This document shows positions 1-64,000 of a stretch of DNA of 64,000 bases, in pieces. This stretch comes from Dyella nitratireducens (GTDB taxonomy: Bacteria; Pseudomonadota; Gammaproteobacteria; Xanthomonadales; Rhodanobacteraceae). The position numbers and the translations under genes are program-made. Under the pieces are notes generated by a model, which was given only the letters and a program-made list of their open reading frames with translations, had not been told where the DNA came from and ran no database searches. Location of the stretch: assembly GCF_014642835.1 (NCBI RefSeq), contig NZ_BMJA01000001.1, forward strand, positions 849,263 through 913,262, read 5' to 3'. Position 1 is the stretch's first letter, and every line of letters starts with the position of its first letter.

Positions 1-131
1 TCGAGCAGTTGAATGCGATTTATGCGTCTTCGTTATTGCTTGTCAGCATCACCCATCACCAGATCTTGGTACAGCCCGTTTCCGCAAGCGCGCCGGCCAC
101 GACACCTGATGCGTCGACATCCCAACGATAG
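1..131 (+). CDS. virB7: VirB7, C-terminal end (5-prime truncated by window edge)
   Basis: An open frame runs from the window edge (codons in phase with base 3) to a TAG at 129-131, giving 42 residues and no start codon. The residues include LNAIYASS and ILVQPVSAS, which resemble the end of the N0 domain that xanthomonad VirB7 lipoproteins carry at their C-terminus. VirB7 is an outer-membrane lipoprotein of the core complex that binds VirB9. The position directly before virB8 is the expected one. The lipobox lies outside the window. The call rests on a short fragment plus gene order. Confidence 0.65.
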   Translation, partial: EQLNAIYASSLLLVSITHHQILVQPVSASAPATTPDASTSQR

Positions 132-188
132 CGATCAATACCCCGTAAACAGCGATTACTTGAGTTACGACTCTTTGCAGGTCTTGCC

Positions 189-1094
189 ATGTCAAGCAAA
201 AAATCGCGCGGCTCCCATATCGACAAATCGATAGCCGCTGCCGTCAACTTCGAAGTCACCATTGCCGACATTGCCAAGCGCAGTGAACGACGCGCATGGC
301 TCATCGCCGCGGTTTCGATCGTGCTGTCACTGATTCTTTTAGGCGGCTATTTCTATTTGCTGCCGCTCAAGGAAAAGGTGCCTTACGTCGTCATGGCCGA
401 TGCCTATACTGGCACCAGTTCGGTAGCGCGCCTTACCGGCGACTTCGCGCATCGTCAGATCACCACCAGCGAAGCCATCAATCGCAGCAACGTGGCGCAC
501 TTCGTGTTGGCGCGCGAATCCTACGACTGGGGCACCATTAGCATGCGCGATTGGCCCACCGTACTCACCATGGCCGCGCCGGACGTCGCGGCGGCATATC
601 GCAACTGGCTATCGCAGACCAACACGGAAGGTCCACTTGCCATGTACGGCAAGAACCAATCGATACGCATAAAAATCCTCAGCATCGTCCTGAACGACAG
701 CACACCCAACCAAACGCCAAAAAGTGCCACGGTGCGATTCCAGCGCCTGCTGTTCAACAACAGCAGCGGCGCTACCCAACCGCTGGACAGCAAGATCGCG
801 ACCCTGGTTTTCACCTATAAGCCAGATCTGCAAATGAATGATCAATACCGCGTCGAGAACCCGCTCGGCTTCCAGGTCACCCATTACCGCGTGGACGATG
901 ATTACGACACGCGCCCGCCGCCGAGCACTCCAACCAACGCGCAGCCCGCCGCATTGCCGGTTCCCACTGAAGAGAACACCACGCCTGATCCTTCCGGCAA
1001 CACACCTGCGCCAGTTCCTTCACCGAGCCCTGCACAGACGCAATCCATCAGCCCCAAGGCCAATCGAACCCTCCAGGAAATCGGCGCCCGATGA
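189..1094 (+). CDS. virB8: T4SS inner-membrane protein VirB8
   Basis: VirB8 is a bitopic inner-membrane protein of the type IV secretion channel whose periplasmic domain helps assemble the machine. The 301-residue product has a short charged cytoplasmic N-terminus, one membrane helix at about residues 36-58, and a periplasmic domain at about 65-235. A proline-rich tail of about 60 residues follows, longer than in classical VirB8. It follows virB7 and overlaps virB9 by 4 bases (ATGA), which suggests translational coupling. The ATG at 189 has only a weak ribosome-binding site. Confidence 0.93.
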   Translation: MSSKKSRGSHIDKSIAAAVNFEVTIADIAKRSERRAWLIAAVSIVLSLILLGGYFYLLPLKEKVPYVVMADAYTGTSSVARLTGDFAHRQITTSEAINRSNVAHFVLARESYDWGTISMRDWPTVLTMAAPDVAAAYRNWLSQTNTEGPLAMYGKNQSIRIKILSIVLNDSTPNQTPKSATVRFQRLLFNNSSGATQPLDSKIATLVFTYKPDLQMNDQYRVENPLGFQVTHYRVDDDYDTRPPPSTPTNAQPAALPVPTEENTTPDPSGNTPAPVPSPSPAQTQSISPKANRTLQEIGAR

Positions 1095-1855
1095 ACATGT
1101 CGATCCGAAACATCTTGCCGGTCATGTTGAGCCTCGCCTGCATGGCACTCACCACGCCTGCATCTGCCCAGGTGGTACAGCAGTACGAATACAAGTCCGA
1201 CGCGATCTATCCCGTTCGCGCCGGACTTGGCATCACCACGCAGATCGAGCTGAGCCCACACGAAAAGATTCTCGATTTCAGTACCGGCTTCAGCAACGGC
1301 TGGGATCTGACGCGCCGCGAAAACGTGTTTTATCTCAGGCCCAAGAACGTCGACGTGGATACCAACATGCTGATCCGCACCGCCACCCACTCCTACATCT
1401 TCGAATTGAAGGTGGTCGCCACCGATTGGAAAACGCTGGATCAGGCCAAGCGTGAAGGCGTGCAATACAAGATCAGCTTCACATATCCGGCCAATGCCAG
1501 CTTCTCCGATCAGGTAACCAAGCTGGATAAAACACCGGAGCTCGACGTGTCCCTGGTCAAGGGCCGCGATTACAACTTCCACTACGACTACGCTGTGCGC
1601 AATGACAAGACACCGTGGCTGGTGCCCGTCTACGTGTATGACGATGGCCAGTTCACCTATATCAAGCTGAGCGATTTGAAGCAATTTCCCAGCGGCAATT
1701 TTCCCGCTGTCTACATGCGCGAAACCGCTCATGGGCAGGATGCGCTGGTTAACACCACCGTCGAAGGCAACACCATCATCGTGCACGGCACCTATCCCTA
1801 CTTGGTCGTTCGACATGGCGACGATGTGGTCGGCTTGAGAAGGAACGCCCCGTGA
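1091..1855 (+). CDS. virB9: T4SS outer-membrane core complex protein VirB9
   Basis: VirB9 forms the core complex with VirB7 and VirB10. The 254-residue product starts with a cleavable signal peptide (hydrophobic segment to about residue 25, cleavage after Ala-Ser-Ala). It continues with a VirB9/CagX beta-rich domain that includes the FSTGFSNGWD stretch. The conserved C-terminal region at about 160-250 binds VirB7 and the outer membrane in homologues. Both ends overlap neighbours by 4 bases (virB8 and the GTG start of virB10). Confidence 0.94.
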   Translation: MNMSIRNILPVMLSLACMALTTPASAQVVQQYEYKSDAIYPVRAGLGITTQIELSPHEKILDFSTGFSNGWDLTRRENVFYLRPKNVDVDTNMLIRTATHSYIFELKVVATDWKTLDQAKREGVQYKISFTYPANASFSDQVTKLDKTPELDVSLVKGRDYNFHYDYAVRNDKTPWLVPVYVYDDGQFTYIKLSDLKQFPSGNFPAVYMRETAHGQDALVNTTVEGNTIIVHGTYPYLVVRHGDDVVGLRRNAP

Positions 1856-2991
1856 GCGCGCATATCCCCAACAATTCCAACCAACAAGCACAAGACAGCA
1901 ACGCCTATAGCAACCGCTATCTGCACACCCCTGCGCCCGACCTGGATGCCGGCACGCCCGTCCTGAAGTCACACGACATGGCGCGCCTCAACAAACGCGC
2001 AATGATCTTCATGGGTTTGATGGCAGCGATGCTGGTGTTGTTCGGCATCACATTCCTCAAGAACAGCATGGGACATAAACCCGAGGCCAAGCCCAAAGCG
2101 GAAACGGTCGTGGTGCCGGAAGCACCTCATACATTGGCGCCTCCGCCGCCAGCCCCCACTGCGGCACCTTCATCGCCCGCCACGCCACCGATCGGCCTGA
2201 TCAACAAGCCATCGGTACCGGTACTGTCGCAAGTCCCGGCACGACAAGGTCTCACGCTCCTTGAACGGCGCATGCAGGATGCGAGCGCAGCAGGCGGCGC
2301 ATCCGGTGACGGCCTGCAGAATCTGGCCACCCATCTTAGTGTGCCCGGCAATTCGTCAGCGCACATCGTGCCGGATACGCCAACCAGCGCGCAGCCGCTA
2401 ACCAACCCCGAAACCCTGATGACGCGCGGCACCTACATCCGGTGCGTGCTGGAAACACGCATCATCAGCGACATTCCCGGCTTCACCTCATGCATCGTCA
2501 CCGAGCCGGTGTATTCCTTTACCGGCCGCCGCCTGTTGCTGCCCAAGGGCTCCAAGGTACTTGGCAAGTACGAAAGCGGCCCACAGGGCAACCGCATGGT
2601 GGTGATCTGGGATCGCATCATCACGCCCAACGGCATCGACGTGAACATGGCCAGCCCTGGCGTGGATGAACTGGGCGGCGCCGGCCATCCCGGGCACCTT
2701 GACGAGCATTGGGCCAGCCGCATCAGTTCTGCCCTGTTGGTCAGCCTGCTCAGCGACGCGTTCTCGTATGAGGCTGCCAAACATGGCCCCAACACCGCCA
2801 GCATTTCCAATGGCGTGGTGGTGCAGACGCCGTTCCAAAGCAACACCGCGCAGACCTTGCAACAGCTTGCCGACCAGGCCGTACGCAAGTCGGCCAATCG
2901 TCCCGCTACCGTCACCATCAACCAAGGCACCATCGTCAACGTCTACGTCGCCAAGGACGTGGATTTCAGTGGCGTGGTCGCACGTTTTTAG
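1852..2991 (+). CDS. virB10: T4SS core complex protein VirB10
   Basis: VirB10 spans both membranes and relays energy state from the ATPases to the channel. The 379-residue product has a cytoplasmic N-terminus, a membrane helix at about residues 51-69, a proline/alanine-rich periplasmic linker at about 75-120, and the C-terminal TrbI/VirB10 beta-barrel domain from about 185. That domain contains the RGTYIRCVLETRI and LLLPKGSKVLG stretches seen in the family. The start is a GTG at 1852 overlapping the virB9 stop, with a GAAGGAA element upstream. Confidence 0.94.
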   Translation: MSAHIPNNSNQQAQDSNAYSNRYLHTPAPDLDAGTPVLKSHDMARLNKRAMIFMGLMAAMLVLFGITFLKNSMGHKPEAKPKAETVVVPEAPHTLAPPPPAPTAAPSSPATPPIGLINKPSVPVLSQVPARQGLTLLERRMQDASAAGGASGDGLQNLATHLSVPGNSSAHIVPDTPTSAQPLTNPETLMTRGTYIRCVLETRIISDIPGFTSCIVTEPVYSFTGRRLLLPKGSKVLGKYESGPQGNRMVVIWDRIITPNGIDVNMASPGVDELGGAGHPGHLDEHWASRISSALLVSLLSDAFSYEAAKHGPNTASISNGVVVQTPFQSNTAQTLQQLADQAVRKSANRPATVTINQGTIVNVYVAKDVDFSGVVARF

Positions 2992-3017
2992 ACAAGTGAC
3001 ACAAGGATTGATCGCAC

Positions 3018-4046
3018 ATGGACGCGACAACGGATATTGCCCAGGTATCGCACGATTTTCTCCAATACCAATACGAGGTTTTGGGCATACGTGAATTCAT
3101 GACCTCGCCTGACGTCACCGAAATCTGCATCAATCGTCCTGGCGAGCTGTACCTGGAAACGCGCAACGGCTGGCAGCGGATGGAAGTGCCTACACTGACG
3201 TTCGAGCGTGCACGCCAGTTCTGCACGGCGGTCGTCAACGAAAGCAACACCGGGCAGCGCATCACCGATACCGATCCGGCAGTTTCGCTCACCTTCCCCA
3301 CTGGCCAGCGAGCGCAGTTCGTGATTCCACCCGCCTGCGCGGCGGAAACCGTCTCCATCACCATCCGTTTGCCCGCCAAGCACACCATGACGCTCGATCA
3401 ATACCAGCAGGATGGCTTCTTCGATCATGTGCTGGAAGAAGGGCGGCAGCTTTCCGAGCACGACAAGCAACTGCTGCAACTGCGCGCGGAGCGCAACTAC
3501 GCGGAATTCTTCAAGCAGGCGGTACTGCACAAGAAAAACATCGTCGTCTCCGGTGCCACTGGCAGCGGCAAAACCACATTCATGAAATCGCTGGTGCATC
3601 ACATCCCGACAGAAGAACGTCTGGTCACTATCGAAGACGCGCGCGAGCTGTTCATTCCCCAGCCCAATGTGGTGCACTTGCTGTACTCCAAAGGGGGACA
3701 AAGCACGAGCAACGTCACCGCCAAGAGCTGCATGGAAGCCTGTCTGCGCATGAAGCCGGACCGCATCATTCTGGCGGAGCTGCGCGGCGACGAATCGTTC
3801 TATTTCATCCGCAATTGCGCATCGGGCCATCCCGGCTCCATCACCAGCTGCCACGCGGGCAGCACCGAGCAGACCTGGGATCAGCTGGCGTTGATGGTGA
3901 AGGCTTCCGTCGAGGGCGCGGGGCTGGAATTCGCCACCATCAAGCAACTCTTGAAGATGACCATCGACATCATCGTGCATATCAAGGCGCACGCCGGCCG
4001 CCGCTATATCACCGGCATCGATTTCGATCTGGCACGTAGCCATTGA
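3018..4046 (+). CDS. virB11: T4SS hexameric ATPase VirB11
   Basis: VirB11 is a cytoplasmic AAA-like ATPase that powers pilus assembly and substrate transfer. In the 342-residue product I see Walker A (GATGSGKTT, residues 179-187), an Asp box (TIEDARELF, about 204-212), Walker B (ILAELRGDE, about 251-259) and a His box (GHPGSITSCHA, about 270-280), in family order. The N-terminal half is the VirB11 N-terminal domain. It starts 26 bases after virB10 within the same operon. Confidence 0.95.
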   Translation: MDATTDIAQVSHDFLQYQYEVLGIREFMTSPDVTEICINRPGELYLETRNGWQRMEVPTLTFERARQFCTAVVNESNTGQRITDTDPAVSLTFPTGQRAQFVIPPACAAETVSITIRLPAKHTMTLDQYQQDGFFDHVLEEGRQLSEHDKQLLQLRAERNYAEFFKQAVLHKKNIVVSGATGSGKTTFMKSLVHHIPTEERLVTIEDARELFIPQPNVVHLLYSKGGQSTSNVTAKSCMEACLRMKPDRIILAELRGDESFYFIRNCASGHPGSITSCHAGSTEQTWDQLALMVKASVEGAGLEFATIKQLLKMTIDIIVHIKAHAGRRYITGIDFDLARSH

Positions 4047-4070
4047 CCTGGTACATCGGAGGACACACCC

Positions 4071-4901
4071 ATGCTTCCCGGATTGGAACTGATGACCTGC
4101 CCCAACCTGGCCGTATCGCCGGATGTGATGCGCCATCTGGCAAGCATCGAGTCCAGTCACAACCCTTATGCCATCGGCGTGGTCAACGGCCAGTTACAAC
4201 GCCAACCGGAAAACCTCGCCGAAGCGATCGCCACGGCAAACATGCTCGAAGCCGAGGGCTACAACTACTCCGTGGGCGTGGCGCAAATCAATCGCGCCAA
4301 TCTCGCCAAATACGGTCTCGATACCTACGAAAAAGCCTTCGACGCCTGCCTCAACCTCGCCGTGGGTTCGCGCATCCTTGCCGATTGCTACGTCAGCGCA
4401 GGCCAAAATTGGGGCAAGGCGTTCAGCTGTTACTACTCCGGCAACTTCGTCACCGGCTTCCGCGATGGCTATGTGCAGAAGGTCTACGAATCCATCGGCC
4501 GTAGCCTGCAAGTTGCACAAGCCAGCCCCATTCCATTGACCAACACAACGGGTGGAACGAACAACACCGACCCATCGATCAAACAGCCGATGGTGCTCAA
4601 GGAAAGCCCTTCGTATCGCGTTACGTTGCGCAGCGTGGCCCTGGACACCGCAACCAACACGCCGCAACTCCAAGCCACTTCACCGACAGATGCCGTGACT
4701 GCGACACCCACGTCAGTGCAACCGTCAGCGTCGGATGTCTTTGTGCCGATCGTACACAGCCCCGGTGATCCGACTACACCACTGCCAGCAGATGCCCACA
4801 GTACCGAAGCAGGCAACGCGACATCATCCCCAACTATCAAATCGGACGCGGATCCAACCGATCTGCAGCAGATGGGGAAAGACGATGCCTTCGTATTTTG
4901 A
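4071..4901 (+). CDS. virB1: T4SS lytic transglycosylase VirB1
   Basis: VirB1 locally cleaves peptidoglycan so the secretion apparatus can cross the wall. The 276-residue product begins directly with a soluble lytic transglycosylase domain. The likely catalytic Glu is residue 27 in ASIESSHNPYAIG, followed by SVGVAQIN and the conserved CYYSGNF segment. About 120 Ser/Thr/Pro-rich residues follow, probably disordered. No clear signal peptide is visible at this start; an upstream start is blocked by the 25-base spacer after virB11. A ribosome-binding site (CGGAGG) precedes the ATG. Confidence 0.9.
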   Translation: MLPGLELMTCPNLAVSPDVMRHLASIESSHNPYAIGVVNGQLQRQPENLAEAIATANMLEAEGYNYSVGVAQINRANLAKYGLDTYEKAFDACLNLAVGSRILADCYVSAGQNWGKAFSCYYSGNFVTGFRDGYVQKVYESIGRSLQVAQASPIPLTNTTGGTNNTDPSIKQPMVLKESPSYRVTLRSVALDTATNTPQLQATSPTDAVTATPTSVQPSASDVFVPIVHSPGDPTTPLPADAHSTEAGNATSSPTIKSDADPTDLQQMGKDDAFVF

Positions 4902-4972
4902 GTTCATGCATGTCTATGGACATGACGCATAGCGCATCCGTGCGCATCCACCCAACGAAAGGAAACCAACCC

Positions 4973-5380
4973 ATGATTTCAAGGAATCGCTTGTCCCGCA
5001 TCCATTCACTGACGTTGCTCGTGCTGGCCGCATCGCTGGTTCTGCCCAGCATGGGTTTCGCGCAAGATGCCAGCGAACTCACCCAGACCACCTGCGGCTT
5101 TTTCAGCAACATCAACACGGTGCTCAACGCCATCTCGATCGTGGTGGTCACGATCGCGGTCATGTTCTCTGGCTACAAAGTGGCCTTCAGCCATGCACGC
5201 ATCGCCGAGGTGACGCCCGTGCTGATCGGCGCCATCCTCATCGGTGCAGCCAGCCAGATTGCCAAGCTGTTCCTCTCCGGCTCCGCCGGCTCCTCGCAAT
5301 GCCAGGCCACTACCGGCCTCATTCCGCACGGCTTCGATCATGTCGCCGCAGTGGTCTACGCGGTGTTACCGCTGGTCTGA
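4973..5380 (+). CDS. virB2: T4SS major pilin VirB2
   Basis: VirB2 is the pilin subunit. I chose the ATG at 4973, which has GAAAGGAAA upstream and begins a good signal peptide (cleavage near residue 30, GFA-Q). A longer frame starting at 4898 overlaps virB1 and would bury the signal. The 135-residue product has the family layout: signal peptide, then two hydrophobic helices (about 44-67 and 80-101) separated by a short polar loop with GYKVAFSHARI. A C-terminal extension of about 30 residues follows, as reported for xanthomonad VirB2. Confidence 0.9.
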   Translation: MISRNRLSRIHSLTLLVLAASLVLPSMGFAQDASELTQTTCGFFSNINTVLNAISIVVVTIAVMFSGYKVAFSHARIAEVTPVLIGAILIGAASQIAKLFLSGSAGSSQCQATTGLIPHGFDHVAAVVYAVLPLV

Positions 5381-5383
5381 CGC

Positions 5384-5689
5384 ATGCACAAGAACGCCCT
5401 ATTCCGCGGCTGTACGCGCCCGCCCATGTTCATGGGCGTGCCGTACATACCGTTCATCCTCGGCGTGGGCACCTGCTTGTTGCTGTCGATGTACTTCAAC
5501 CTGCTGTTCCTGCTGCTGTTGCCGCCCGTCATCTTCGTGATGCGGCAGATGGCCAAACGCGACGAAATGATCTTCCGGCTGTTCGGGCTGCGCCTGCAGT
5601 TTCGCACCCGCGTACGCAACCTCAAGCAGCACGGTGACGAGTGGGTTTTCACGCCCAACAGTTACCGCGGACACAAGCCAAAACCCTGA
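5384..5689 (+). CDS. virB3: T4SS inner-membrane protein VirB3
   Basis: VirB3 is a small inner-membrane partner of VirB4. The 101-residue product has the usual short N-terminus (LFRGCTRPPMFMGVPY), a long hydrophobic hairpin at about residues 20-55 and a basic cytoplasmic C-terminus. It starts 3 bases after the virB2 stop and lies directly before virB4, the standard order. Confidence 0.93.
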   Translation: MHKNALFRGCTRPPMFMGVPYIPFILGVGTCLLLSMYFNLLFLLLLPPVIFVMRQMAKRDEMIFRLFGLRLQFRTRVRNLKQHGDEWVFTPNSYRGHKPKP

Positions 5690-5731
5690 CACCACGGCCG
5701 CCCTTACGGCGGCCCTTACACGATCACATGC

Positions 5732-8188
5732 ATGTTCAGCCCTGACGCTCCCATCAGCGACTTCATTCCCTTCTCCACCCACGTCTCGTCCCACGTGGTC
5801 AAGACCACGGGCGGCGACTTCCTCATCACGTGGCGCATGGGGGGCCTGCCTTTCGTAGGTCGCGAAGAGTGGGAGCTGGAGCACCGCCACAACAGCTTCA
5901 ACCGCCTGCTGCAAACCCTGCGTGCACCGGACTTCGCCAATGTCGCCTTCTGGAGCCACGACATACGTCGCCGCAGCCGCATCGCGCATTCACCGCATTT
6001 CCGCCAAGCCTTCAACCAGCAGCTCTCCGACGGCTATTTCAACAAGCTGTCGCAAGAAACGCTGATGCAGAACGAGCTGTACCTCACCATGCTCTACCGG
6101 CCCATCGTTACCGGCAAACGCCTCGTCGCCAGATCGGCCGATCTGGCCCAGCTGGAAGCCGAACAGGCACAGGCCGTCGCCAAGGTGATGGAGCTGGCCG
6201 ACAACGTCGAGGCCGCGCTCAAAGACTATGCGCCCCGCCAGCTAGGCATGGTGGAAGGCAGCAACGGCGTGATCTTCTCCGAGACCCTGGCCTTGTTCGG
6301 CTACCTGCTCAACCGCATCAATGATCCCGTGCCCGTGCTCAAGGCACCCGCGTATGCCTATCTGCCGGTAAGCCGCCATCGCTTTGCCAGCAAGAGCGGC
6401 GATTTCGTGATCACCACGCCCGAAGGCCGTCACCACTTCGGCGCGCTGCTCAATATCAAGGAATATCCCGAAGGCACCTATCCCGGCGTGCTCAACGATT
6501 TGAAGTATCTGGATTTCGAGTACGTGGTCACGCACTCCTTCAGCCCCATGGGCCGCCACGACGCACTAAAAGCGTTGGAGCGCACCAAGGGCATGATGAT
6601 TTCGTCCGGCGACAAGGCAGTCAGCCAAATCATCGAACTGGACCAAGCAATGGACCAACTCGCCTCCGGCAACTTTGTGCTCGGCGAATACCACTTCACC
6701 ATCGCGGTCTACGCACCCGACCAGAACACGCTCGCGCGTCATCTGGCCACCACGCGCGCCGCCCTGTCCAACGCCGGCTTCGTGTCGGTAAAAGAAGACC
6801 TCGCCTCCACCGCAGCGTTCTATGCGCAGCTGCCGGCCAACTGGCGCTATCGCACGCGCCTGGCCAACGTCAGCTCACTCAACTTCCTCGGCTTGTCGCC
6901 CCTGCACAACTTCGCCGGCGGCAAACCCGCTCACAATCCCTGGGGCGACTGCGTGACCGTACTGCAGGCCAGCAACGGCCAGCCTTATTACTTCAACTTC
7001 CACGCCACACATCCGTCGGAGAAATCCCTTGGCGAAAAAGCCATCGGCAATAGCTTGGTGATCGGCAAATCCGGCACCGGCAAAACGGCGCTGATCAATT
7101 TCCTGCTCAGCCAGGCGCAGAAGTTCGACCCGTGCCCCACCATTTTCTTCTTCGACAAGGATCGCGGTGCGGAGATTTTCGTGCGTGCCTGCGGCGGCAC
7201 TTACTTCGCCATCGAAAACGGCCAACCCACCGGCTTCAATCCATTCCAGTGCAAAGCCAACCAGGAAAACATCCAGTTCCTGATGGAACTGGTGAAGATT
7301 CTCGGTGGCAAAAGCGTCTACAGCGCCGGTGAAGAGCAAGACATTCACCGCGCCGTCACCAACGTGCTCGACACGCCTGCGCACCTGCGTACCCTCACCA
7401 ACCTGCAAAAGAGCCTGCCCAACCTCGGCGAAGACAGCCTGTTCGCACGCTTGCGCAAATGGACCGCCGGCAACGCCCTCGGCTGGGTCTTCGACAATCC
7501 CACCGACGCCATCGATCTCTCCCGCACGCCGATGGTGGCCTTCGACTACACCGACCTTTTGGATAACGCCCAGATTCGCGTACCGGTCATCCACTACCTG
7601 CTGCATCGCCTGGAATCGCTGATCGACGGCCGCCCGCTGATCTATGTGATGGACGAATTCTGGAAAGTGCTGGAAGGCGACAGTGGCCTGAAAGACTTCG
7701 CCAAGAACAAACAGAAAACCATCCGCAAACAGAACGGTCTCGGCATCTTCGCCACGCAAAGCCCGGAAGACGCACTTTCCAGTGATATCGCTGTCGCCCT
7801 GATCGAACAGACCGCCACCATGATCCTGCTGCCCAATCCCAACGCCAGCCGCGAGGATTACATCGAAGGGCTAAAGCTCACCGAAGCCGAATACCAGGAG
7901 GTCGTGAACCTGGATGAGCGCTCGCGGAAGTTCCTCGTCAAGCAAGGGCATGCCGCCGCGGTGTGCCAGCTGGATTTGAACGGACTCGACGATGCGCTGG
8001 CGGTGATCTCGGCCAGCACCGACAACATCCAGATTCTGCATGAGCTGCTTAAAGAACATGCCCAGGCAGCGGGTGTGAAGGTGGACGCGTTGCGGCCGGA
8101 GCAGTGGTTGGCGGCGTTTTATGAACATCGTAAGGGGCGCGGCAAAGCGAATGCTGCGATGCCTGCGCACACCCAGCGCTCCGAATGA
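5732..8188 (+). CDS. virB4: T4SS ATPase VirB4
   Basis: VirB4 is the large inner-membrane-associated ATPase required for pilus biogenesis and secretion. The 818-residue product has an N-terminal CagE/TrbE/VirB domain. The C-terminal ATPase domain carries Walker A (GKSGTGKT, residues 445-452), Walker B (YVMDEFWKVL, about 637-646) and a downstream TQSPEDAL motif. Length is normal for the family. The stop overlaps the spurious upstream start of virB5. A decayed copy of its last 60 or so codons is present at 13677-13858. Confidence 0.95.
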   Translation: MFSPDAPISDFIPFSTHVSSHVVKTTGGDFLITWRMGGLPFVGREEWELEHRHNSFNRLLQTLRAPDFANVAFWSHDIRRRSRIAHSPHFRQAFNQQLSDGYFNKLSQETLMQNELYLTMLYRPIVTGKRLVARSADLAQLEAEQAQAVAKVMELADNVEAALKDYAPRQLGMVEGSNGVIFSETLALFGYLLNRINDPVPVLKAPAYAYLPVSRHRFASKSGDFVITTPEGRHHFGALLNIKEYPEGTYPGVLNDLKYLDFEYVVTHSFSPMGRHDALKALERTKGMMISSGDKAVSQIIELDQAMDQLASGNFVLGEYHFTIAVYAPDQNTLARHLATTRAALSNAGFVSVKEDLASTAAFYAQLPANWRYRTRLANVSSLNFLGLSPLHNFAGGKPAHNPWGDCVTVLQASNGQPYYFNFHATHPSEKSLGEKAIGNSLVIGKSGTGKTALINFLLSQAQKFDPCPTIFFFDKDRGAEIFVRACGGTYFAIENGQPTGFNPFQCKANQENIQFLMELVKILGGKSVYSAGEEQDIHRAVTNVLDTPAHLRTLTNLQKSLPNLGEDSLFARLRKWTAGNALGWVFDNPTDAIDLSRTPMVAFDYTDLLDNAQIRVPVIHYLLHRLESLIDGRPLIYVMDEFWKVLEGDSGLKDFAKNKQKTIRKQNGLGIFATQSPEDALSSDIAVALIEQTATMILLPNPNASREDYIEGLKLTEAEYQEVVNLDERSRKFLVKQGHAAAVCQLDLNGLDDALAVISASTDNIQILHELLKEHAQAAGVKVDALRPEQWLAAFYEHRKGRGKANAAMPAHTQRSE

Positions 8189-8208
8189 ATTACAAGGAGA
8201 AATCACTC

Positions 8209-8952
8209 ATGTGTCGTTTTGCCCCTCGTCTTCGCCAAACCGATTTGATCCTCGGCCTGGGCTTGGCTCTCGGCCTCACTGCCACCTCCGCCTCCGCACA
8301 GACTGAGGTGGTGATCGATCCCTCAGCCATCGCCCAGAGCATAACCAACCTAGGCGAGGAGTTAGCCCAGATGCAGAAGCTATGGCAACTGGGGCAAGAC
8401 CAGCTCAACCAGTTGGTCAGTACCATCGACGGCCTGCGCAACCTTTCTCCCGGTTTCAGCAGCCCGGCCTTGCAATCCATCAGCGACAGCCAGCGTAACG
8501 ACCTCATCCGAATGAATTGCAAGACCACATCGGGCGGCCTTATCGGCAGCGCCTTGGACGCCCTGTTCTCCAGCTCATCATCCATCCAGGAACGCCAGCA
8601 AGCAATCTGCGCACAGATCGTTGCCACTCAAATCGATAAGTACAACCTGACCGTAGAGATGCTCAAGAACGTAGAGCAGCAAAGCAATTTCTTCACGGAA
8701 ATTGCCGGCATCATCGGAAATATCAAGAGCATTGCGGACTCCGGCCGCATCGCCGCCCACGCGCAGTCCTACAGCAATGCACTCACCACCGATATGGCCA
8801 ACTGGCGTACGCAGATGGATGCCAAGGATGCCATCATCCGCAACCTGCAGGCACAACAGGCTGTACTCGGCCGTGCCGCCCTCAATGGCAACGGCGCCTC
8901 CGACGCGATCAGCACAGGTGTATTGCTGGGTGTGCTCCAGGGGCTGAAATGA
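8209..8952 (+). CDS. virB5: T4SS minor pilin / adhesin VirB5
   Basis: VirB5 localises to the pilus tip and is the least conserved VirB protein. The ATG at 8209 has an excellent AAGGAG at 8194-8199 and opens a signal peptide ending near residue 30 (SASA-Q). The mature 217 residues are mostly helical, with heptad-like stretches (SITNLGEELAQMQKLWQLG) and the VirB5/TrbJ style of alternating polar helices. The position between virB4 and virB6 supports the call more than sequence identity does. Confidence 0.8.
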   Translation: MCRFAPRLRQTDLILGLGLALGLTATSASAQTEVVIDPSAIAQSITNLGEELAQMQKLWQLGQDQLNQLVSTIDGLRNLSPGFSSPALQSISDSQRNDLIRMNCKTTSGGLIGSALDALFSSSSSIQERQQAICAQIVATQIDKYNLTVEMLKNVEQQSNFFTEIAGIIGNIKSIADSGRIAAHAQSYSNALTTDMANWRTQMDAKDAIIRNLQAQQAVLGRAALNGNGASDAISTGVLLGVLQGLK

Positions 8953-9159
8953 ATCACTCTGCCGACGACCGGAACGCCATCTCAAGCTCAAGACAAACCT
9001 GCGCGCCTAAAGATGGATTGGCCACTACTGATCGCGCATTCGTCGTTCCAATGAAAGCTGAAATTCAATATCTCTCTTTTGAAAAGATGCTGACGCCAAG
9101 CTTTTCTCGCGACTCAAACCCGAGCATAGCCATGAGTGCGAGAACAAGGATGCTTGCTC

Positions 9160-10110
9160 ATGCTTAATACAGATTTCGTTTTCTTCGTCATCATTTACAA
9201 TTGGCTGGACAAGGAAATCGGAATTTTCACCGATCACCTCTTCGGCAACGCCATGCAATGGGTCGCCGCCATGGCCTACGTGCTGGTCACCCTGTGGATC
9301 ATGTTCACTGGCTACCGCGCCCTCACCGGCACCCTGCATGAACCGCTCATGGCCACGGTCGTGCGCATGGCCAAGGTGGTGGTGATCATGAGCGCCGCTA
9401 CTTCCATGTCCTTCTTCGGCTCTAGCCTCAGCGATTTCGTTACCAAGGATCTCAACCACAGCATCAACCAACTCGTTACCGGTGACGACGCCAGCATCAA
9501 CGCATCCATCGATCGAAACCTCGCCATTACAGAAGTCGCGATGACGGCTATCGATGCTGTGCAACTAGGCACCGGCGACGCCGCCGATCAATCGGCCGCC
9601 AGTGATAAGTCCATGAGCAAGTACCTGGCTATGTTCGGAACGGCTGGTCCACCTCTCACCGCTGCCACCATGTTGCTCATGTACCGCTTTGCCATAGCAT
9701 TGTTCATCGGTCTTGGCCCCATCTTCATCCTGTGCCTGATGTTCGACCAAACCAAGACATTGTTTCAGCGCTGGCTAATGTACGGCATCAGCACCCTATT
9801 CTCCATGGCTGTGCTCAACGTGGTGGTCGCCATGGTTATGAAGCTTAGCCTGGCCATTGCCGGCGCTGTATGGACGGGCAAGCTTCTCAGCAAGTTTCTG
9901 TTTGATCAGCAGCAGGGCATCACGCATGTCTCACTAGAACAAGGCGGCATTGGGCTGATTCTTACTATGTTGATCATTACCGTGCCACCCATGGCTGCGA
10001 ACTTTTTTCAGGGGACGCTGGGTAACTTCATGCATTACTCAGGATTTGGAAATGGAAATGAAAAGTGGAAGAAAGTGAATGTTATAAAAAATAATACCAA
10101 TTTATCATAA
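9160..10110 (+). CDS. virB6: T4SS polytopic membrane protein VirB6
   Basis: VirB6 is a polytopic inner-membrane channel component. I chose ATG 9160, with AAGGA at 9146-9150, over an in-frame GTG at 9136. The 316-residue product has about five to six hydrophobic segments (near 25-60, 60-90, 165-195, 205-235, 255-285). It also has the TrbL/VirB6 arrangement of a large soluble loop around residues 90-165. It ends the core virB run and is preceded by 207 bases without a convincing gene. Codon usage at its very end turns A+T-rich, matching the accessory tail downstream. Confidence 0.88.
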   Translation: MLNTDFVFFVIIYNWLDKEIGIFTDHLFGNAMQWVAAMAYVLVTLWIMFTGYRALTGTLHEPLMATVVRMAKVVVIMSAATSMSFFGSSLSDFVTKDLNHSINQLVTGDDASINASIDRNLAITEVAMTAIDAVQLGTGDAADQSAASDKSMSKYLAMFGTAGPPLTAATMLLMYRFAIALFIGLGPIFILCLMFDQTKTLFQRWLMYGISTLFSMAVLNVVVAMVMKLSLAIAGAVWTGKLLSKFLFDQQQGITHVSLEQGGIGLILTMLIITVPPMAANFFQGTLGNFMHYSGFGNGNEKWKKVNVIKNNTNLS

Positions 10111-10226
10111 ATTCAAATTAAAAATGATAAAGACATTGACAACATGATACCTCTCAAATCCATTCTTACTGCGATCTATGGATATTTTCAAGACAACATT
10201 TTTTACAATCAAACCAAGGAATTATC
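10111..10226. other. A+T-rich spacer after virB6
   Basis: This short stretch is strikingly A+T-rich compared with its surroundings, and the 5-prime end of the next gene shares this. No open frame of note is present. The composition change right behind the last core virB gene marks the junction between conserved machinery and variable accessory genes. It may also hold a promoter for them. Confidence 0.5.
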
Positions 10227-10736
10227 ATGAATAAAAACATGATTAAATGGATAATAGGCGCAACATTACTTTTAGTCACCACCTTGACACACGCACAAGC
10301 TGGCCCATGCCCTCCTGGCATGAGCGAATACCCCGGCTCCAACGGCATTCCTTCATGCGGCCCACTTCGCTCCGATTACGAACAACCGAAAGGCTATTGG
10401 GCAGACCAATGGGCCGCGGTAGCAAGAAGCAACAATGGGACTGATGGTTTCGCATTAGATCAACCCAACGAAGAAACTGCCAAACAAGCCTCCCTTGAGA
10501 ACTGCACGGTAATGGGTGGCACACAATGCGCGGTAGAAGTTACTTACAAAAATACCTGCATCGCAGTCGCCAAAGGCGTTGACGAGGCTGGCCAAGCACA
10601 CAGCACCATATCCACTGCAGGAACACCCAGAGGGGCGATGAAAGAAGCCCTGAAGACATGTAAGAAGACATCGGAAAAACACAGCTGTCAACTCTCTGGT
10701 ATCGCATGCGGCCTTCCCAAATGGGTCAGCTACTAA
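10227..10736 (+). CDS. Secreted DUF4189 domain protein
   Basis: The 169-residue product has a signal peptide (cleavage near THA-Q, residue 24) and then a cysteine-rich domain with at least eight cysteines. The ASLENC, CAVEVTYKNTC and AMKEALKTCK elements are typical of DUF4189 (repeated small domains with paired cysteines). Function is not established for the family. It lies directly behind virB6 and ahead of a putative effector-immunity pair, so a periplasmic role linked to the secretion system is an inference. Start ATG 10227 has AAGGAAT upstream. Confidence 0.75.
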   Translation: MNKNMIKWIIGATLLLVTTLTHAQAGPCPPGMSEYPGSNGIPSCGPLRSDYEQPKGYWADQWAAVARSNNGTDGFALDQPNEETAKQASLENCTVMGGTQCAVEVTYKNTCIAVAKGVDEAGQAHSTISTAGTPRGAMKEALKTCKKTSEKHSCQLSGIACGLPKWVSY

Positions 10737-10818
10737 CATCAAGTAATACGACAATCACTCATAAGCAAAACGATGCTCATTTTCTTTTTTGCAAGTATCG
10801 CTTTCAAAGGAGGTTGAT

Positions 10819-11433
10819 TTGAAACGATTCTTCGATGCCATGCGGCACAACCTTCCACGAAGCACGCCAGGCGCACTGTACGCATTGATTCTCATAACAG
10901 GATGCTCAAATGCCATGACAAGCCCCCATTTTCAATTTGGCGAAGGTGATGCGGTCCGCAATACGTTTCCGCTGAAGTTCAAAGAGCACAACTTCAGTGC
11001 ATTTTGCTACAACACCATTGGCTGCAAAGTGTTTTATGCGGGAATGTACATGACCCGAGATGACGACAATGAGAAGTCTCCGCCACCTCCGCCAGAGCTC
11101 CTAAAAAACATGCGCGCGGGGCATCTTGCCATCGATAATTTTCCGCCGCCCGCTATCGTTACGTGGCGTTCGCTGGACGGCGTAGCCCATGAGGCCAAGG
11201 TTGATATCGGGGCAATCTTCAAAGATCGACGTATTTTGCACCATGCTCCAGAACAGGAGATTCCTGCGGAAACAGCAGCACTTGATGGCGCCAATATCAT
11301 CCTTCTGGTGATCGATCGCACCATCAGTGTCTACATGAAAACGACGATCTATTTGAAGAAGCCTCGCGACCCATCGAATCCACTAAGCAATACATCGCAT
11401 GAAATGACTCTGGCTTACACCCACACCTACTGA
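10819..11433 (+). CDS. Predicted lipoprotein, candidate immunity protein
   Basis: I place the start at TTG 10819 because a near-perfect Shine-Dalgarno (AAAGGAGG, 10806-10813) lies 5 bases upstream. A longer in-frame start at 10789 lacks one. The 204-residue product has a basic N-terminus, a hydrophobic segment and a lipobox (LITGC, Cys29), so it should be a lipoprotein. The mature part contains NTIGCKVFYAGMYM and a proline run (PPPPPELL). I do not recognise the domain with certainty. It sits 17 bases before a DUF2235 hydrolase. Lipoproteins next to Tle1-type phospholipases are commonly their immunity proteins, so that role is inferred from context. Confidence 0.6.
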   Translation: MKRFFDAMRHNLPRSTPGALYALILITGCSNAMTSPHFQFGEGDAVRNTFPLKFKEHNFSAFCYNTIGCKVFYAGMYMTRDDDNEKSPPPPPELLKNMRAGHLAIDNFPPPAIVTWRSLDGVAHEAKVDIGAIFKDRRILHHAPEQEIPAETAALDGANIILLVIDRTISVYMKTTIYLKKPRDPSNPLSNTSHEMTLAYTHTY

Positions 11434-11450
11434 GCTCAAGGAACACAAGG

Positions 11451-13028
11451 ATGACCGAGAAACACAGAGTAGGTCCCGATGGCATTCTCGAAGACGGTAC
11501 TCGACTGATTCCAGTCACACGTCAGGATTTTGTGCTGTACGACCAGGCGCAGCAGTCGCTGAGTCATCTGTCGGCACCAGTACTTCTTCACACCGATAAT
11601 CCACATGAGCGCCTGTTTATTGCCAATTTTGACGGCACAGGAAACGATGCCGAACATGATCCCGGGCACATTACAACCATCGGTGTTTTCCAAAGCGTGC
11701 TGGAAACACTCACCAACCAAAACCCGCACATCGCATCTCAATATATTTCGGGACCCGGAACCCAATCTCATCTGTTGTCTCGCATTGCCGACAGTGCACT
11801 CGGCTACACCTACGACCGACGAGTTGAAACCATGTACGGCTTATTTATCCGCCAGGTTCGTCAATGGCGCGAAGAAGATCCCGATGTCCAAATCCGCGTC
11901 GTCGCCACGGGTTTCAGCCGAGGCGCCGAACAAGCCGCCGGCTTCACCCGCCTGGTGCACGAGCGCGGCATTCAAGATCCCGCAGGCGAAAAGATCCACC
12001 ATCATCTCTTCCGCTCCAACACTGTCACCTACAACACCCCGCCCCTGGTAGCACCCGGCCAAATCCCTCAAGCCGTCATACTAATCGATCCAGTCGGCAC
12101 CGGCCGTCCGCACAGCCGTGATCGCCAGCTGCCACCATCGGTAGTCTCCGGTTTCCAACTCACTGCGCGCGACGAACGACGTGATGCTTTCCCCGAAACG
12201 CTCATCATTCCGCTGGGAACTTCCGACGATGGTCGCTTTCTAGACGTCACCGTACCCGGCGCACATTCCGATCTGGGCGGCAGCTACCACCACGACGGCC
12301 TGGCCATTCTCAATCGCAACATGGCAGTGGATTATCTCAACGCGCTCAGCGATACGCCTTTGCTTCAGAAGCAGGCTGAGCCGCAGGACTTGCAACACTA
12401 CATGATCCACCGTTCGGAGGATCACCAGGTTTTCTACGGCACTCGGTACGTGCGCGAACACGGCGAACGCGCCGAGCGCGGTGTGCAAATCGGAGCCCCC
12501 GACTGCCGTGCGACCCTGGCGTGTTTGCCACCGGAGCCCGTCGATGCGGCCATGGCTGCACAGTTGGCGGATCGCCACCCGGTCAGCATTGCACCGCTAC
12601 CCTCGCCACCACAGGCGGTGTCGACACTTATGCAAACCGCCGTTGAGCCGCCTCTGGAACAACAACGATTACAGGAACTGCAACAGCTGCAAGAACTGCT
12701 GCGCTGGCAGAGACACCCGCACATGCACGACCAAGCCACATTACAGCAACGCGAACCGATGCAGGGAGTTGAAGCCGCCACCGCGCACCGCGTCGACGTC
12801 TCTGCCATCACCTCGCACAGCTCCATCGATGACATGTTCGAGGCGCTGTACCAAGCCACCGTCACAGAGGATCACGCAGCCATCAGCGCCGTGTCCCAAG
12901 CCTATCGGGAATCCCAGCATGGTCAGGCGTTTCTGCAGATGGGCAGGGATTACAACCAGCAACGCGAGATGGAGCAACAAACCATCCAGCAGAAGATGGT
13001 TCGCCAAGGGCCGGCCATGAGCCGCTGA
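11451..13028 (+). CDS. DUF2235 (Tle1-like) alpha/beta-hydrolase, candidate secreted effector
   Basis: The 525-residue product carries an N-terminal DUF2235 hydrolase domain (about 50-340), the fold of Tle1 phospholipase effectors. I see FDGTGNDAEHD (about 60-70), the nucleophile elbow GFSRG (Ser156), a likely acid in LIDPVGTG (Asp213) and a likely catalytic His in PGAHSDLGGSY (His272). The C-terminal 150 residues are glutamine-rich, including LQELQQLQELL and a DYNQQREMEQQ tail. Xanthomonad T4SS effectors have Q-rich tails behind an XVIPCD domain, but I do not see the hallmark XVIPCD motifs. Context makes it a candidate antibacterial lipase exported by the adjacent T4SS. Starts ATG with AAGGAACACAAGG upstream. 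Confidence 0.75.
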   Translation: MTEKHRVGPDGILEDGTRLIPVTRQDFVLYDQAQQSLSHLSAPVLLHTDNPHERLFIANFDGTGNDAEHDPGHITTIGVFQSVLETLTNQNPHIASQYISGPGTQSHLLSRIADSALGYTYDRRVETMYGLFIRQVRQWREEDPDVQIRVVATGFSRGAEQAAGFTRLVHERGIQDPAGEKIHHHLFRSNTVTYNTPPLVAPGQIPQAVILIDPVGTGRPHSRDRQLPPSVVSGFQLTARDERRDAFPETLIIPLGTSDDGRFLDVTVPGAHSDLGGSYHHDGLAILNRNMAVDYLNALSDTPLLQKQAEPQDLQHYMIHRSEDHQVFYGTRYVREHGERAERGVQIGAPDCRATLACLPPEPVDAAMAAQLADRHPVSIAPLPSPPQAVSTLMQTAVEPPLEQQRLQELQQLQELLRWQRHPHMHDQATLQQREPMQGVEAATAHRVDVSAITSHSSIDDMFEALYQATVTEDHAAISAVSQAYRESQHGQAFLQMGRDYNQQREMEQQTIQQKMVRQGPAMSR

Positions 13029-13052
13029 TTGCATTCGTCAAAAGGAACTCTC

Positions 13053-13598
13053 ATGTCTACATTGGAAGTCAAGGCGCTGGCACTGCAGCTCAGCACTGCC
13101 ATCGATGGAATGGAGAAGCGCATCGATCACGCCGCACGGCAATCGCTACAGGCAACCCGGGCGCTCGATCTGCAGTCGAAGCAATCGCTGGAAACAATCA
13201 ACAACCTCGTTCAACAAGCACTGGAGCAATTTCGCCAAGGCGCCAGGCAAGCGATCGAAGAAGGCGTTCGCGATGCCATGGGGGAACTCGATCAAGCGAT
13301 ACAGGAGGGCGCCAGCCGGATGGATCGTGCTGTCTCGCAACTGGACCAGCGCACGCAGCACATCGGTCGCTTCAACGTTTTACACGCGTGGAAGACTTTT
13401 GTTGCCAGCGCACTGTGCTCGCTCGCTGTCATTACGGTGGCCATCTACGCAGGGTGGCAAGCCCATACGGATATCAAGCGCTCGGAATGGGTGCAGCAGA
13501 TCAATGCTGCTGTCGAGGCCGGGCATTTGACGATCTGCCCAGAGGGTGGCCTGTGCGTGCAGGTGAACAGCAAGTGGGTGCGGTTGAGCGGCAAATAA
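13053..13598 (+). CDS. Coiled-coil protein with one membrane helix, unknown function
   Basis: The start at ATG 13053 (AAAGGAAC upstream) gives 181 residues. About 110 residues of amphipathic coiled coil rich in Gln, Ala and acidic/basic heptads (LDLQSKQSLETINNLVQQAL) are followed by a single membrane helix at about 122-140 (VASALCSLAVITVAIYAG). A short tail with CPEGGLCVQVN comes last. The layout resembles small mobilisation-associated or stalk proteins, but I cannot name a family. It is 25 bases behind the DUF2235 gene, so they probably share a transcript. Confidence 0.6.
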   Translation: MSTLEVKALALQLSTAIDGMEKRIDHAARQSLQATRALDLQSKQSLETINNLVQQALEQFRQGARQAIEEGVRDAMGELDQAIQEGASRMDRAVSQLDQRTQHIGRFNVLHAWKTFVASALCSLAVITVAIYAGWQAHTDIKRSEWVQQINAAVEAGHLTICPEGGLCVQVNSKWVRLSGK

Positions 13599-13676
13599 CT
13601 TCGCTCAGTTCAACAACACTAGGAAGCCGAATATCAGGTGCCGGTAAGCCTTGAGGAGCGCCTCCGAACCTCTCCG

Positions 13677-13858
13677 GTCAAGCAGACCAAAGCTCAGCGG
13701 CATGCCCATTGAACCTTCCCGGCATGAACGATGCTCTTGCGGTGATTTCCACCTCCACCGACAACATCGACGTCATGTATGAGGTTATACGCGAACGCGC
13801 CAATGCCGAAGGACTGGCGGTAGACGACCTGCAGTTAGAGCAGTGCTTGCCTGCGCGC
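13677..13858 (+). pseudogene. Decayed remnant of a second virB4 3-prime end
   Basis: The frame from 13711 encodes a stretch with DALAVIS, STDNI and LEQ that aligns with the last residues of the intact VirB4 (its DDALAVISASTDNI and RPEQWLAAF segment, near 7990-8120). Upstream, GTCAAGCAG at 13677 matches the VKQ codons of virB4 but in a different frame, so at least one frameshift separates them. The remnant has no start of its own and diverges after about codon 48. It is not identical to the local virB4, which suggests an old duplication or a leftover from another T4SS copy. Confidence 0.7.
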
Positions 13859-14247
13859 AACTGCGGCGGCCCGAAATCGCGCTGCTCCGGTCCGATCCGG
13901 TGACGTAGATGTTATGCACGCACCAATCCAGCCAAACTAGCGCCGATAGCGTGACGAAGATCCTGATCTCGTCATGCTTTTGTTCGCCATCGCAGACGGC
14001 ATACAAGTAATAAGGTTCGTATGGCCCAATAAGCGAAGGGATGCGGGATAGCTGATTGGCAAAAGCGATTTAAACGATTTTTACCCAGCTTATTACAGAC
14101 TTTCGCTACAAAATTATCGGCACATACCGCCTGTATCCAAATCGCATCAGATTGGATATTAAAACCAGGGTCCGATTTCGAGCGGTGCACGGTTATCAAA
14201 AGAGCCGTGCGGACGTTCTTTTGCCAAGCAAAAACAAGGGAGTTGTC
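13859..14247. other. Gene-free stretch before the CsgG-like gene
   Basis: About 390 bases without a supportable gene. It contains the far end of the virB4 remnant, then a more A+T-rich part from about 14040 that probably holds the promoter of the downstream lipoprotein gene. AATCGCATCAGATT near 14139-14152 is a weak palindrome. No mobile-element ends were recognised. Confidence 0.4.
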
Positions 14248-15270
14248 ATGCAAAGCTATCGATTGAAGAGCGGTTTTAGAATGTTTGGCATTTTAGCCAC
14301 AACGCTATTGGCGGGGTGCGCTCAGATGCAAGTAGGGGGAGGCAAGAATCCTGTTGGCGGTTCGGCTGCGGGCTCTGCTAGTACAGGAGCGGCGAGCAAG
14401 CTGGAACATTGCCCGCGTCCGCTCGGCACACTAGCAGTGGAAGAAAACATCAATGATCCCTGGTATGCGGTACTTACCCAGCAATACAAACTGCCATCGA
14501 CCGTCCCGCTGATTCGCCTGATGGTGCAACAGAGTAACTGCTTCGTTGTCGTCGACCGGGGTCGAGCGATGGATTCGATGATGGGCGAACGTGGCCTGGC
14601 TGCGTCGGGCGAGCTACGCGGTTCAAGCCATATGGGACACGGCCAGATGGTCGCGGCGGATTACATCGTCACGCCTTCCATCCAGTTTTCGGAGCATACC
14701 GGTGGCGCACAGGGGGCTCTCTCCGCTATTGGCGGCAGCTATGGCGCAATCCTTGGTGCTGTTGCAGCCTCCATGAAGAGCAGCGAAGCATCCACCACCA
14801 TGATGCTGACGGATACGCGCTCGGGTGTGCAGGTTGCGGCAGCACAGGGCAGTGCCAAGAACATCGACTTTGCCGGAGGTGCCCTGCTAGGGCAGTTTGG
14901 AACGGGCGGTGCAAACATGGGGGCTTATAGCCAGACGCCTGAAGGTAAAGTTATCGCAGCAGCTTTCCTGGACGCCTACAACCAGATGGTGCAATCCGTT
15001 CGCAATTATGCACCACAGCGCGTTGCCGGCGGCCTGGGCACGGGTGGGGTATTGGCTGTCGACGGCGCGAGCAAGCAAGGGACCGGCGGCAGCTATTCGC
15101 TTGCAGACGCCCAGCGCAAGCTGGCAGAACTCGGGCTGTACACGAGCAAGGTCGATGGCCTGCCCGGCCCTGGAACGAGCCACGCGATCAGCACGTTCCA
15201 GCAAGCCAACGGTTTGTCCGTTACAGGTCAACTCGACGCGGCAACTGTCAACGCATTGCAAGCACGCTAA
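14248..15270 (+). CDS. CsgG-like lipoprotein with C-terminal peptidoglycan-binding domain
   Basis: Start ATG 14248 has AAGGGAG upstream and opens a lipoprotein signal (LLAGC, Cys24); a longer frame from 14152 lacks these. The 340-residue product has a CsgG/curli-assembly-like region at about 50-265 (FVVVDRGRAMDSM, YIVTPSIQF, glycine-rich helices). It ends with a PG_binding_1 domain at about 280-340 (ADAQRKLAELGLY, TSHAISTFQQANGL). Such proteins sit in the outer membrane facing the periplasm. Whether it belongs to the T4SS cluster is open. The next gene is convergent and a terminator hairpin follows. Confidence 0.8.
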   Translation: MQSYRLKSGFRMFGILATTLLAGCAQMQVGGGKNPVGGSAAGSASTGAASKLEHCPRPLGTLAVEENINDPWYAVLTQQYKLPSTVPLIRLMVQQSNCFVVVDRGRAMDSMMGERGLAASGELRGSSHMGHGQMVAADYIVTPSIQFSEHTGGAQGALSAIGGSYGAILGAVAASMKSSEASTTMMLTDTRSGVQVAAAQGSAKNIDFAGGALLGQFGTGGANMGAYSQTPEGKVIAAAFLDAYNQMVQSVRNYAPQRVAGGLGTGGVLAVDGASKQGTGGSYSLADAQRKLAELGLYTSKVDGLPGPGTSHAISTFQQANGLSVTGQLDAATVNALQAR

Positions 15271-15278
15271 GCTTTGCT

Positions 15279-15320
15279 GAAAGCGCCTGGCGAAAAATCG
15301 CCGGGCGCTTTGCTTAATTT
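15279..15320 (+). terminator. Intrinsic terminator after CsgG-like gene
   Basis: AAAGCGCC and GGCGA pair with TCGCC and GGCGCTTT around an A-rich loop (15280-15311), followed by a weak T-rich tract. Position between convergent genes suggests it may act in both directions. Confidence 0.6.
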
Positions 15321-15437
15321 GGGCAAAGCGAAAGTCCATATCGTGGACTTCAGGAAGGAAGCCGCTTTTTTTCAAGCTTGCACTCCGCGGCAATAAGCCA
15401 GCGTACCCAATGAAGCCTTCACGCCCCTGTTCAACCA

Positions 15438-16187
15438 TCAACCGGAAGGCGTGCGCCGTCGGCGAAGCTGAGTGAATTCCGAAAATTCCCACCGGCGAAA
15501 CGCAACGACAGCACTGCACCCATCGCGAACATTCAGAGGAAGGCGGGCATCCAGGCGCGCCAATTGCTCGAATTCCTCGATAAGTCGAGCCATCGCTGCC
15601 TGCATCCGCGCACGCGATCCCTCAGACAGTGCTGCGCCGACAAAATGAAAGGCGTCGCCCGGGCCATCAAACCGCTCGCCAAAAAATTCCGGCAGTACGC
15701 GGGTGATAAAATAACGATGTACCGGCCCATCCTTGCGCCAGGAAAAGTTACGCGCAGTGAGCTTGCGAATGCGGTCAGGCGGACGATATTCGATGATCTT
15801 CAGTGCATCGAGCTTCAGAAGTAGCGAAACCAGTTCGTTTTCGTCGATCTTGAAGGTCGACATGATTTCGCTAAAGCGCCAGTTGTTGAGAATCAGATAA
15901 GTCGTTAGCAACAGCTTGGGGTCAGCAACCAGCGATGCCTCTTGCTTTTGGCTGAGTTCGGTAATGGTCACCCCAGTGACGCGCCCATTGCCGATCAGGT
16001 CTTCCAGGCTCAGGCCGAGAATTTCACAGATATCATCTAGCCGCTGCAGGCTAAAGCCGCCGCGGCTGAGATCACGCTTGATGGTGGGTTCGCTCACCCC
16101 GAGTTGGGCAGCAAGCTCGCGATAAGTGATACCGCGGTGGCGCAGCTCGGCACGAATGGATTGCACAAGAATGGCGGAAGCGGACAT
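15438..16187 (-). CDS. XRE-family transcriptional regulator
   Basis: The 249-residue product begins with a helix-turn-helix of the XRE/Cro type at about residues 8-60 (YRELAAQLGVSEPTIKRDL). A long C-terminal part has no domain I can name and may sense a ligand or oligomerise. It is divergent from the seven-gene biosynthetic-type operon starting at 16351. The shared 163-base intergenic region contains two GATA/TATC palindromes, one of them overlapping this start codon. That arrangement suggests it controls itself and the operon. Confidence 0.85.
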   Translation of the reverse strand: MSASAILVQSIRAELRHRGITYRELAAQLGVSEPTIKRDLSRGGFSLQRLDDICEILGLSLEDLIGNGRVTGVTITELSQKQEASLVADPKLLLTTYLILNNWRFSEIMSTFKIDENELVSLLLKLDALKIIEYRPPDRIRKLTARNFSWRKDGPVHRYFITRVLPEFFGERFDGPGDAFHFVGAALSEGSRARMQAAMARLIEEFEQLARLDARLPLNVRDGCSAVVAFRRWEFSEFTQLRRRRTPSG

Positions 16188-16235
16188 ATCAACATTCTTG
16201 ATACCAGATGATCACAAAGTATCATATTTCGATAC
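16187..16235. promoter_or_regulatory. Two palindromes, candidate operators of the XRE regulator
   Basis: TATCAACATTCTTGATA (16187-16203) and GTATCATATTTCGATAC (16219-16235) are 17-base inverted repeats with TATC/GATA half sites, 32 bases apart start to start. They lie between the regulator and the divergent ketosynthase operon. The first overlaps the regulator start codon. Operator function is inferred from symmetry and position. Confidence 0.5.
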
Positions 16236-16350
16236 CATGGAGATCGCGTTGCTGCCATTTGGAATCAGAGCATTGTTTGGCGGCAGTTGCCTGACGCAAC
16301 CTTAGTTCCGGCTGCTGATACGTCAGCAAACATGGAGGGGAACGACTTAC

Positions 16351-17346
16351 ATGCTATCGGTGCAAATACTGGGAACGGGGGAATACGTACCCACGCGCTG
16401 CGTCTATTCCTCAACGCTGGACGAGCGCTGGCATAAGCCCGCGGGCTGGACATCCCGGCACGCCGGCATCGAACGCCGCTATTACGCCACCGAGGATGAG
16501 ACCACCTCTCTGATGGCCGCGCGGGCAGCGCAAGCGGCACTGACGGCGGCCAGTCTCGAAGCTGGGCAGCTCGATTGCATCGTGTCGGCGTGCAGCGTGA
16601 TGGAGCAGGCCATTCCCTGCTCCGCGGCGCTTATCCAGCGACAACTCGGTTTGGGCGAAAGCGGCATTCCTGCATTCGACATCAACGCTACCTGCCTTAG
16701 CTTTCTGGCCGCGCTGGATACCATGAGCATGGCTATCGCTGCCGGCCGCTATCGCTACGTGCTCATTGTTTCCAGCGAAATCGCCTCAGCGGGATTGCGC
16801 GAAGACGATGCAGAAACCGCGATGTTGTTCGGCGACGGCGCCGGTGCGGTCGTGCTTGGGCCCACCACTGCACACAGCGGCACGGGCATCCAAGGCACTC
16901 ACTTCGAGACATACGCGATCGGCGCCGAACTCTGCCAAGTGCGCTCCGGTGGTACGCGCATCAGGCCGCGCAAGGATATGCAGGCGTTTCTGGATGGTGC
17001 GTGTTTCGAAATGCAAGGTCGTCATACCTATCGCATGGCGGCGCAGCGGCTACCGGCCTTCCTGGAGCGGCTGTTTACGCGTGCGGGCGTCTCGCTTAGC
17101 AGCATTGATCGCATCATCCCGCACCAGGCCAGTGCCAAGGCACTCGCGCATCTTGAAAACCTGCTCAAAGTGCCAGCCGGAAAACTGGTGAAGGTTCTCG
17201 CCGAGCGCGGCAATCAGATGGCAGCCTCGATTCCGGTGACCCTGCATCACGCCGTCGCTACCGGCAAAGTGAAGCGCGGTGACGCCATCGCTCTGATTGG
17301 CTCCGGCGCTGGGCTTTCGTTCGGCGGCGTCATTCTTACTTATTGA
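16351..17346 (+). CDS. FabH-like 3-oxoacyl-ACP synthase III family protein
   Basis: The 331-residue product has the thiolase-fold KAS III layout and length. The catalytic residues are all visible: Cys115 in DINATCLSF, His258 in IIPHQAS and Asn288 in ERGNQMAASIP. The C-terminal GSGAGLSFGGVIL is typical. These enzymes condense or transfer an acyl group onto an acceptor. This copy is not in a fab cluster but opens a seven-gene operon of specialised-metabolism type, so priming or acyl transfer for a small molecule is more likely than housekeeping fatty-acid initiation. GGAGGGG precedes the ATG. Confidence 0.9.
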   Translation: MLSVQILGTGEYVPTRCVYSSTLDERWHKPAGWTSRHAGIERRYYATEDETTSLMAARAAQAALTAASLEAGQLDCIVSACSVMEQAIPCSAALIQRQLGLGESGIPAFDINATCLSFLAALDTMSMAIAAGRYRYVLIVSSEIASAGLREDDAETAMLFGDGAGAVVLGPTTAHSGTGIQGTHFETYAIGAELCQVRSGGTRIRPRKDMQAFLDGACFEMQGRHTYRMAAQRLPAFLERLFTRAGVSLSSIDRIIPHQASAKALAHLENLLKVPAGKLVKVLAERGNQMAASIPVTLHHAVATGKVKRGDAIALIGSGAGLSFGGVILTY

Positions 17347-17347
17347 T

Positions 17348-18343
17348 ATGGCGCGCATTCTCGTCACCGGTGCATCGGGGTTTATCGGCTCGCATGTTGC
17401 ACGCGCGCTTTCGGTTGCAGGTCACGATGTACTGGCAACTGGCAGGGACGTTACACGGCTGGCCGGGTTCGCTATGTCACCCATCACGGTTGCTACGGCA
17501 GATATAGCAAGTGACCCGCTTGAAAAACTGGTGGCGAGTCGTGATGCCGTGGTCCATTGCGCCGCGTTGTCGTCACCCTGGGGCGCCCGCGGCGCATTTC
17601 AGCGCGCCAACGTCCATGCCACCGGGCGCCTGCTCCATGCTGCCCATGAAGCAGGTGTTGGGCGCTTCGTGCATCTGTCATCGCCCAGTATTTATTTCCG
17701 GCTGGCTGATCAGTTCAACATCCCCGAAGCCTTCACGCCGCCCAGACGATGGATCAATGCGTATGCGGAGACAAAGTGGCAATCCGAACAACGCGTGGCC
17801 GATACACGATACGCTGCCATGTCGCGCATCATCCTGCGCCCGCGGGCGGTGTTCGGTGAAGGTGATCGAGCCATCTTCCCGCGCATATTGAATCTGGCCA
17901 GGCGCGGCTGGTTTCCGCAGATCGGCAACGGCCAGGCGCTGATCGATACCACGTATGTGGGCAATGTCGCCGATGCCGTGGTCACCGCGCTATCGGTACC
18001 AGCCAACCCCACCACCAAGGTATTCAACATCACCAATGGCGAACCGATGCCGGTGCGCGAATTGTTGAATCAACTGTTCGCGGCGCTGGATATGAAAGTG
18101 CGATGGGTGCAGCTTCCCCGCCCGGTCGCCGTGACCCTCGGCACGCTGGCGGAAGGTATCGCACGCATTCGCCCCGGTCAGCCCGAACCACGTTTGAGCC
18201 GCTACGGCGTCGGCGTGCTCGGCTACACGCAGACCTTGGACATTTCACACGCGCGCACGGTACTTGGCTACCAACCACGCGTGTCGATCGATGAAGGCAT
18301 CCGGCGCTTCAGTCAATGGTGGAGAGCACATGGTCCACATTGA
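17348..18343 (+). CDS. NAD(P)-dependent epimerase/dehydratase (3-beta-HSD-like)
   Basis: The ATG at 17348, one base after the previous stop, gives 331 residues. The product starts with a Rossmann nucleotide-binding motif (VTGASGFIGSH) and has the extended-SDR YxxxK pair (YAETK, about residue 140) plus the HLSSPS strand. The C-terminal part resembles 3-beta-hydroxysteroid dehydrogenase/OleD-like sugar- or ketone-acting reductases. Following a ketosynthase, reduction of a beta-keto product is a reasonable inference. Substrate is unknown. Confidence 0.88.
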   Translation: MARILVTGASGFIGSHVARALSVAGHDVLATGRDVTRLAGFAMSPITVATADIASDPLEKLVASRDAVVHCAALSSPWGARGAFQRANVHATGRLLHAAHEAGVGRFVHLSSPSIYFRLADQFNIPEAFTPPRRWINAYAETKWQSEQRVADTRYAAMSRIILRPRAVFGEGDRAIFPRILNLARRGWFPQIGNGQALIDTTYVGNVADAVVTALSVPANPTTKVFNITNGEPMPVRELLNQLFAALDMKVRWVQLPRPVAVTLGTLAEGIARIRPGQPEPRLSRYGVGVLGYTQTLDISHARTVLGYQPRVSIDEGIRRFSQWWRAHGPH

Positions 18344-19157
18344 GTGGCGAACTTACGAAGCTGGCCACTGCGTGCATCCACAAGGCAGTACGCGTCGCGG
18401 TAGCCCCTGGAAAATGACCTGTTTTCCTGCGCTGACCTTTCTGCTGCGCCATCCAACATTCGGCGCCATGTTGTTTGATACGGGTTACTCGCAACACTTT
18501 TTCGACGCGACACACCGCCTACCCGAACGTCTCTATCGCGCGATAACGCCGCCGCGTCTTGGCGAAAAGGAAAGCCTCCACAATCAGCTCGATCGTGATG
18601 GCATCGCATCGCACCATATTGCCGCCGTCATGCTTTCGCATCTGCATGGTGACCACATGGGTGGGCTGCACGACTTTCCGCATTCAACCATTCTGTGCTC
18701 GCGCGAAGGATGGAATGACCTGCGCGCGCATAGCCGGTTTGGCGCACTCAAACGAGGGCTTCTACCTGCCCTGCTGCCGGCCGATTTCGAACAGCGGGTG
18801 CAGTGGATTGAAGATCTGTCGCCTGTCGCACTATCCGATGCCTTCGCGGAATTCCAGACCGGCTACGACCTCTTAGGTGACGGCAGCATGTTGGCCATCG
18901 CTTTGCCGGGACATGCCGCTGGCCACTATGGCCTGTTGTTCCAGGCATCGAACGGTGAGCAGGTGTTTCTGATTGCCGATGCGGCATGGTCTTCCCAGGC
19001 ATTGCTCGACGGCATTCCGCCTCCGGGCATCGTGACATCCTGGCTCGGCGATACGCCTTCGTATCTCGCCACGCTGGCACGCCTGCAGCGGCTGCGGCAA
19101 TCCGACCCTGCCTTGCGCATCGTCCCTTCGCATTGCGAAGAGCATCGACCGCCATGA
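18330..19157 (+). CDS. Metallo-beta-lactamase-fold hydrolase
   Basis: The start at ATG 18330 overlaps the epimerase end by 14 bases. The 275-residue product has the MBL metal motif SHLHGDHMGG (His104, His106, Asp108, His109), a later LPGHAAGHYG with a likely metal-binding His, and IADAAW as the bridging Asp segment. It resembles AHL-lactonase/glyoxalase-II-like members. In this operon it could release a thioester or lactone intermediate, which is inference. No signal peptide is evident. Confidence 0.88.
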   Translation: MVHIEWRTYEAGHCVHPQGSTRRGSPWKMTCFPALTFLLRHPTFGAMLFDTGYSQHFFDATHRLPERLYRAITPPRLGEKESLHNQLDRDGIASHHIAAVMLSHLHGDHMGGLHDFPHSTILCSREGWNDLRAHSRFGALKRGLLPALLPADFEQRVQWIEDLSPVALSDAFAEFQTGYDLLGDGSMLAIALPGHAAGHYGLLFQASNGEQVFLIADAAWSSQALLDGIPPPGIVTSWLGDTPSYLATLARLQRLRQSDPALRIVPSHCEEHRPP

Positions 19158-20479
19158 ATCGGTTGAAGGATGCGATAGCTGTAGCGTTGCATTACCTGTC
19201 GGCGCGACGGCTGAAGCGCTTGCGAACGCGTGAGCAGATCGAAGCACATCAGCAACACCGCTGGCAGATGATGCGTACGCGCATCGCGAACGCTTCTCCC
19301 TTTTACGCCGCTTACCGGAACCTGCCGTTGGCGCAATGGCCGCTGATGGAAAAGCACGAATGGATGCAGCACTTCGACACCATCAACACAGCCGGCATCA
19401 CGCTCTCACAGGCTTATGCGCTGGCGGAGCGCGCCGAGCACACGCGCGATTTCCGGCCGGCCCTAGGCGATATCAGTGTCGGCCTGTCCACGGGCACATC
19501 CGGCGCACGGGGCGTGTTCCTGGCCAGCAGCGCTGAGCGCCATCGCTGGGCGGCAACCATGCTTGCCAAACTGCTGCCTGAGGGATTGCTGGCACGCGAA
19601 CGCGTAGCGCTGCTACTGCGCGCAGGCAGCAACTTGTACGACACGATGCATGGCGCCCGGCTGCAGTTCCGCTATATCGACCTGCTTCAGCCGTTCGACA
19701 CGGTGCTGCGGCAACTGGAAAACTATGCACCAACCATCCTGGTAGGCCCGGCGCAGGCGCTGGTTCTGGTGGCCCGCGCGCCACGGAACGGTGGCGCACG
19801 TATCACACCGCGTCGTGTCATCTCTGCGGCAGAAGTACTCGATCCAATGGATCGCGCAGAAATGGAGCGTGCATGGGGAATTCGGATCGAACAGATCTAC
19901 CAGGCTACCGAAGGCTTTCTCGGCCAGACCTGCATGCATGGCGCGATCCACCTCAACGAGGACTGCATCATCGTCGAGCACGACTGGGTCGACCAGGCGC
20001 ATCGCCGCTTCGTACCGATCATCACTGATCTTTACCGTTTTACGCAGCCGGTGATCCGTTATCGCCTCAACGACATTCTGGTGGAGAGCGCCGCTCCCTG
20101 CCCCTGCGGCTCGCCGCATATCGCGCTGGAACGTATTGAAGGACGTGAGGACGATATCGTTTGGTTGGGCAACGAAACGAATACCAGTCTCGTACCTGTT
20201 TTCGCCGATAGCCTTACACGAGCCATATTGAATGCCGATCCGGCGATTCAGGATTATCAAATCGAGCAGCGCGATGCGAATACGTTTGCTATCGCCGTTG
20301 AACCGGCACCCGATGCCGCTCGCCAGCAGGCCATCCGCCTCGCGCTAAACGCCTTTTTCTCGACACTTCGAATGCCTATGCCGATCATCATGTTTTGCGA
20401 CATGCCCAAGCGTGAGCTCGGCAGCAAACGACGGCGAGTACGCGGCCTACCAGCCTTGCGAGACCGAAAGCATGCGTAA
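19154..20479 (+). CDS. Phenylacetate-CoA ligase / F390-synthetase-like adenylate-forming enzyme
   Basis: The ATG at 19154 overlaps the previous stop (ATGA), giving 441 residues. Adenylation features are visible: the STGTSG loop (112-117), YQATEG (249-254) and a DLYRF...RYRLND segment in which Asp and Arg contact the nucleotide. CPCGS near the C-terminus matches the F390-synthetase-related branch. Such enzymes activate carboxylates with ATP. A longer open frame beginning at 18986 overlaps the MBL gene and is not needed. Confidence 0.85.
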   Translation: MNRLKDAIAVALHYLSARRLKRLRTREQIEAHQQHRWQMMRTRIANASPFYAAYRNLPLAQWPLMEKHEWMQHFDTINTAGITLSQAYALAERAEHTRDFRPALGDISVGLSTGTSGARGVFLASSAERHRWAATMLAKLLPEGLLARERVALLLRAGSNLYDTMHGARLQFRYIDLLQPFDTVLRQLENYAPTILVGPAQALVLVARAPRNGGARITPRRVISAAEVLDPMDRAEMERAWGIRIEQIYQATEGFLGQTCMHGAIHLNEDCIIVEHDWVDQAHRRFVPIITDLYRFTQPVIRYRLNDILVESAAPCPCGSPHIALERIEGREDDIVWLGNETNTSLVPVFADSLTRAILNADPAIQDYQIEQRDANTFAIAVEPAPDAARQQAIRLALNAFFSTLRMPMPIIMFCDMPKRELGSKRRRVRGLPALRDRKHA

Positions 20480-21629
20480 GGTGTTTATTCTCGGAGGACG
20501 GTCGCCTGTGGCGCTCGATCACACTCGACGCTTCGCTGCGCAAGGTTGGCAAGTCATCGTCGGCGACAGCGTGCCGTGCCGGATTTCGACTTGGTCGCGC
20601 GCAGCGCATGCAAGCGTGGCACTGCCATCAGCGCGATATGGTATTCGCGAGTATGCACGCGCACTGAATCGAGTGGTAGACGCTCATCAGATCGACCTGG
20701 TGCTGCCTACGTGTGAGGAGGTGTTTTACCTGGCCCGCGCTCGCCCTGCACTACCGCGGCAGGTGCGCATTCTGGTGGACGACTTCGACATGCTCGCGAC
20801 GTTGCACAGCAAGTGGCGCTTTCTGGAAGCAGCCCAGGACTGTGGCGTGATCGTTCCGGAAAGCGCCCTTGTAAACAGCATTGATGAAGCGCACGAATGG
20901 GCCAAGGACCGTCCGGTAGCGATCAAACCGGAATTTTCGCGTTTCGGCGTGCACGTGCGCCTGTATCCCGACGGCATTCCACAGGATGCACGACCGTTCG
21001 AACTGGACACGAAGTGGGTCGTGCAATCGTATTGCCGAGGCAAGGAATTGTGCTCCTACAGTGTCGTCGATCAGGGGCGCGTATTGGCGCACGTCACCTA
21101 TCGGCCAAGCTATCGCATCAACGCCAGCTCCAGTTACGTGTTTGAGGTGTGCAACGCGCCGGGCATTGAAGCATTCGTTGAAAGCTTTGCACGCAAAATC
21201 CGCTACACCGGCCAGTTGTCATTCGATTGGATCGAATCCGACCAGGGCAGCTACCAGGTACTGGAGTGCAATCCGCGTGCGATCAGCGGCGTGCATCTGT
21301 TTGCCATGCATGATGCTCTGCCAGCTGCCTTGATGGGCGAAGCGGATGCCTGCATCAAGCCCAGCCTCATAGAAATGCGAATGATTGCAGCGGTGATGCT
21401 GGCGGCCGGTGTATGGCAGCCGTTACGACAACGACCGCTGGGCGAATGGTGGCGCGATTTCCAGGGCGCTCGTGATGTCATTGCGATCAAGGGTGATCGC
21501 ATGCCTCTGCTTGGAGGCCTGCTGGATCTTGTATCGTACGCACGCATCGCCGTACAGCAACGATGCACCATGCGACAGGCATCCACGCGCGACACCGAAT
21601 GGGACGGCGAGGCACTCGATACGCCATGA
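20472..21629 (+). CDS. ATP-grasp superfamily ligase
   Basis: Start ATG 20472 overlaps the previous stop by 8 bases. The 385-residue product begins with a Rossmann-like pre-ATP-grasp domain (VFILGGRSPVAL). It then shows ATP-grasp elements: the lysine strand VAIKPEFSRFG, VVQSYCRGKELCSYSVV and the metal-binding LECNPRAISG. These enzymes join a carboxylate to an amine or similar nucleophile through an acylphosphate. In this cluster it may couple an acid to an amino compound. Confidence 0.85.
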   Translation: MRKVFILGGRSPVALDHTRRFAAQGWQVIVGDSVPCRISTWSRAAHASVALPSARYGIREYARALNRVVDAHQIDLVLPTCEEVFYLARARPALPRQVRILVDDFDMLATLHSKWRFLEAAQDCGVIVPESALVNSIDEAHEWAKDRPVAIKPEFSRFGVHVRLYPDGIPQDARPFELDTKWVVQSYCRGKELCSYSVVDQGRVLAHVTYRPSYRINASSSYVFEVCNAPGIEAFVESFARKIRYTGQLSFDWIESDQGSYQVLECNPRAISGVHLFAMHDALPAALMGEADACIKPSLIEMRMIAAVMLAAGVWQPLRQRPLGEWWRDFQGARDVIAIKGDRMPLLGGLLDLVSYARIAVQQRCTMRQASTRDTEWDGEALDTP

Positions 21630-22741
21630 CCGTGCTACCGGATGTCTCGCTGGATGAATTCAATGCACGGGCTGCAGCATTTCTCGCACTGCACCGGCAG
21701 TCGCCCAGCGAGTCGCTTATCAAAAATCTGCACACTCGTGTCGAATCGATCAGCGCGGGTAATGCGTGCTTACCCGTCACCGTCAACCATGCCGAAACCG
21801 ATAATGCGTGGGTGTGCTCGCCCTACACGACTTACTGCAGTTACGCGATCGAGGAAACGGCCAGGCTTGGCCGTCCCGTGCTTACCCGGCCGTTGAGCAG
21901 ACTCATCCATTGCATGGGAGCACTATTGAAACGGGCCGAGATCGACCGCGCTGTCGCGATAAACAACTGGCTCGTATCCACGAATTGCTATCCACGCCTG
22001 CGAGACGTGGACATCGACCAGGCGATCGATGAGGCCAAATCGCGTTGGCCAGATCACGCTATCTGGTTCCGATCGCTCAATGCAGCGCATCACGCGGATT
22101 GGCTGCACGCATTGGCCGATCGCGGCGGCATGCTTCTACCAAGCCGACAGGTTTATCTGTTTGAAAACATCGCCGAGCTGGTCAGACAGCACACGGACTT
22201 AAAGCGCGATATTTCTCTTTTACGACGTAAAGATGGCTTCGTGTGCGAACGAATATTGGATAACGAAACGGATTTCGTGCGCGCCGAAGAGCTCTACGAC
22301 GACCTCTACATCCAAAAGTATTCCCGCCTTAACCCGCAATATCGTCACCCGCTGATCATGGCATGGAGTAAAGCCGGCTTGCTGCAACTATTCGGCTTGC
22401 GCGATACCGCTGGGATTTTGCAGGGGGTCGTTGGTTTGTTCGCTTTCGGCAACCTGATTACGTCCCCCATCGTGGGCTACAACACCCATCTTCCGCAGAA
22501 AGTCGGCCTTTATCGCAGACTGGCTGCCTGCGTGCTGCGCGAAGGGGCCACGCATGGACGACTGGTCAATCTCAGCGCAGGTGTTGCGCATTTCAAGCGT
22601 CAACGCGGCGGACGGCCCGCGCTCGAATACAGCGCCGTACTGGTCGACCATCTGCCGCCGCACAGACGAAGAGCCATCCAGGCGCTGGGTTTCCTGACGC
22701 GAAATATCGGTATTCCCATCATGCGGAAATTCAAACTATGA
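21626..22741 (+). CDS. GNAT/FemAB-like acyltransferase, putative
   Basis: The ATG at 21626 overlaps the preceding stop (ATGA), giving 371 residues. The C-terminal half (about 210-370) looks like an acyl-CoA/ACP N-acyltransferase fold of the GNAT or FemAB type, with LLQLFGLRDTAGILQGVVG as a beta-strand pair and VNLSAGVAHFKRQRGG near the end. No canonical acetyl-CoA loop stands out, so the family is uncertain. Tight coupling to the ATP-grasp and Rieske genes implies the same pathway. Confidence 0.65.
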   Translation: MTVLPDVSLDEFNARAAAFLALHRQSPSESLIKNLHTRVESISAGNACLPVTVNHAETDNAWVCSPYTTYCSYAIEETARLGRPVLTRPLSRLIHCMGALLKRAEIDRAVAINNWLVSTNCYPRLRDVDIDQAIDEAKSRWPDHAIWFRSLNAAHHADWLHALADRGGMLLPSRQVYLFENIAELVRQHTDLKRDISLLRRKDGFVCERILDNETDFVRAEELYDDLYIQKYSRLNPQYRHPLIMAWSKAGLLQLFGLRDTAGILQGVVGLFAFGNLITSPIVGYNTHLPQKVGLYRRLAACVLREGATHGRLVNLSAGVAHFKRQRGGRPALEYSAVLVDHLPPHRRRAIQALGFLTRNIGIPIMRKFKL

Positions 22742-23757
22742 GCGCCTGGGCTGCACATCTGGAGCATCGCTGGTTTGCCGTGGCGCTGGCGGCGAAGATC
22801 GGGCGCAAACCGGTGCGGGCCATGTTGCTCGATCGGCCCATCGTACTTGCGCGCCTGAACGGCCAGCGCGTGGCAGGTTTTCAGGATCGCTGCCCACATC
22901 GTCATGCACCGCTTTCCCAGGGGCGGGTGATCGACGGCACGCTGCAATGTCCGTATCACGGCTGGCGTTTCGACGAGCGAGGCAAGCTGCAGGAGTTGCC
23001 CGGCGCACCACCGGGTACTTGTATGCCGGGCGTACACGCACGAGCGATTTCCGTTGTTGAGTATGACGGCTTGATCTGGGTGCGCTACGCCAAGGAGGGC
23101 GACGAGGATATTCCCGCTCGCGTTCGCGCACTCGCACCGGGCGATCGGAAGTTTCTGTGGCAGACGACCTGGCACGCGCATATTGTGGATGCACTGGAAA
23201 ACGTGCTCGATCCATTGCACACCCATTTCGTGCACACCGGCCTGGTGCGACGAAAAGCTGCCAGACAGTCGATGCAGGTCAGCCTGCACGCAGATTCGGA
23301 AGGGTTTGTGGTGGATTATGTTGGCCAGAGTACACAATCTGGACTTCTGTACCGTCTGTTCGAATCACCGCGCGAAAGCGAGCGCGCCTGTTTTAGCGCT
23401 CCCGGTACGGCACAGCTCAACTATCACTACCGCAACGGCAGCCGCGCATGCATTTCGCTGCACTTCAGTCCGGAAACAACGGACCGGACGCGTCTGACTG
23501 GCATGCTTCATCTCGAAGGACGGCGCGTTCCAGCATGGATGGTGAGTGCATTCGTGTGGCCCTTCATCCGCAAAGTCGCCCAGCAGGATCAACGCATGCT
23601 CGCGATGCAGATAAGCAACAGCCGGATATTTCCCGACCGGAAGGATGTCATCACACGCTTCGACGTGGTGCGCAAACATCTGCTTAGCGCATGGAGCAGT
23701 CCGGAAGACGCAGCCGCCTATCCGCTCGGCGACTGCGAGACGACCCTCATGCTTTGA
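22738..23757 (+). CDS. Rieske 2Fe-2S aromatic-ring-hydroxylating-type oxygenase
   Basis: The 339-residue product has an N-terminal Rieske domain with CPHRHAP (Cys52, His54) and CPYHGW (Cys71, His74). A C-terminal mononuclear iron site follows in DPLHTHFVH (Asp158, His161, His166), with the bridging Asp expected nearby. This matches the oxygenase alpha-subunit family including PaO and VanA types. No reductase or ferredoxin gene is adjacent, so it must borrow electrons from elsewhere. As the last gene of the coupled operon (4-base overlap), a late hydroxylation is likely. Confidence 0.9.
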   Translation: MSAWAAHLEHRWFAVALAAKIGRKPVRAMLLDRPIVLARLNGQRVAGFQDRCPHRHAPLSQGRVIDGTLQCPYHGWRFDERGKLQELPGAPPGTCMPGVHARAISVVEYDGLIWVRYAKEGDEDIPARVRALAPGDRKFLWQTTWHAHIVDALENVLDPLHTHFVHTGLVRRKAARQSMQVSLHADSEGFVVDYVGQSTQSGLLYRLFESPRESERACFSAPGTAQLNYHYRNGSRACISLHFSPETTDRTRLTGMLHLEGRRVPAWMVSAFVWPFIRKVAQQDQRMLAMQISNSRIFPDRKDVITRFDVVRKHLLSAWSSPEDAAAYPLGDCETTLML

Positions 23758-23774
23758 TCGGTACGGCTGGACCG

Positions 23775-24161
23775 CTATGCCGCTTGATGACACACCGCTT
23801 CAATATTGTGCCCATCCGGATCCAGCACGTACGCAGCGTAATAATGCTCGTGGTAATGCGGCCGAACGCCCGGCGCACCATTATCGCGGCCACCCGCAGC
23901 CATGGCCGCCAGGTAGAACGCATCGACCATCGCACGGGTTTCTACACGAAATGCCACGTGGATGGCCGGCTGATTGGGCACACCTTTGCTGATCCAGAAA
24001 TCCGGCTTGGGCGGCTCACCGAACCCGGCCACATCGGTGTAGCCCGTTACGGAGGCTGGGAATTCCATCAATAACGCGTAGCCAATGGCGGAGAGCGCCT
24101 TGACGTAGAACGCCTTGCTCTTTTCGAAATCACGTACAGAGACACCGGTGTGATCGATCAT
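23775..24161 (-). CDS. VOC-family (glyoxalase-fold) protein
   Basis: Start ATG at 24161 has AGGAG upstream, giving 128 residues. The product has the glyoxalase/bleomycin-resistance fold: MIDHTGVSVRDFEKSKAFY at the start, and YYAAYVLDPDGHNIEAVCH with the metal-binding Glu at the end. Substrate is not predictable. It is convergent with the Rieske gene and heads a small-enzyme run with the next two genes upstream. The open frame extends further 5-prime into the neighbour but without support. Confidence 0.85.
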   Translation of the reverse strand: MIDHTGVSVRDFEKSKAFYVKALSAIGYALLMEFPASVTGYTDVAGFGEPPKPDFWISKGVPNQPAIHVAFRVETRAMVDAFYLAAMAAGGRDNGAPGVRPHYHEHYYAAYVLDPDGHNIEAVCHQAA

Positions 24162-24180
24162 GCTTGCTCCTGGTAAACAT

Positions 24181-24579
24181 TCACTCGGGCAGATTGAGCT
24201 GCCACGACACGCCAAAGCGATCATTGGCCCAACCAAACCTTTTACTGAAACCGTAATTGTCGAGCGGCATAAGCACCTTTCCACCAGCCGCGAGCAGGGA
24301 AAAAACCCACTCCAGGTTTGCCTCGCTATCCACATCGATGAACAACGAGAGCGACGGCGTAAACGTGAAGCCATGTTCTATCGGGCTGTCGGAACAATAA
24401 AAGGACCGCCCGCACAACGTGAATTGCGCTTTTTTTATCTTGCCTTCTTTGCCGACATCATGAGCACCCCAACGCTCCACTGAAACAATTCGGGAGTCAT
24501 CGAACAAGGAAACGTAGAACTGCATCGCTTCTTCGGCAGCGCCTTCGAACATCAAAAAGGGAGTAATGGTGTGTGCCAT
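24181..24579 (-). CDS. PhnB-like VOC-family protein
   Basis: The 132-residue product matches the PhnB/3-demethylubiquinone-methyltransferase-like VOC group: ITPFLMFEGAAEEAMQFY at the N-terminus, SLFIDVDSEANLEWVF in the centre and FGVSWQLNLPE at the C-terminus. No function is established for the group. Its start codon touches the end of the GFA-family gene, so the two are probably cotranscribed. Confidence 0.85.
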   Translation of the reverse strand: MAHTITPFLMFEGAAEEAMQFYVSLFDDSRIVSVERWGAHDVGKEGKIKKAQFTLCGRSFYCSDSPIEHGFTFTPSLSLFIDVDSEANLEWVFSLLAAGGKVLMPLDNYGFSKRFGWANDRFGVSWQLNLPE

Positions 24580-25004
24580 CAGTCGAACTCCTCATGTTGT
24601 GGCAGCTCATCGGTAATCGTGTACCACGGCGCCTTCGAGCCGACAAAAATATGTGCAGTCGGCCGTATCGATGGCTCATCGGTCAGAGTACCCAAGGTAA
24701 CGTGCACGTATTCCCCGTTACGAACAACGGAATACAGCAACGACCCACAGCACTGGCAATGAACGTCATGCCCGTGCTCGTCGCCAAATAGCAAAAGCGC
24801 TTCCTGCCCCTTGGTAAGGCTGAGCTTGGTCCGTTCAATGCCAGCAAACGGCTTGAAGGCAGAACCGGTGGCCTTCCGGCATTGCGAGCAATGGCAGTTC
24901 AGCGCATAGACAAAGCGATCCTCGACGCAATACTGGACATGGCCACACAGGCATTCGCCCGAAAGCATTCGAGCTGGGCTTGCTTCAGGAACATTCGCAC
25001 TCAT
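24579..25004 (-). CDS. GFA (glutathione-dependent formaldehyde-activating) family protein
   Basis: Start ATG 25004 has AGAGGAAAG upstream, giving 141 residues. Zinc-binding cysteine motifs of the GFA/CENP-V fold are visible: GECLCGHVQYC, NCHCSQCRKATGS and HCQCCGSLLY. Most members are not formaldehyde enzymes, so the substrate is unknown. The gene overlaps the PhnB-like gene by one base. Confidence 0.87.
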   Translation of the reverse strand: MSANVPEASPARMLSGECLCGHVQYCVEDRFVYALNCHCSQCRKATGSAFKPFAGIERTKLSLTKGQEALLLFGDEHGHDVHCQCCGSLLYSVVRNGEYVHVTLGTLTDEPSIRPTAHIFVGSKAPWYTITDELPQHEEFD

Positions 25005-25046
25005 GCCTACTTTCCTCTGACAACCCAGACGGAACGCAAGAGACAT

Positions 25047-25754
25047 TCAATGTGGCGAGTGATCGGCCTCGCGCAAGAACGTCCGCAGGAAAGGTACGGT
25101 AACTCGCCGCTGCGCCGCCAGTGACGCCTGGTCCAACCGGTCGAGCAGATCAAGCAATGCGCCCAGGTCGCGCGCATAGCGGGCAAACAACCAATCCAGC
25201 ACGCTCTCGTTCAGCTCAATGCCACGCAATGCGGCTTGTTGCTTGAGTACTTCGCGGCGTTCGCCATCGTCGAGCGGCTTCAAGGCGAATTGCGTGCAGG
25301 CACCGAGCCGGGAGCGCAGGTCCGGCAACATGAGTGGCAGCTGCGTGGGCACGGCTTGTGCGGTGAAGATCAGCGCGGTGCCTTCGGCGCGAGCGCGGTT
25401 GTAGAGATCGAACAAGGCATGTTCGGCCTCGCGTTCGCCAGCCAGCGCATCCAGATCGTCGAACGCGATGAACTGGCTGCCCGCGACACCGCGGATCGCC
25501 ATGAAGTGCTCGCGCAGGTTCTTCAAGGGTAGGTATTGCACGGTGCGTCCGGCTTCGTGTGCCGCCTGGCATGCCGCCATGAGCAGATGACTCTTGCCGC
25601 TGCCTGTTGCGCCGCTCAGGTACAGCCACGGTGCGCCGGGCTGCGTGGCAAGCACCTGCACGGCAGCCAGCGCGACCGCATTGGCGCCGGCATGAAAATG
25701 CTCGAAGCGCTGGCGGCGAGGCCAGCGCAACCCCAGTGGCAACTGCGCGGTCAT
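25047..25754 (-). CDS. hda: DnaA regulatory inactivator Hda
   Basis: Hda promotes hydrolysis of DnaA-bound ATP together with the DNA clamp, limiting re-initiation. The 235-residue product has a DnaA-like AAA domain with Walker A (GATGSGKS, residues 48-55) and FIAFDDLDAL as Walker B, but lacks the DnaA DNA-binding domain. QLPLGL at the extreme N-terminus matches a clamp-binding motif. It overlaps the upstream transporter gene by 4 bases, an arrangement common in the order. Confidence 0.92.
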   Translation of the reverse strand: MTAQLPLGLRWPRRQRFEHFHAGANAVALAAVQVLATQPGAPWLYLSGATGSGKSHLLMAACQAAHEAGRTVQYLPLKNLREHFMAIRGVAGSQFIAFDDLDALAGEREAEHALFDLYNRARAEGTALIFTAQAVPTQLPLMLPDLRSRLGACTQFALKPLDDGERREVLKQQAALRGIELNESVLDWLFARYARDLGALLDLLDRLDQASLAAQRRVTVPFLRTFLREADHSPH

Positions 25755-26899
25755 GGTTTGTCGCTGTGTCCGGCGACGTGCACCGGCGTCTCGCCATGTT
25801 CTTGAACGGTTACGTCGATTTCAGCAATGGCGCTATCGGGCGCGCCTTTCTCGGTGTAGAGATCACTGAGCCTGTAGCGCTGCGCAAGATAGCGCAGCAA
25901 TACCAGAATCACCGACGCGGCCGGCAACGCAAGCAACACGCCGAGAAAACCGAACAGGTAGCCACCGGCCAGCACGGCGAAGATCACCGCGACGGGATGC
26001 AGGCCGATCTTCTCGCCCACCAGCCGCGGCACCAACACATAACCTTCCAGCAGTTGCCCCACCACGAACACGCCCACCACCATCAACAGGTGCGTCCAGT
26101 CGCCATGTTGCACCAGCGACGCGATGATCGCCGCAACAAAACCGGTGATGAAGCCAAGATAGGGCACGAAACTGAGCAAGCCGGCGACCATGCCGATCAG
26201 CGGTCCCACTGAAATGCCCACGAGTGTCAGGGCAACACCGTAGTAGATGGCCAGCGCCAGCATCACCAGCAGTTGCCCGCGCACGAACGCACCGAGCACG
26301 GAATCGGATTCGCGCGCCAGATGTGCAACGGTCGGCTCAATCGAGCGCGGCAACATGCGATCGACCCATGCGACCAGCCGGTCCCAATCGCGCAACAGGT
26401 AGAACCACACCACCGGAATCAGTACCAGGTTGGTGAGCCACGCAACGATACCCACGCTGGAGCGCGAAATGGTGCCTATCACCGTACCGATGGAACCGAT
26501 GTGTTGCTTGATCTGGTCGACCAGCCGGTCGGTGTCGAATGCCTTGGGATCCAGATGCAACTTGGCCTGTACCCACGGCAAGGCCGTGTCCTTGCCCCAC
26601 TCCACGTAGCGGGGGAAGTTCTGCACCAGGTTTTCGATCTGCCGCGCAATCAACGGCACCAGCAACAACAGGGCTGCCGCGATCACCAGGATCAGCACCA
26701 CGAACACGATGCCCACCGCCAAGGTGCGCCCCAAGCCGAACCGCTCCAGCCGATCGGCTAGCGGATCGCTGAGGTAGGCCAGCATGGCGGCCACGGCGAA
26801 CGGCATCAGCACCGGTGCGAGCAGCCATACCAGCAGCCCGATGGTGATGATGATCGCCAGCATCTGCCAGCGGCGGGACGTCTCTTGGCTTATGGACAC
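25751..26899 (-). CDS. AI-2E family (PerM-like) transporter
   Basis: The 382-residue product has about eight membrane segments in the AI-2E/UPF0118 pattern. It carries the conserved GLLSFVPYLGFITG and LEGYVLVPRLVGEKIGLHP signatures near residues 240 and 290. Members export small molecules or ions; the substrate here is not known. It forms a coupled pair with hda. Confidence 0.9.
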   Translation of the reverse strand: MSISQETSRRWQMLAIIITIGLLVWLLAPVLMPFAVAAMLAYLSDPLADRLERFGLGRTLAVGIVFVVLILVIAAALLLLVPLIARQIENLVQNFPRYVEWGKDTALPWVQAKLHLDPKAFDTDRLVDQIKQHIGSIGTVIGTISRSSVGIVAWLTNLVLIPVVWFYLLRDWDRLVAWVDRMLPRSIEPTVAHLARESDSVLGAFVRGQLLVMLALAIYYGVALTLVGISVGPLIGMVAGLLSFVPYLGFITGFVAAIIASLVQHGDWTHLLMVVGVFVVGQLLEGYVLVPRLVGEKIGLHPVAVIFAVLAGGYLFGFLGVLLALPAASVILVLLRYLAQRYRLSDLYTEKGAPDSAIAEIDVTVQEHGETPVHVAGHSDKP

Positions 26900-26991
26900 A
26901 AACGGCTCGTCAGGGAGGGGCGAACGGAAGCAAGTGTGGCTGATGTGAGGGGCCGTTCAAAGCCTTGCGGTCTCGCGGCGAGGCGCGTCCG

Positions 26992-27588
26992 TCACCCCAG
27001 CCTGCTTCCCGGTGGAGAGAGAGCGTTGGTATGTCGCGCCTGCCAAGCTCGATGCGACCAATAAAGTACGTAGTGTGCGCCGCTCGCCACGCACAGCACG
27101 GCCACCAGCCAGGCCAACACCGACGACCGCAGCACGGGCCAGTGCGCCAGCGCCAGCAAGACGGTTAGCAAATAGATGATCTGCGCGAGCGTGCAAGCTT
27201 TGGATAGCAGGCTGGGCCGTGGTTCGATCGGGCCGATCAGCACGCGCCAGCCGAGCGCACCCAGGGCGATCATCCCATCGCGGCCGCATACGATCACCGC
27301 CAGCCAGACAGGCGCTTCCTGCCGCCATGCCAGGATCACGAAGCAAGCGATCAGCAACAGCTTGTCGGCGACCGCATCGAGTATTCCGCCGAGCCGGCTC
27401 TGCCAGCCATAGTGACGCGCCAGAAAACCATCCAGTCCGTCCGATGCGCCAGCCACCGCGACCAGCAGCAGCGCGAGAGACCATTGCTCATGCCACAGCA
27501 GCCAGCAGATGGGCACTACCAGCAGCACCCGCAACATGGAGATGGCGTTGGGCAGATGCCGCCAAGGCGATTGCGACGCTGTCGGCAT
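26992..27588 (-). CDS. CDP-alcohol phosphatidyltransferase family protein
   Basis: Start taken at ATG 27588, giving 198 residues. The CDP-alcohol phosphatidyltransferase signature is complete: DGLDGFLAR, then GGILDAVADK, matching DGx2ARx8Gx3Dx3D. Five or six membrane helices follow. These integral enzymes transfer a phosphatidyl group to an alcohol such as glycerol-3-phosphate. Because pssA lies at 58294, this one is more likely PgsA-like or cardiolipin-synthase-like, but I cannot decide. Confidence 0.85.
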   Translation of the reverse strand: MPTASQSPWRHLPNAISMLRVLLVVPICWLLWHEQWSLALLLVAVAGASDGLDGFLARHYGWQSRLGGILDAVADKLLLIACFVILAWRQEAPVWLAVIVCGRDGMIALGALGWRVLIGPIEPRPSLLSKACTLAQIIYLLTVLLALAHWPVLRSSVLAWLVAVLCVASGAHYVLYWSHRAWQARHTNALSPPGSRLG

Positions 27589-27607
27589 CGCGGCGGTCAC
27601 GACGAAC

Positions 27608-28606
27608 TTAATGCAACCAGCGCAGGCTGGCGTCCGCGCCATCGTGGGAATCGCCTGCCATCACGCGCCCGCCAGCGGCAAGGTTGGTGACGAGGTTATC
27701 CAGCGGCATACCTGCCTTCACCGACAACATCACGCCGTCGTCCTGGGCGCCAACCGTGGCGATGGTTCGTACGGAAGGATCGGCACGCAACGTGGCGAGC
27801 AGGCTGGCGTAATCCATCGCCGAATGCAGGCCAGACACCCACAACGTGCCGTTCACGTCGGCGGTGGCGATCACGTTGAGCGCCTGGCCCAGCCGGCCGG
27901 TGGCACTTTGGCCGGCATCGGCGAACAAGCCGTTCTGGTCGGTGCCCTGTGCGTTCCAGTGCTGGGACTGCCCGCCGCTGATCAGCGTCCAGTCGGCACT
28001 GTTTGCATGCAGGTCGCCGATCAGCACCAGGCCCGTGTGATAAATCCGGCTGATCGCGGACAAGGCAGCAGGATCGGCGCCCGCCAGCTTGCCCAGGTCT
28101 GGCAACTGCGAGGGATCGTCGGCATAACTCACCTGATAGCCACCTTTGTTGATCGCACCGGTAAGCGCACCGAGTTCATTCTGATTGAGCAGATGACCGT
28201 CACCGGCCTTCACCACCAGCAACAGCGGCGGCCTGACGCCGGCCGTGGTGGCGCCCAGTTGGGTGACCAGGCGTTGCACCGCGCCCTGATCGAAACTGAC
28301 GGTCAGCGTGAAGGTGGGCGGGTTGCCGCCGTCGGCCTGATACTGGAACTGCTTCACGATGCCTGCAGCATTCTGCAAGGCCTCGGGATAGCCGGGCTTG
28401 CTGCTCAGATCCTGGCCGCCGGAGACGCGCACCAGCACCTGTCCCAATGCCGATTGGAATGCCTGGCTACGTTGCGCCGCACTGGTGTCAGTGACCGGTA
28501 TCACGACGGTGTACGGCGAGTTGGTGGTCTGCCCTCGCGCCATCGGGGCGAGCCCCAGGGCGAGACCAAACAGCAGCAGGGCGATCGGCAAACGTGGCAG
28601 ACGCAT
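27608..28606 (-). CDS. DUF2066 domain protein, exported
   Basis: The 332-residue product has a signal peptide (LLLFGLALGLAPMARGQ) and the DUF2066 domain, with VVIPVTDTSAAQRSQAFQSA near the N-terminus and LVRVSGGQDL. The family is conserved beside purM and hda in gammaproteobacteria, but its role is not established. A periplasmic location is predicted. It is divergent from purM across the repeat-rich intergenic region. Confidence 0.88.
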   Translation of the reverse strand: MRLPRLPIALLLFGLALGLAPMARGQTTNSPYTVVIPVTDTSAAQRSQAFQSALGQVLVRVSGGQDLSSKPGYPEALQNAAGIVKQFQYQADGGNPPTFTLTVSFDQGAVQRLVTQLGATTAGVRPPLLLVVKAGDGHLLNQNELGALTGAINKGGYQVSYADDPSQLPDLGKLAGADPAALSAISRIYHTGLVLIGDLHANSADWTLISGGQSQHWNAQGTDQNGLFADAGQSATGRLGQALNVIATADVNGTLWVSGLHSAMDYASLLATLRADPSVRTIATVGAQDDGVMLSVKAGMPLDNLVTNLAAGGRVMAGDSHDGADASLRWLH

Positions 28607-28969
28607 GTCAGGGGGCCGTATTCAGGTCAGGGGTCAAGGGATGATCTGATGAGTTCTGCGTAGGCGGCATGATGTCCAGAAGGCCCGCAGGGTGTGTTGC
28701 GTGGCGCAGAGCAGACTGGCCGTCTGTTCAAGTCGCGCGGCGCAGCCTGCGGGCCTTCTGGACATCACCCTTCGGGCCGGCACTGTCCGTCCGCATACCT
28801 TCGGCCCATCGTCTCGACAGACGGCCAGTCTGACTTCGCCGATGGTCCTGTGGTCTGCGAACGGACAGTGCCGGTGACGCCCACGCAGAACTCATCAGAG
28901 CATCCCGAAGTCTGCCCAATCCAGCCCTTAACGTCTATCATTGGACGTTTCTTCAAGCTCAGGTTGGCC
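28607..28969. repeat. Intergenic stretch with four interleaved inverted repeats
   Basis: No gene is supportable here. Four inverted pairs are visible: 28646-28666 with 28879-28899 (20 of 21), 28670-28691 with 28746-28767 (22 of 22), 28712-28727 with 28817-28832 (16 of 16) and 28779-28795 with 28856-28872 (16 of 17). Their order is A B C b D c d a, so B, C and D cross each other while A encloses all. Each arm of pair C can also fold on itself (CAGAC, 5-base loop, GTCTG). The purM promoter must lie in or beside it. Confidence 0.8.
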
Positions 28970-29998
28970 ATGTCCGACGCCCTTACCTACCGCGCCGCAG
29001 GCGTGGATATCGATGCCGGCAATGCCGTGGTCGAACGTATCAAGCCGCTTGTGAAGCGCACCTTTCGTCCGGAGGTGATGGGCGGACTGGGCGGCTTCGG
29101 CGGCCTGTTCAACCTGGGCACGAGCTACAAGGAGCCGGTGCTGGTCTCAGGCACCGACGGCGTGGGCACCAAGCTCAAGCTGGCTCAGCAGTTGAACCGC
29201 CACGACACCATCGGCATCGACCTGGTGGGCATGTGCGTGAACGACGTGCTGGTGCAGGGCGCCGAGCCCTTGTTCTTCCTCGACTACTTCGCCACCGGCA
29301 AGTTGGACGTGGATACCACCGTGGCCGTGGTCGGCGGTATCGCCAAGGGTTGCGAACTGGCCGGCTGCGCGCTGATCGGCGGCGAAACCGCCGAAATGCC
29401 CGACATGTATCCGCCGGGTGAATACGACCTGGCCGGTTTCACCGTCGGCGCGGTGGAAAAGGAAGCGTTGCTCAGTGGCGACAGTGTCGTAGCCGGTGAC
29501 GTGATCCTGGCTGTGGCGTCGTCCGGCCCGCATTCCAATGGTTATTCGCTGATCCGCAAGATCGTCGAACGCGCAGGCAACCCGCTGGAGCTGGACCTCG
29601 GTGGCGTGAAGCTGGCCGATGCGCTGATGGCACCGACCACGATCTATGTAAAGCCGGTGCTGGAACTGCTGAAGTCTGTGTCTGTGCATGGCATGGCGCA
29701 TATCACCGGCGGCGGCCTGAAAGAAAACATCATCCGCGTGGTGCCGGATGGCCTCGGCCTCAAGCTTGATGCCTCCGCCATCGTGCTGCCGCCGGTGTTC
29801 GATTGGCTGATGCGCGAGGGCAAGGTTGCACGCGAAGAGATGTGGCGCACGTTCAATTGCGGCGTGGGCTTTACCGTGTTGCTGCCGCGTGATGCGGTGA
29901 GTGCGGCGTCGGCATTGCTGGCCAAGCATGATTTGAAGAGCTGGGTGATTGGCGAGGTGGTGCAGGCACAAGCGGACGAGCGCGTGCATATTGGTTGA
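28970..29998 (+). CDS. purM: Phosphoribosylformylglycinamidine cyclo-ligase PurM
   Basis: PurM makes aminoimidazole ribonucleotide in purine synthesis. I chose ATG 28970; the frame extends upstream through the inverted-repeat region but that part is not PurM-like. The 342-residue product has [46 protein letters not shown] and [14 protein letters not shown], all family signatures in order. Length is normal. purN follows after a palindromic repeat. Confidence 0.96.
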
Positions 29999-30030
29999 GA
30001 CTTTCAACAATCTCGCGATAGAGCCCTGTG

Positions 30031-30115
30031 GCCGTCATTCCCGCGAAAGCGGGAATCCATGTTGGCTCTGATGCAAAAAGCAAAAATGGATTCCCGCTTT
30101 CGCGGGAATGACGGC
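30031..30115. repeat. REP-type palindromic pair between purM and purN
   Basis: Two inverted copies of an element with the core ATTCCCGCGAAAGCGGGAAT, separated by about 30 bases, form a nested palindrome. The same core recurs at 61595-61626, and a GGCGAAGGCC variant occurs at 57190-57263. Confidence 0.85.
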
Positions 30116-30147
30116 CGGCAAGAACACCTTCTAATCGATCACCGAAC

Positions 30148-30810
30148 ATGCCCGCACCACTCCGCATCGCAGTCCTCGCCTCCGGCCGCGGCAGCAACTT
30201 CGCCGCGCTGCTGGCCGCGCGCGAACGCAGCGAACTGCCGGTGGAATTCGTGCTCGTCGCCAGCGACAAGGCCGACGCACCCGTGCTGCAATTCGCACAA
30301 AGCGCGGGCGTGCCAACCACCGTGCTCGATCCGCGTGGGTACAGCGACCGCCGTGCCTACGACGTCGCCCTGTTCGATCGCATCGGCGCCAGCAAACCAG
30401 ACTTGCTCGTGCTGGCCGGCTTCATGCGCATCATCGATGGCGAAGCGTTGAAACCGTGGACAGGCCGGATGATCAACATCCACCCTTCCCTGCTACCCAA
30501 ATACCGCGGCCTGCATACACACCGGCGCGCGCTGAAAGCCGGCGATCTCGAACACGGCGCAAGCGTGCATTACGTAACGGCTGAACTCGATGGCGGCCCG
30601 GTGATTGCCCAAACCATCTTGCCGATCGAAGCCGGCGACAACGAAAACACGCTGGCTGCACGCTTGCTGCCCTTGGAGCATCAACTGCTACCGGCGGTTG
30701 TCGCGCTGCTTGCTGCAGGCAGGCTGGCACTAAGCGAAGAAGGCATCACGTTCGACAATCAGCCACTTCGCAAACCCTTGCGATGGAAAGACGGCGAGCT
30801 CGTTCGCTAA
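30148..30810 (+). CDS. purN: Phosphoribosylglycinamide formyltransferase PurN
   Basis: PurN transfers a formyl group from 10-formyltetrahydrofolate to GAR. The 220-residue product has the N-terminal IAVLASGRGSNFAAL nucleotide-binding loop. It carries the catalytic NIHPSLLPKYRGLHTHRRAL segment with the essential Asn and His, and the later ASVHYVTAELDGGPVI. Length is normal for the family. It follows purM, with a REP-type element between. Confidence 0.95.
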   Translation: MPAPLRIAVLASGRGSNFAALLAARERSELPVEFVLVASDKADAPVLQFAQSAGVPTTVLDPRGYSDRRAYDVALFDRIGASKPDLLVLAGFMRIIDGEALKPWTGRMINIHPSLLPKYRGLHTHRRALKAGDLEHGASVHYVTAELDGGPVIAQTILPIEAGDNENTLAARLLPLEHQLLPAVVALLAAGRLALSEEGITFDNQPLRKPLRWKDGELVR

Positions 30811-30852
30811 TCGCCATCAGGCGTTCAGCCTTCGCGCGTACACTGCCGACCC

Positions 30853-31557
30853 ATGCGCACACACAACCTCCCCCGCTCCCTCCTCGCCGGCCTTGCGCTG
30901 GCTGTCTCCACCGCTGCGTTCGCCGCACAGCCGACACCGTTCACGGCCACCTACGCTGTGACAAGTCAGGGCCAGCCGATGGGTGAAGCGACCATCACGC
31001 TGAAATCGCTAGGCAACGGCCAATACGAATACAGCAACCAGATACAAGGCACGTCTGGCTTGGCGGCAGCACTGGGCGCCAACTCCAGTGATGTCACTCG
31101 CTTCCGCTGGAATGGCAATACGCCCGAGACCGAAAGCTATATGTCCAAGGTCGTTGCATTCAAAGTCAAGCAACGCAGCATGCAGGTGAACTGGAATACC
31201 AAGCAGGTAAGCGTGGACGAGGGCAAAGGTGTCACGAACTACGCCGCGGTTCCGGGCATGGTTGATCGCAATACCATCTCGTATGCACTTGGCTTGGCAC
31301 TGCACAATGGCAATCAGAACGTGACCTTGCCGGTAGGCGTGAAGCAGCACGTGGAGCAGCAGCAATTCAAGGTGCAAGGCACCGAGAGCGTGAAAGTGCC
31401 GGCCGGGAGCTTCCAAGCTGAGCGCGTGACGCGCACCGATTCGGACAAGCACTTCGAAGCATGGTATGTGCCGGCTAAATATCCGCTGCCGGTGAAACTT
31501 GCGCAGAGCGATGGCGGGGATTTGACGTTGGAACTGGTGCGTTACAGCTCGCCGTAA
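30853..31557 (+). CDS. DUF3108 domain protein, exported
   Basis: The 234-residue product has a signal peptide (LAGLALAVSTAAFAA) and a DUF3108 beta-rich domain, with FTATYAVTSQGQPMGEA at the start and TRTDSDKHFEAWYVPAKYPLPV near the end. Members are often found with purN in this order of bacteria. Function is unknown and a periplasmic location is predicted. A palindromic repeat begins a few bases after its stop. Confidence 0.87.
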   Translation: MRTHNLPRSLLAGLALAVSTAAFAAQPTPFTATYAVTSQGQPMGEATITLKSLGNGQYEYSNQIQGTSGLAAALGANSSDVTRFRWNGNTPETESYMSKVVAFKVKQRSMQVNWNTKQVSVDEGKGVTNYAAVPGMVDRNTISYALGLALHNGNQNVTLPVGVKQHVEQQQFKVQGTESVKVPAGSFQAERVTRTDSDKHFEAWYVPAKYPLPVKLAQSDGGDLTLELVRYSSP

Positions 31558-31561
31558 ATCA

Positions 31562-31635
31562 CGTAGGTTGGGGTGTAAACCCCAACATGGTATGTATCCA
31601 GAATGGCGGTGTTGGGGTTTGCACCCCAACCTACG
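31562..31635. repeat. GTAGGTTGGGGT palindromic repeat, copy 1
   Basis: Inverted arms GTAGGTTGGGGTGTAAACCC and its near-perfect complement bracket a spacer of about 30 bases. It lies between the convergent DUF3108 and murA genes. A bifunctional terminator or a non-autonomous element are both possible. Confidence 0.85.
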
Positions 31636-33175
<1,540 letters not shown>

Positions 33176-33344
33176 CGGTTTTCCAAATACTTGCGATGCT
33201 GAACGCCGGTTGCCAACCCGTACAGGTGGAACCATCGGCGACAGGCATCAAGATAGAATGCGAATATGCCATGTTAATGGAAATCCGCTGTCGCAGAAAC
33301 GACACAGTGTGTCGCCGCCCTGTCCAGCCCGCTGCCGAGGACGC

Positions 33345-34355
33345 ATGAACGCACCCATCGCCAAGCCCAAATCCACCCGGGTGGACGCTGCCGCCGTCGT
33401 GCGCAGCGCACGCACGGTCATCGCCACCGAGGCCGCCGCCATCCGCGCGCTGGAGCCGCGCATCGACCAGACTTTCGTCGACGCCTGCCGGCTGATCCTG
33501 GGCTGCAAGGGACGCGTGGTGGTGACCGGCATGGGTAAGTCCGGGCATGTGGGGCGCAAGATCGCCGCCACCCTGGCCTCCACCGGCACGCCGGCGTTCT
33601 TTGTGCATCCGGGCGAAGCCAGCCATGGCGACCTGGGCATGATTTTGCCGCAGGATGTGGTGCTGGCCCTGTCCAACTCGGGCGAAACCGACGAAATCCT
33701 GTTCATCCTTCCGGTGATCAAGCGCCAGGGCATTCCGCTGATCGCCATCACGGGCAATCCCGATTCCTCCCTCGCCGGCCAGGCCGACGTGCACTTGGAT
33801 GCCGGTATCTCGGCCGAAGCCTGCCCACTGGGCCTGGCCCCCACCGCCAGCACCACGGCGGCGTTGGTGATGGGTGATGCCCTCGCCATCGCGCTGCTGG
33901 AAGCGCGCGGGTTTACCTCCGAGGACTTCGCGCGTTCCCATCCCGCGGGCAGCCTGGGGCGCCGTCTGTTGCTGCACATCAGCGATGTGATGCACACCGG
34001 CCCAGGCATCCCGATGATCCACCCGGATGCCACGATCACCGAAGCCCTGATGGAAATGACCCGCAAACATCTCGGCATGACTGCCGTCGTCGACAGCGAA
34101 CAGCGCCTGCTGGGCGTGTTCACCGACGGCGACCTGCGCCGCGCGCTGGACGACGATGGCGTCGACCTGCGCAATGCGCACGTCAGCGATCTGATGACGC
34201 GCGGCCCGAAGGTGATCGGCGCCGACAAGCTGGCCATCGAAGCGGCCCAGCTGATGGAGAAATACCAGATTCACGCCCTGCTGGTGGTCGACCACACACA
34301 ACGCGTGGTCGGCGCTCTCAACATTCACGACCTGCTGCGCGCACGCGTGGTTTAA
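33345..34355 (+). CDS. kdsD: Arabinose-5-phosphate isomerase KdsD
   Basis: KdsD interconverts ribulose-5-phosphate and arabinose-5-phosphate for Kdo synthesis. The ATG at 33345 gives 336 residues; the frame continues upstream over ibaG without support. The SIS domain (about 45-180) contains VVTGMGKSGHVGRKIAAT and ALSNSGETDEI. Two CBS domains (about 215-330) follow. It heads the kdsC-lptC-lptA-lptB block and is divergent from ibaG. Confidence 0.94.
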   Translation: MNAPIAKPKSTRVDAAAVVRSARTVIATEAAAIRALEPRIDQTFVDACRLILGCKGRVVVTGMGKSGHVGRKIAATLASTGTPAFFVHPGEASHGDLGMILPQDVVLALSNSGETDEILFILPVIKRQGIPLIAITGNPDSSLAGQADVHLDAGISAEACPLGLAPTASTTAALVMGDALAIALLEARGFTSEDFARSHPAGSLGRRLLLHISDVMHTGPGIPMIHPDATITEALMEMTRKHLGMTAVVDSEQRLLGVFTDGDLRRALDDDGVDLRNAHVSDLMTRGPKVIGADKLAIEAAQLMEKYQIHALLVVDHTQRVVGALNIHDLLRARVV

Positions 34356-34372
34356 ACAGGCCCGGATACCGC

Positions 34373-34915
34373 ATGGATTATCTTTCCAACTTGCCTGCCG
34401 ACGTGCTTGCCCGCGCCGCCAGGATTCGCCTGGCCGCGTTCGACGTGGACGGCACGCTCACCGACGGCCGCCTGTGGTACAGCGAAAGCGGCCACGAAAC
34501 CAAGGTATTCCACGTGCATGACGGCCTCGGCCTGAAGCGCCTGCAGTCGCACGGCGTGCAAGTCGCCATCGTCAGCGCTCGCATCAGCCATCCGGTCGCC
34601 TTGCGCGCGGAAGAACTCAACATTGCGCATGTGTACCAAGGACAGACGGACAAACGCGAATGCTTGCGCCAGATGCTGGAAGCACTGGAACTCACGCCCG
34701 AAGAGGCCGCCTTCATCGGCGATGACCTGCCCGATCTGCCTGCCATGCAGATCGCTGGCTTGGCCGTTGCCGTCGCCAACGCGCACCCGTGGGTGGCGCA
34801 GCGTGCGCACTACCAGACGCATCTCGGCGGCGGCATGGGCGCGGTGCGCGAAGTGTGCGATCTGATCCTGCATGCGCAGGGCAAGAGTGCGGCAGAACAG
34901 GAGCACTGGCGGTGA
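34373..34915 (+). CDS. kdsC: Kdo-8-phosphate phosphatase KdsC
   Basis: KdsC is a HAD phosphatase that releases Kdo from Kdo-8-phosphate. In the 180-residue product the nucleophile motif AAFDVDGTLTDG (Asp24, Asp26) and the C-terminal IGDDLPDLPAM motif are intact, with little cap domain, as in C0-type KdsC. The stop overlaps the GTG start of lptC (GTGA). Confidence 0.94.
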   Translation: MDYLSNLPADVLARAARIRLAAFDVDGTLTDGRLWYSESGHETKVFHVHDGLGLKRLQSHGVQVAIVSARISHPVALRAEELNIAHVYQGQTDKRECLRQMLEALELTPEEAAFIGDDLPDLPAMQIAGLAVAVANAHPWVAQRAHYQTHLGGGMGAVREVCDLILHAQGKSAAEQEHWR

Positions 34916-35574
34916 ACCTGCGCCAATTCCTGCGCGACAACCGCACCAACGTCGCGATCGCACTGCTTGCCATTGCCGCGCCGGCCAGCTGGATGCTGCG
35001 CAGCTGGGTGGTGGGCGAGCCGCCGGTGAACGAATTCATCGGCCCGCCGATTTCCGATTACGTGCTCTACAACGCCACCGTGTGGAGCTATGACACCAAC
35101 GGCTTGCATAGTTTCACCATGACCGCACCGCGCATGGATCGCCGCGGCGGCGACGAATCGCTCTACATCAATGCGCCGGTATTCGAGATCGCCTCGAAAA
35201 ACCCCGGCGTGCCGGATTGGCACGGCAATGCGCCCTTCGGCTGGGTCAACAAGGGGGGCACGGAAATGCGGCTGGACGGCGCGGTGTACATGCATCGCCC
35301 TGCCTACGCACAAGGTCCCATGGCAACATTATGTACCTCCAATGTCACCGGCTGGCCGAAAGAGAACCGCATGCAAACCGCGGATCAGGCCACGATGACG
35401 CAGGGAGCCAGCGTGATGTACGGCGTCGGCATGCGTGCCAGCCTCAACGATAACCATTTGGAGTTGCTCCATGACGTGCACGGCGTGCTGTATTCGAGCC
35501 AGAACAATGCTACGGCTAAGCCTGTTGACTGCAGGAATCTTGTCGCTGCAGCCGGCGCTGGCAAGGCAGGATGA
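34912..35574 (+). CDS. lptC: LPS export protein LptC
   Basis: LptC is the bitopic inner-membrane protein that passes LPS from LptBFG to LptA. The GTG start at 34912 overlaps the kdsC stop and opens a membrane helix (about 12-32), then a beta-jellyroll periplasmic domain. The 220-residue length is slightly above the E. coli protein. The last 68 bases overlap lptA in another frame, an unusually long overlap for this operon. Confidence 0.88.
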   Translation: MNLRQFLRDNRTNVAIALLAIAAPASWMLRSWVVGEPPVNEFIGPPISDYVLYNATVWSYDTNGLHSFTMTAPRMDRRGGDESLYINAPVFEIASKNPGVPDWHGNAPFGWVNKGGTEMRLDGAVYMHRPAYAQGPMATLCTSNVTGWPKENRMQTADQATMTQGASVMYGVGMRASLNDNHLELLHDVHGVLYSSQNNATAKPVDCRNLVAAAGAGKAG

Positions 35575-36139
35575 TCGCAACCAGCCGATCCACGTCGTGC
35601 ATGCCGAAAGCTTCGACGGTTACAACCAGCCCAACAGCATCAGCACGTTCACCGACAACGTGCTGATCACCCAGGGCACGATGAAGCTCACCGGCGCATT
35701 GGCCAAGATCTATACGGCCAAGGAAGACACATCCGTCGACCACGTCATCGTGACCGGCACGCCACAAAAGCGTCCGCACATCGAACAGATCGACGACAAC
35801 GGCAACCTGATGACCGGCGATGCCGATCAGCTGTATTACGACAACGTCAACGGCATCGCGATCCTGACCGGCAACGCCATCGTGCATCAGCAGAACAAGG
35901 GCGATGCGCACGGTGCCAAGCTCACCTACAACACGCAAACCAGCTACATGGTCGGCGAAAGCAACGGCGCAGGTCCGGTCACCATGACCTTCCTGCCCAA
36001 GCAGAAGCCCCTGCCGCCGCCGAAGCACGGCGCCGCGCCGGCAACGTCACCCGCCGCGCCAGCCAAGCCGGCTGCCAAACCTGCATCGTCATCCAGCACC
36101 AGCGCGCCGGCCTCCGCCAGCAGCGCCTCCAAGGAATAA
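35507..36139 (+). CDS. lptA: LPS transport periplasmic protein LptA
   Basis: The ATG at 35507 opens a signal peptide ([19 protein letters not shown]) and lies inside the lptC end. The mature 190 residues contain OstA-domain strands ([51 protein letters not shown]). An Ala/Pro/Ser-rich tail of about 40 residues is extra relative to E. coli. LptA forms the periplasmic bridge for LPS. Confidence 0.9.
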
Positions 36140-36146
36140 CCATTAC

Positions 36147-36866
36147 ATGCTGTCCGCAGAAGGCCTGCAAAAAAGTTTCCGTGCGCGCATGGTTGTGCGC
36201 GACTTCGCGTTCTCGATCCGTCAGGGCGAAGTGGTCGGCCTGCTCGGCCCCAACGGCGCCGGCAAAACCACCTGTTTCTACATGATCGTAGGCCTGATCG
36301 AAGCGGATGCCGGGGCGATCAAACTCGACAAGCAGGACATCACCGGCCTGCCCATGCATGCACGCGCCAAGCTCGGCATCGGCTACCTGCCGCAGGAAGC
36401 GTCGGTGTTTCGCCGCCTCAGCGTGGCCGACAACATCATGGCGGTGTTGGAATTGCGTGAAGGCCTGGACCAGCGCAAGCGCGATGCCGAACTGGAAAGC
36501 CTGTTGGATGAGCTGAAAATCGCGCATATCGCCGGCCAGAAGGGCATCAGCCTGTCCGGCGGCGAACGCCGCCGCGTGGAGATTGCGCGCGCGCTGGCCG
36601 CACAACCGCGCTACATGCTGCTGGACGAACCGTTCGCTGGCGTGGACCCGATTTCAGTGGGTGAAATCCAGCGCATCGTGCGGCACCTGAAGGAACGCGG
36701 CATCGGCGTGCTGATCACCGACCATAACGTGCGCGAGACATTGGGCATCTGCGATCGCGCCTACATCATGAACGAAGGTGAGGTGCTCTCGCGCGGCACG
36801 CCGGCACATATCCTGGCCGACGAACGGGTCCGCGAAGTGTATCTGGGGCGCGAATTCCGGCTTTGA
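36147..36866 (+). CDS. lptB: LPS export ABC transporter ATPase LptB
   Basis: LptB is the cytoplasmic ATPase of the LptBFG extractor. In 239 residues I see Walker A (GPNGAGKTT, residues 34-42), the signature [16 protein letters not shown], Walker B ([12 protein letters not shown]) and the switch His in ITDHNVRE. It completes the Kdo/LPS-transport block and precedes rpoN, the conserved order in Gram-negatives. Confidence 0.96.
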
Positions 36867-37033
36867 GCAGCCGCCCCAAAAGCTAGGTAAATACTCCAAC
36901 TTTTTTACCGGCACAAGTCTAATTTGAGCCGCTTCACATCCGCGTATAAAGCGGCACTACATGGCGCCTGTCAACTATGGCCGGCGCTCCGCCGAGGGGT
37001 TAGGATGAAGCCAGTTAAACCCTTTTGGCAGGC

Positions 37034-38512
37034 ATGAAACCAGGGCTTCAGTTCCGTCTCAATCAACAGTTGGCTCTTACGCCGCAATTGCAACAGGCCA
37101 TCCGGCTGCTGCAGTTGTCGCAACTGGAGCTGGCAGCCGAACTGCGTCAGCTCGCCGAGAGCAACCCCCTGCTCGAGTTCGCGGAAGACGCGACGGAAGA
37201 ACAGGGCGAAACCGAAGTCGACGGCGAATACGACAACGAATTCGAATCGCTGGCCTCGGTGAGCAGCGATGCGGCACCCGGTGGCAGCGATGCCAACGAT
37301 GAGGCCCCCGAGTGGACCGAGCCTGAGATCAGCTCCGACGAGCCGATCGATTTCTCCTCCAGCAACGGCAGCGGCAACGGTTCGGGCAACCGCGACGAAG
37401 AAGGCATGGAGCCGCAGAACGCAGCGGCCGAGTCGCTGCAGGAACACCTGCTGTGGCAGCTTAATCTCACGCCGATGGAACCGCGCGCGAAAGCGATCGC
37501 CACGGTGCTGATCGATGCGCTCAATACGGACGGCTATCTCGGCGAAGGCATCGATGCTGTGCTTGCTGCGCTGCCACCGCATCTGAAGGCAACCGTCGAG
37601 GAAGTGGAAGCAGTGCGCCGCCGGTTGCAGCACTTCGATCCCGCTGGTGTCGCCAGCATCGATCTTCCCGATTGCTTGCGCGCGCAACTCGAACAGTTCG
37701 ATCCCAGCACGCCGTTTCGCGATCTTGCCTTGCGCATCGTCGAGCAGGAATTGGAACTCCTGGCCCGCAACGACATGGCCAAACTGGCCCGTCGCCTGCA
37801 CGCCACCGAGGAAGAAACCACCGGCGCCGCCATCCTCATCCGCAGCCTGGACCCGCGTCCGGGCGCGGCGATGGATACCACGCCGGTGGAATACGTAGCG
37901 CCTGATGTCTACGCGCGCAAAGATGGCACACGCTGGCGCGTGCTGATGAATCCGGACAGCCAGCCCAAACTCAGCCTCAACCAGCACTACTGCAGCCTGA
38001 TCGCACAAGCGCGCGGCGACGACGCCAGCTGGATGCGCGGCCAACTGCAGGAGGCGCGCTGGCTGATTAAAAGTTTGGAATCCCGTGCCGAAACACTCCT
38101 GAAGGTCGCCGAAGCAATCGTGCGAAGGCAGAGCGCCTTCCTGGACTACGGTCCGGAAGCGATGCAGCCGCTGGTGCTACGCGAAGTAGCCGAGGAGGTG
38201 GGTATGCATGAATCAACCATTTCACGTGTTACCACGCGCAAATACATTCACACGCCGCGCGGCACTTACGAGCTGAAGTATTTCTTCTCCAGCGGCGTGT
38301 CCACTGAAGACGGCGGCAGCGCGTCTGCCACTGCCATCCAGGCCATGCTGCGCAAACTTGTCGACAACGAAGATCCGCGCAAGCCGCTCTCCGATCAGGC
38401 ACTCGCCGAGGAACTGCACAACAAAGGCATCCAGGTAGCGCGCCGTACGGTCGCGAAATACCGGGAAATCCTGCGTATTCCCAGCTCCAGCGAACGACAG
38501 CGCAATAGCTGA
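37034..38512 (+). CDS. rpoN: RNA polymerase sigma-54 factor RpoN
   Basis: Start taken at ATG 37034, giving 492 residues. Region I (LNQQLALTPQLQQAIRLLQL) is glutamine/leucine-rich as required for enhancer-dependent control. An acidic, Ser/Gly-rich region II spans about 50-125. The HTH region (VGMHESTISRVTTRKYIHTP) and the RpoN box (ARRTVAKYREILRIPSS) near the C-terminus are intact. It lies between lptB and hpf, the standard place. Confidence 0.95.
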   Translation: MKPGLQFRLNQQLALTPQLQQAIRLLQLSQLELAAELRQLAESNPLLEFAEDATEEQGETEVDGEYDNEFESLASVSSDAAPGGSDANDEAPEWTEPEISSDEPIDFSSSNGSGNGSGNRDEEGMEPQNAAAESLQEHLLWQLNLTPMEPRAKAIATVLIDALNTDGYLGEGIDAVLAALPPHLKATVEEVEAVRRRLQHFDPAGVASIDLPDCLRAQLEQFDPSTPFRDLALRIVEQELELLARNDMAKLARRLHATEEETTGAAILIRSLDPRPGAAMDTTPVEYVAPDVYARKDGTRWRVLMNPDSQPKLSLNQHYCSLIAQARGDDASWMRGQLQEARWLIKSLESRAETLLKVAEAIVRRQSAFLDYGPEAMQPLVLREVAEEVGMHESTISRVTTRKYIHTPRGTYELKYFFSSGVSTEDGGSASATAIQAMLRKLVDNEDPRKPLSDQALAEELHNKGIQVARRTVAKYREILRIPSSSERQRNS

Positions 38513-38676
38513 CATGTCTGCACTCCGGTCACGCCGGGAACTTGCGGCACGGCAAAACAATCCCATATGCAGAGTTAAGGTCTAGCTTCACGGTGCAACG
38601 ATCGGCTCCACGTTTTTCGATCCGCGCACTGATCAACGCCGCCACTGGCGGCCAGTTCCAAGAAGGAGGCGTAGCC

Positions 38677-39000
38677 ATGCAATTCCAACTCAGCGGTCAG
38701 AAGATCGAAGTCACAGCGGCCCTTCGCAATCATGCCGAAGCCAAGCTCGATCGATTGACTCGCCTCGACGAACGCATCGTTGGCCTGAATGTCGTGCTCT
38801 CAGTCGACAAGCTGCAGCACTGTGCAGAAGGCACGCTGAAGGTTCCAGGCAAATCGCTGCACGCCGCAGCCACCGAAAACGACATGTACGCCTCCATTGA
38901 CGTGTTGTTCGACAAACTTGTTGACCAGCTTCGCCGCTATCGAGAAAAGCTGCACGATAAACATCCGCATGAAGTGCGCGAGGCCCGACAATACGGGTAA
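38677..39000 (+). CDS. hpf: Ribosome hibernation promoting factor
   Basis: The ATG at 38677 has AAGGAGG upstream and gives 107 residues, the short HPF type. QFQLSGQKIEVTAALRNHAEAKLDRL and the C-terminal YASIDVLFDKLVDQLRRYREKL belong to the S30AE family. The protein binds ribosomes and promotes 100S dimers in stationary phase. It follows rpoN as in most gammaproteobacteria. Confidence 0.93.
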   Translation: MQFQLSGQKIEVTAALRNHAEAKLDRLTRLDERIVGLNVVLSVDKLQHCAEGTLKVPGKSLHAAATENDMYASIDVLFDKLVDQLRRYREKLHDKHPHEVREARQYG

Positions 39001-39037
39001 TCGCATGCGCCCCTTCCCCTCTCCCGTTCGTTACGTA

Positions 39038-39163
39038 TTACTCCCTCCCCTGCTTGCAGGGGAGGGCCGGGGCGGGGTTGCATGGGCTTGCCACATAGAT
39101 TGAGTTCAACGCGAGATTCGCTTCACCCCACCCCAACCATCCCCTACTGCACGTAGGGGAGAG
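39038..39163. repeat. Palindromic repeats between hpf and hprK
   Basis: CCTCCCCTGCTTGCAGGGGAGG (near 39044-39065) and CCCCTACTGCACGTAGGGG (near 39143-39161) are two hairpin-forming units of a CCCTCTCC/GGAGAGGG type family. Related units occur at 57123-57145 and 63641-63663. They fill the place where ptsN is found in xanthomonads. Confidence 0.7.
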
Positions 39164-39253
39164 GGCAAAAAACCCGCCGCTTCGTCCAAACTGGCACAAT
39201 GTTCCCCGCCGCCGCCCTCTCCGAGGCAGCCACGCGGCGCAAAGGGAACTTCC

Positions 39254-40204
39254 TTGGACCGCCTTACCGCACGACAACTCTTCGACGACATCCACGAGCG
39301 CATGGCGCTGCGGTGGGTTGCTGGCATGCGCGGCGAAACGCGCGTGCTCGAATACGGCTCCACGCCAGCCCGACGCCCGTCGCTGGTGGGTTATCTCAAT
39401 GTGATCTATCCCAACAAGATCCAGATCATCGGCACCGAGGAGCTGAGCTTTCTCGACAGCCTGGATTCGCGCCAACGCTGGGAAGTGGTCCACAAGGCGG
39501 CCGCCACGCAGCCGGTCGCCTTCATCGTCACCAAAGACCAGGCCATTCCCGCCGACCTGCGCGAAGTGGCAGAAGAAACCAACACACCGCTGTGGATCAG
39601 CGCCAAGCGCGGCCATGAGCTGCTGACCTGGATGCAATACCACCTGGCGCGCACCATGGCACCGCGCCTCACTTTGCACGGCGTGCTGCTGGAAGTGTTT
39701 TCCATCGGCGTGCTGATCACCGGCGAAGCCGGCTCCGGCAAAAGCGAGCTGGCGCTGGAACTGATCAGCCGCGGCCATCGCCTGGTCGCCGACGATGCGC
39801 CCGAATTTACGCTGATTGCACCGGACGTGATCGACGGCGCCTGCCCCGAACTCCTGCAGGACCTGCTCGAAGTGCGCGGCCTGGGCGTGCTCAATGTGCG
39901 CGAGATGTTCGGCCACACATCGGTCAAGACATCCAAATACCTGCGCCTGGTGATCCATCTCAAACCGTTGCGCGACGGCGAAAACGTCGATGCGCTCACG
40001 CGTCTTACCGGCGACGTGGGCCATCGCGACATTTTCGACGTGAAGATGCCGATGATCACCCTGCCCGTCGCCCCCGGCCGCAACCTGGCGGTACTGGTGG
40101 AAGCGGCAGTGCGCAGCCATATGTTGAAAAGCAAGGGCATCGACCCTGCACAGAGCTTCATGGACCGGCAAGCCCATCAGATGCGTCGTCTGCCCCCCTG
40201 GTGA
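39254..40204 (+). CDS. hprK: HPr kinase/phosphorylase HprK
   Basis: HprK phosphorylates and dephosphorylates HPr on a serine. The TTG start at 39254 (AAAGGGAA upstream) gives 316 residues. An N-terminal domain is followed by Walker A (GEAGSGKS, residues 157-164) and the HprK signature [16 protein letters not shown]. Together with the Ser46-bearing HPr encoded at 41531, a complete serine-phosphorylation switch is present. Confidence 0.94.
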
Positions 40205-40208
40205 ACGC

Positions 40209-41102
40209 ATGAGCCAATACGAAGCATTGATTTCCAGCGACGATCCGAATGCCATCCACCTGGTGGTGCTCACCGGCATGTCCGGCGGCGGCAAAACGGT
40301 GGCCCTGCGCGCGCTGGAAGATCTTGAGTTCTACTGCGTCGACAACCTGCCCAGCGCCTTGCTGCCGCAACTGGTGGAAGCGGCCACGCGTGGCGACAGC
40401 CATCGCCGCCGCATTGCCGTCGGCGTGGACGTGCGCAATCGCGATGAAGACTTCCGGCACATGCCCAAGGTGCTGTCGGTGTTGGCTGCCACCGTGCAAG
40501 TGCATTTGATCTTCATCGACTGCAACGACGCCGTACTCACCAAGCGCTATTCGGAAACCCGCCGGCGACACCCGTTGGCCGTTCGCGGCCGGTCACTCGC
40601 CGACGCCATTGCCGAAGAACGCCGGCTGCTGCGGCCACTGATGGCCATTGCCGAGCGCGTGATCGATTCCAGCGATCTGAATGTGCATCAACTGCGTCGA
40701 TTGATTGCGACCGGCTATGCGCAGACCACGGCCGGCCTCACGCTGATGTTCCAGTCGTTCGCGTTTCGGCGCGGCTTGCCGCTGGATTCGGATTTCGTCT
40801 TCGATGCGCGCTGCCTGCCCAATCCGCACTGGGAACCCACGCTGCGCCCGCTGTCCGGCAAGGACGGCCCGGTGCGCGAATTCCTGGAACGCCAGCCGGT
40901 CGTAGGCGAATACTTCGACGACACCGTGCGCTGGCTGGATGCCTGGCTGCCCCGCTTCGAAGCGGATGATCGCAGCTACGTCACCATTTCCATCGGCTGC
41001 ACCGGCGGCCGCCACCGTTCGGTATACCTGGTCGAGAAACTCGCCGCGCACTATCGCACCACGCGCGAAGGGGTTCTCACTTTCCATCGCGAACTTGAGT
41101 GA
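40209..41102 (+). CDS. rapZ: RNase adapter RapZ
   Basis: RapZ is a nucleotide-binding protein that in E. coli controls glmS through small RNA decay. The 297-residue product has Walker A (GMSGGGKT, residues 23-30), YCVDNLPSALLP and the C-terminal ISIGCTGGRHRSVYLVEKLA signature. It begins 4 bases after hprK. The small RNAs known in enterobacteria may not exist here. Confidence 0.94.
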   Translation: MSQYEALISSDDPNAIHLVVLTGMSGGGKTVALRALEDLEFYCVDNLPSALLPQLVEAATRGDSHRRRIAVGVDVRNRDEDFRHMPKVLSVLAATVQVHLIFIDCNDAVLTKRYSETRRRHPLAVRGRSLADAIAEERRLLRPLMAIAERVIDSSDLNVHQLRRLIATGYAQTTAGLTLMFQSFAFRRGLPLDSDFVFDARCLPNPHWEPTLRPLSGKDGPVREFLERQPVVGEYFDDTVRWLDAWLPRFEADDRSYVTISIGCTGGRHRSVYLVEKLAAHYRTTREGVLTFHRELE

Positions 41103-41145
41103 TGTTTATGCTGTCTTTCACAAACCCAAACGAAGCCGCGGCATC

Positions 41146-41538
41146 ATGAGCGTCGGCGTGCTTCTGATGACCCACGAGTCGGTCGGCCAGGCGCTGGTCA
41201 AAGCAGCACGTCATGTGTTGCCGAAACTGCCGCTTAGGGTGGCCACCGTGGAAGTGCCGGCACGGGCCGATCCGGATGTCATGCGCACGCTCACTGCCAA
41301 GCATGCGCGCGAACTGGATCAAGGCGAGGGTGTGCTGGTGCTGGCCGATCTGTATGGCGCGACGCCCTGCAATATCGGGCTGTCGTTGAGTGCGGTGGGC
41401 GTAAGGCTGCGCTGTGTTTCGGGATTGAACCTGCCCATGCTGCTGCGCGTACTCAACTACGCCGACAAGCCGCTGGACGAACTTGCGGAAATCGCGGCCA
41501 GCGGCGGTCGCGGAGGAATCTTCATCGATCATGCTTGA
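41146..41538 (+). CDS. PTS EIIA component of the mannose (ManX) type
   Basis: The start at ATG 41146 gives 130 residues. The fold is PTS EIIA-man: VGVLLMTHESVGQAL with the phosphorylatable His10 and ADLYGATPCNIGLSL. No EIIB, EIIC or EIID gene is nearby, so the protein probably serves regulation rather than sugar import, as in other rpoN-linked PTS clusters. It overlaps ptsH by 8 bases. Confidence 0.9.
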   Translation: MSVGVLLMTHESVGQALVKAARHVLPKLPLRVATVEVPARADPDVMRTLTAKHARELDQGEGVLVLADLYGATPCNIGLSLSAVGVRLRCVSGLNLPMLLRVLNYADKPLDELAEIAASGGRGGIFIDHA

Positions 41539-41800
41539 AAAAGAAATCGTCGTCTCCAACAAACTGGGCTTGCATGCCCGCGCATCGGCCAAGCTGGTGC
41601 AGCTCGTGCAAAGTTTCAAATCCACCGTCTGGTTGATCAGCAAAGGACGCGAAGTGAATGCGCAAAGCATCATGGGCGTGATGATGTTGGCCGCGGGCAT
41701 CGGCACACCGCTGACGGTGCGCGCCGACGGCCCGGATGAATCGGCGGCGCTCGGCGCGGTGATCGATCTGTTTGAACGCAAATTCGACGAAGGGGCGTGA
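41531..41800 (+). CDS. ptsH: Phosphocarrier protein HPr
   Basis: The 89-residue product has both regulatory sites: His15 in KLGLHARASAK (phosphorylated by EI) and Ser46 in NAQSIMGVMMLA (phosphorylated by HprK). The start at ATG 41531 overlaps the EIIA stop. Length is normal. Confidence 0.95.
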   Translation: MLEKEIVVSNKLGLHARASAKLVQLVQSFKSTVWLISKGREVNAQSIMGVMMLAAGIGTPLTVRADGPDESAALGAVIDLFERKFDEGA

Positions 41801-41810
41801 ATGAGGCAAG

Positions 41811-41900
41811 GAACAGGAAACAAGGAACGGAAAACGTCATCGCCGCGACGTATTGCACGCTTGCGCGGTGCTGACATGCTCCATTCCCTGCTCCCTGTTC
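41811..41900. repeat. Imperfect inverted repeat between ptsH and ptsI
   Basis: GAACAGGAAACAAGGAACGG (41811-41830) pairs imperfectly with CCATTCCCTGCTCCCTGTTC (41881-41900), bracketing about 50 bases in the 125-base spacer. It may be a repeat element or an mRNA hairpin that tunes ptsI relative to ptsH. Confidence 0.6.
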
Positions 41901-41925
41901 TGCACGCCGCCGCCGGGAGGCGCCC

Positions 41926-43674
41926 ATGAGGCAAATCCTCGCCGGCACCATGGCCTCGCGCGGCATGACCCTGGGCCGTGCCCGCCTTGTGCAGCCCAGC
42001 CGCTACCTCGTCGATACACGCCCGCTCGCTGAAGAAGAAATTCCCTCCGAACTCGAACGCCTGCATGCCGCACTGGATACCGCGCGGCAGGAGCTGCACG
42101 AGTTGCGCGGCAAGTTGCATGGCGCCTTGGCGCGCGAAGTCAACGAATTCATCGATGCGCACAGCCTGCTGCTGGACGACGCGGAACTGATCCGCGGCCT
42201 CGACGAAATGATCACCATCGGCCGCTACCGCGCCGGTGCCGCGTTGAAGAAACAACGCGACCGTCTCGCCGGCGTTTTCAGTGCCATGGACGATCCTTAT
42301 CTGCGCAGCCGCATGGAAGACGTCGATCAAGTCATCGGCCGCGTCATCTCCGCACTGCAACGCCAAACGAGTGCGGAAGAACGCAAGCTCGCCGCCCGCG
42401 TCGGCGAAATTCTCGTGGCCGACACCATCGCGCCGGCCGACATGGCGCACCTCGCCGGCAACGGCTTGCTCGGCGTCATCACCAGCTCCGGCAGCCCGTA
42501 TTCGCACAGCGCCATTCTCGCGCGCAGCCTCAACCTGCCCATGCTGGTGGGTACGCGCGATGCGCTCTCCACCATCCACGACGATGACCTGATCCTGCTC
42601 GACACCGAGCGTGGCGAAGCCGTGCTGCATCCCACCGCGCAAGATCTCGCGCGCTACCGCTCATGGCAGCGCGAAGCCGCATTGGAAGGACGCCGCCTCG
42701 CCAGCCTGGCCAATGCGCCCACGCAAACACGCGACGGCATCAGCGTGCGCCTGCTGGCCAATGCCGAATCGGCCAGCGACGTGGCCCTCGCCCGTACCCG
42801 CGGCGCGGATGGCGTCGGTCTGTATCGCACGGAATTTCTATTCCTGCGCCACAAGGGTTTGCCCTCGGAAGACGAACAGTTCATTGCCTACCGCGACGTG
42901 GTCTTGGGCATGGGCGGCGCGCCGGTCACCATCCGCACGCTCGATCTGGGCGCCGACAAGGCCGATGCTGCGGGCCTGGTCATCCGTGGCGAAGAAAATC
43001 CCGCGCTGGGTGTGCGCGGCGTGCGTTTGTCGTTGCGTCATCCCGCCGTGTTCACCACGCAGATCCGCGCCATCCTGCGCGCCGCCTGCTACGGCCCGGT
43101 ACGCGTGCTGGTGCCGATGGTCACGCAGCCGGACGAACTCATCGCCGTCCGCACGCTGTTCAAACTCGCGCGCCAGGAACTCAAGCGCGAAAACATCGAC
43201 CTGCCGGAAAAACTCCCGCTCGGCGCAATGATCGAAGTGCCTGCCGCCGCCATCAACGTGCGCGCCCTGCTCGAGCACTCCGACTTCCTCGCCATCGGCA
43301 CCAACGACCTGGCGCAATACGTGCTCGCCGCCGACCGTGGCAACGATGCGCTCGACAACATCTACAACCCGCTGCAACCCGCGCTGCTGCGCTTGCTCTC
43401 GCACGTGATTTCAGCAGGCCGTCGAGCCGGCAAACCGGTGAGCTTGTGCGGCGAGATCGGCGGCGACGAAAACTTCACCGCCTTGCTGCTCGCGCTGGGC
43501 CTGTGCGAATTCAGCATGCACCCCAGCCGCATCCTGCTCGTACGCGATCGGCTCGCCACACTCGATCACGCCAAACTGCGCAGCTACGCGCCGCGCTTGA
43601 TTCGCGCACGCACACACGAAGAAGCGGAAGCCCTGCTCGCTTCCATTACCACCACCTGCCCCGAGTCGGCGTAG
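41926..43674 (+). CDS. ptsI: PTS phosphoenolpyruvate phosphotransferase, enzyme I
   Basis: Enzyme I takes phosphate from PEP and passes it to HPr. In 582 residues I see the phospho-His194 (GSPYSHSAILARSL), GVGLYRTEFLFL, the PEP-binding ALGVRGVRLSL and the C-terminal VSLCGEIGGDE. Start ATG 41926 has GGGAGG upstream. The TAG stop lies inside a GTAGGTTGGGGT repeat. Confidence 0.95.
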   Translation: MRQILAGTMASRGMTLGRARLVQPSRYLVDTRPLAEEEIPSELERLHAALDTARQELHELRGKLHGALAREVNEFIDAHSLLLDDAELIRGLDEMITIGRYRAGAALKKQRDRLAGVFSAMDDPYLRSRMEDVDQVIGRVISALQRQTSAEERKLAARVGEILVADTIAPADMAHLAGNGLLGVITSSGSPYSHSAILARSLNLPMLVGTRDALSTIHDDDLILLDTERGEAVLHPTAQDLARYRSWQREAALEGRRLASLANAPTQTRDGISVRLLANAESASDVALARTRGADGVGLYRTEFLFLRHKGLPSEDEQFIAYRDVVLGMGGAPVTIRTLDLGADKADAAGLVIRGEENPALGVRGVRLSLRHPAVFTTQIRAILRAACYGPVRVLVPMVTQPDELIAVRTLFKLARQELKRENIDLPEKLPLGAMIEVPAAAINVRALLEHSDFLAIGTNDLAQYVLAADRGNDALDNIYNPLQPALLRLLSHVISAGRRAGKPVSLCGEIGGDENFTALLLALGLCEFSMHPSRILLVRDRLATLDHAKLRSYAPRLIRARTHEEAEALLASITTTCPESA

Positions 43675-43743
43675 GTTGGGGTGCAAACCCCAACATCGTT
43701 ATCCAGCTGACATGGCAACGTTGGGGTTTGCACCCCAACCTAC
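43671..43743. repeat. GTAGGTTGGGGT palindromic repeat, copy 2
   Basis: Inverted arms of about 24 bases with a spacer of about 25. The left arm contains the TAG stop of ptsI (43672-43674). Confidence 0.88.
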
Positions 43744-43780
43744 GGCAAGCAGCCTATTGGCGAAGATAGTTTCGTGGCGC

Positions 43781-43845
43781 ATCGTCATCCCGGCGAAAGC
43801 TGGGACCCAGTGTCTTTACCCAGGCCTTCGCCGGGGGCGACGATC
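43781..43845. repeat. CGTCATCCCGGCGAA-type repeat pair
   Basis: ATCGTCATCCCGGCGAAAGC is mirrored by GCCTTCGCCGGGGGCGACGAT, making an imperfect palindrome between ptsI and the beta-lactamase gene. The element at 54113-54198 is a relative and shares the GGGACCCAGTGTCTT centre. Confidence 0.75.
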
Positions 43846-43862
43846 CAGAACTTCCCTGGCAG

Positions 43863-45023
43863 TTAATCCAGGCTTTCCAGTATCCGATACGCAAGCCGAA
43901 GCCTTGCTGCCGTAGGGTGATTACGGTTGGCCAGTATCACGATGCCGATCTTCTTCGCGGGTACAAACACCACATAAGAACCGAATCCATTGGTGGCGCC
44001 GGTCTTGTTGACCAGTACATCCTGCTGCGCTGCCAGCGGCGGCTCCAAGCGCGTAACGGCGTTGTCCTGCAAAATCATCTTCGCCGCATTGCTTTCCAGC
44101 AGCGTATGGAGTTGCACCGGATAGTCCATCTGCTCCCAGATCAGATCCTGTGTCATCGGCCCGACTTTGAAATAACCGACGTGCGTCTGATCGAGTGCCT
44201 GTCGAAGCCTCGGTTCCACTTCGACCAACCCGAGGTTGGCCTCCACGACATGCAACATGTCCTTGGCGTTGCTCTTTACGCCGTAAGCCTCGTCCGCCAG
44301 CACGCCAGGATTGAGGCGAACAGGTTTGTTGTCGCTGTTATAACCCTGTGCGTAGAGCGACATCTTGTCCGTCGGCACATGGAGGTAGGTGTTGGATAAC
44401 CCGAGCTTGGAAAACACCAGCTTCTGCATGGCCACATCGAATGGCATTTGCAGGCTCTTCGCCGTAATCATGCCGAGCATGCCGATGCTGGGGTTGGCGT
44501 AAGTGCGCGCGGTGCCGGGGGCATACCGCGGTTTCCAGTGCTTGAAATAGTCCATCAACTGGGCCGTGTCGTGAACGTCATCCGGCACCTGCAACGGAAA
44601 GCCGCCCGCCGTATGCGTACCCAACTCGAGCAAGGTCACCTTGTTGAAGTCGCTACCCGCCAGTTGCGGCACATACTTGCTCGGATGATCACTCAAAGAG
44701 AGTCGACCCTCAGCTTGCGCATAAGAAGTCAGCGTCGCGGTAAACGTCTTGCTGACCGAACCAAGTTCAAACAGCGTGTCGCTGGTGACCTTCTGCCTCG
44801 TTTCCCGGGATGCCACGCCGTAGTTGTAGAACCGCTGCTTGCCCTGCACGGTGATCGCAATCGCCATACCGGGAATATCGTTTTGCTGCATGAAGGCTTG
44901 CGCGGCATCCGCAACCGTTGCATCCAGATCGTGCGCAGGTGATGCGGCGACTGCGCTACTGACCACGGCAACACCGGCCATCAGCACCGTTATCGTACGA
45001 ATGCTTTCCATGAATCGCGTCAT
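43863..45023 (-). CDS. Class C (AmpC-like) beta-lactamase family serine hydrolase
   Basis: Start ATG 45023 has AGGAG 5 bases upstream; 386 residues with a signal peptide (VLMAGVAVVSSAVAA). The class C triad motifs are all present: SVSK (Ser89, Lys92), YAN (175-177) and KTG (340-342). Length is that of a true AmpC. The protein should act in the periplasm, and cephalosporinase activity is likely though not certain. No AmpR-type regulator is adjacent. Confidence 0.9.
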   Translation of the reverse strand: MTRFMESIRTITVLMAGVAVVSSAVAASPAHDLDATVADAAQAFMQQNDIPGMAIAITVQGKQRFYNYGVASRETRQKVTSDTLFELGSVSKTFTATLTSYAQAEGRLSLSDHPSKYVPQLAGSDFNKVTLLELGTHTAGGFPLQVPDDVHDTAQLMDYFKHWKPRYAPGTARTYANPSIGMLGMITAKSLQMPFDVAMQKLVFSKLGLSNTYLHVPTDKMSLYAQGYNSDNKPVRLNPGVLADEAYGVKSNAKDMLHVVEANLGLVEVEPRLRQALDQTHVGYFKVGPMTQDLIWEQMDYPVQLHTLLESNAAKMILQDNAVTRLEPPLAAQQDVLVNKTGATNGFGSYVVFVPAKKIGIVILANRNHPTAARLRLAYRILESLD

Positions 45024-45181
45024 GACTACTCCTATGTCCATGCTTAATCGGCGTAATAGAAGAAAATCATAGTTCGACTAACGAGGCAAACACGGGGCAC
45101 GCATGTGGCTGTTGCGAGATGCTAGGCGGCCGCGAAGGTCCACCGTTGACTTGGGAGGTACGACGACTTTCGTGGCGACCT

Positions 45182-45213
45182 AAAAAAATGGCCGGTGTCC
45201 AAGACACCGGCCC
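45182..45213 (-). terminator. Intrinsic terminator of the adhesin gene
   Basis: A perfect 10-base stem (GGCCGGTGTC and its complement, 45190-45212) with a 3-base loop is followed on the minus strand by seven T residues (45188-45182). It lies about 40 bases after the adhesin stop. Confidence 0.9.
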
Positions 45214-45250
45214 AATTCGACCTGAGGAGTTTTTTTATCGCTGAAACTGC

Positions 45251-47956
45251 TTAGAGATCGAAGCCAAAGCCCACACCCACGTTGGCATCCGAACCGCTGA
45301 CCGCACCGCCGATGCTGAAGCGGGCGCGTTCGTTGATGGCCTTGGCGTAACCCACCGCCAGAGCAGACTGGCCACTTTGGTAACCAACGCCCATGGAGAC
45401 GCGGCCCTTGCCCGGCATCACGCCCGCGGAGTTGATCGCCATCTGCGTGCTGGCCGCGCTCATCGCGCCCATGCCGCTGATGCGCTTGTCCATCTGATGG
45501 AACTTCTGGTTCGCCCAATCCTTCACGCCATTGACCGCATCCTGCACCTGGCCCCAGTTCGCCGCGTCGGTACGCTGCGTGCCGGCTGCCACGTTGGTGA
45601 TCTGGCGCTCGTTACCTTCCGAACCCACCGATACGGTGTTGTCGCGATCGGCCACCGAGCCTGCACCCAAGGCCACCGAGTTGTTGCCGGTAGCGCTGGC
45701 GTTGGAACCCAGCGCGGTGCTGTTCTGGCCCGTGGCGCTGGCGCTTTCGCCCACCGCCGTGCTGCCCGCACCGGAGGCCACTGCATTGGCACCATTGGCC
45801 GTGCTGTTGGTACCCGTGGCCGCCGAGTTGGCACCCGTCGCCGTGCTGTTGCTGCCGGACGCGACCGCATTGGCACCGTTGGCGGTGCTGTTGTCGCCCG
45901 AAGCCACCGAGCCCGCACCCGTCGCCGTGCTGCTAGCGCCGGAGGCCACCGAACCGTTACCCACCGCCGTGCTGTTATCGCCCGACGCGTTGGAACCGTT
46001 GCCAATCGCTGTGCTGCCGTTGCCGGACGCATTCGCACCGTCGCCGATCACCACGCTGTTGTCGCCCGAACCGGGGTTGGGGCCATAACCCGGTGTGCCG
46101 CCGCCGCCCTCGCCCGGACCGCCGATCGTGCCATCGGCAATGCCCTGCTCGATCGTACCGACACGGCCATCCAGATCGCTGTACTGGTTGCTGAGGTTGT
46201 TGTATTGGCTGTTGAGCGCGTCGTACTGGCTCTGGAAGTTCTGCTGCATGTCGAACAACTGGCCGCCGTTCACCGCCTGCATGCTGCCGGCCGCGACCAG
46301 GCCCGGTGCCAGGTTGTTGATCACGGTGCCGTTCGTGCCGCCCAGCGTCGCCGAGGTCAAGGCGTGATCGTCGTACGAGATCACCGTCATCGGATCGCCG
46401 GAAGGATCGTACAGACCGGCCGCCTTCAACTGCGACATCGTCACCACGTCGTCATCGCCGACGCCGTTTTCCACGCCAGTGATCCTGCGCATGCCGTCAG
46501 TGCCGGTGAAATCCACCAGGCCGCCACCGCTATTGCCTGCAACCGTGATCAGGCCCGTGGTGGCATCCTGCTTGACCAGACCCACCGCGCCGTTGCTGAT
46601 ATCGCTCTGCAACTGGCCGATGTTGGTTTCGTTGGTGGTCACACGGCCATCCAAGTTCGTCACGCTGGTGGAGAGGTTGCTCACATTCGTATTGAGCGTG
46701 CCGATGTCGGCAGTGTTCTTAGAGATATTGCCGTTAGCCGTGGTCAGCGCGGTATCCAGCCCTTGCAGCGCGTCAGTGATAGTGCTTGACGTGCCACCAT
46801 TGGCCAAGTTGTAGGTAGGACCGGTAACGTTGCCATTTGCATCCATGGTGGCGCCCAGCGCGGTCAGCGCAGGCGACAGCTGGTTGACGTTTACCGCGTC
46901 GGTGCCGCTCACGCCATTGGCCATATTCACGATCTTGCTGTTCGTGGTGCCGTTACCGACTGAAACCGTATTGGCCTGATTGGCGACTGCGCCGGCACCC
47001 AAGGCAACAGCGTTCGACGCCGTGGCGCTGGCGCTTTGGCCGATGGCAATGGAAGTAGCACCGGACACGGTCGCAGCCTCGCCGAGGGCTACAGAGCCGC
47101 TACCCGCACTGGTTACAGAGGAGGACTCACCGATGGCGATGGAGTGAAGAGCTGATGCGTTCGCCGCCTGGACATTACTGCCACCAATCGCGACTGAGCC
47201 GTTGCCAGCCGCGACGGTACCGCTGCCTACCGCAGTAGCTCCTACACCAGATGCGTTCGCAGATTGGCCAAAGGCAACGGCATCATTGCCGGAAGCGGCG
47301 GAACTTGCACCGATGGCGATGCTATTCAAATTCGTTGCATTGGCACCGTTGCCGAGAGCGATGGTGCTGTCAGCCGTTGCATTGGACGACGCACCGATCG
47401 CAACGGCTTGGTTGCCGGTTGCACTCACGTTGTATCCCCCGGCAAATGAAGCCGTACCGGTCGTCTCCGTGCCAAGTGAAGAAGCCTCTCCGATATAAGT
47501 GGAGTTGGCACCCGTTGCACGTGCGTTATTACCAATCGCGGTGGATGAATCACCTATGGCCTGGGCTCCGCTGCCATAAGCAGAGGATGAGATACCCGAA
47601 GCAGTGGTGTTATTGCCAACCGCCGTGCTGTAGTCACCGCTTGCATTACCTCCACCCGCGCCATAGTTGGCGGTGGCGAGCGTGCCGACACTGCCCGTTA
47701 CGCTAACGGAATCGACCGTACACGCGCCACGAGCATCCAGTACACCAGCTTGCCCATTGGACGTCATACAAGACGTACCAGGCACAACTGTGCCTTTCGC
47801 CATGACGGCATTGCCGCCGAAACCAAAACCAAGGGCGATCGCCATGACAAGCGCACCGACAACGCGGCTCTTCTTCTTGCGGCCCTTGGCCAGCTCAGAA
47901 GCCGCCACGAACGAACCGGTGGTCGCATTCCAGACAAGCTTGTAAATCGTATTCAT
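45251..47956 (-). CDS. Trimeric autotransporter adhesin (YadA-like)
   Basis: The 901-residue product is a type Vc secreted adhesin. It starts with an extended signal peptide region (MNTIYKLVWNATTGSFVAAS, then KGRKKKSR before the hydrophobic core). A first head made of repeated GN-x-ATGxNSxAIG-type units spans about 85-330, with a neck (VNMANGVSGTDAVNVNQL). A stalk at about 345-620 contains coiled coil and a second neck. A second, very regular head follows at about 640-790, then a neck (QITNVAAGTQRTDAANWGQV) and the C-terminal YadA anchor ending in GFGFDL. It is probably surface-exposed and mediates attachment. The repeats make copy-number change likely. Confidence 0.95.
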   Translation of the reverse strand: MNTIYKLVWNATTGSFVAASELAKGRKKKSRVVGALVMAIALGFGFGGNAVMAKGTVVPGTSCMTSNGQAGVLDARGACTVDSVSVTGSVGTLATANYGAGGGNASGDYSTAVGNNTTASGISSSAYGSGAQAIGDSSTAIGNNARATGANSTYIGEASSLGTETTGTASFAGGYNVSATGNQAVAIGASSNATADSTIALGNGANATNLNSIAIGASSAASGNDAVAFGQSANASGVGATAVGSGTVAAGNGSVAIGGSNVQAANASALHSIAIGESSSVTSAGSGSVALGEAATVSGATSIAIGQSASATASNAVALGAGAVANQANTVSVGNGTTNSKIVNMANGVSGTDAVNVNQLSPALTALGATMDANGNVTGPTYNLANGGTSSTITDALQGLDTALTTANGNISKNTADIGTLNTNVSNLSTSVTNLDGRVTTNETNIGQLQSDISNGAVGLVKQDATTGLITVAGNSGGGLVDFTGTDGMRRITGVENGVGDDDVVTMSQLKAAGLYDPSGDPMTVISYDDHALTSATLGGTNGTVINNLAPGLVAAGSMQAVNGGQLFDMQQNFQSQYDALNSQYNNLSNQYSDLDGRVGTIEQGIADGTIGGPGEGGGGTPGYGPNPGSGDNSVVIGDGANASGNGSTAIGNGSNASGDNSTAVGNGSVASGASSTATGAGSVASGDNSTANGANAVASGSNSTATGANSAATGTNSTANGANAVASGAGSTAVGESASATGQNSTALGSNASATGNNSVALGAGSVADRDNTVSVGSEGNERQITNVAAGTQRTDAANWGQVQDAVNGVKDWANQKFHQMDKRISGMGAMSAASTQMAINSAGVMPGKGRVSMGVGYQSGQSALAVGYAKAINERARFSIGGAVSGSDANVGVGFGFDL

Positions 47957-48946
47957 AAAAATGTCCTCAAAACTCAGGTCGAAGGGGATGCCGTCTTCGG
48001 CATCGCGAATGGCCAGGGTCGAGGTGACGCCATAAGCCGGTTGGTATCGAACGCGGCGTCCTGTTGAAGCCGCTGAGACAAACGATGGCGAGTGCGGTGG
48101 TTATCAAAAACCCGCATCGAAACGCATGCCGTTACATGCATTGCCATCGGTTCGACTAGGACATTTCAGACGAGACCAGTCTTCGTGGACATAAAAAAAC
48201 TACGAGATCGACCATGCACACGCGGCCAATCACTGCGCATACGGCGCGGATTCAAGCTGTTGAATGAAATCTCAAAAAAGAGTGATGTAAAACGAAACCT
48301 GAGCCATCGGTCGCTTGCACATGGCTTCTGCATGGCACACGAATCAGCACTCATATGGAACAACTTCTACAGTTGTCGCAATACTTTGTTGATGCTTTGC
48401 GCGGGCGTTTTGGTATCTGAGAGAGGCGCTAAAAAAGTCTAAATTACCTCAGCGTCATTCCGGCGAAGGCGCACTGCTGTCCGGGGAAGTTTCGTAGTAC
48501 CTCACCGTCATTCCGGCGAAGGCCGAGGCGCTTTACAACAGCGAAGCTGGTCAATCCATGTCGAGTCTAGCCATGGATCGGCGATTACCTTTACTCCGCA
48601 TGGATATAAATGGATTCCGGCCTTCGCCGGAATGACGATAAGGCAAGATTGAAGACTATGGTGAGAACAAGTTCCTCGCTGCATTCCTTTGCAAAAAGTG
48701 CCTATAGAACGGCGGTTTTATGAGCTTCAGCAAAATCTTCCTCGGACAGCAATGGGCGAAGGCCGGAATGACGCTGAGGTAAAAATGCCAAGTATTGGCC
48801 GCGAAAAAGCCCATCCTTGAACAGCTCGAAAAACGTGGGGATACCTCAGCGTCTGATGCCGTGGCCGGCATCGCGAATGGCCAGGGTCGAAGTGACGCCA
48901 TGAGCCGGTGGCATCGCGACGTTGGGGTTTTCATCCAACCTGCTTG
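47957..48946. repeat. Repeat-rich kilobase upstream of the adhesin gene
   Basis: No convincing gene is present. A direct repeat of about 66 bases (47987-48055 and 48855-48920, mostly identical) flanks the stretch. Inside, arms 48444-48464 and 48762-48782 are a perfect 21-base inverted repeat that continues imperfectly inward to about 48498 and 48726. Between them lie more units with the core ATTCCGGCGAAGGC or its complement (near 48507-48530 and 48613-48640). A degenerate half of the TTGGGGTTT repeat sits at 48921-48943, just before the alginate-lyase stop. Confidence 0.75.
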
Positions 48947-50212
48947 CTACTGCTCTTTCTTAACCTGATGCGAATGTTTCTTGCGACCCTGCTTCGCATC
49001 CGCATTTCCCGTCAAGCCATGGGTGAGCGTTTCCCATCGATAGTGAAATTCCCCACTGGTAGGTCTTGTCTGTTCCAGGAATTTCTGTGTTTCCGGCAGG
49101 CTCATTCCCTGTCGGATGGCATAGTGGTTGTAGCCGATTTCAAGCGTACCGATCATGCCGTGGTTGATCACCACGTCCTGGGGTGGAGTACCGCACGACA
49201 AAGCCGGCGGAGATCCGCCATTCTGAAATCGCGCGTGAAATTCCATCGCCTTGGTGATGCGCTCCGCTTCTGCCCCATACAAATCCACGCCTTGGATACG
49301 TGCCGTCTCGGCGGCGTTAATGATGGCCGCAAAACCGTAGGCGACATGCCCTTCATCGCGACATGTTTCCTGTGACAAGCCATCGATCCAATCACTCGGG
49401 ACAAACCACTGCTTGACGATTTGCGTGTCATTGCGGGGGCACCACGGCGTACGGCGCGGAAGCGGTCCATCGGATTTCAGATAGATATAGGCGGGAACCA
49501 GTCCGCGCCATTTGGCCACGGCGTCATCGAAAAGCGTTGTATTGCGATTGAAGACCGCGATATTGAGCATGGCTTCAATGCCGCTAGCATGCCAATTGCC
49601 GTTGTAGCAGGCATATTTACTTTGGGTATCGAACATCTGCTCGATGGATGGCAGATATTGATCCTTGAACATCTTCGCAACTTTGTCCTTGTCATCTTGC
49701 GACCAGTAGTTGCCACCGTCCGGGCCGCCGCCTGGATCGTAGTATTTGACGATCTCCGCGGCCCGGGTAAATAGCTCCGCCGCCCAAGCCGCTTGCAAGG
49801 GGGCGTTTTCATTGGTGTGCCCGCCCTTCAGGGTATTCGCCCACGCATTGAGAATGTCGACGGCATTCGTCGCGTACTTTTTGTTTCGGGTGTATCGCCA
49901 TAACAAGGCTTGCGTGTAGGCGGCCGTTGCATCATCGGTTTCTTCGTGGCAGCCGTTGTCAGGGTTCGAGCTTGACCCGCAGTCCACGGTTTCCCTGGGA
50001 TGGGGTACGTAATCCAAGTTGGTATATTTCGCGTTGCCGTTCGACAACACCAACGCCAGCGCCGATTTCCATGGCTCTTGACCGATATGATCACGAACGT
50101 AGTTCAACTGATTATTGGTCACCAACACGCCAGGATGGACCAGCACCGTCTGTGCCACCACCTGACCCGAAACGAATAGCCCCAACAGAAGACAACCGGC
50201 TGTTCGACGCAT
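48947..50212 (-). CDS. Alginate lyase family protein, exported
   Basis: Start ATG 50212 has AGGAGG upstream; 421 residues with a signal peptide (LLLGLFVSGQVVAQ). The alginate_lyase superfamily (alpha/alpha-toroid) is suggested by LLWRYTRNKKYATNAVDILNAW, the NGNWHASGIEAML segment with Asn and His, and a later DEGHVAYGFAAI. Such proteins cleave uronic-acid polysaccharides in the periplasm or outside. The exact substrate is unknown, and no alginate biosynthesis gene is present in the window. Confidence 0.85.
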   Translation of the reverse strand: MRRTAGCLLLGLFVSGQVVAQTVLVHPGVLVTNNQLNYVRDHIGQEPWKSALALVLSNGNAKYTNLDYVPHPRETVDCGSSSNPDNGCHEETDDATAAYTQALLWRYTRNKKYATNAVDILNAWANTLKGGHTNENAPLQAAWAAELFTRAAEIVKYYDPGGGPDGGNYWSQDDKDKVAKMFKDQYLPSIEQMFDTQSKYACYNGNWHASGIEAMLNIAVFNRNTTLFDDAVAKWRGLVPAYIYLKSDGPLPRRTPWCPRNDTQIVKQWFVPSDWIDGLSQETCRDEGHVAYGFAAIINAAETARIQGVDLYGAEAERITKAMEFHARFQNGGSPPALSCGTPPQDVVINHGMIGTLEIGYNHYAIRQGMSLPETQKFLEQTRPTSGEFHYRWETLTHGLTGNADAKQGRKKHSHQVKKEQ

Positions 50213-50259
50213 ACATCCTCCTAATCCATGATCAGTCAGGACGCGACAACAAACACCTC

Positions 50260-51135
50260 TCACACTGAATGCAAAAAAGCCTCGAGCGCCGCACCACGAT
50301 ATTTCTCGCGATGTAAAAGTATTGAGAGCTTTCTGCTCAAATCGAGGAACGGTGTTTTCAGTGCGGCCAGTCTTCCCGTCGCCAGCGCATCGGTCACCGC
50401 CACTTGTGGCAAGCAGGCGATGCCAAGCCCGGCGGCAACCGCCTGCTTGATGGCTTCGATCTGATCCAGCTCCATCACCGTTTCGCCTGGCGGCAGTTGC
50501 GCCAAGGCGCGTTCAGTGGTGATACGCGTCGCGGAACCGTGTTCGCGCAGGATCCAGCGCGCACCGGCGAAGTGTTCGGGCTTCAATGCACGCTTTTTTG
50601 CCAAGGGATGATCGGGTGGCGCGCACACCAGCAGCACATCGTCGCGCCAGGGACGCGCTTCCAGCAGCGGGTGCGTGACCGGGCCTTCCACGCAACCGAC
50701 ATCGAGGCTGTGATCGAGTACGGCAGCGGCAATGTCATCCGTATTCGCCACACGCAGACGAATGGCCACGTGGGGATGTCCGCGCACGAAATCGCCTAGC
50801 AACTCGCCAACAAGATAGTTGCCGACCGTGTTGCTCGCGCCGACACGCAGTTCACCGGCTAACGCTGCTGTCTTGCCGGTAGCGCGGCGCCCGAATTCGG
50901 CATGGCGCTCCAGCAGTTCCTGCGCCAGCGGCAGCAGTTCGCGCCCGCGCGCGTTGAGGCGCAGCCGGCCGCGCTCGCGGTCGAACACGGGGGCGTCCAG
51001 CTGCCGCTCCATTTCGGCCAGGGCCATGCTGGCGGCCGGCTGGGTGAGGTGCAGCCGCTCAGCGGCGGCGCGCACGCTGCCGTGCAGGGCAATCTGCACG
51101 AATACATCGAGCTGACGCAGGCTGACGTTGAGCAT
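50260..51135 (-). CDS. LysR-family transcriptional regulator
   Basis: The 291-residue product has an N-terminal winged HTH (LRQLDVFVQIALHGSVRAAAERLHLTQPAASMAL) at about 5-60, then a periplasmic-binding-type effector domain. It is divergent from the YeiH-type exporter gene, the usual place for a LysR protein that controls its neighbour. The intergenic region has an ATTAG-N15-CTAAT palindrome. Confidence 0.92.
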   Translation of the reverse strand: MLNVSLRQLDVFVQIALHGSVRAAAERLHLTQPAASMALAEMERQLDAPVFDRERGRLRLNARGRELLPLAQELLERHAEFGRRATGKTAALAGELRVGASNTVGNYLVGELLGDFVRGHPHVAIRLRVANTDDIAAAVLDHSLDVGCVEGPVTHPLLEARPWRDDVLLVCAPPDHPLAKKRALKPEHFAGARWILREHGSATRITTERALAQLPPGETVMELDQIEAIKQAVAAGLGIACLPQVAVTDALATGRLAALKTPFLDLSRKLSILLHREKYRGAALEAFLHSV

Positions 51136-51155
51136 AAGCCAAGTTTATACACTTG

Positions 51156-51180
51156 ATTAGATATTTCAAATTTTCCTAAT
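51156..51180. promoter_or_regulatory. Palindrome between lysR and yeiH-type gene
   Basis: ATTAG (51156-51160) and CTAAT (51176-51180) form an inverted repeat with a 15-base A+T-rich centre. Position between divergent genes fits a LysR-type binding site, though the spacing is not the textbook T-N11-A. Confidence 0.4.
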
Positions 51181-51226
51181 ACATGACGAATTGGAAAATG
51201 GCGCAGTCCCCACGGAACTGCCCGTC

Positions 51227-52264
51227 ATGAACGCCGTATCCCTTCCCACCACGTCCCCCGCCCTGCAAGTTCGCGCCTCCGGTCTGTTGCTGGCCATCGC
51301 CATCGCCCTGGCGGCCTGGTGGCTGGGGCGCCAGGTGCCACTGATTGGCGGTCCGGTGTTCGGCATCGTGATCGGCATTGCGGTACGCAACCTGCTCTCG
51401 CCGGGTGAGCGCTTCAACCCGGGCATCCAGTTCGCCAGCAAGCAGATTTTGCAATGGTCGATCATCGCGCTTGGTTTTGGGCTGAGCCTCACGCAGGTGG
51501 CCAAGACCGGATTGGAATCGCTATCGGTGACGCTGGTGACCATGACGGTGGCCTTCGGGTCGGCATGGCTGCTTGGCCGCGTACTTAAAGTGCACGACAA
51601 GCTGAAGGTGCTGATCGGCGTGGGTACGGCGATCTGCGGCGGTTCGGCGATTGCCGCGGTGACACCGATCATCAAGCCGGACGATCACGACACCGCGTTC
51701 GCGATTTCCACCATCTTCCTGTTCAACATCGTGGCCGTGTTGCTGTTCCCGCTACTGGGGCACGCGCTGCATCTTTCCGATCTGGGTTTCGGCCTGTGGG
51801 CGGGTACGGCGATCAACGATACGTCTTCGGTGGTGGCTGCCGGTTACAGCTACAGCACCACGGCCGGTGATTACGCCACCATCGTGAAGCTGACGCGCGC
51901 TACGCTGATCATTCCGATCTGCCTGGTGCTCGCCATTGTGGTGGCGATGCGTGAAAAGCGTGCCGCGAAGCATGCCGGCGTGGTCAGCGACTTCAAGCTG
52001 AGCCGCATCTTTCCGTGGTTCATCCTGTGGTTCCTGGTGGCTTCGGCCGTGCGCACGGCGGGCTTTGTGCCCAGCGAGATCCAGCCGGCGATCCATGTGG
52101 CGGCGGAGTTCATGATCATCGTGGCGCTTACCGCGATCGGCCTGTCGGCGAACCTGCGCAAGATGGCGTCGACGGGCGTGCGGCCGATTCTGCTGGGGTT
52201 GGGTGTATGGGCGGCGGTGTCGGTGAGCAGCTTGCTGGTGCAGTGGGTGATCGGACAGCTGTAG
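51227..52264 (+). CDS. YeiH/UPF0324 family putative sulfate or sulfur-compound exporter
   Basis: The ATG at 51227 is chosen; a TTG at 51191 would add 12 residues. The 345-residue product has about ten membrane helices. GPVFGIVIGIAVRNLLSPG and AICGGSAIAAVTPIIK are signatures of the Cons_hypoth698/YeiH family. Substrate is inferred from the family and not certain. The divergent LysR gene suggests inducible expression. The TAG stop lies in a GTAGGTTGGG repeat. Confidence 0.88.
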   Translation: MNAVSLPTTSPALQVRASGLLLAIAIALAAWWLGRQVPLIGGPVFGIVIGIAVRNLLSPGERFNPGIQFASKQILQWSIIALGFGLSLTQVAKTGLESLSVTLVTMTVAFGSAWLLGRVLKVHDKLKVLIGVGTAICGGSAIAAVTPIIKPDDHDTAFAISTIFLFNIVAVLLFPLLGHALHLSDLGFGLWAGTAINDTSSVVAAGYSYSTTAGDYATIVKLTRATLIIPICLVLAIVVAMREKRAAKHAGVVSDFKLSRIFPWFILWFLVASAVRTAGFVPSEIQPAIHVAAEFMIIVALTAIGLSANLRKMASTGVRPILLGLGVWAAVSVSSLLVQWVIGQL

Positions 52265-52326
52265 GTTGGGTGCAAACCCCAACGCCATCACATGCATTCC
52301 GATGTTGGGGTTTGCACCCCAACCTA
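52261..52326. repeat. GTAGGTTGGGGT palindromic repeat, copy 3
   Basis: Inverted arms bracket a spacer of about 20 bases. The left arm, which lacks one G of the usual run, supplies the TAG stop of the YeiH-type gene (52262-52264). The right arm supplies the TAG stop of tsaB on the minus strand (52324-52326). Confidence 0.88.
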
Positions 52327-53013
52327 CGCCCGCCCTTGCTCCGTCAACGTCAGCGCCACTTTGTCGCGCAAATACACCGGCAAGGCATGCTCTGGCGCCA
52401 CCGCACGACCCGCATTGAATTCACGCACGGCCAGCGTCGCGACATGAAGTGCTTGCGGATAACAGCTGCCATCGGCCGAACGTGGCGCAGCGCCCAACCT
52501 GGCCAGTAATACATCTTTGTACGTCGCCCAACCGGAACCGGCCACGTTCCAGGCATCAGCCTGCGGCAACATCAAGGCATCGGGCAGGCAAACGCACTCT
52601 TCGTCCAACGCGATCAAGCCGCCTTCATCGTCACGTCGATAGCAGGCTGCGTAGATCTCGCCCATGCGCGCGTCGATCACGGCAAGAATCGCCGCATCGT
52701 CTTCCGGCGCTTCCAGGGCCAGCGCGGCGAGTGAAGAAACGGTGACCACCGGCCGATCCAGCGCCAGCGCCATGCCCTGCGCCAGCGATACCGCCAACCT
52801 CACGCCGGTGAAGGCACCAGGGCCGCGCCCTACGGCGATGGCATCCAGCGCATGCTTGCCGATCCCCGCTTCCGCCAGCAATTCATCCGCCATCGGCAGC
52901 ACCCGCTCGGCGTGGCGACGCGGTGCCAGTTCGCTGCGAGCGATCACGGTTTCGCCGTGCACCAGGGCGACGGAGCAGGCTTCGGTGGCGGTTTCGATGG
53001 CGAGCAGGTTCAT
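52324..53013 (-). CDS. tsaB: tRNA threonylcarbamoyladenosine protein TsaB
   Basis: TsaB works with TsaD and TsaE to place t6A at position 37 of ANN-decoding tRNAs. Start ATG 53013 gives 229 residues; the open frame extends further but over another gene. NLLAIETATEACSVAL, GRGPGAFTGVRLAVSLAQGMAL and VIDARMGEIYAA are typical of the family. Confidence 0.93.
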   Translation of the reverse strand: MNLLAIETATEACSVALVHGETVIARSELAPRRHAERVLPMADELLAEAGIGKHALDAIAVGRGPGAFTGVRLAVSLAQGMALALDRPVVTVSSLAALALEAPEDDAAILAVIDARMGEIYAACYRRDDEGGLIALDEECVCLPDALMLPQADAWNVAGSGWATYKDVLLARLGAAPRSADGSCYPQALHVATLAVREFNAGRAVAPEHALPVYLRDKVALTLTEQGRA

Positions 53014-53068
53014 CGCGGCATTCTCGCACTCCACGCTCCGGCACGCATGCCGCTGCCTCTCGGCAAGC

Positions 53069-54019
53069 TCAATAGCGCTTGGCTTTCGGGTTGTAATAAC
53101 CCGTATCACTCGCCTCCAGCAATGTGCGCATCGCCGGCCCGATGTGCTTGAAGCCATGCGCCGCCAACACTTCCTTCTTGCCCGGGATGTCGTATTGGCC
53201 GGATACGCCTTCGCGCTGTGCACCAATCGGCAAATCCGCCGGCCGCGGCAATTGTTCCGGCCAATGCTGGGCGTGCAACGTGAGCGGCGGACACCAGTGA
53301 CGGTTATCCGGATGCACCGGCTCACGCTCCTTGATGTGAAGCACGGCACTCGCGCCAAATTCCGCGACAAAGGCGTGATAGAAGTCGTACTCCAGCGTGT
53401 TCTCGAACGTCGGCTGGATACCGTCGATCACCTTGAAGAAACGCGGATCGTTGCGTGCGATAAAGAACTGCGTGGACAGCGTCTGCTTGCGCTTGATGCC
53501 GAAGTCGTTGCCCAACGCATTAAGCACCTTCGCCGCGCCCAGTTTCACTTTCGCGAAGGGATGATTGAGACGCCGCCATTGCACACGTTGATCGGTGCTC
53601 CACGTCGATGCCGCGAGATGCGCTTCAGGATGGCGATCCAGCAGATCGATGTAGCGCTGGATGACGCCCTGGTCGAATACCCAGGTATCCGCCTCGACGT
53701 GCACCAGATATTGCGGGTTATAAACCTCCACCGCCGCACGGCAGGACTGGCGCAGCAGGTTCAGCGCGCCTTCGATGATGGAACGCGGCTGGCAGCGCAC
53801 CAGCACGTCCTCCATGTGCGGCTCGTAGGTGGGATCGGAGCAGGCGTGCACGATCAGCCACGGCTCGGGATAGTTGAGCTTGATGATTTCCTGGTTGATA
53901 CGCGCGCAATCGGGGCGTTCGTGGTTGGTCATGCAGACCACCACTTTGGGGCGATGCTCGGTTGCAGCCAGCTTTGGAAGACCCGCCGTGGCAATATCGA
54001 CTTCGTTTCGTACTTCCAT
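53069..54019 (-). CDS. Glycosyltransferase-like protein, unknown substrate
   Basis: The 316-residue product looks like a GT-A-type protein: VVVCMTNHERPDCARINQEI at the N-terminus, and YLVHVEADTWVFDQ with an acidic metal-binding-like motif near residue 110. It has no signal peptide and no membrane helix, so it is cytoplasmic. I cannot assign a family with certainty. It lies 55 bases from tsaB on the same strand. Confidence 0.6.
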   Translation of the reverse strand: MEVRNEVDIATAGLPKLAATEHRPKVVVCMTNHERPDCARINQEIIKLNYPEPWLIVHACSDPTYEPHMEDVLVRCQPRSIIEGALNLLRQSCRAAVEVYNPQYLVHVEADTWVFDQGVIQRYIDLLDRHPEAHLAASTWSTDQRVQWRRLNHPFAKVKLGAAKVLNALGNDFGIKRKQTLSTQFFIARNDPRFFKVIDGIQPTFENTLEYDFYHAFVAEFGASAVLHIKEREPVHPDNRHWCPPLTLHAQHWPEQLPRPADLPIGAQREGVSGQYDIPGKKEVLAAHGFKHIGPAMRTLLEASDTGYYNPKAKRY

Positions 54020-54112
54020 GCGCCCCTGTCCGGACGGGAGTGGTGAAATCAGTCAAGAACTATAGCTCCTTTCAAATCCCTCTCTCCGGAAAGGCTGCAA
54101 AAAACCCTTCAA

Positions 54113-54198
54113 CCGTCGTCCCGGCGCACGCCGGGACCCAGTGTCTTGATGGGCCGACAAAGTCGCTGGAGCCCGGCGTTCGCCGGGGCGACGGGTCC
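54113..54198. repeat. CGTCCCGGCG-type repeat pair before valS
   Basis: CCGTCGTCCCGGCGCACGCC is mirrored by GGCGTTCGCCGGGGCGACGGG, with a GGGACCCAGTGTCTTG centre shared with 43781-43845. It lies in the 277-base gap between divergent genes, close to the valS promoter region. Confidence 0.75.
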
Positions 54199-54296
54199 GG
54201 CGTCGCTTTGGCACATCCCCACCCGGCCCTTACAATAAGAGTTTCTGTGTCTATCCACGCGTGCCTGCCCACCCGGCGCGCCAATGCGAGTCCCCG

Positions 54297-57104
54297 ATGG
54301 AAAAGAGTTTCGAGCCCCGCCCGATCGAGTCGAAGTGGTATGCCCGCTGGGAGCAAAGCGGTGTATTCCACCCGCCCGGCCACGGCGAGCCGTACTGCAT
54401 CCTGCTGCCGCCGCCGAACGTCACCGGCACCTTGCACATGGGCCACGCGTTTCAGCAGACCGTGATGGACATGCTGATCCGCTACCAGCGCATGCGCGGC
54501 ATGAACACGCTGTGGCAGGTCGGCACCGACCACGCCGGCATCGCCACGCAGAAAATCGTGGAGAACCAGCTCGCGGTAGAGAGCAAGAGCCGCCACGACC
54601 TGGGCCGCGAACCTTTCGTAGAACGCGTGTGGCAGTGGAAGGAAGAATCTGGCTCCACCATCACCAACCAGATGCGCCGCCTCGGCGTGGCCGCCGACTG
54701 GTCGCGCGAGCGCTTCACCATGGACGAAGGGCTGTCGGCCGCCGTGCGCAAGGTGTTCGTGGAGTGGTACCGCGCGGGCCTGATCTACCGCGGCAATCGC
54801 CTGGTGAACTGGGACCCGGTGCTGGGCACGGCCGTGTCCGATCTGGAAGTGAACAATGTCGAGCGCGACGGGCACATGTGGTCGATTCGCTATCCGGTGA
54901 CCGATAGCGACGAAAGCCTCGTCGTCGCCACCACGCGTCCGGAAACCATGCTCGGCGACGTCGCAGTCGCCGTGCATCCGGACGACGAGCGCTATCAGCA
55001 CCTGATCGGCAAGACACTGACGTTGCCGCTCTCAGGCCGCCAGATTCCGGTGATCGCCGATGACTATGTCGATCGCGAATTCGGCACTGGTTGCGTGAAG
55101 ATCACGCCTGCGCATGATTTCAATGACTACGCCATCGGTCAGCGCCACAAGCTCGCGCCGATCGAGATCTTCACGCTCGATGCGAAGATCAACGGCAATG
55201 CGCCTGCGAAGTATCAGGGCATGGATCGCTACGAGGCACGCAAGGCCGTGCTCGCCGATCTCGAAACGGCCGAACTGTTGGTGGAAACCAAACCGCACAA
55301 ACTGCAGGTGCCGGTCAGCCAGCGCTCGGATGCAGTGATCGAACCGATGCTCACCGACCAGTGGTTCGTCGATCTCACCAGCGAGAAAGGTCGTAGCGCG
55401 ATCACCGAACCTGCGCTTGATGCAGTGCGCTCAGGCGCGATCAAGTTCGTCCCGGAAAACTGGACGACGACCTACACGCAATGGCTGGAAAACATCCAGG
55501 ACTGGTGCATCAGCCGCCAACTGTGGTGGGGCCATCGCATTCCGGCGTGGTATGACGGGGCCGGCAATATTTTCGTCGGCGAAGACGAAGCCGATGCGCG
55601 CAAGCATGCTTCCATCGAACCCGTTGGTGCGTTGAAGCAAGATGAGGATGTACTCGACACCTGGTTCAGCTCCGCACTGTGGCCGTTCTCCACCCTGGGC
55701 TGGCCGTTCCACGGCGAGGTGAAGAACGAACGCGGCGACGTGATCGCGAACTGGGAACGCGACAAGCTCTTTCTGCCCAGCGCCGTATTGGTCACCGGCT
55801 TCGACATCATCTTCTTCTGGGTCGCGCGCATGGTGATGGCGACTTTGTACTTCACCAAGCAGGTGCCGTTCCGCGAGGTGTACATCAACGCTATCGTGCG
55901 CGATGCGGAAGGCCAGAAGATGTCCAAGTCCAAGGGCAACACGCTGGACCCGTTGGACCTGATCGACGGCATCGAGCTGGAGCCGCTGGTCGAGAAATCC
56001 ACCAAGTCGCTGCTGATTCCGCAGGTGCGTGAGAAGGTGGAAAAGCGCATCCGCAAGGATTATCCGCAAGGCATTTCCGCCATCGGCACCGATGCGTTGC
56101 GATTTACTTTCGCGGCGCTAGCCAGCTACAGCCGCACGATCAATTTCGATCTCAAGCGTGCGGAAGGTTACAAGGCGTTCTGCAACAAACTGTGGAATGC
56201 GGCGCGCTTCGTGCTGATGAATCTGCCGGAAGGCGAATTGCCCGCGCCGGCTGGTGCGCCGGTCACTGAAGCGGAGCGCTGGATTCTCACGCGCTTGAAG
56301 CACACGCTGGTGGAGGTGGAGCAGCACTTCGTCACTTATCGTTTCGACCTGCTGGCGCAGGCGCTGTATGAGTTCGTGTGGAACGAATACTGCGACTGGT
56401 TCCTGGAACTGTCCAAGCCGGCCTTGAACGGCGACGATGCCGTTGCCGCGGCGTCGACGCGCCATACGCTGCTGGTGGTGCTGGAAACCGTACTGCGCGC
56501 GCTGCATCCGATCATTCCGTTTATCACCGAGGAAATCTGGCAATCGGTGGCGCCGAAGCTCGGTATTCAGGCTGAAAGCATCTTCCTGTGCCAGTGGCCG
56601 AATGCTGGCGAGATGGCCGCAGATGAAGCAGCGACCGCCGAGATCGAGTGGTACAAGAACGTGCTGAGCGGTATTCGCCGCATCCGCGCGGAAATGAACA
56701 TCGCGCCCGGCAAGACCATTCCCTTGCTGCTGGCCGATGGTGATGCCAGCGATCGTGCACGCGCCGCCAAGTTCGCTGCACAAATCAGCTTCCTTGCGCG
56801 CGTGGAAGCACCACAGTGGATTGCCACCGGCGCGGACGAACCCGCTGCCGCCGCAGCCGTGGTCGGCACGCTGCGCGTGCTGATTCCTCTTGCCGGCCTG
56901 ATCGATCTCGACGCTGAGAAAACACGCCTGAGCAAGGAAATCGCCAAGATCGAAGGCGAAATCAAGAAGTGCGAGAACAAGCTGGGCAATGCCAACTTCG
57001 TGGCGAATGCACCGACGGAAGTGGTGGCGCAGGAGCGGCAGCGTATTGCGGATTGGGGGACGCAGTTGGGTGCGTTGCGTGAGCAGATGCGCAAGCTCGG
57101 CTGA
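54297..57104 (+). CDS. valS: Valyl-tRNA synthetase
   Basis: The start is taken at ATG 54297, giving 935 residues. The class I signatures are present: [15 protein letters not shown] (HIGH equivalent) and [14 protein letters not shown]. An editing domain lies between, and a C-terminal coiled coil closes the protein. It is full length and ordinary. Confidence 0.97.
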
Positions 57105-57122
57105 TACGCGATGCCTCCTACT

Positions 57123-57145
57123 CCCTCTCCCCTCCGGGGAGAGGG
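57123..57145. repeat. CCCTCTCCC palindrome
   Basis: A hairpin CCCTCTCCC-CTCCGG-GGAGAGGG directly behind valS. It has relatives at 39038-39163 and 63641-63663. Confidence 0.6.
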
Positions 57146-57189
57146 TTGGGGTGAGGGGCAAATCTCGCCGATAAATTCGCTCATTCCGC

Positions 57190-57263
57190 ACCGTCATTCC
57201 GGCGAAGGCCGGAATCCATGGCGAGTGCGAAGCATGGATTCCGGCCTTCGCCGGAATGACGGT
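57190..57263. repeat. ACCGTCATTCCGGCG-type repeat pair
   Basis: Two inverted copies of a unit with the core ATTCCGGCGAAGGCCGGAAT form a nearly perfect long palindrome between valS and rimI. It is followed 13 bases later by a GTAGGTTGGGGT element, so two repeat families sit side by side. Confidence 0.85.
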
Positions 57264-57276
57264 GCGCTTAAGACAT

Positions 57277-57348
57277 GTAGGTTGGGGTGCAAACCCCAAC
57301 ATCGCGCAGTATGGAGATGACAATGTTGGGGTTTGCACCCCAACCTAC
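57277..57348. repeat. GTAGGTTGGGGT palindromic repeat, copy 4
   Basis: Perfect inverted arms of about 25 bases with a spacer of about 22. The right arm supplies the TAG stop of rimI on the minus strand (57345-57347). Confidence 0.9.
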
Positions 57349-57815
57349 GACGGAAACTCCAACGCCATCACGATCGCATCCTCGCGCCCATCATGCGCCG
57401 GGTAATACCTCGGCCGTCGCCCGATCTCATGGAAACCCAGCGACACATACAGCGCCTGCGCATTCGGATTGGACGGCCGCACTTCCAGAAACACCCGCTC
57501 GGCACCATTCCAGCGCGCGATATCCAGCAGGCGTTTCATCAAGTGTCGACCAAAACCCTGCCCGCGCTGATCCGGCGCAATGCACACGTTCAACACGTGC
57601 GCCTCGCCCGCGCCGATCGAAAGAATGCCGTAGCCGATGATTCTTCCTGCCAGACACAGCACCCAGGATGGATGCCCCGCCTTCAGGCAATCGCCGAAGA
57701 TGCCCAGGCTCCACGGAAACGCATAGGAAGCATGTTCCAGCTCGCTGACTCGCGGCAGGTCTTCCCGCCGCATCGCGCGCATCTCCAGTGAGGGGCGCGC
57801 GACCGCAACCATCAT
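57345..57815 (-). CDS. rimI: Ribosomal protein S18 alanine N-acetyltransferase RimI
   Basis: The start at ATG 57815 gives 156 residues. The GNAT acetyl-CoA loop is visible (CIAPDQRGQGFGRHLM), followed by FLEVRPSNPNAQALYVSLGF, the RimI signature. The start overlaps the end of the upstream gene by 4 bases, resembling the holD-rimI pair of enterobacteria. Confidence 0.92.
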   Translation of the reverse strand: MMVAVARPSLEMRAMRREDLPRVSELEHASYAFPWSLGIFGDCLKAGHPSWVLCLAGRIIGYGILSIGAGEAHVLNVCIAPDQRGQGFGRHLMKRLLDIARWNGAERVFLEVRPSNPNAQALYVSLGFHEIGRRPRYYPAHDGREDAIVMALEFPS

Positions 57816-58297
57816 TGGCCCCCGGCCGCCAGGGCGCGGCGCAGGGTACGCAACGCCTGCCATAGTCGCCGCTTGGCGCTGGCCTGCGTGAGGATGTCCG
57901 CGGGCGTATCGGCCAGCACGATATGCGCGTCGCGCATGACTTGCGCCGGCAGCGCACGTCCAAGCGCGTGGGCCTGGGCCTGACCGAAGACCAGATAGGC
58001 CGGCACGTGCGGTACTTGCATGGTTTCGTCGCCGAGCGCCTCGATGCGCGGAGCACGCGCAAGCTGGGCGCCGAAAGCCGATAGCGCGCGCCCGAGCAGA
58101 TCGAGCTCACGCACCGCGCAGCCGGTCGGCAGCACCACCACAACACCGGCGCTGGCCGATGCCTGTTGAACGTCAGCGGATTGGACAGGCGACGCGGCAG
58201 GTGCCGTCCCGACGACCGTCCGCCGTTGCCACGCCACCACGCCTAATGTGCGCAGCACGCGGGCGCGATGCACCGGGCTGGCAACGACAGCGCTCAT
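57812..58297 (-). CDS. Unnamed protein in holD position (possible DNA polymerase III psi)
   Basis: The start at ATG 58297 gives 161 residues, 4 bases overlapping each neighbour. The N-terminal SPVHRARVLRTLGVVAW resembles the short clamp-loader-contacting helix of HolD (psi). The rest is Ala/Arg-rich with a single alpha/beta-like domain (VVVVLPTGCAVRELDLLGRAL, DAHIVLADTPADIL). The gene order with rimI matches holD-rimI of E. coli. Identity is inferred from context plus weak similarity. Confidence 0.45.
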   Translation of the reverse strand: MSAVVASPVHRARVLRTLGVVAWQRRTVVGTAPAASPVQSADVQQASASAGVVVVLPTGCAVRELDLLGRALSAFGAQLARAPRIEALGDETMQVPHVPAYLVFGQAQAHALGRALPAQVMRDAHIVLADTPADILTQASAKRRLWQALRTLRRALAAGGQ

Positions 58298-59070
58298 ACC
58301 GCTCCACGGCGCGAACGCTTGCGATGCGTGGCAAGCCCCCACACCGTCACCACCGGTCCGGACAGCAGGAATAGCGAAAACACCGCCAGCAGCACGCGCG
58401 GCGGATCGACGAAGAACGGCACCAGGATCAGCACGGCCATCAGGATCCACAGGAACGGCACCTTGTCGCCCATCGGCAAGGACTTGAAGCTGTAATAGCG
58501 GAAGCGGCTCACCATCAGCAAGCCCACGATTACCGCCATGAACGGCATGACCATGTTGAGATCGTCGCCGCCGTAGCCCCAGCTATCCATGCTCCACACG
58601 AACGACATGCATACCGCCGCCGCCGCCGGGCTGGGCAGACCCTGGAAATAGCGCTTGTCGGCGACGCCCACCTGGGTGTTGAAACGCGCCAGGCGCAGCG
58701 CGGCGCAGACGGCGTAGATAAAGGCTGCCGCCCAGCCGATCTTGCCCGGCAACGGCCCGAACTCGCGCAGGCTGGAGAGCGACCAGTTGTACATCACCAG
58801 CGAAGGCGCCAGGCCGAAGCTCACCAGGTCGGAAAGCGAGTCGTATTGCACGCCGAATTCGCTCTGCGTGTGGGTGAGGCGCGCCACGCGGCCGTCGATG
58901 CCATCCAGCAGGGCCGCCACGAACACGGCAATGGCCGCGTCGGTAAAACGCCCGCCAATGCTCACGACAATGGCGTAGAAACCGGCGAACATGGCGCCGG
59001 TGGTGAACAGGTTCGGCAGGAGGTAAATACCGCGATGCCGCGGCACCTTGGCTGGTGTCGTCTCGGTCAT
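58294..59070 (-). CDS. pssA: CDP-diacylglycerol-serine O-phosphatidyltransferase
   Basis: PssA makes phosphatidylserine from CDP-diacylglycerol and serine. Start placed at ATG 59070 (258 residues); ATG 59082 is an alternative. RGIYLLPNLFTTGAMFAGFYA, the CDP-alcohol motif DGIDGRVAR with YDSLSDLVSFG, and about seven membrane helices are visible. This is the membrane-embedded PssA type, not the soluble E. coli type. Confidence 0.92.
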   Translation of the reverse strand: MTETTPAKVPRHRGIYLLPNLFTTGAMFAGFYAIVVSIGGRFTDAAIAVFVAALLDGIDGRVARLTHTQSEFGVQYDSLSDLVSFGLAPSLVMYNWSLSSLREFGPLPGKIGWAAAFIYAVCAALRLARFNTQVGVADKRYFQGLPSPAAAAVCMSFVWSMDSWGYGGDDLNMVMPFMAVIVGLLMVSRFRYYSFKSLPMGDKVPFLWILMAVLILVPFFVDPPRVLLAVFSLFLLSGPVVTVWGLATHRKRSRRGAV

Positions 59071-59269
59071 GAAGCCATCCATGATGGAATGGAGCCAGTT
59101 TAGCAGGGTGGTGGGCGGCGCTTTCAGGGCCGCAGACGAGGAGCCGCACCGAACAATCGTGCGAGCCAGCACGTTCCCGATACTCCGTCCGCATTGCCCG
59201 CTTGAGTCCCAACCGCGCCGGTTGTTAACTAGCCGTGTTTTCCACCTTCCCGCTTTTTGGAGTCTGCTC

Positions 59270-59722
59270 ATGCGTCGACTGTCCATTGCTCTGGCGCTGC
59301 TGTTGGTCGCGCCCCTGGCCTGCGCCCAGGTCTACAAGTGGACCGACGCCCATGGCACCGTCCACTACTCCGAATCCCCGCCGCCGACCGGCACCAAGTA
59401 CTCCCAGGTCAGCATCAGCACCGGCAGCTCCGCGCCGGCATCCGATAACGCCACGCCGGCTTCCACTTCCACAAGCAGCAGCAATAGCAACGACTCTTCG
59501 CAGAGTGGCAATACCGCGCAACAGGGCAACGTGGCTGACACCCCGGAGAACCGCGCCAAACTGTGCACCTCGCTGAAGGCAAACATCACCACGCTGCAGG
59601 GCAGCGGCCCCGTGGTCATGACCGGTACCGGCGGCCAGCAGCAGTTGCTCAATCAGGATCAGCGCAAGCAGCAATTGGATGCCAGCCAGTCGCAGTACAG
59701 CCAGTACTGCGCGAATCAGTAA
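59270..59722 (+). CDS. DUF4124 domain protein, exported
   Basis: The start at ATG 59270 gives 150 residues. A signal peptide (LSIALALLLVAPLACAQ) is followed at once by the DUF4124 domain (VYKWTDAHGTVHYSESPP). A Ser/Thr/Asn-rich linker and a helical C-terminus come after (LCTSLKANITTLQGSGPVV, QSQYSQYCANQ). Function is unknown and a periplasmic location is predicted. Confidence 0.9.
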   Translation: MRRLSIALALLLVAPLACAQVYKWTDAHGTVHYSESPPPTGTKYSQVSISTGSSAPASDNATPASTSTSSSNSNDSSQSGNTAQQGNVADTPENRAKLCTSLKANITTLQGSGPVVMTGTGGQQQLLNQDQRKQQLDASQSQYSQYCANQ

Positions 59723-59726
59723 CTCG

Positions 59727-59798
59727 CAGGTTGGGGTGCAAACCCCAACATCGCCATGTTCATCGGATCGGTATGTTGGGGTTTGCACCCCAACCTAC
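59727..59798. repeat. GTAGGTTGGGGT palindromic repeat, copy 5
   Basis: Inverted arms of about 24 bases, the left one beginning CAGGTTGGGG instead of TAGGTTGGGG. It begins 5 bases after the DUF4124 stop and ends about 70 bases before proS. Confidence 0.88.
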
Positions 59799-59867
59799 GA
59801 AGATCGCCTGCTGCACTCAAACTGCCGGCTATAATCGACGCTTTATCCCGATAGCCGACCCGTCCCC

Positions 59868-61568
59868 ATGCGCCTTAGCCAATTCCACCTGGCCACCGTC
59901 AAGGAAGTCCCTGCCGATGCCGAGATCGCCAGCCACCAGCTGATGATCCGCGCCGGCATGATCCGCAAGCTCGCCTCCGGCCTGTACACCTGGTCGCCGC
60001 TGGGTCTGCGCGTGTTGCGCAAGGTGGAAGCGGTCGTGCGCGAGGAAATGAACCGCGCCGGTGCGATCGAAATGCTGATGCCGTCGGTGCAGCCGCGTGA
60101 ATTGTGGGAAGAAACCGGCCGCTGGGAAAAATTCGGCGGGCAGTTGCTCAAGATCAAAGATCGCAAGGAGCAGGAGTTCTGTTACGGCCCCACGCATGAA
60201 GAAGTCGTCACCGATTTCGCGCGCAACGAGCTGAAGAGCTACAAGCAGCTGCCGATCAACTTCTATCAGATCCAGACCAAGTTCCGCGACGAAATCCGTC
60301 CGCGCTTCGGCGTCATGCGCGCGCGCGAATTCCTGATGAAGGATGCGTACTCTTTCCATCTCACACAGGAATCGCTCGGCGAAACCTACGATGCGATGTA
60401 CCAGGCATACACGCGCATCTTCACCCGCCTCGGGCTGAAGTTCCGCGCCGTGCAGGCGGATACCGGTGCCATCGGTGGCAACGCCAGCCACGAATTCCAG
60501 GTCTTGGCCGATTCTGGCGAAGACGTGCTCGCCTTCTCCGATGGTTCCGAGTACGCCGCCAACCTCGAAAAAGCCGAAGCCGTCGCGCCCGCCCTCAGCC
60601 GCCCTGCTCCTTCGGCTGCGCTGCAGCGCGTGGACACGCCGCGCGTGCGCACCGTGGAGGACGTCACCAAGCACTTCGGCATCACCGCCGACCATGTCTT
60701 GAAGACCTTGCTGGTGCGCGGCAAGGACGGCCTGGTGGCGCTGTGCCTGCGCGGCGATCACGAGATCAACGAGGTGAAGGCCGGCAAGCTTGCCGAGTTG
60801 CCGGGCGAATCCGTGCTGGCTTCCGACGAAGAAATCCTCGCCGCCGTCGGTGTGCGTCCTGGCTTCATCGGCCCCGTGGGCCTACCCGGCAACATCCCCG
60901 TGATCGTCGACCGCAGCGCAGCGGTGCTGGCCGATTTCGTGTGTGGCGGCAATGCCAACGATACCCATTACACCGGCGCCAACTGGGAACGTGATGCGCG
61001 CATCACACGCGTGGAAGACCTTCGCCAGGTGGTCGCGGGCGATCCCTCGCCGGATGGCCACGGCACGCTGCGGATCGCACGTGGCATCGAAGTCGGCCAC
61101 GTATTCCAGCTCGGCAGCAAATATGCCGAAGCGCTCAATGCCACCGTGCTCGACGACCAGGGCAAGAAGCAGGTGATGCTGATGGGCTGCTACGGCATCG
61201 GCGTCAGCCGCATCGCCGCCGCCGCCATCGAACAGTGCCATGACGACGCCGGCATCATCTGGCCCGAGCCGATGGCGCCCTGGCGCGTGGCGGTATGCGT
61301 GATCAATCCCAAGAACGCGCCGGACGTACATGCCGCTGCCGAATCGCTTTACGACGAACTTAGCGCACGCGGCATTGAAACCGTGTGGGACGACCGCGGC
61401 CTGCGCCCCGGCGCGATGTTCGCCGATATGGAACTGATCGGCATTCCGCATCGCGTGGTGGTCAGCGAACGCGGCCTCGCCGCCGGCACATTGGAATATC
61501 GCGCGCGCACCGCGAGTGAGAGCAGTGCCATTACGCGTGATGAGCTATTTGAAATTTTGGCTGGTTAG
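59868..61568 (+). CDS. proS: Prolyl-tRNA synthetase
   Basis: The 566-residue product is the bacterial class II enzyme with a YbaK-like editing insertion (about 235-375, with [22 protein letters not shown]). The motif-2 region [21 protein letters not shown] and the anticodon-binding C-terminal domain are intact. Length is normal. Confidence 0.97.
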
Positions 61569-61594
61569 GCTGTCCTGAAGATACGCCCCACACG

Positions 61595-61626
61595 ACCGTC
61601 ATTCCCGCGAAAGCGGGAATGACGGT
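61595..61626. repeat. ACCGTCATTCCCGCG single REP palindrome
   Basis: A single 32-base palindrome with the core ATTCCCGCGAAAGCGGGAAT after proS, the same unit as in 30031-30115. Confidence 0.85.
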
Positions 61627-61681
61627 CTTCTGGAAATTCGGGTACAGCGCTGCAAGCCTGCATTTGCATCGTGCCAAACAC

Positions 61682-61705
61682 AAGGCCGCCCAGAGCGGCC
61701 TTTTT
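61682..61705 (+). terminator. Intrinsic terminator downstream of proS
   Basis: The stem GGCCGC (61684-61689) with GCGGCC (61695-61700) and a 5-base loop is followed by TTTTT (61701-61705). Confidence 0.8.
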
Positions 61706-61872
61706 CATGTCATCGATGGCTTCATTAGCTGAAGGAAAATCATTTTTCCTACACAGCCATGCTTTACAATTTTGCAATTAATGCGAGAAAATCGAAAATG
61801 CGCCCGGGCATTTACTTCTAAATCAATAGCCCGGAATGTCCTGCTCATTTCTCTTTTACCGGAGCCCACCTT

Positions 61873-62202
61873 ATGGCCATTGATATCAAGAGCCTCAACC
61901 ATAATCAGCTCAATGACCTGATTCAGAAGGCGCAAGCGCGCCAGCAAGAACTCGAGAAAGAAAAAGTCTCCCGCGTGCGCGAAAAGGTGTTCGCCTTGCT
62001 GAAGGCCGAAGGCATCAGCTTTGAAGAAGTATTCGGCGGCGGTGGTGTCGTTCGCGGCAAGCGTCGCGGCACTGGCACCGTGGCACCGAAATATCGCAAT
62101 CCGGCCGATCCGGAACAGACCTGGTCGGGCCGCGGCAAGCGTCCGCGCTGGTTCAACGATGCGTTGAAGGCCGGCAAGAAGGAAAAGGATCTGGCGATCT
62201 GA
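61873..62202 (+). CDS. H-NS family nucleoid-associated protein
   Basis: The 109-residue product has an N-terminal coiled-coil oligomerisation region (LNDLIQKAQARQQELEKEK). The C-terminal H-NS DNA-binding domain contains APKYRNPADPEQTWSGRGKRPRWF with the RGKRPRW AT-hook-like loop. Such proteins silence A+T-rich acquired DNA. The A+T-rich accessory genes behind virB6 in this window would be plausible targets. Its own upstream region is A+T-rich. Confidence 0.93.
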   Translation: MAIDIKSLNHNQLNDLIQKAQARQQELEKEKVSRVREKVFALLKAEGISFEEVFGGGGVVRGKRRGTGTVAPKYRNPADPEQTWSGRGKRPRWFNDALKAGKKEKDLAI

Positions 62203-62230
62203 TTTTTTTCGGATTGGGGTTGCAAGAAAA

Positions 62231-62255
62231 CGCCGGCCTCACAGCCGGCGTTTTT
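62231..62255 (+). terminator. Intrinsic terminator of the H-NS family gene
   Basis: CGCCGGC (62231-62237) pairs with GCCGGCG (62244-62250) across a 6-base loop, followed by TTTTT. A GTAGGTTGGGGT repeat begins directly after it. Confidence 0.88.
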
Positions 62256-62321
62256 GTAGGTTGGGGTGCAAACCCCAACATTGCCATGCATAAGAGCGTT
62301 GGGGTTTACACCCCAACCTAC
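62256..62321. repeat. GTAGGTTGGGGT palindromic repeat, copy 6
   Basis: Inverted arms of about 24 bases with a spacer of about 18, between convergent genes. The right arm supplies the TAG stop of the ThrE-type gene on the minus strand (62318-62320). Confidence 0.88.
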
Positions 62322-63604
62322 AACGACCTTCTCGGCGCAATCAGCAACTCGCCAAACATCAACCCCGCCACCAGCGAAATCAAAATCGTCACCAGCAGCA
62401 CGGCGGAATCAAAGCCCAGCGATGCATTGCGCTCGAGCAAATAGGAAACACTGCGAAACCCCACACTTCCCGGCACCAGCAGCAAAATGCCTGGTTCGCG
62501 GATCACCGCACCAGGGCGTCCGGCATAACGCGCGTACACATTCGCCAAGGCGCTCAGCAAGAGTCCGCCGAGAAACACACCGAACGGCGCACCGTTCAAA
62601 TTCGAGGAAATGGCGCCACCCAGGCGCGTCGCCAAATAGCCAACCATCACTGCCATGATCACCGCTGCCCAATCACGCCAGGCCGCGCGGAACAGCATGG
62701 CAAACGCGATCGCCGCCACCAGCAGGGCCGGATAATCCACCCACTCCGGCAACGCAGGCAGCGCGAAATCGCGCGGCTCGATGCCGAACACCGCGCATAT
62801 CTGGGTCGCCGCCACCGTACCGAAGGTGAGCTTGAGCAAAGTCGACATCGCCCCGCCCATGCGGGCCATCCCCGCCACCAGATGCAAGCTGGAAATCTCG
62901 CGCACCGCCGTCGTCAACGACATGCCGGGCACCAGCACGATCAGGCCGGCCAGCACCACCGACTTGATTGCCAGCGGCACCACGAAGGCGCTGAAGACGA
63001 TCGCGACCAAAGTAGCCACCATGGCGCAGATCGCGTCGCTGGCCACCTGCAAACGCGGGCGCGTGGCCGACAGGATGGTGATCATGCCGATGATCAGCCC
63101 TACGAAACCCGCGACGCAAAGATCCACCCACGAGCTATGCAGAAACAGCGCATCGATGGCCGCTGCGGACAAGCCGTAACTGATGATCACGCCAGCCTGC
63201 TGACGCGGCGTGTCCGGCAGCTCCAGCGCGCGCAACAGGCGAAAACCTTCACGCAAATCGAGCTCACCGTTGATCACCCGATCGGCAATCTCGTCGGCGC
63301 GGCACAGCTTGTCCAGGTTCACATCGCCCGGCAGCAGGCGGATCACCTGGGTGACCTGCGCTATGCGCGCCTCATCACCGTGCGCAAGATCCGAGAAGGA
63401 AATAATGATGGCGGTAGGGCTGGACCACACATCCGCACTCAGACCGATGCGCTGCGCCGATCCGCTGATCGCCATCTCCAGGCGCGGCGACGCAGCACCG
63501 TATTTATGCAGGCGCGTGGCAAGTTCCACCAAAAAGGCGATACGGGTATTGAGCGCCGTGGTGGCGAAGGTCGGCAACGTCGATCGGATGGCGGATGTAG
63601 GCAT
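62318..63604 (-). CDS. ThrE-type threonine/serine exporter family protein
   Basis: Start ATG 63604 gives 428 residues. The N-terminal ThrE (DUF1212) domain contains RIAFLVELATRLHKYGAASPRLE. About ten membrane helices follow, covering the fused ThrE and ThrE_2 halves, with LVPGMSLTTAVREISSLHLVAGMARMG as the signature. Members export threonine, serine or short peptides. The substrate here is inferred. Confidence 0.88.
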   Translation of the reverse strand: MPTSAIRSTLPTFATTALNTRIAFLVELATRLHKYGAASPRLEMAISGSAQRIGLSADVWSSPTAIIISFSDLAHGDEARIAQVTQVIRLLPGDVNLDKLCRADEIADRVINGELDLREGFRLLRALELPDTPRQQAGVIISYGLSAAAIDALFLHSSWVDLCVAGFVGLIIGMITILSATRPRLQVASDAICAMVATLVAIVFSAFVVPLAIKSVVLAGLIVLVPGMSLTTAVREISSLHLVAGMARMGGAMSTLLKLTFGTVAATQICAVFGIEPRDFALPALPEWVDYPALLVAAIAFAMLFRAAWRDWAAVIMAVMVGYLATRLGGAISSNLNGAPFGVFLGGLLLSALANVYARYAGRPGAVIREPGILLLVPGSVGFRSVSYLLERNASLGFDSAVLLVTILISLVAGLMFGELLIAPRRSL

Positions 63605-63640
63605 AGCGCCATTGTTACCGTAAGTGCCGCTGCATTTAAG

Positions 63641-63663
63641 CCCTCTCCCCTTCAAGGAGAGGG
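63641..63663. repeat. CCCTCTCCCC palindrome
   Basis: CCCTCTCCCCTTCAAGGAGAGGG lies between the ThrE-type gene and the nfeD-like gene and is related to 57123-57145. Confidence 0.6.
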
Positions 63664-63674
63664 CGCAACGCGCC

Positions 63675-64000
63675 TCAAGCCGGCCGCACCTTCAACGTCG
63701 CCCCTTCCACCGCCACCACTTCCACCGTGCTGCCCGCCGGCAAATCCGGCCCGCTGACCAGCCACTGCCCGTCGCCGACCTTGGCCTTGCCGCGCCCGTT
63801 GACGATGGCTTCGATCAACACGTATCGCCGACCAATCAACTGCTCCCCACGCCGGTTGAGCCGTCCGTCATCCTGCTCGCCTTTCTGCAACGCCGGCCGC
63901 ACGGCATACCAATAGACCGCGCACGACACGAACGCCAGCACCACGAACACGATCGCCTGGACCAGCATCGACAGCCCCGGCAACAGCAGCACCAGCAAGC
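63675..64000 (-). CDS. NfeD-like protein, 5-prime truncated by window edge
   Basis: An open frame enters from the right edge on the minus strand. The visible 107 residues end a short NfeD protein: two hydrophobic segments (LVLLLPGLSMLVQAIVFVVL), then an OB-fold domain with LIGRRYVLIEAIVNGRGKAKVGDGQW and GSTVEVVAVEGATLKVRPA. NfeD pairs with stomatin-like (SPFH) proteins, whose gene is probably beyond the edge. The real start is likely outside the window. Confidence 0.8.
   Translation of the reverse strand, partial: LLVLLLPGLSMLVQAIVFVVLAFVSCAVYWYAVRPALQKGEQDDGRLNRRGEQLIGRRYVLIEAIVNGRGKAKVGDGQWLVSGPDLPAGSTVEVVAVEGATLKVRPA

Follow-up and report, generated by a model that had tools for sequence, protein, structure and literature searches.

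The window analyzed in this study, which is the whole 64,000-nucleotide stretch of DNA, contains seven overlapping or near-touching enzyme genes at positions 16351 to 23757 of the + strand, facing the divergent gene of an XRE-type regulator. The genes and the associated features are organized as follows:

15438..16187, - strand: XRE-type regulator (HTH_26 family match), divergent from the operon
16198..16225, + strand: promoter-like TTGATA-16-TATCAT (10/12 consensus)
16219..16235, no strand assigned: palindrome GTATCN7GATAC, proposed XRE operator, spanning the predicted -10 hexamer
16351..17346, + strand: MxnB/CorB-like ketosynthase III (KS; ACP_syn_III match)
17348..18343, + strand: OleD-like extended SDR (Epimerase/3Beta_HSD match)
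18330..19157, + strand: lactonase-like MBL-fold hydrolase (Lactamase_B match)
19154..20479, + strand: F390 synthetase-related, PCL-like adenylating enzyme (TIGR02304 match)
20472..21629, + strand: PRK06849-like ATP-grasp ligase (PRK06849 match below cut-off)
21626..22741, + strand: Fem/MprF-like double-GNAT transferase (predicted fold), called gene 6 below
22738..23757, + strand: Rieske oxygenase with a VanA_C domain (Rieske and VanA_C match)

From the KS through the Rieske gene, the distances between a stop codon and the next start are +1, -14, -4, -8, -4, and -4. All five loci that carry the full set of eight genes (the window counted) have the same last five distances, and the other four, all from Rhodanobacteraceae, keep the gene order at 52-82% identity. 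An earlier sequence-only reading had described a seven-gene coupled operon, which is borne out by these junctions (+1 to -14 nt) and by the order and the last five overlaps being conserved in relatives. Genes for an ACP, an exporter, or a tRNA were not seen in the operon, and the 64-kb window contains no tRNA gene at all. Since the order is conserved across loci, the gene trees share splits (see below), and the palindrome is rare, the grouping goes beyond chance; these sequence comparisons support the view that the seven genes are inherited together as a single operon, accompanied by a dedicated regulator and a proposed operator.

The neighboring XRE regulator is 67-82% identical in loci L002-L005 and 71% in L053, while it was not found in L031. 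The palindrome is expected at 0.01 copies per window and occurs at two places in the 5.68-Mb genome (a reversed control pattern occurs at one), with the second copy sitting within a reading frame. It is kept in L002-L005, with one arm being degenerate in L053. A dedicated XRE regulator with a palindrome had been proposed before, and this holds, as the regulator gene co-occurs with the operon and the palindrome is both rare and conserved. The promoter-like site is one of three in the region 15400-24000, a number that is not above that of shuffled sequences (mean 3.5). Because the palindrome spans the predicted -10 box, the arrangement suggests that the XRE protein may repress the operon by binding there.

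The closest solved structures of the KS are MxnB (1.8e-62) and CorB (1e-59). The Cys-His-Asn triad (C115/H258/N288) is invariant in 30/30 KS sequences; here, as for all enzymes of the operon, the residues that we take to be catalytic are those of the respective families. The position aligned to the glutamate of OleA (E117) and PpyS (E105) is occupied by I or L in all 30 sequences. It was placed via an alignment with MxnB, of which V94 is the residue at the OleA/PpyS glutamate position (PMC4578411). A role as housekeeping FabH was rejected: the KS scores 234 bits against TIGR00747 (cut-off 292) and a different gene of the same genome reaches 433 bits. For dar, aryl polyene, and siderophore clusters the comparison covered family hits, in which DarB reaches 38 bits only.

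With MxnB and CorB as closest solved ketosynthases, a two-chain pyrone-type route as in myxopyronin comes into view, in which the KS would join two beta-keto chains and the other enzymes would reduce, activate, or decorate the ring or the opened ring. MxnB is reported to couple two long chains (PMC5724707). However, the surroundings of the operon lack polyketide modules and carrier proteins and the SDR adjoining the KS suggests reduction ahead of ring closure, and we regard this route as quite improbable.

The best NCBIfam match of the SDR is OleD with 212 bits, which does not reach the equivalog cut-off of 580, and its residues Y139/K143 are invariant in 30/30 sequences. The MBL hydrolase is nearest to lactonases, within the quorum-quenching lactonase group, and its HxHxDH motif together with H195, D217, and H268 is invariant in 19/19 sequences. 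It was rejected as an AHL lactonase of the AiiA/AttM type, since it misses both equivalog cut-offs (AttM, 75 bits against 390; AiiA, 61 bits against 375) although the HxHxDH metal site is present. The F390-type enzyme scores 426 bits on TIGR02304, over the curated cut-off of 251.9, and eleven adenylation-motif positions including K425 are invariant in 19/19 sequences.

These four enzymes could also follow a convergent beta-lactone/olefin-type route, with the KS, SDR, F390 enzyme, and MBL in the roles of OleA, OleD, OleC, and OleB, respectively. A beta-hydroxy acid would then be adenylated and closed to a beta-lactone, the MBL would open the ring, and the ligases would decorate the product. The OleD match of the SDR and the lactonase kinship of the MBL are consistent with this, and the F390 enzyme and OleC are both adenylate-forming enzymes. 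The route is nevertheless unlikely, as the OleA glutamate is missing in 30/30 KS sequences, profile searches of the operon found neither the OleB (alpha/beta hydrolase) nor the OleC family, and we know of no case of beta-lactone formation by a PCL/F390-type enzyme. An ole cluster proper, which the sequence-only reading had already dismissed, is excluded by the missing OleA/PpyS glutamate, the replacement of the OleB and OleC families, and an SDR under the OleD cut-off.

The ATP-grasp ligase scores 319 bits on PRK06849, below the cut-off of 406, and its residues K114/K152/D252/E265/N267/R269 are invariant in 14/14 sequences. The Rieske protein matches both PF00355 and PF19112 over cut-off, with C52/H54/C71/H74 and D158/H161/H166/D284 invariant in 7/7 rows. 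The active sites are thus intact as stated earlier, in that the checked catalytic residues are invariant in every row examined.

Gene 6 has no Pfam match at 0.01 and no useful PDB sequence match, and 2 of its 12 homologues match the generic GNAT family Acetyltransf_6. Its predicted structure is a double-GNAT fold with the streptothricin enzymes Sbb17/Sba18, FemX, and MprF as best structural matches. Sbb17 and FemX come out level in the fold comparison, with other double-GNAT enzymes at up to 13-14.7. The protein had been called acyltransferase-like; from the predicted structure it is better read as having an aminoacyl-tRNA-dependent transferase fold of the Fem/MprF/streptothricin type. The earlier picture of a coupled, non-ole operon beside its own regulator stands, with this label corrected. 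The shared fold of gene 6 alone establishes no function.

The KS, the OleD-like SDR, the lactonase-like MBL, and the F390-type enzyme form a four-gene core that is found in Pseudomonadota, Bacillota, and Fusobacteriota. The gene trees of the core genes (30 loci) share splits and, by sequence comparison, the core is co-inherited across the three phyla. The core tree leaves out L001 (the contig begins within the SDR), L024 (PCL and ATP-grasp only), L023 and L029 (ATP-grasp and Fem only), and L037; the SDR of L033 is represented by one of two pieces, and L052, L054, L055, and L056 were counted once with L004, L003, L002, and L001, respectively. An ATP-grasp gene lies near the core in 18 of the 30 loci, without any lipid-type neighbor within these clusters. 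Nine of the remaining 12 have lipid-modifying genes instead, and L026, L032, and L062 have neither an ATP-grasp gene nor any lipid probe near the core. Neighbors of the core in other loci include a desaturase, a sulfotransferase, and a glycosyltransferase, and the pair of ATP-grasp and Fem genes occurs without the core nearby in Deinococcus. Among 5426 complete E. coli genomes, 672 carry a relative (cluster L020, see below). As judged from these gene neighborhoods, the operon is one variant around a widespread core, with exchanged finishing genes whose alternatives are often lipid-modifying.

The operon might instead be catabolic or signal-degrading (lactone or amide turnover). The MBL belongs to the quorum-quenching lactonase group, and Rieske oxygenases and CoA ligases are frequent in degradation. 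However, ATP-grasp and Fem-type ligases make bonds instead of cleaving them, the KS keeps a full triad and is not the housekeeping fabH, which is a separate gene, and the core neighbors named above point away from turnover. We set this reading aside as very improbable because of the two ligases and the complete KS in the operon.

The distribution of the operon is patchy. Its carriers include the culturable environmental strains Rhodanobacter sp. DHB23 and A1T4 and Oleiagrimonas citrea. No TIGR02304 match at 1e-30 was found in 15 other same-genus genomes. Synteny with the window starts at 23786-23788, directly past the Rieske stop, in three of four same-genus genomes compared, and only at 24181 in the fourth (L069). 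In the same-genus stretches compared, no match to the operon region was found left of the synteny start, and L067 gives a single 127-base match, to 39041-39167. The comparison did not reveal where the block ends on its left side. The composition gives no strong sign of horizontal transfer: with a dinucleotide delta of 51, the operon falls within the 22-71 observed across the window, and its GC3 is 0.63-0.70 versus 0.77 for the ORF 28694-29998.

We tentatively propose, at somewhat less than an even chance, that the operon makes an amphiphilic small molecule under XRE repression, with an acyl chain built by the core and an amino-acid head from the later enzymes. The gene families, the intact catalytic residues, the co-inheritance, the predicted fold of gene 6, and the rarity and conservation of the palindrome bear on this directly; the substrates, the step order, the product class, and the repression are what we infer. 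The KS would condense an acyl thioester with another, activated one, presumably of the malonyl- or beta-ketoacyl-type because the KS has no OleA glutamate base. The beta-keto group would be reduced by the SDR, and the MBL would hydrolyze a thioester or lactone to a beta-hydroxy acid, which the F390-type enzyme may convert into an acyl-AMP or acyl-CoA. The ATP-grasp ligase would attach an amino acid or amine through an amide bond, and the Fem/MprF-like protein would add an aminoacyl group from aminoacyl-tRNA. Hydroxylation or desaturation by the Rieske oxygenase would be a late, dispensable step. An acyl chain with one or two amino acids, oxidized last, is the most likely product. Counting against this proposal are the lack of ACP, exporter, and tRNA genes in the operon, the near-equal fold scores of other double-GNAT enzymes, the three loci with neither kind of finishing gene, and the ATP-grasp and Fem pair that occurs away from the core in Deinococcus.

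More broadly, and not quite an even call either, the core may mark a class of lipid-like bacterial metabolites that is widely transferred and has not been described. The core would make the acyl backbone and exchangeable modules would choose the head group: amino acids via ATP-grasp and Fem here, and elsewhere sulfate, sugar, 3-amino-3-carboxypropyl, or hydroxylation/desaturation. The class would also take in an unstudied compound of roughly every eighth complete E. coli genome. Since none of the 18 ATP-grasp-bearing loci has a lipid-type neighbor within the cluster, the proposed lipid character of the window operon is borrowed from the other variants. If true, one four-gene signature would predict compound class in three phyla, and the substrates of 'F390 synthetase-related' (TIGR02304) enzymes outside methanogens would become directly testable. 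An MxnB/CorB-type KS would also be paired with aminoacyl-tRNA-dependent head-group attachment, a pairing not found in the literature searched. The window operon, with seven genes, one predicted promoter, and one candidate repressor, offers a compact handle.

The system had been called undescribed, and a narrow full-text search of open-licence literature, which does not prove absence, gave no account of the gene set and no characterization of the E. coli cluster L020. A gene named F390 synthetase is mentioned for a D. psychrophila cluster of the fatty-acid type (PMC2649909), and other operons that contain ATP-grasp ligases and a Rieske protein are described (PMC2922099). Elsewhere, 'F390 synthetase' appears as a gene name in tables.

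The E. coli cluster L020 (core-PAP2-fatty-acid hydroxylase-desaturase) shares the core and its order with the operon at 34-41% identity. It contains lipid-modifying genes but no ATP-grasp, Fem, or Rieske gene, and tblastn gave no XRE match. FemX, MprF, and Sbb17/Sba18 have the double-GNAT fold predicted for gene 6, at about 12-14% identity, while gene 6 is soluble and lacks the membrane part of MprF. The Rieske protein has the CxH/CxxH cluster and mononuclear iron ligands of VanA_C-type Rieske oxygenases, and the MBL has the HxHxDH metal site of AHL lactonases. MxnB and CorB, of myxopyronin and corallopyronin, resemble the KS in sequence, in the Cys-His-Asn triad, and in the hydrophobic residue at the glutamate position, whereas the operon has no polyketide synthase context and its KS is partnered by an SDR, an MBL, and an F390-type enzyme. 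OleABCD (long-chain olefin/beta-lactone) follows a similar logic, in which a hydrolase accompanies enzymes for condensation, reduction, and adenylation, with OleD as best match of the SDR. In contrast, the KS of the operon lacks the OleA glutamate, an MBL replaces OleB, an F390/PCL-type enzyme replaces OleC, and ATP-grasp, Fem-like, and Rieske genes are added.

The operon, in a 5.68-Mb genome of which the window covers positions 849263-913262, has the following layout:

16351-23757, + strand: seven genes in the order ketosynthase (KS), short-chain reductase (SDR), MBL hydrolase, F390-type adenylating enzyme (TIGR02304), ATP-grasp ligase, Fem-like transferase and Rieske oxygenase
15438-16187, - strand: XRE-type regulator gene, divergent from the seven genes
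16219-16235: palindrome GTATCN7GATAC

All eight genes are present in unchanged order, at 52-82% identity to the window, in four other Rhodanobacteraceae loci (L002, L003, L004, and L005; L-numbers are the homologous loci compared). The junction lengths following KS-SDR (-14, -4, -8, -4, -4) are identical in the window and these four loci. The coupled seven-gene operon with its own regulator, proposed in the sequence-only reading, recurs as one unit in these loci. Locus L001 is incomplete, ending at the contig end. L031 and L053 contain the other six enzymes with no Rieske match, and in L031 the XRE match is also absent from the stretch compared.

TIGR02304 was found above its cut-off in nine of 233 family genomes. 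The Fem-like and ATP-grasp profiles each match eight, the identical eight, all among those nine (hypergeometric estimate 5e-15, ignoring the relatedness of the genomes). As six of these eight were sources of the profiles, the informative part is that 225 genomes lack a match and that two genomes which supplied no profile have one. In the ninth TIGR02304 genome (G042, locus L030), PAP2 and fatty-acid hydroxylase genes accompany the core instead of ATP-grasp and Fem.

The palindrome overlies the -10 hexamer of a promoter-like sequence (TTGATA-16-TATCAT). Taken together, promoter-like sites in this region show no excess over shuffled sequence. Chance would give 0.01 copies of the palindrome pattern per window; the genome has two, the second within a 168-codon open reading frame; the reversed control pattern occurs once. 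Between XRE and KS it is kept in L002-L005, with one arm degenerate in L053. Of the earlier suggestion, a dedicated regulator with palindromes and induced expression, the analysis supports the regulator and a conserved palindrome over a predicted -10; the simplest reading would make the XRE protein a repressor with a single target.

Elsewhere in the window, the protein encoded at 11451-13025 has a phospholipase domain like that of T6SS Tle1. The small gene after it (13029-13598) matches no Pfam family, and the two are possibly an effector and its partner.

The KS-SDR-MBL-F390 core also occurs in Ketogulonicigenium, Paracoccus, E. coli, Burkholderia, Paraburkholderia, Pseudomonas megaplasmids, Paenibacillus, Pontibacillus, Fusobacterium, and rhizobia. 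Trees built separately for the four proteins (30 loci) have 17-19 of 27 splits in common pairwise, compared with at most three for shuffled labels. The distribution of TIGR02304 is wide but patchy: counting the own genome, it exceeds its cut-off in two of 369 genomes in a class draw and seven of 398 in a phylum draw. An E. coli cluster, L020, served as census query; its core proteins are 34-41% identical to those of the window. Of the 5426 complete E. coli genomes, 672 carry this relative (core, PAP2, fatty-acid hydroxylase, desaturase), with at least 80% of the query matched in 671; no description of it turned up in the literature searched. In L020 (6191-13072) the core precedes the PAP2, hydroxylase and desaturase genes, and on this plasmid record the cluster sits after narGHJI; the relative is chromosomal in 671 of 673 places. 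In Fusobacterium vincentii (L034:3270-10204) the order is SDR, MBL, F390 and KS last; upstream lie a glycosyltransferase of family 21 (ceramide glucosyltransferase-like) and another SDR, which weakly matches mycolate reductase. The Pseudomonas megaplasmids measure 0.90-0.97 Mb; the core is contiguous in L026 and dispersed among other genes in L025, and in L024 an F390-type gene with ATP-grasp was all that was found.

The arrangement of the ATP-grasp, Fem and Rieske genes relative to the core varies. The ATP-grasp gene lies on the opposite strand in Rhizobium BT03, Shinella, and Roseateles, and comes after KS in Paenibacillus and Pontibacillus. ATP-grasp and Rieske are present with no Fem match in L033, L059, and L060. 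Paraburkholderia L018 has all seven genes, with Rieske (11264-12281) divided between two reading frames; this gene is therefore probably broken or misread, and its pieces were compared separately only. Genes that are reshuffled and yet retained with the core argue for one shared pathway. An ATP-grasp and Fem pair without the core nearby lies on two Deinococcus plasmids (L023:9001-11258, L029:9001-11249). In Shinella and Roseateles XES5 (L036:13425-14663, L037:13459-14697), genes for a MerR-type regulator and for a glutaredoxin-like protein adjoin the cluster.

The 30 loci were cross-searched with accessory-gene probes from L020, L021, L027, L034, L036, and L038. Nine loci have a lipid-type probe match adjacent to the core:

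L020, L030, L035, L061, L063: PAP2 and fatty-acid hydroxylase, with desaturase except in L030
L021, L027: sulfotransferase
L034: family-21 glycosyltransferase and SDR
L038: DUF3419, a family linked to the betaine-lipid protein BtaA

Because several of these loci supplied the probes, only L030, L035, L061, L063 and the L021/L027 pair count as independent matches. The hydroxylase resembles OlsE, an ornithine-lipid hydroxylase. All nine loci fall among the 12 without a nearby ATP-grasp match (L026, L032, and L062 match neither), and none of the 18 loci with ATP-grasp has a lipid-type probe match within the cluster. In L003 a weak hydroxylase match (28%) lies some 2.5 kb outside, and SDR matches in L019 and L059 are likewise weak. 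The ATP-grasp and lipid-type modules therefore look like alternatives. Together with the predicted Fem/MprF-type fold of gene six (21626-22741), this favours a product in which an acyl backbone would receive a polar head, in the window operon amino acids. We infer the pathway chemistry from the enzyme families.

The KS is nearest to the solved structures MxnB (1.8e-62) and CorB (1e-59), the best FabH-type match being 2.3e-48; a separate fabH lies elsewhere in the genome. MxnB is reported to join two long chains via two tunnels (PMC5724707) and to carry V94 at the OleA/PpyS glutamate position (PMC4578411). The KS examined have I or L there (30 of 30), likewise hydrophobic, with Cys, His and Asn invariant. 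Among solved structures the SDR best matches MoeE5 (1e-17), then sterol-4-alpha-carboxylate 3-dehydrogenase. The nearest enzymes are acyl-homoserine lactonases and 4-pyridoxolactonase for MBL, phenylacetate-CoA ligases for the F390-type enzyme, and SxtDIOX/SxtT, NdmA/B, and DdmC for the Rieske enzyme; the ATP-grasp matches (AMdnB, carbamoyl phosphate synthase) are weak. The catalytic residues checked are unbroken in every row examined, in line with the intact active sites noted before.

Aimed searches of the open-licence full-text literature found no description of the gene set. The enzyme families are individually known; their combination, and a core with swapped modules, appears undescribed in that literature. 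The seven genes, a small ketosynthase-based biosynthetic operon, share the logic of ole, and tests of ole membership place them outside it, as the sequence-only reading had held.
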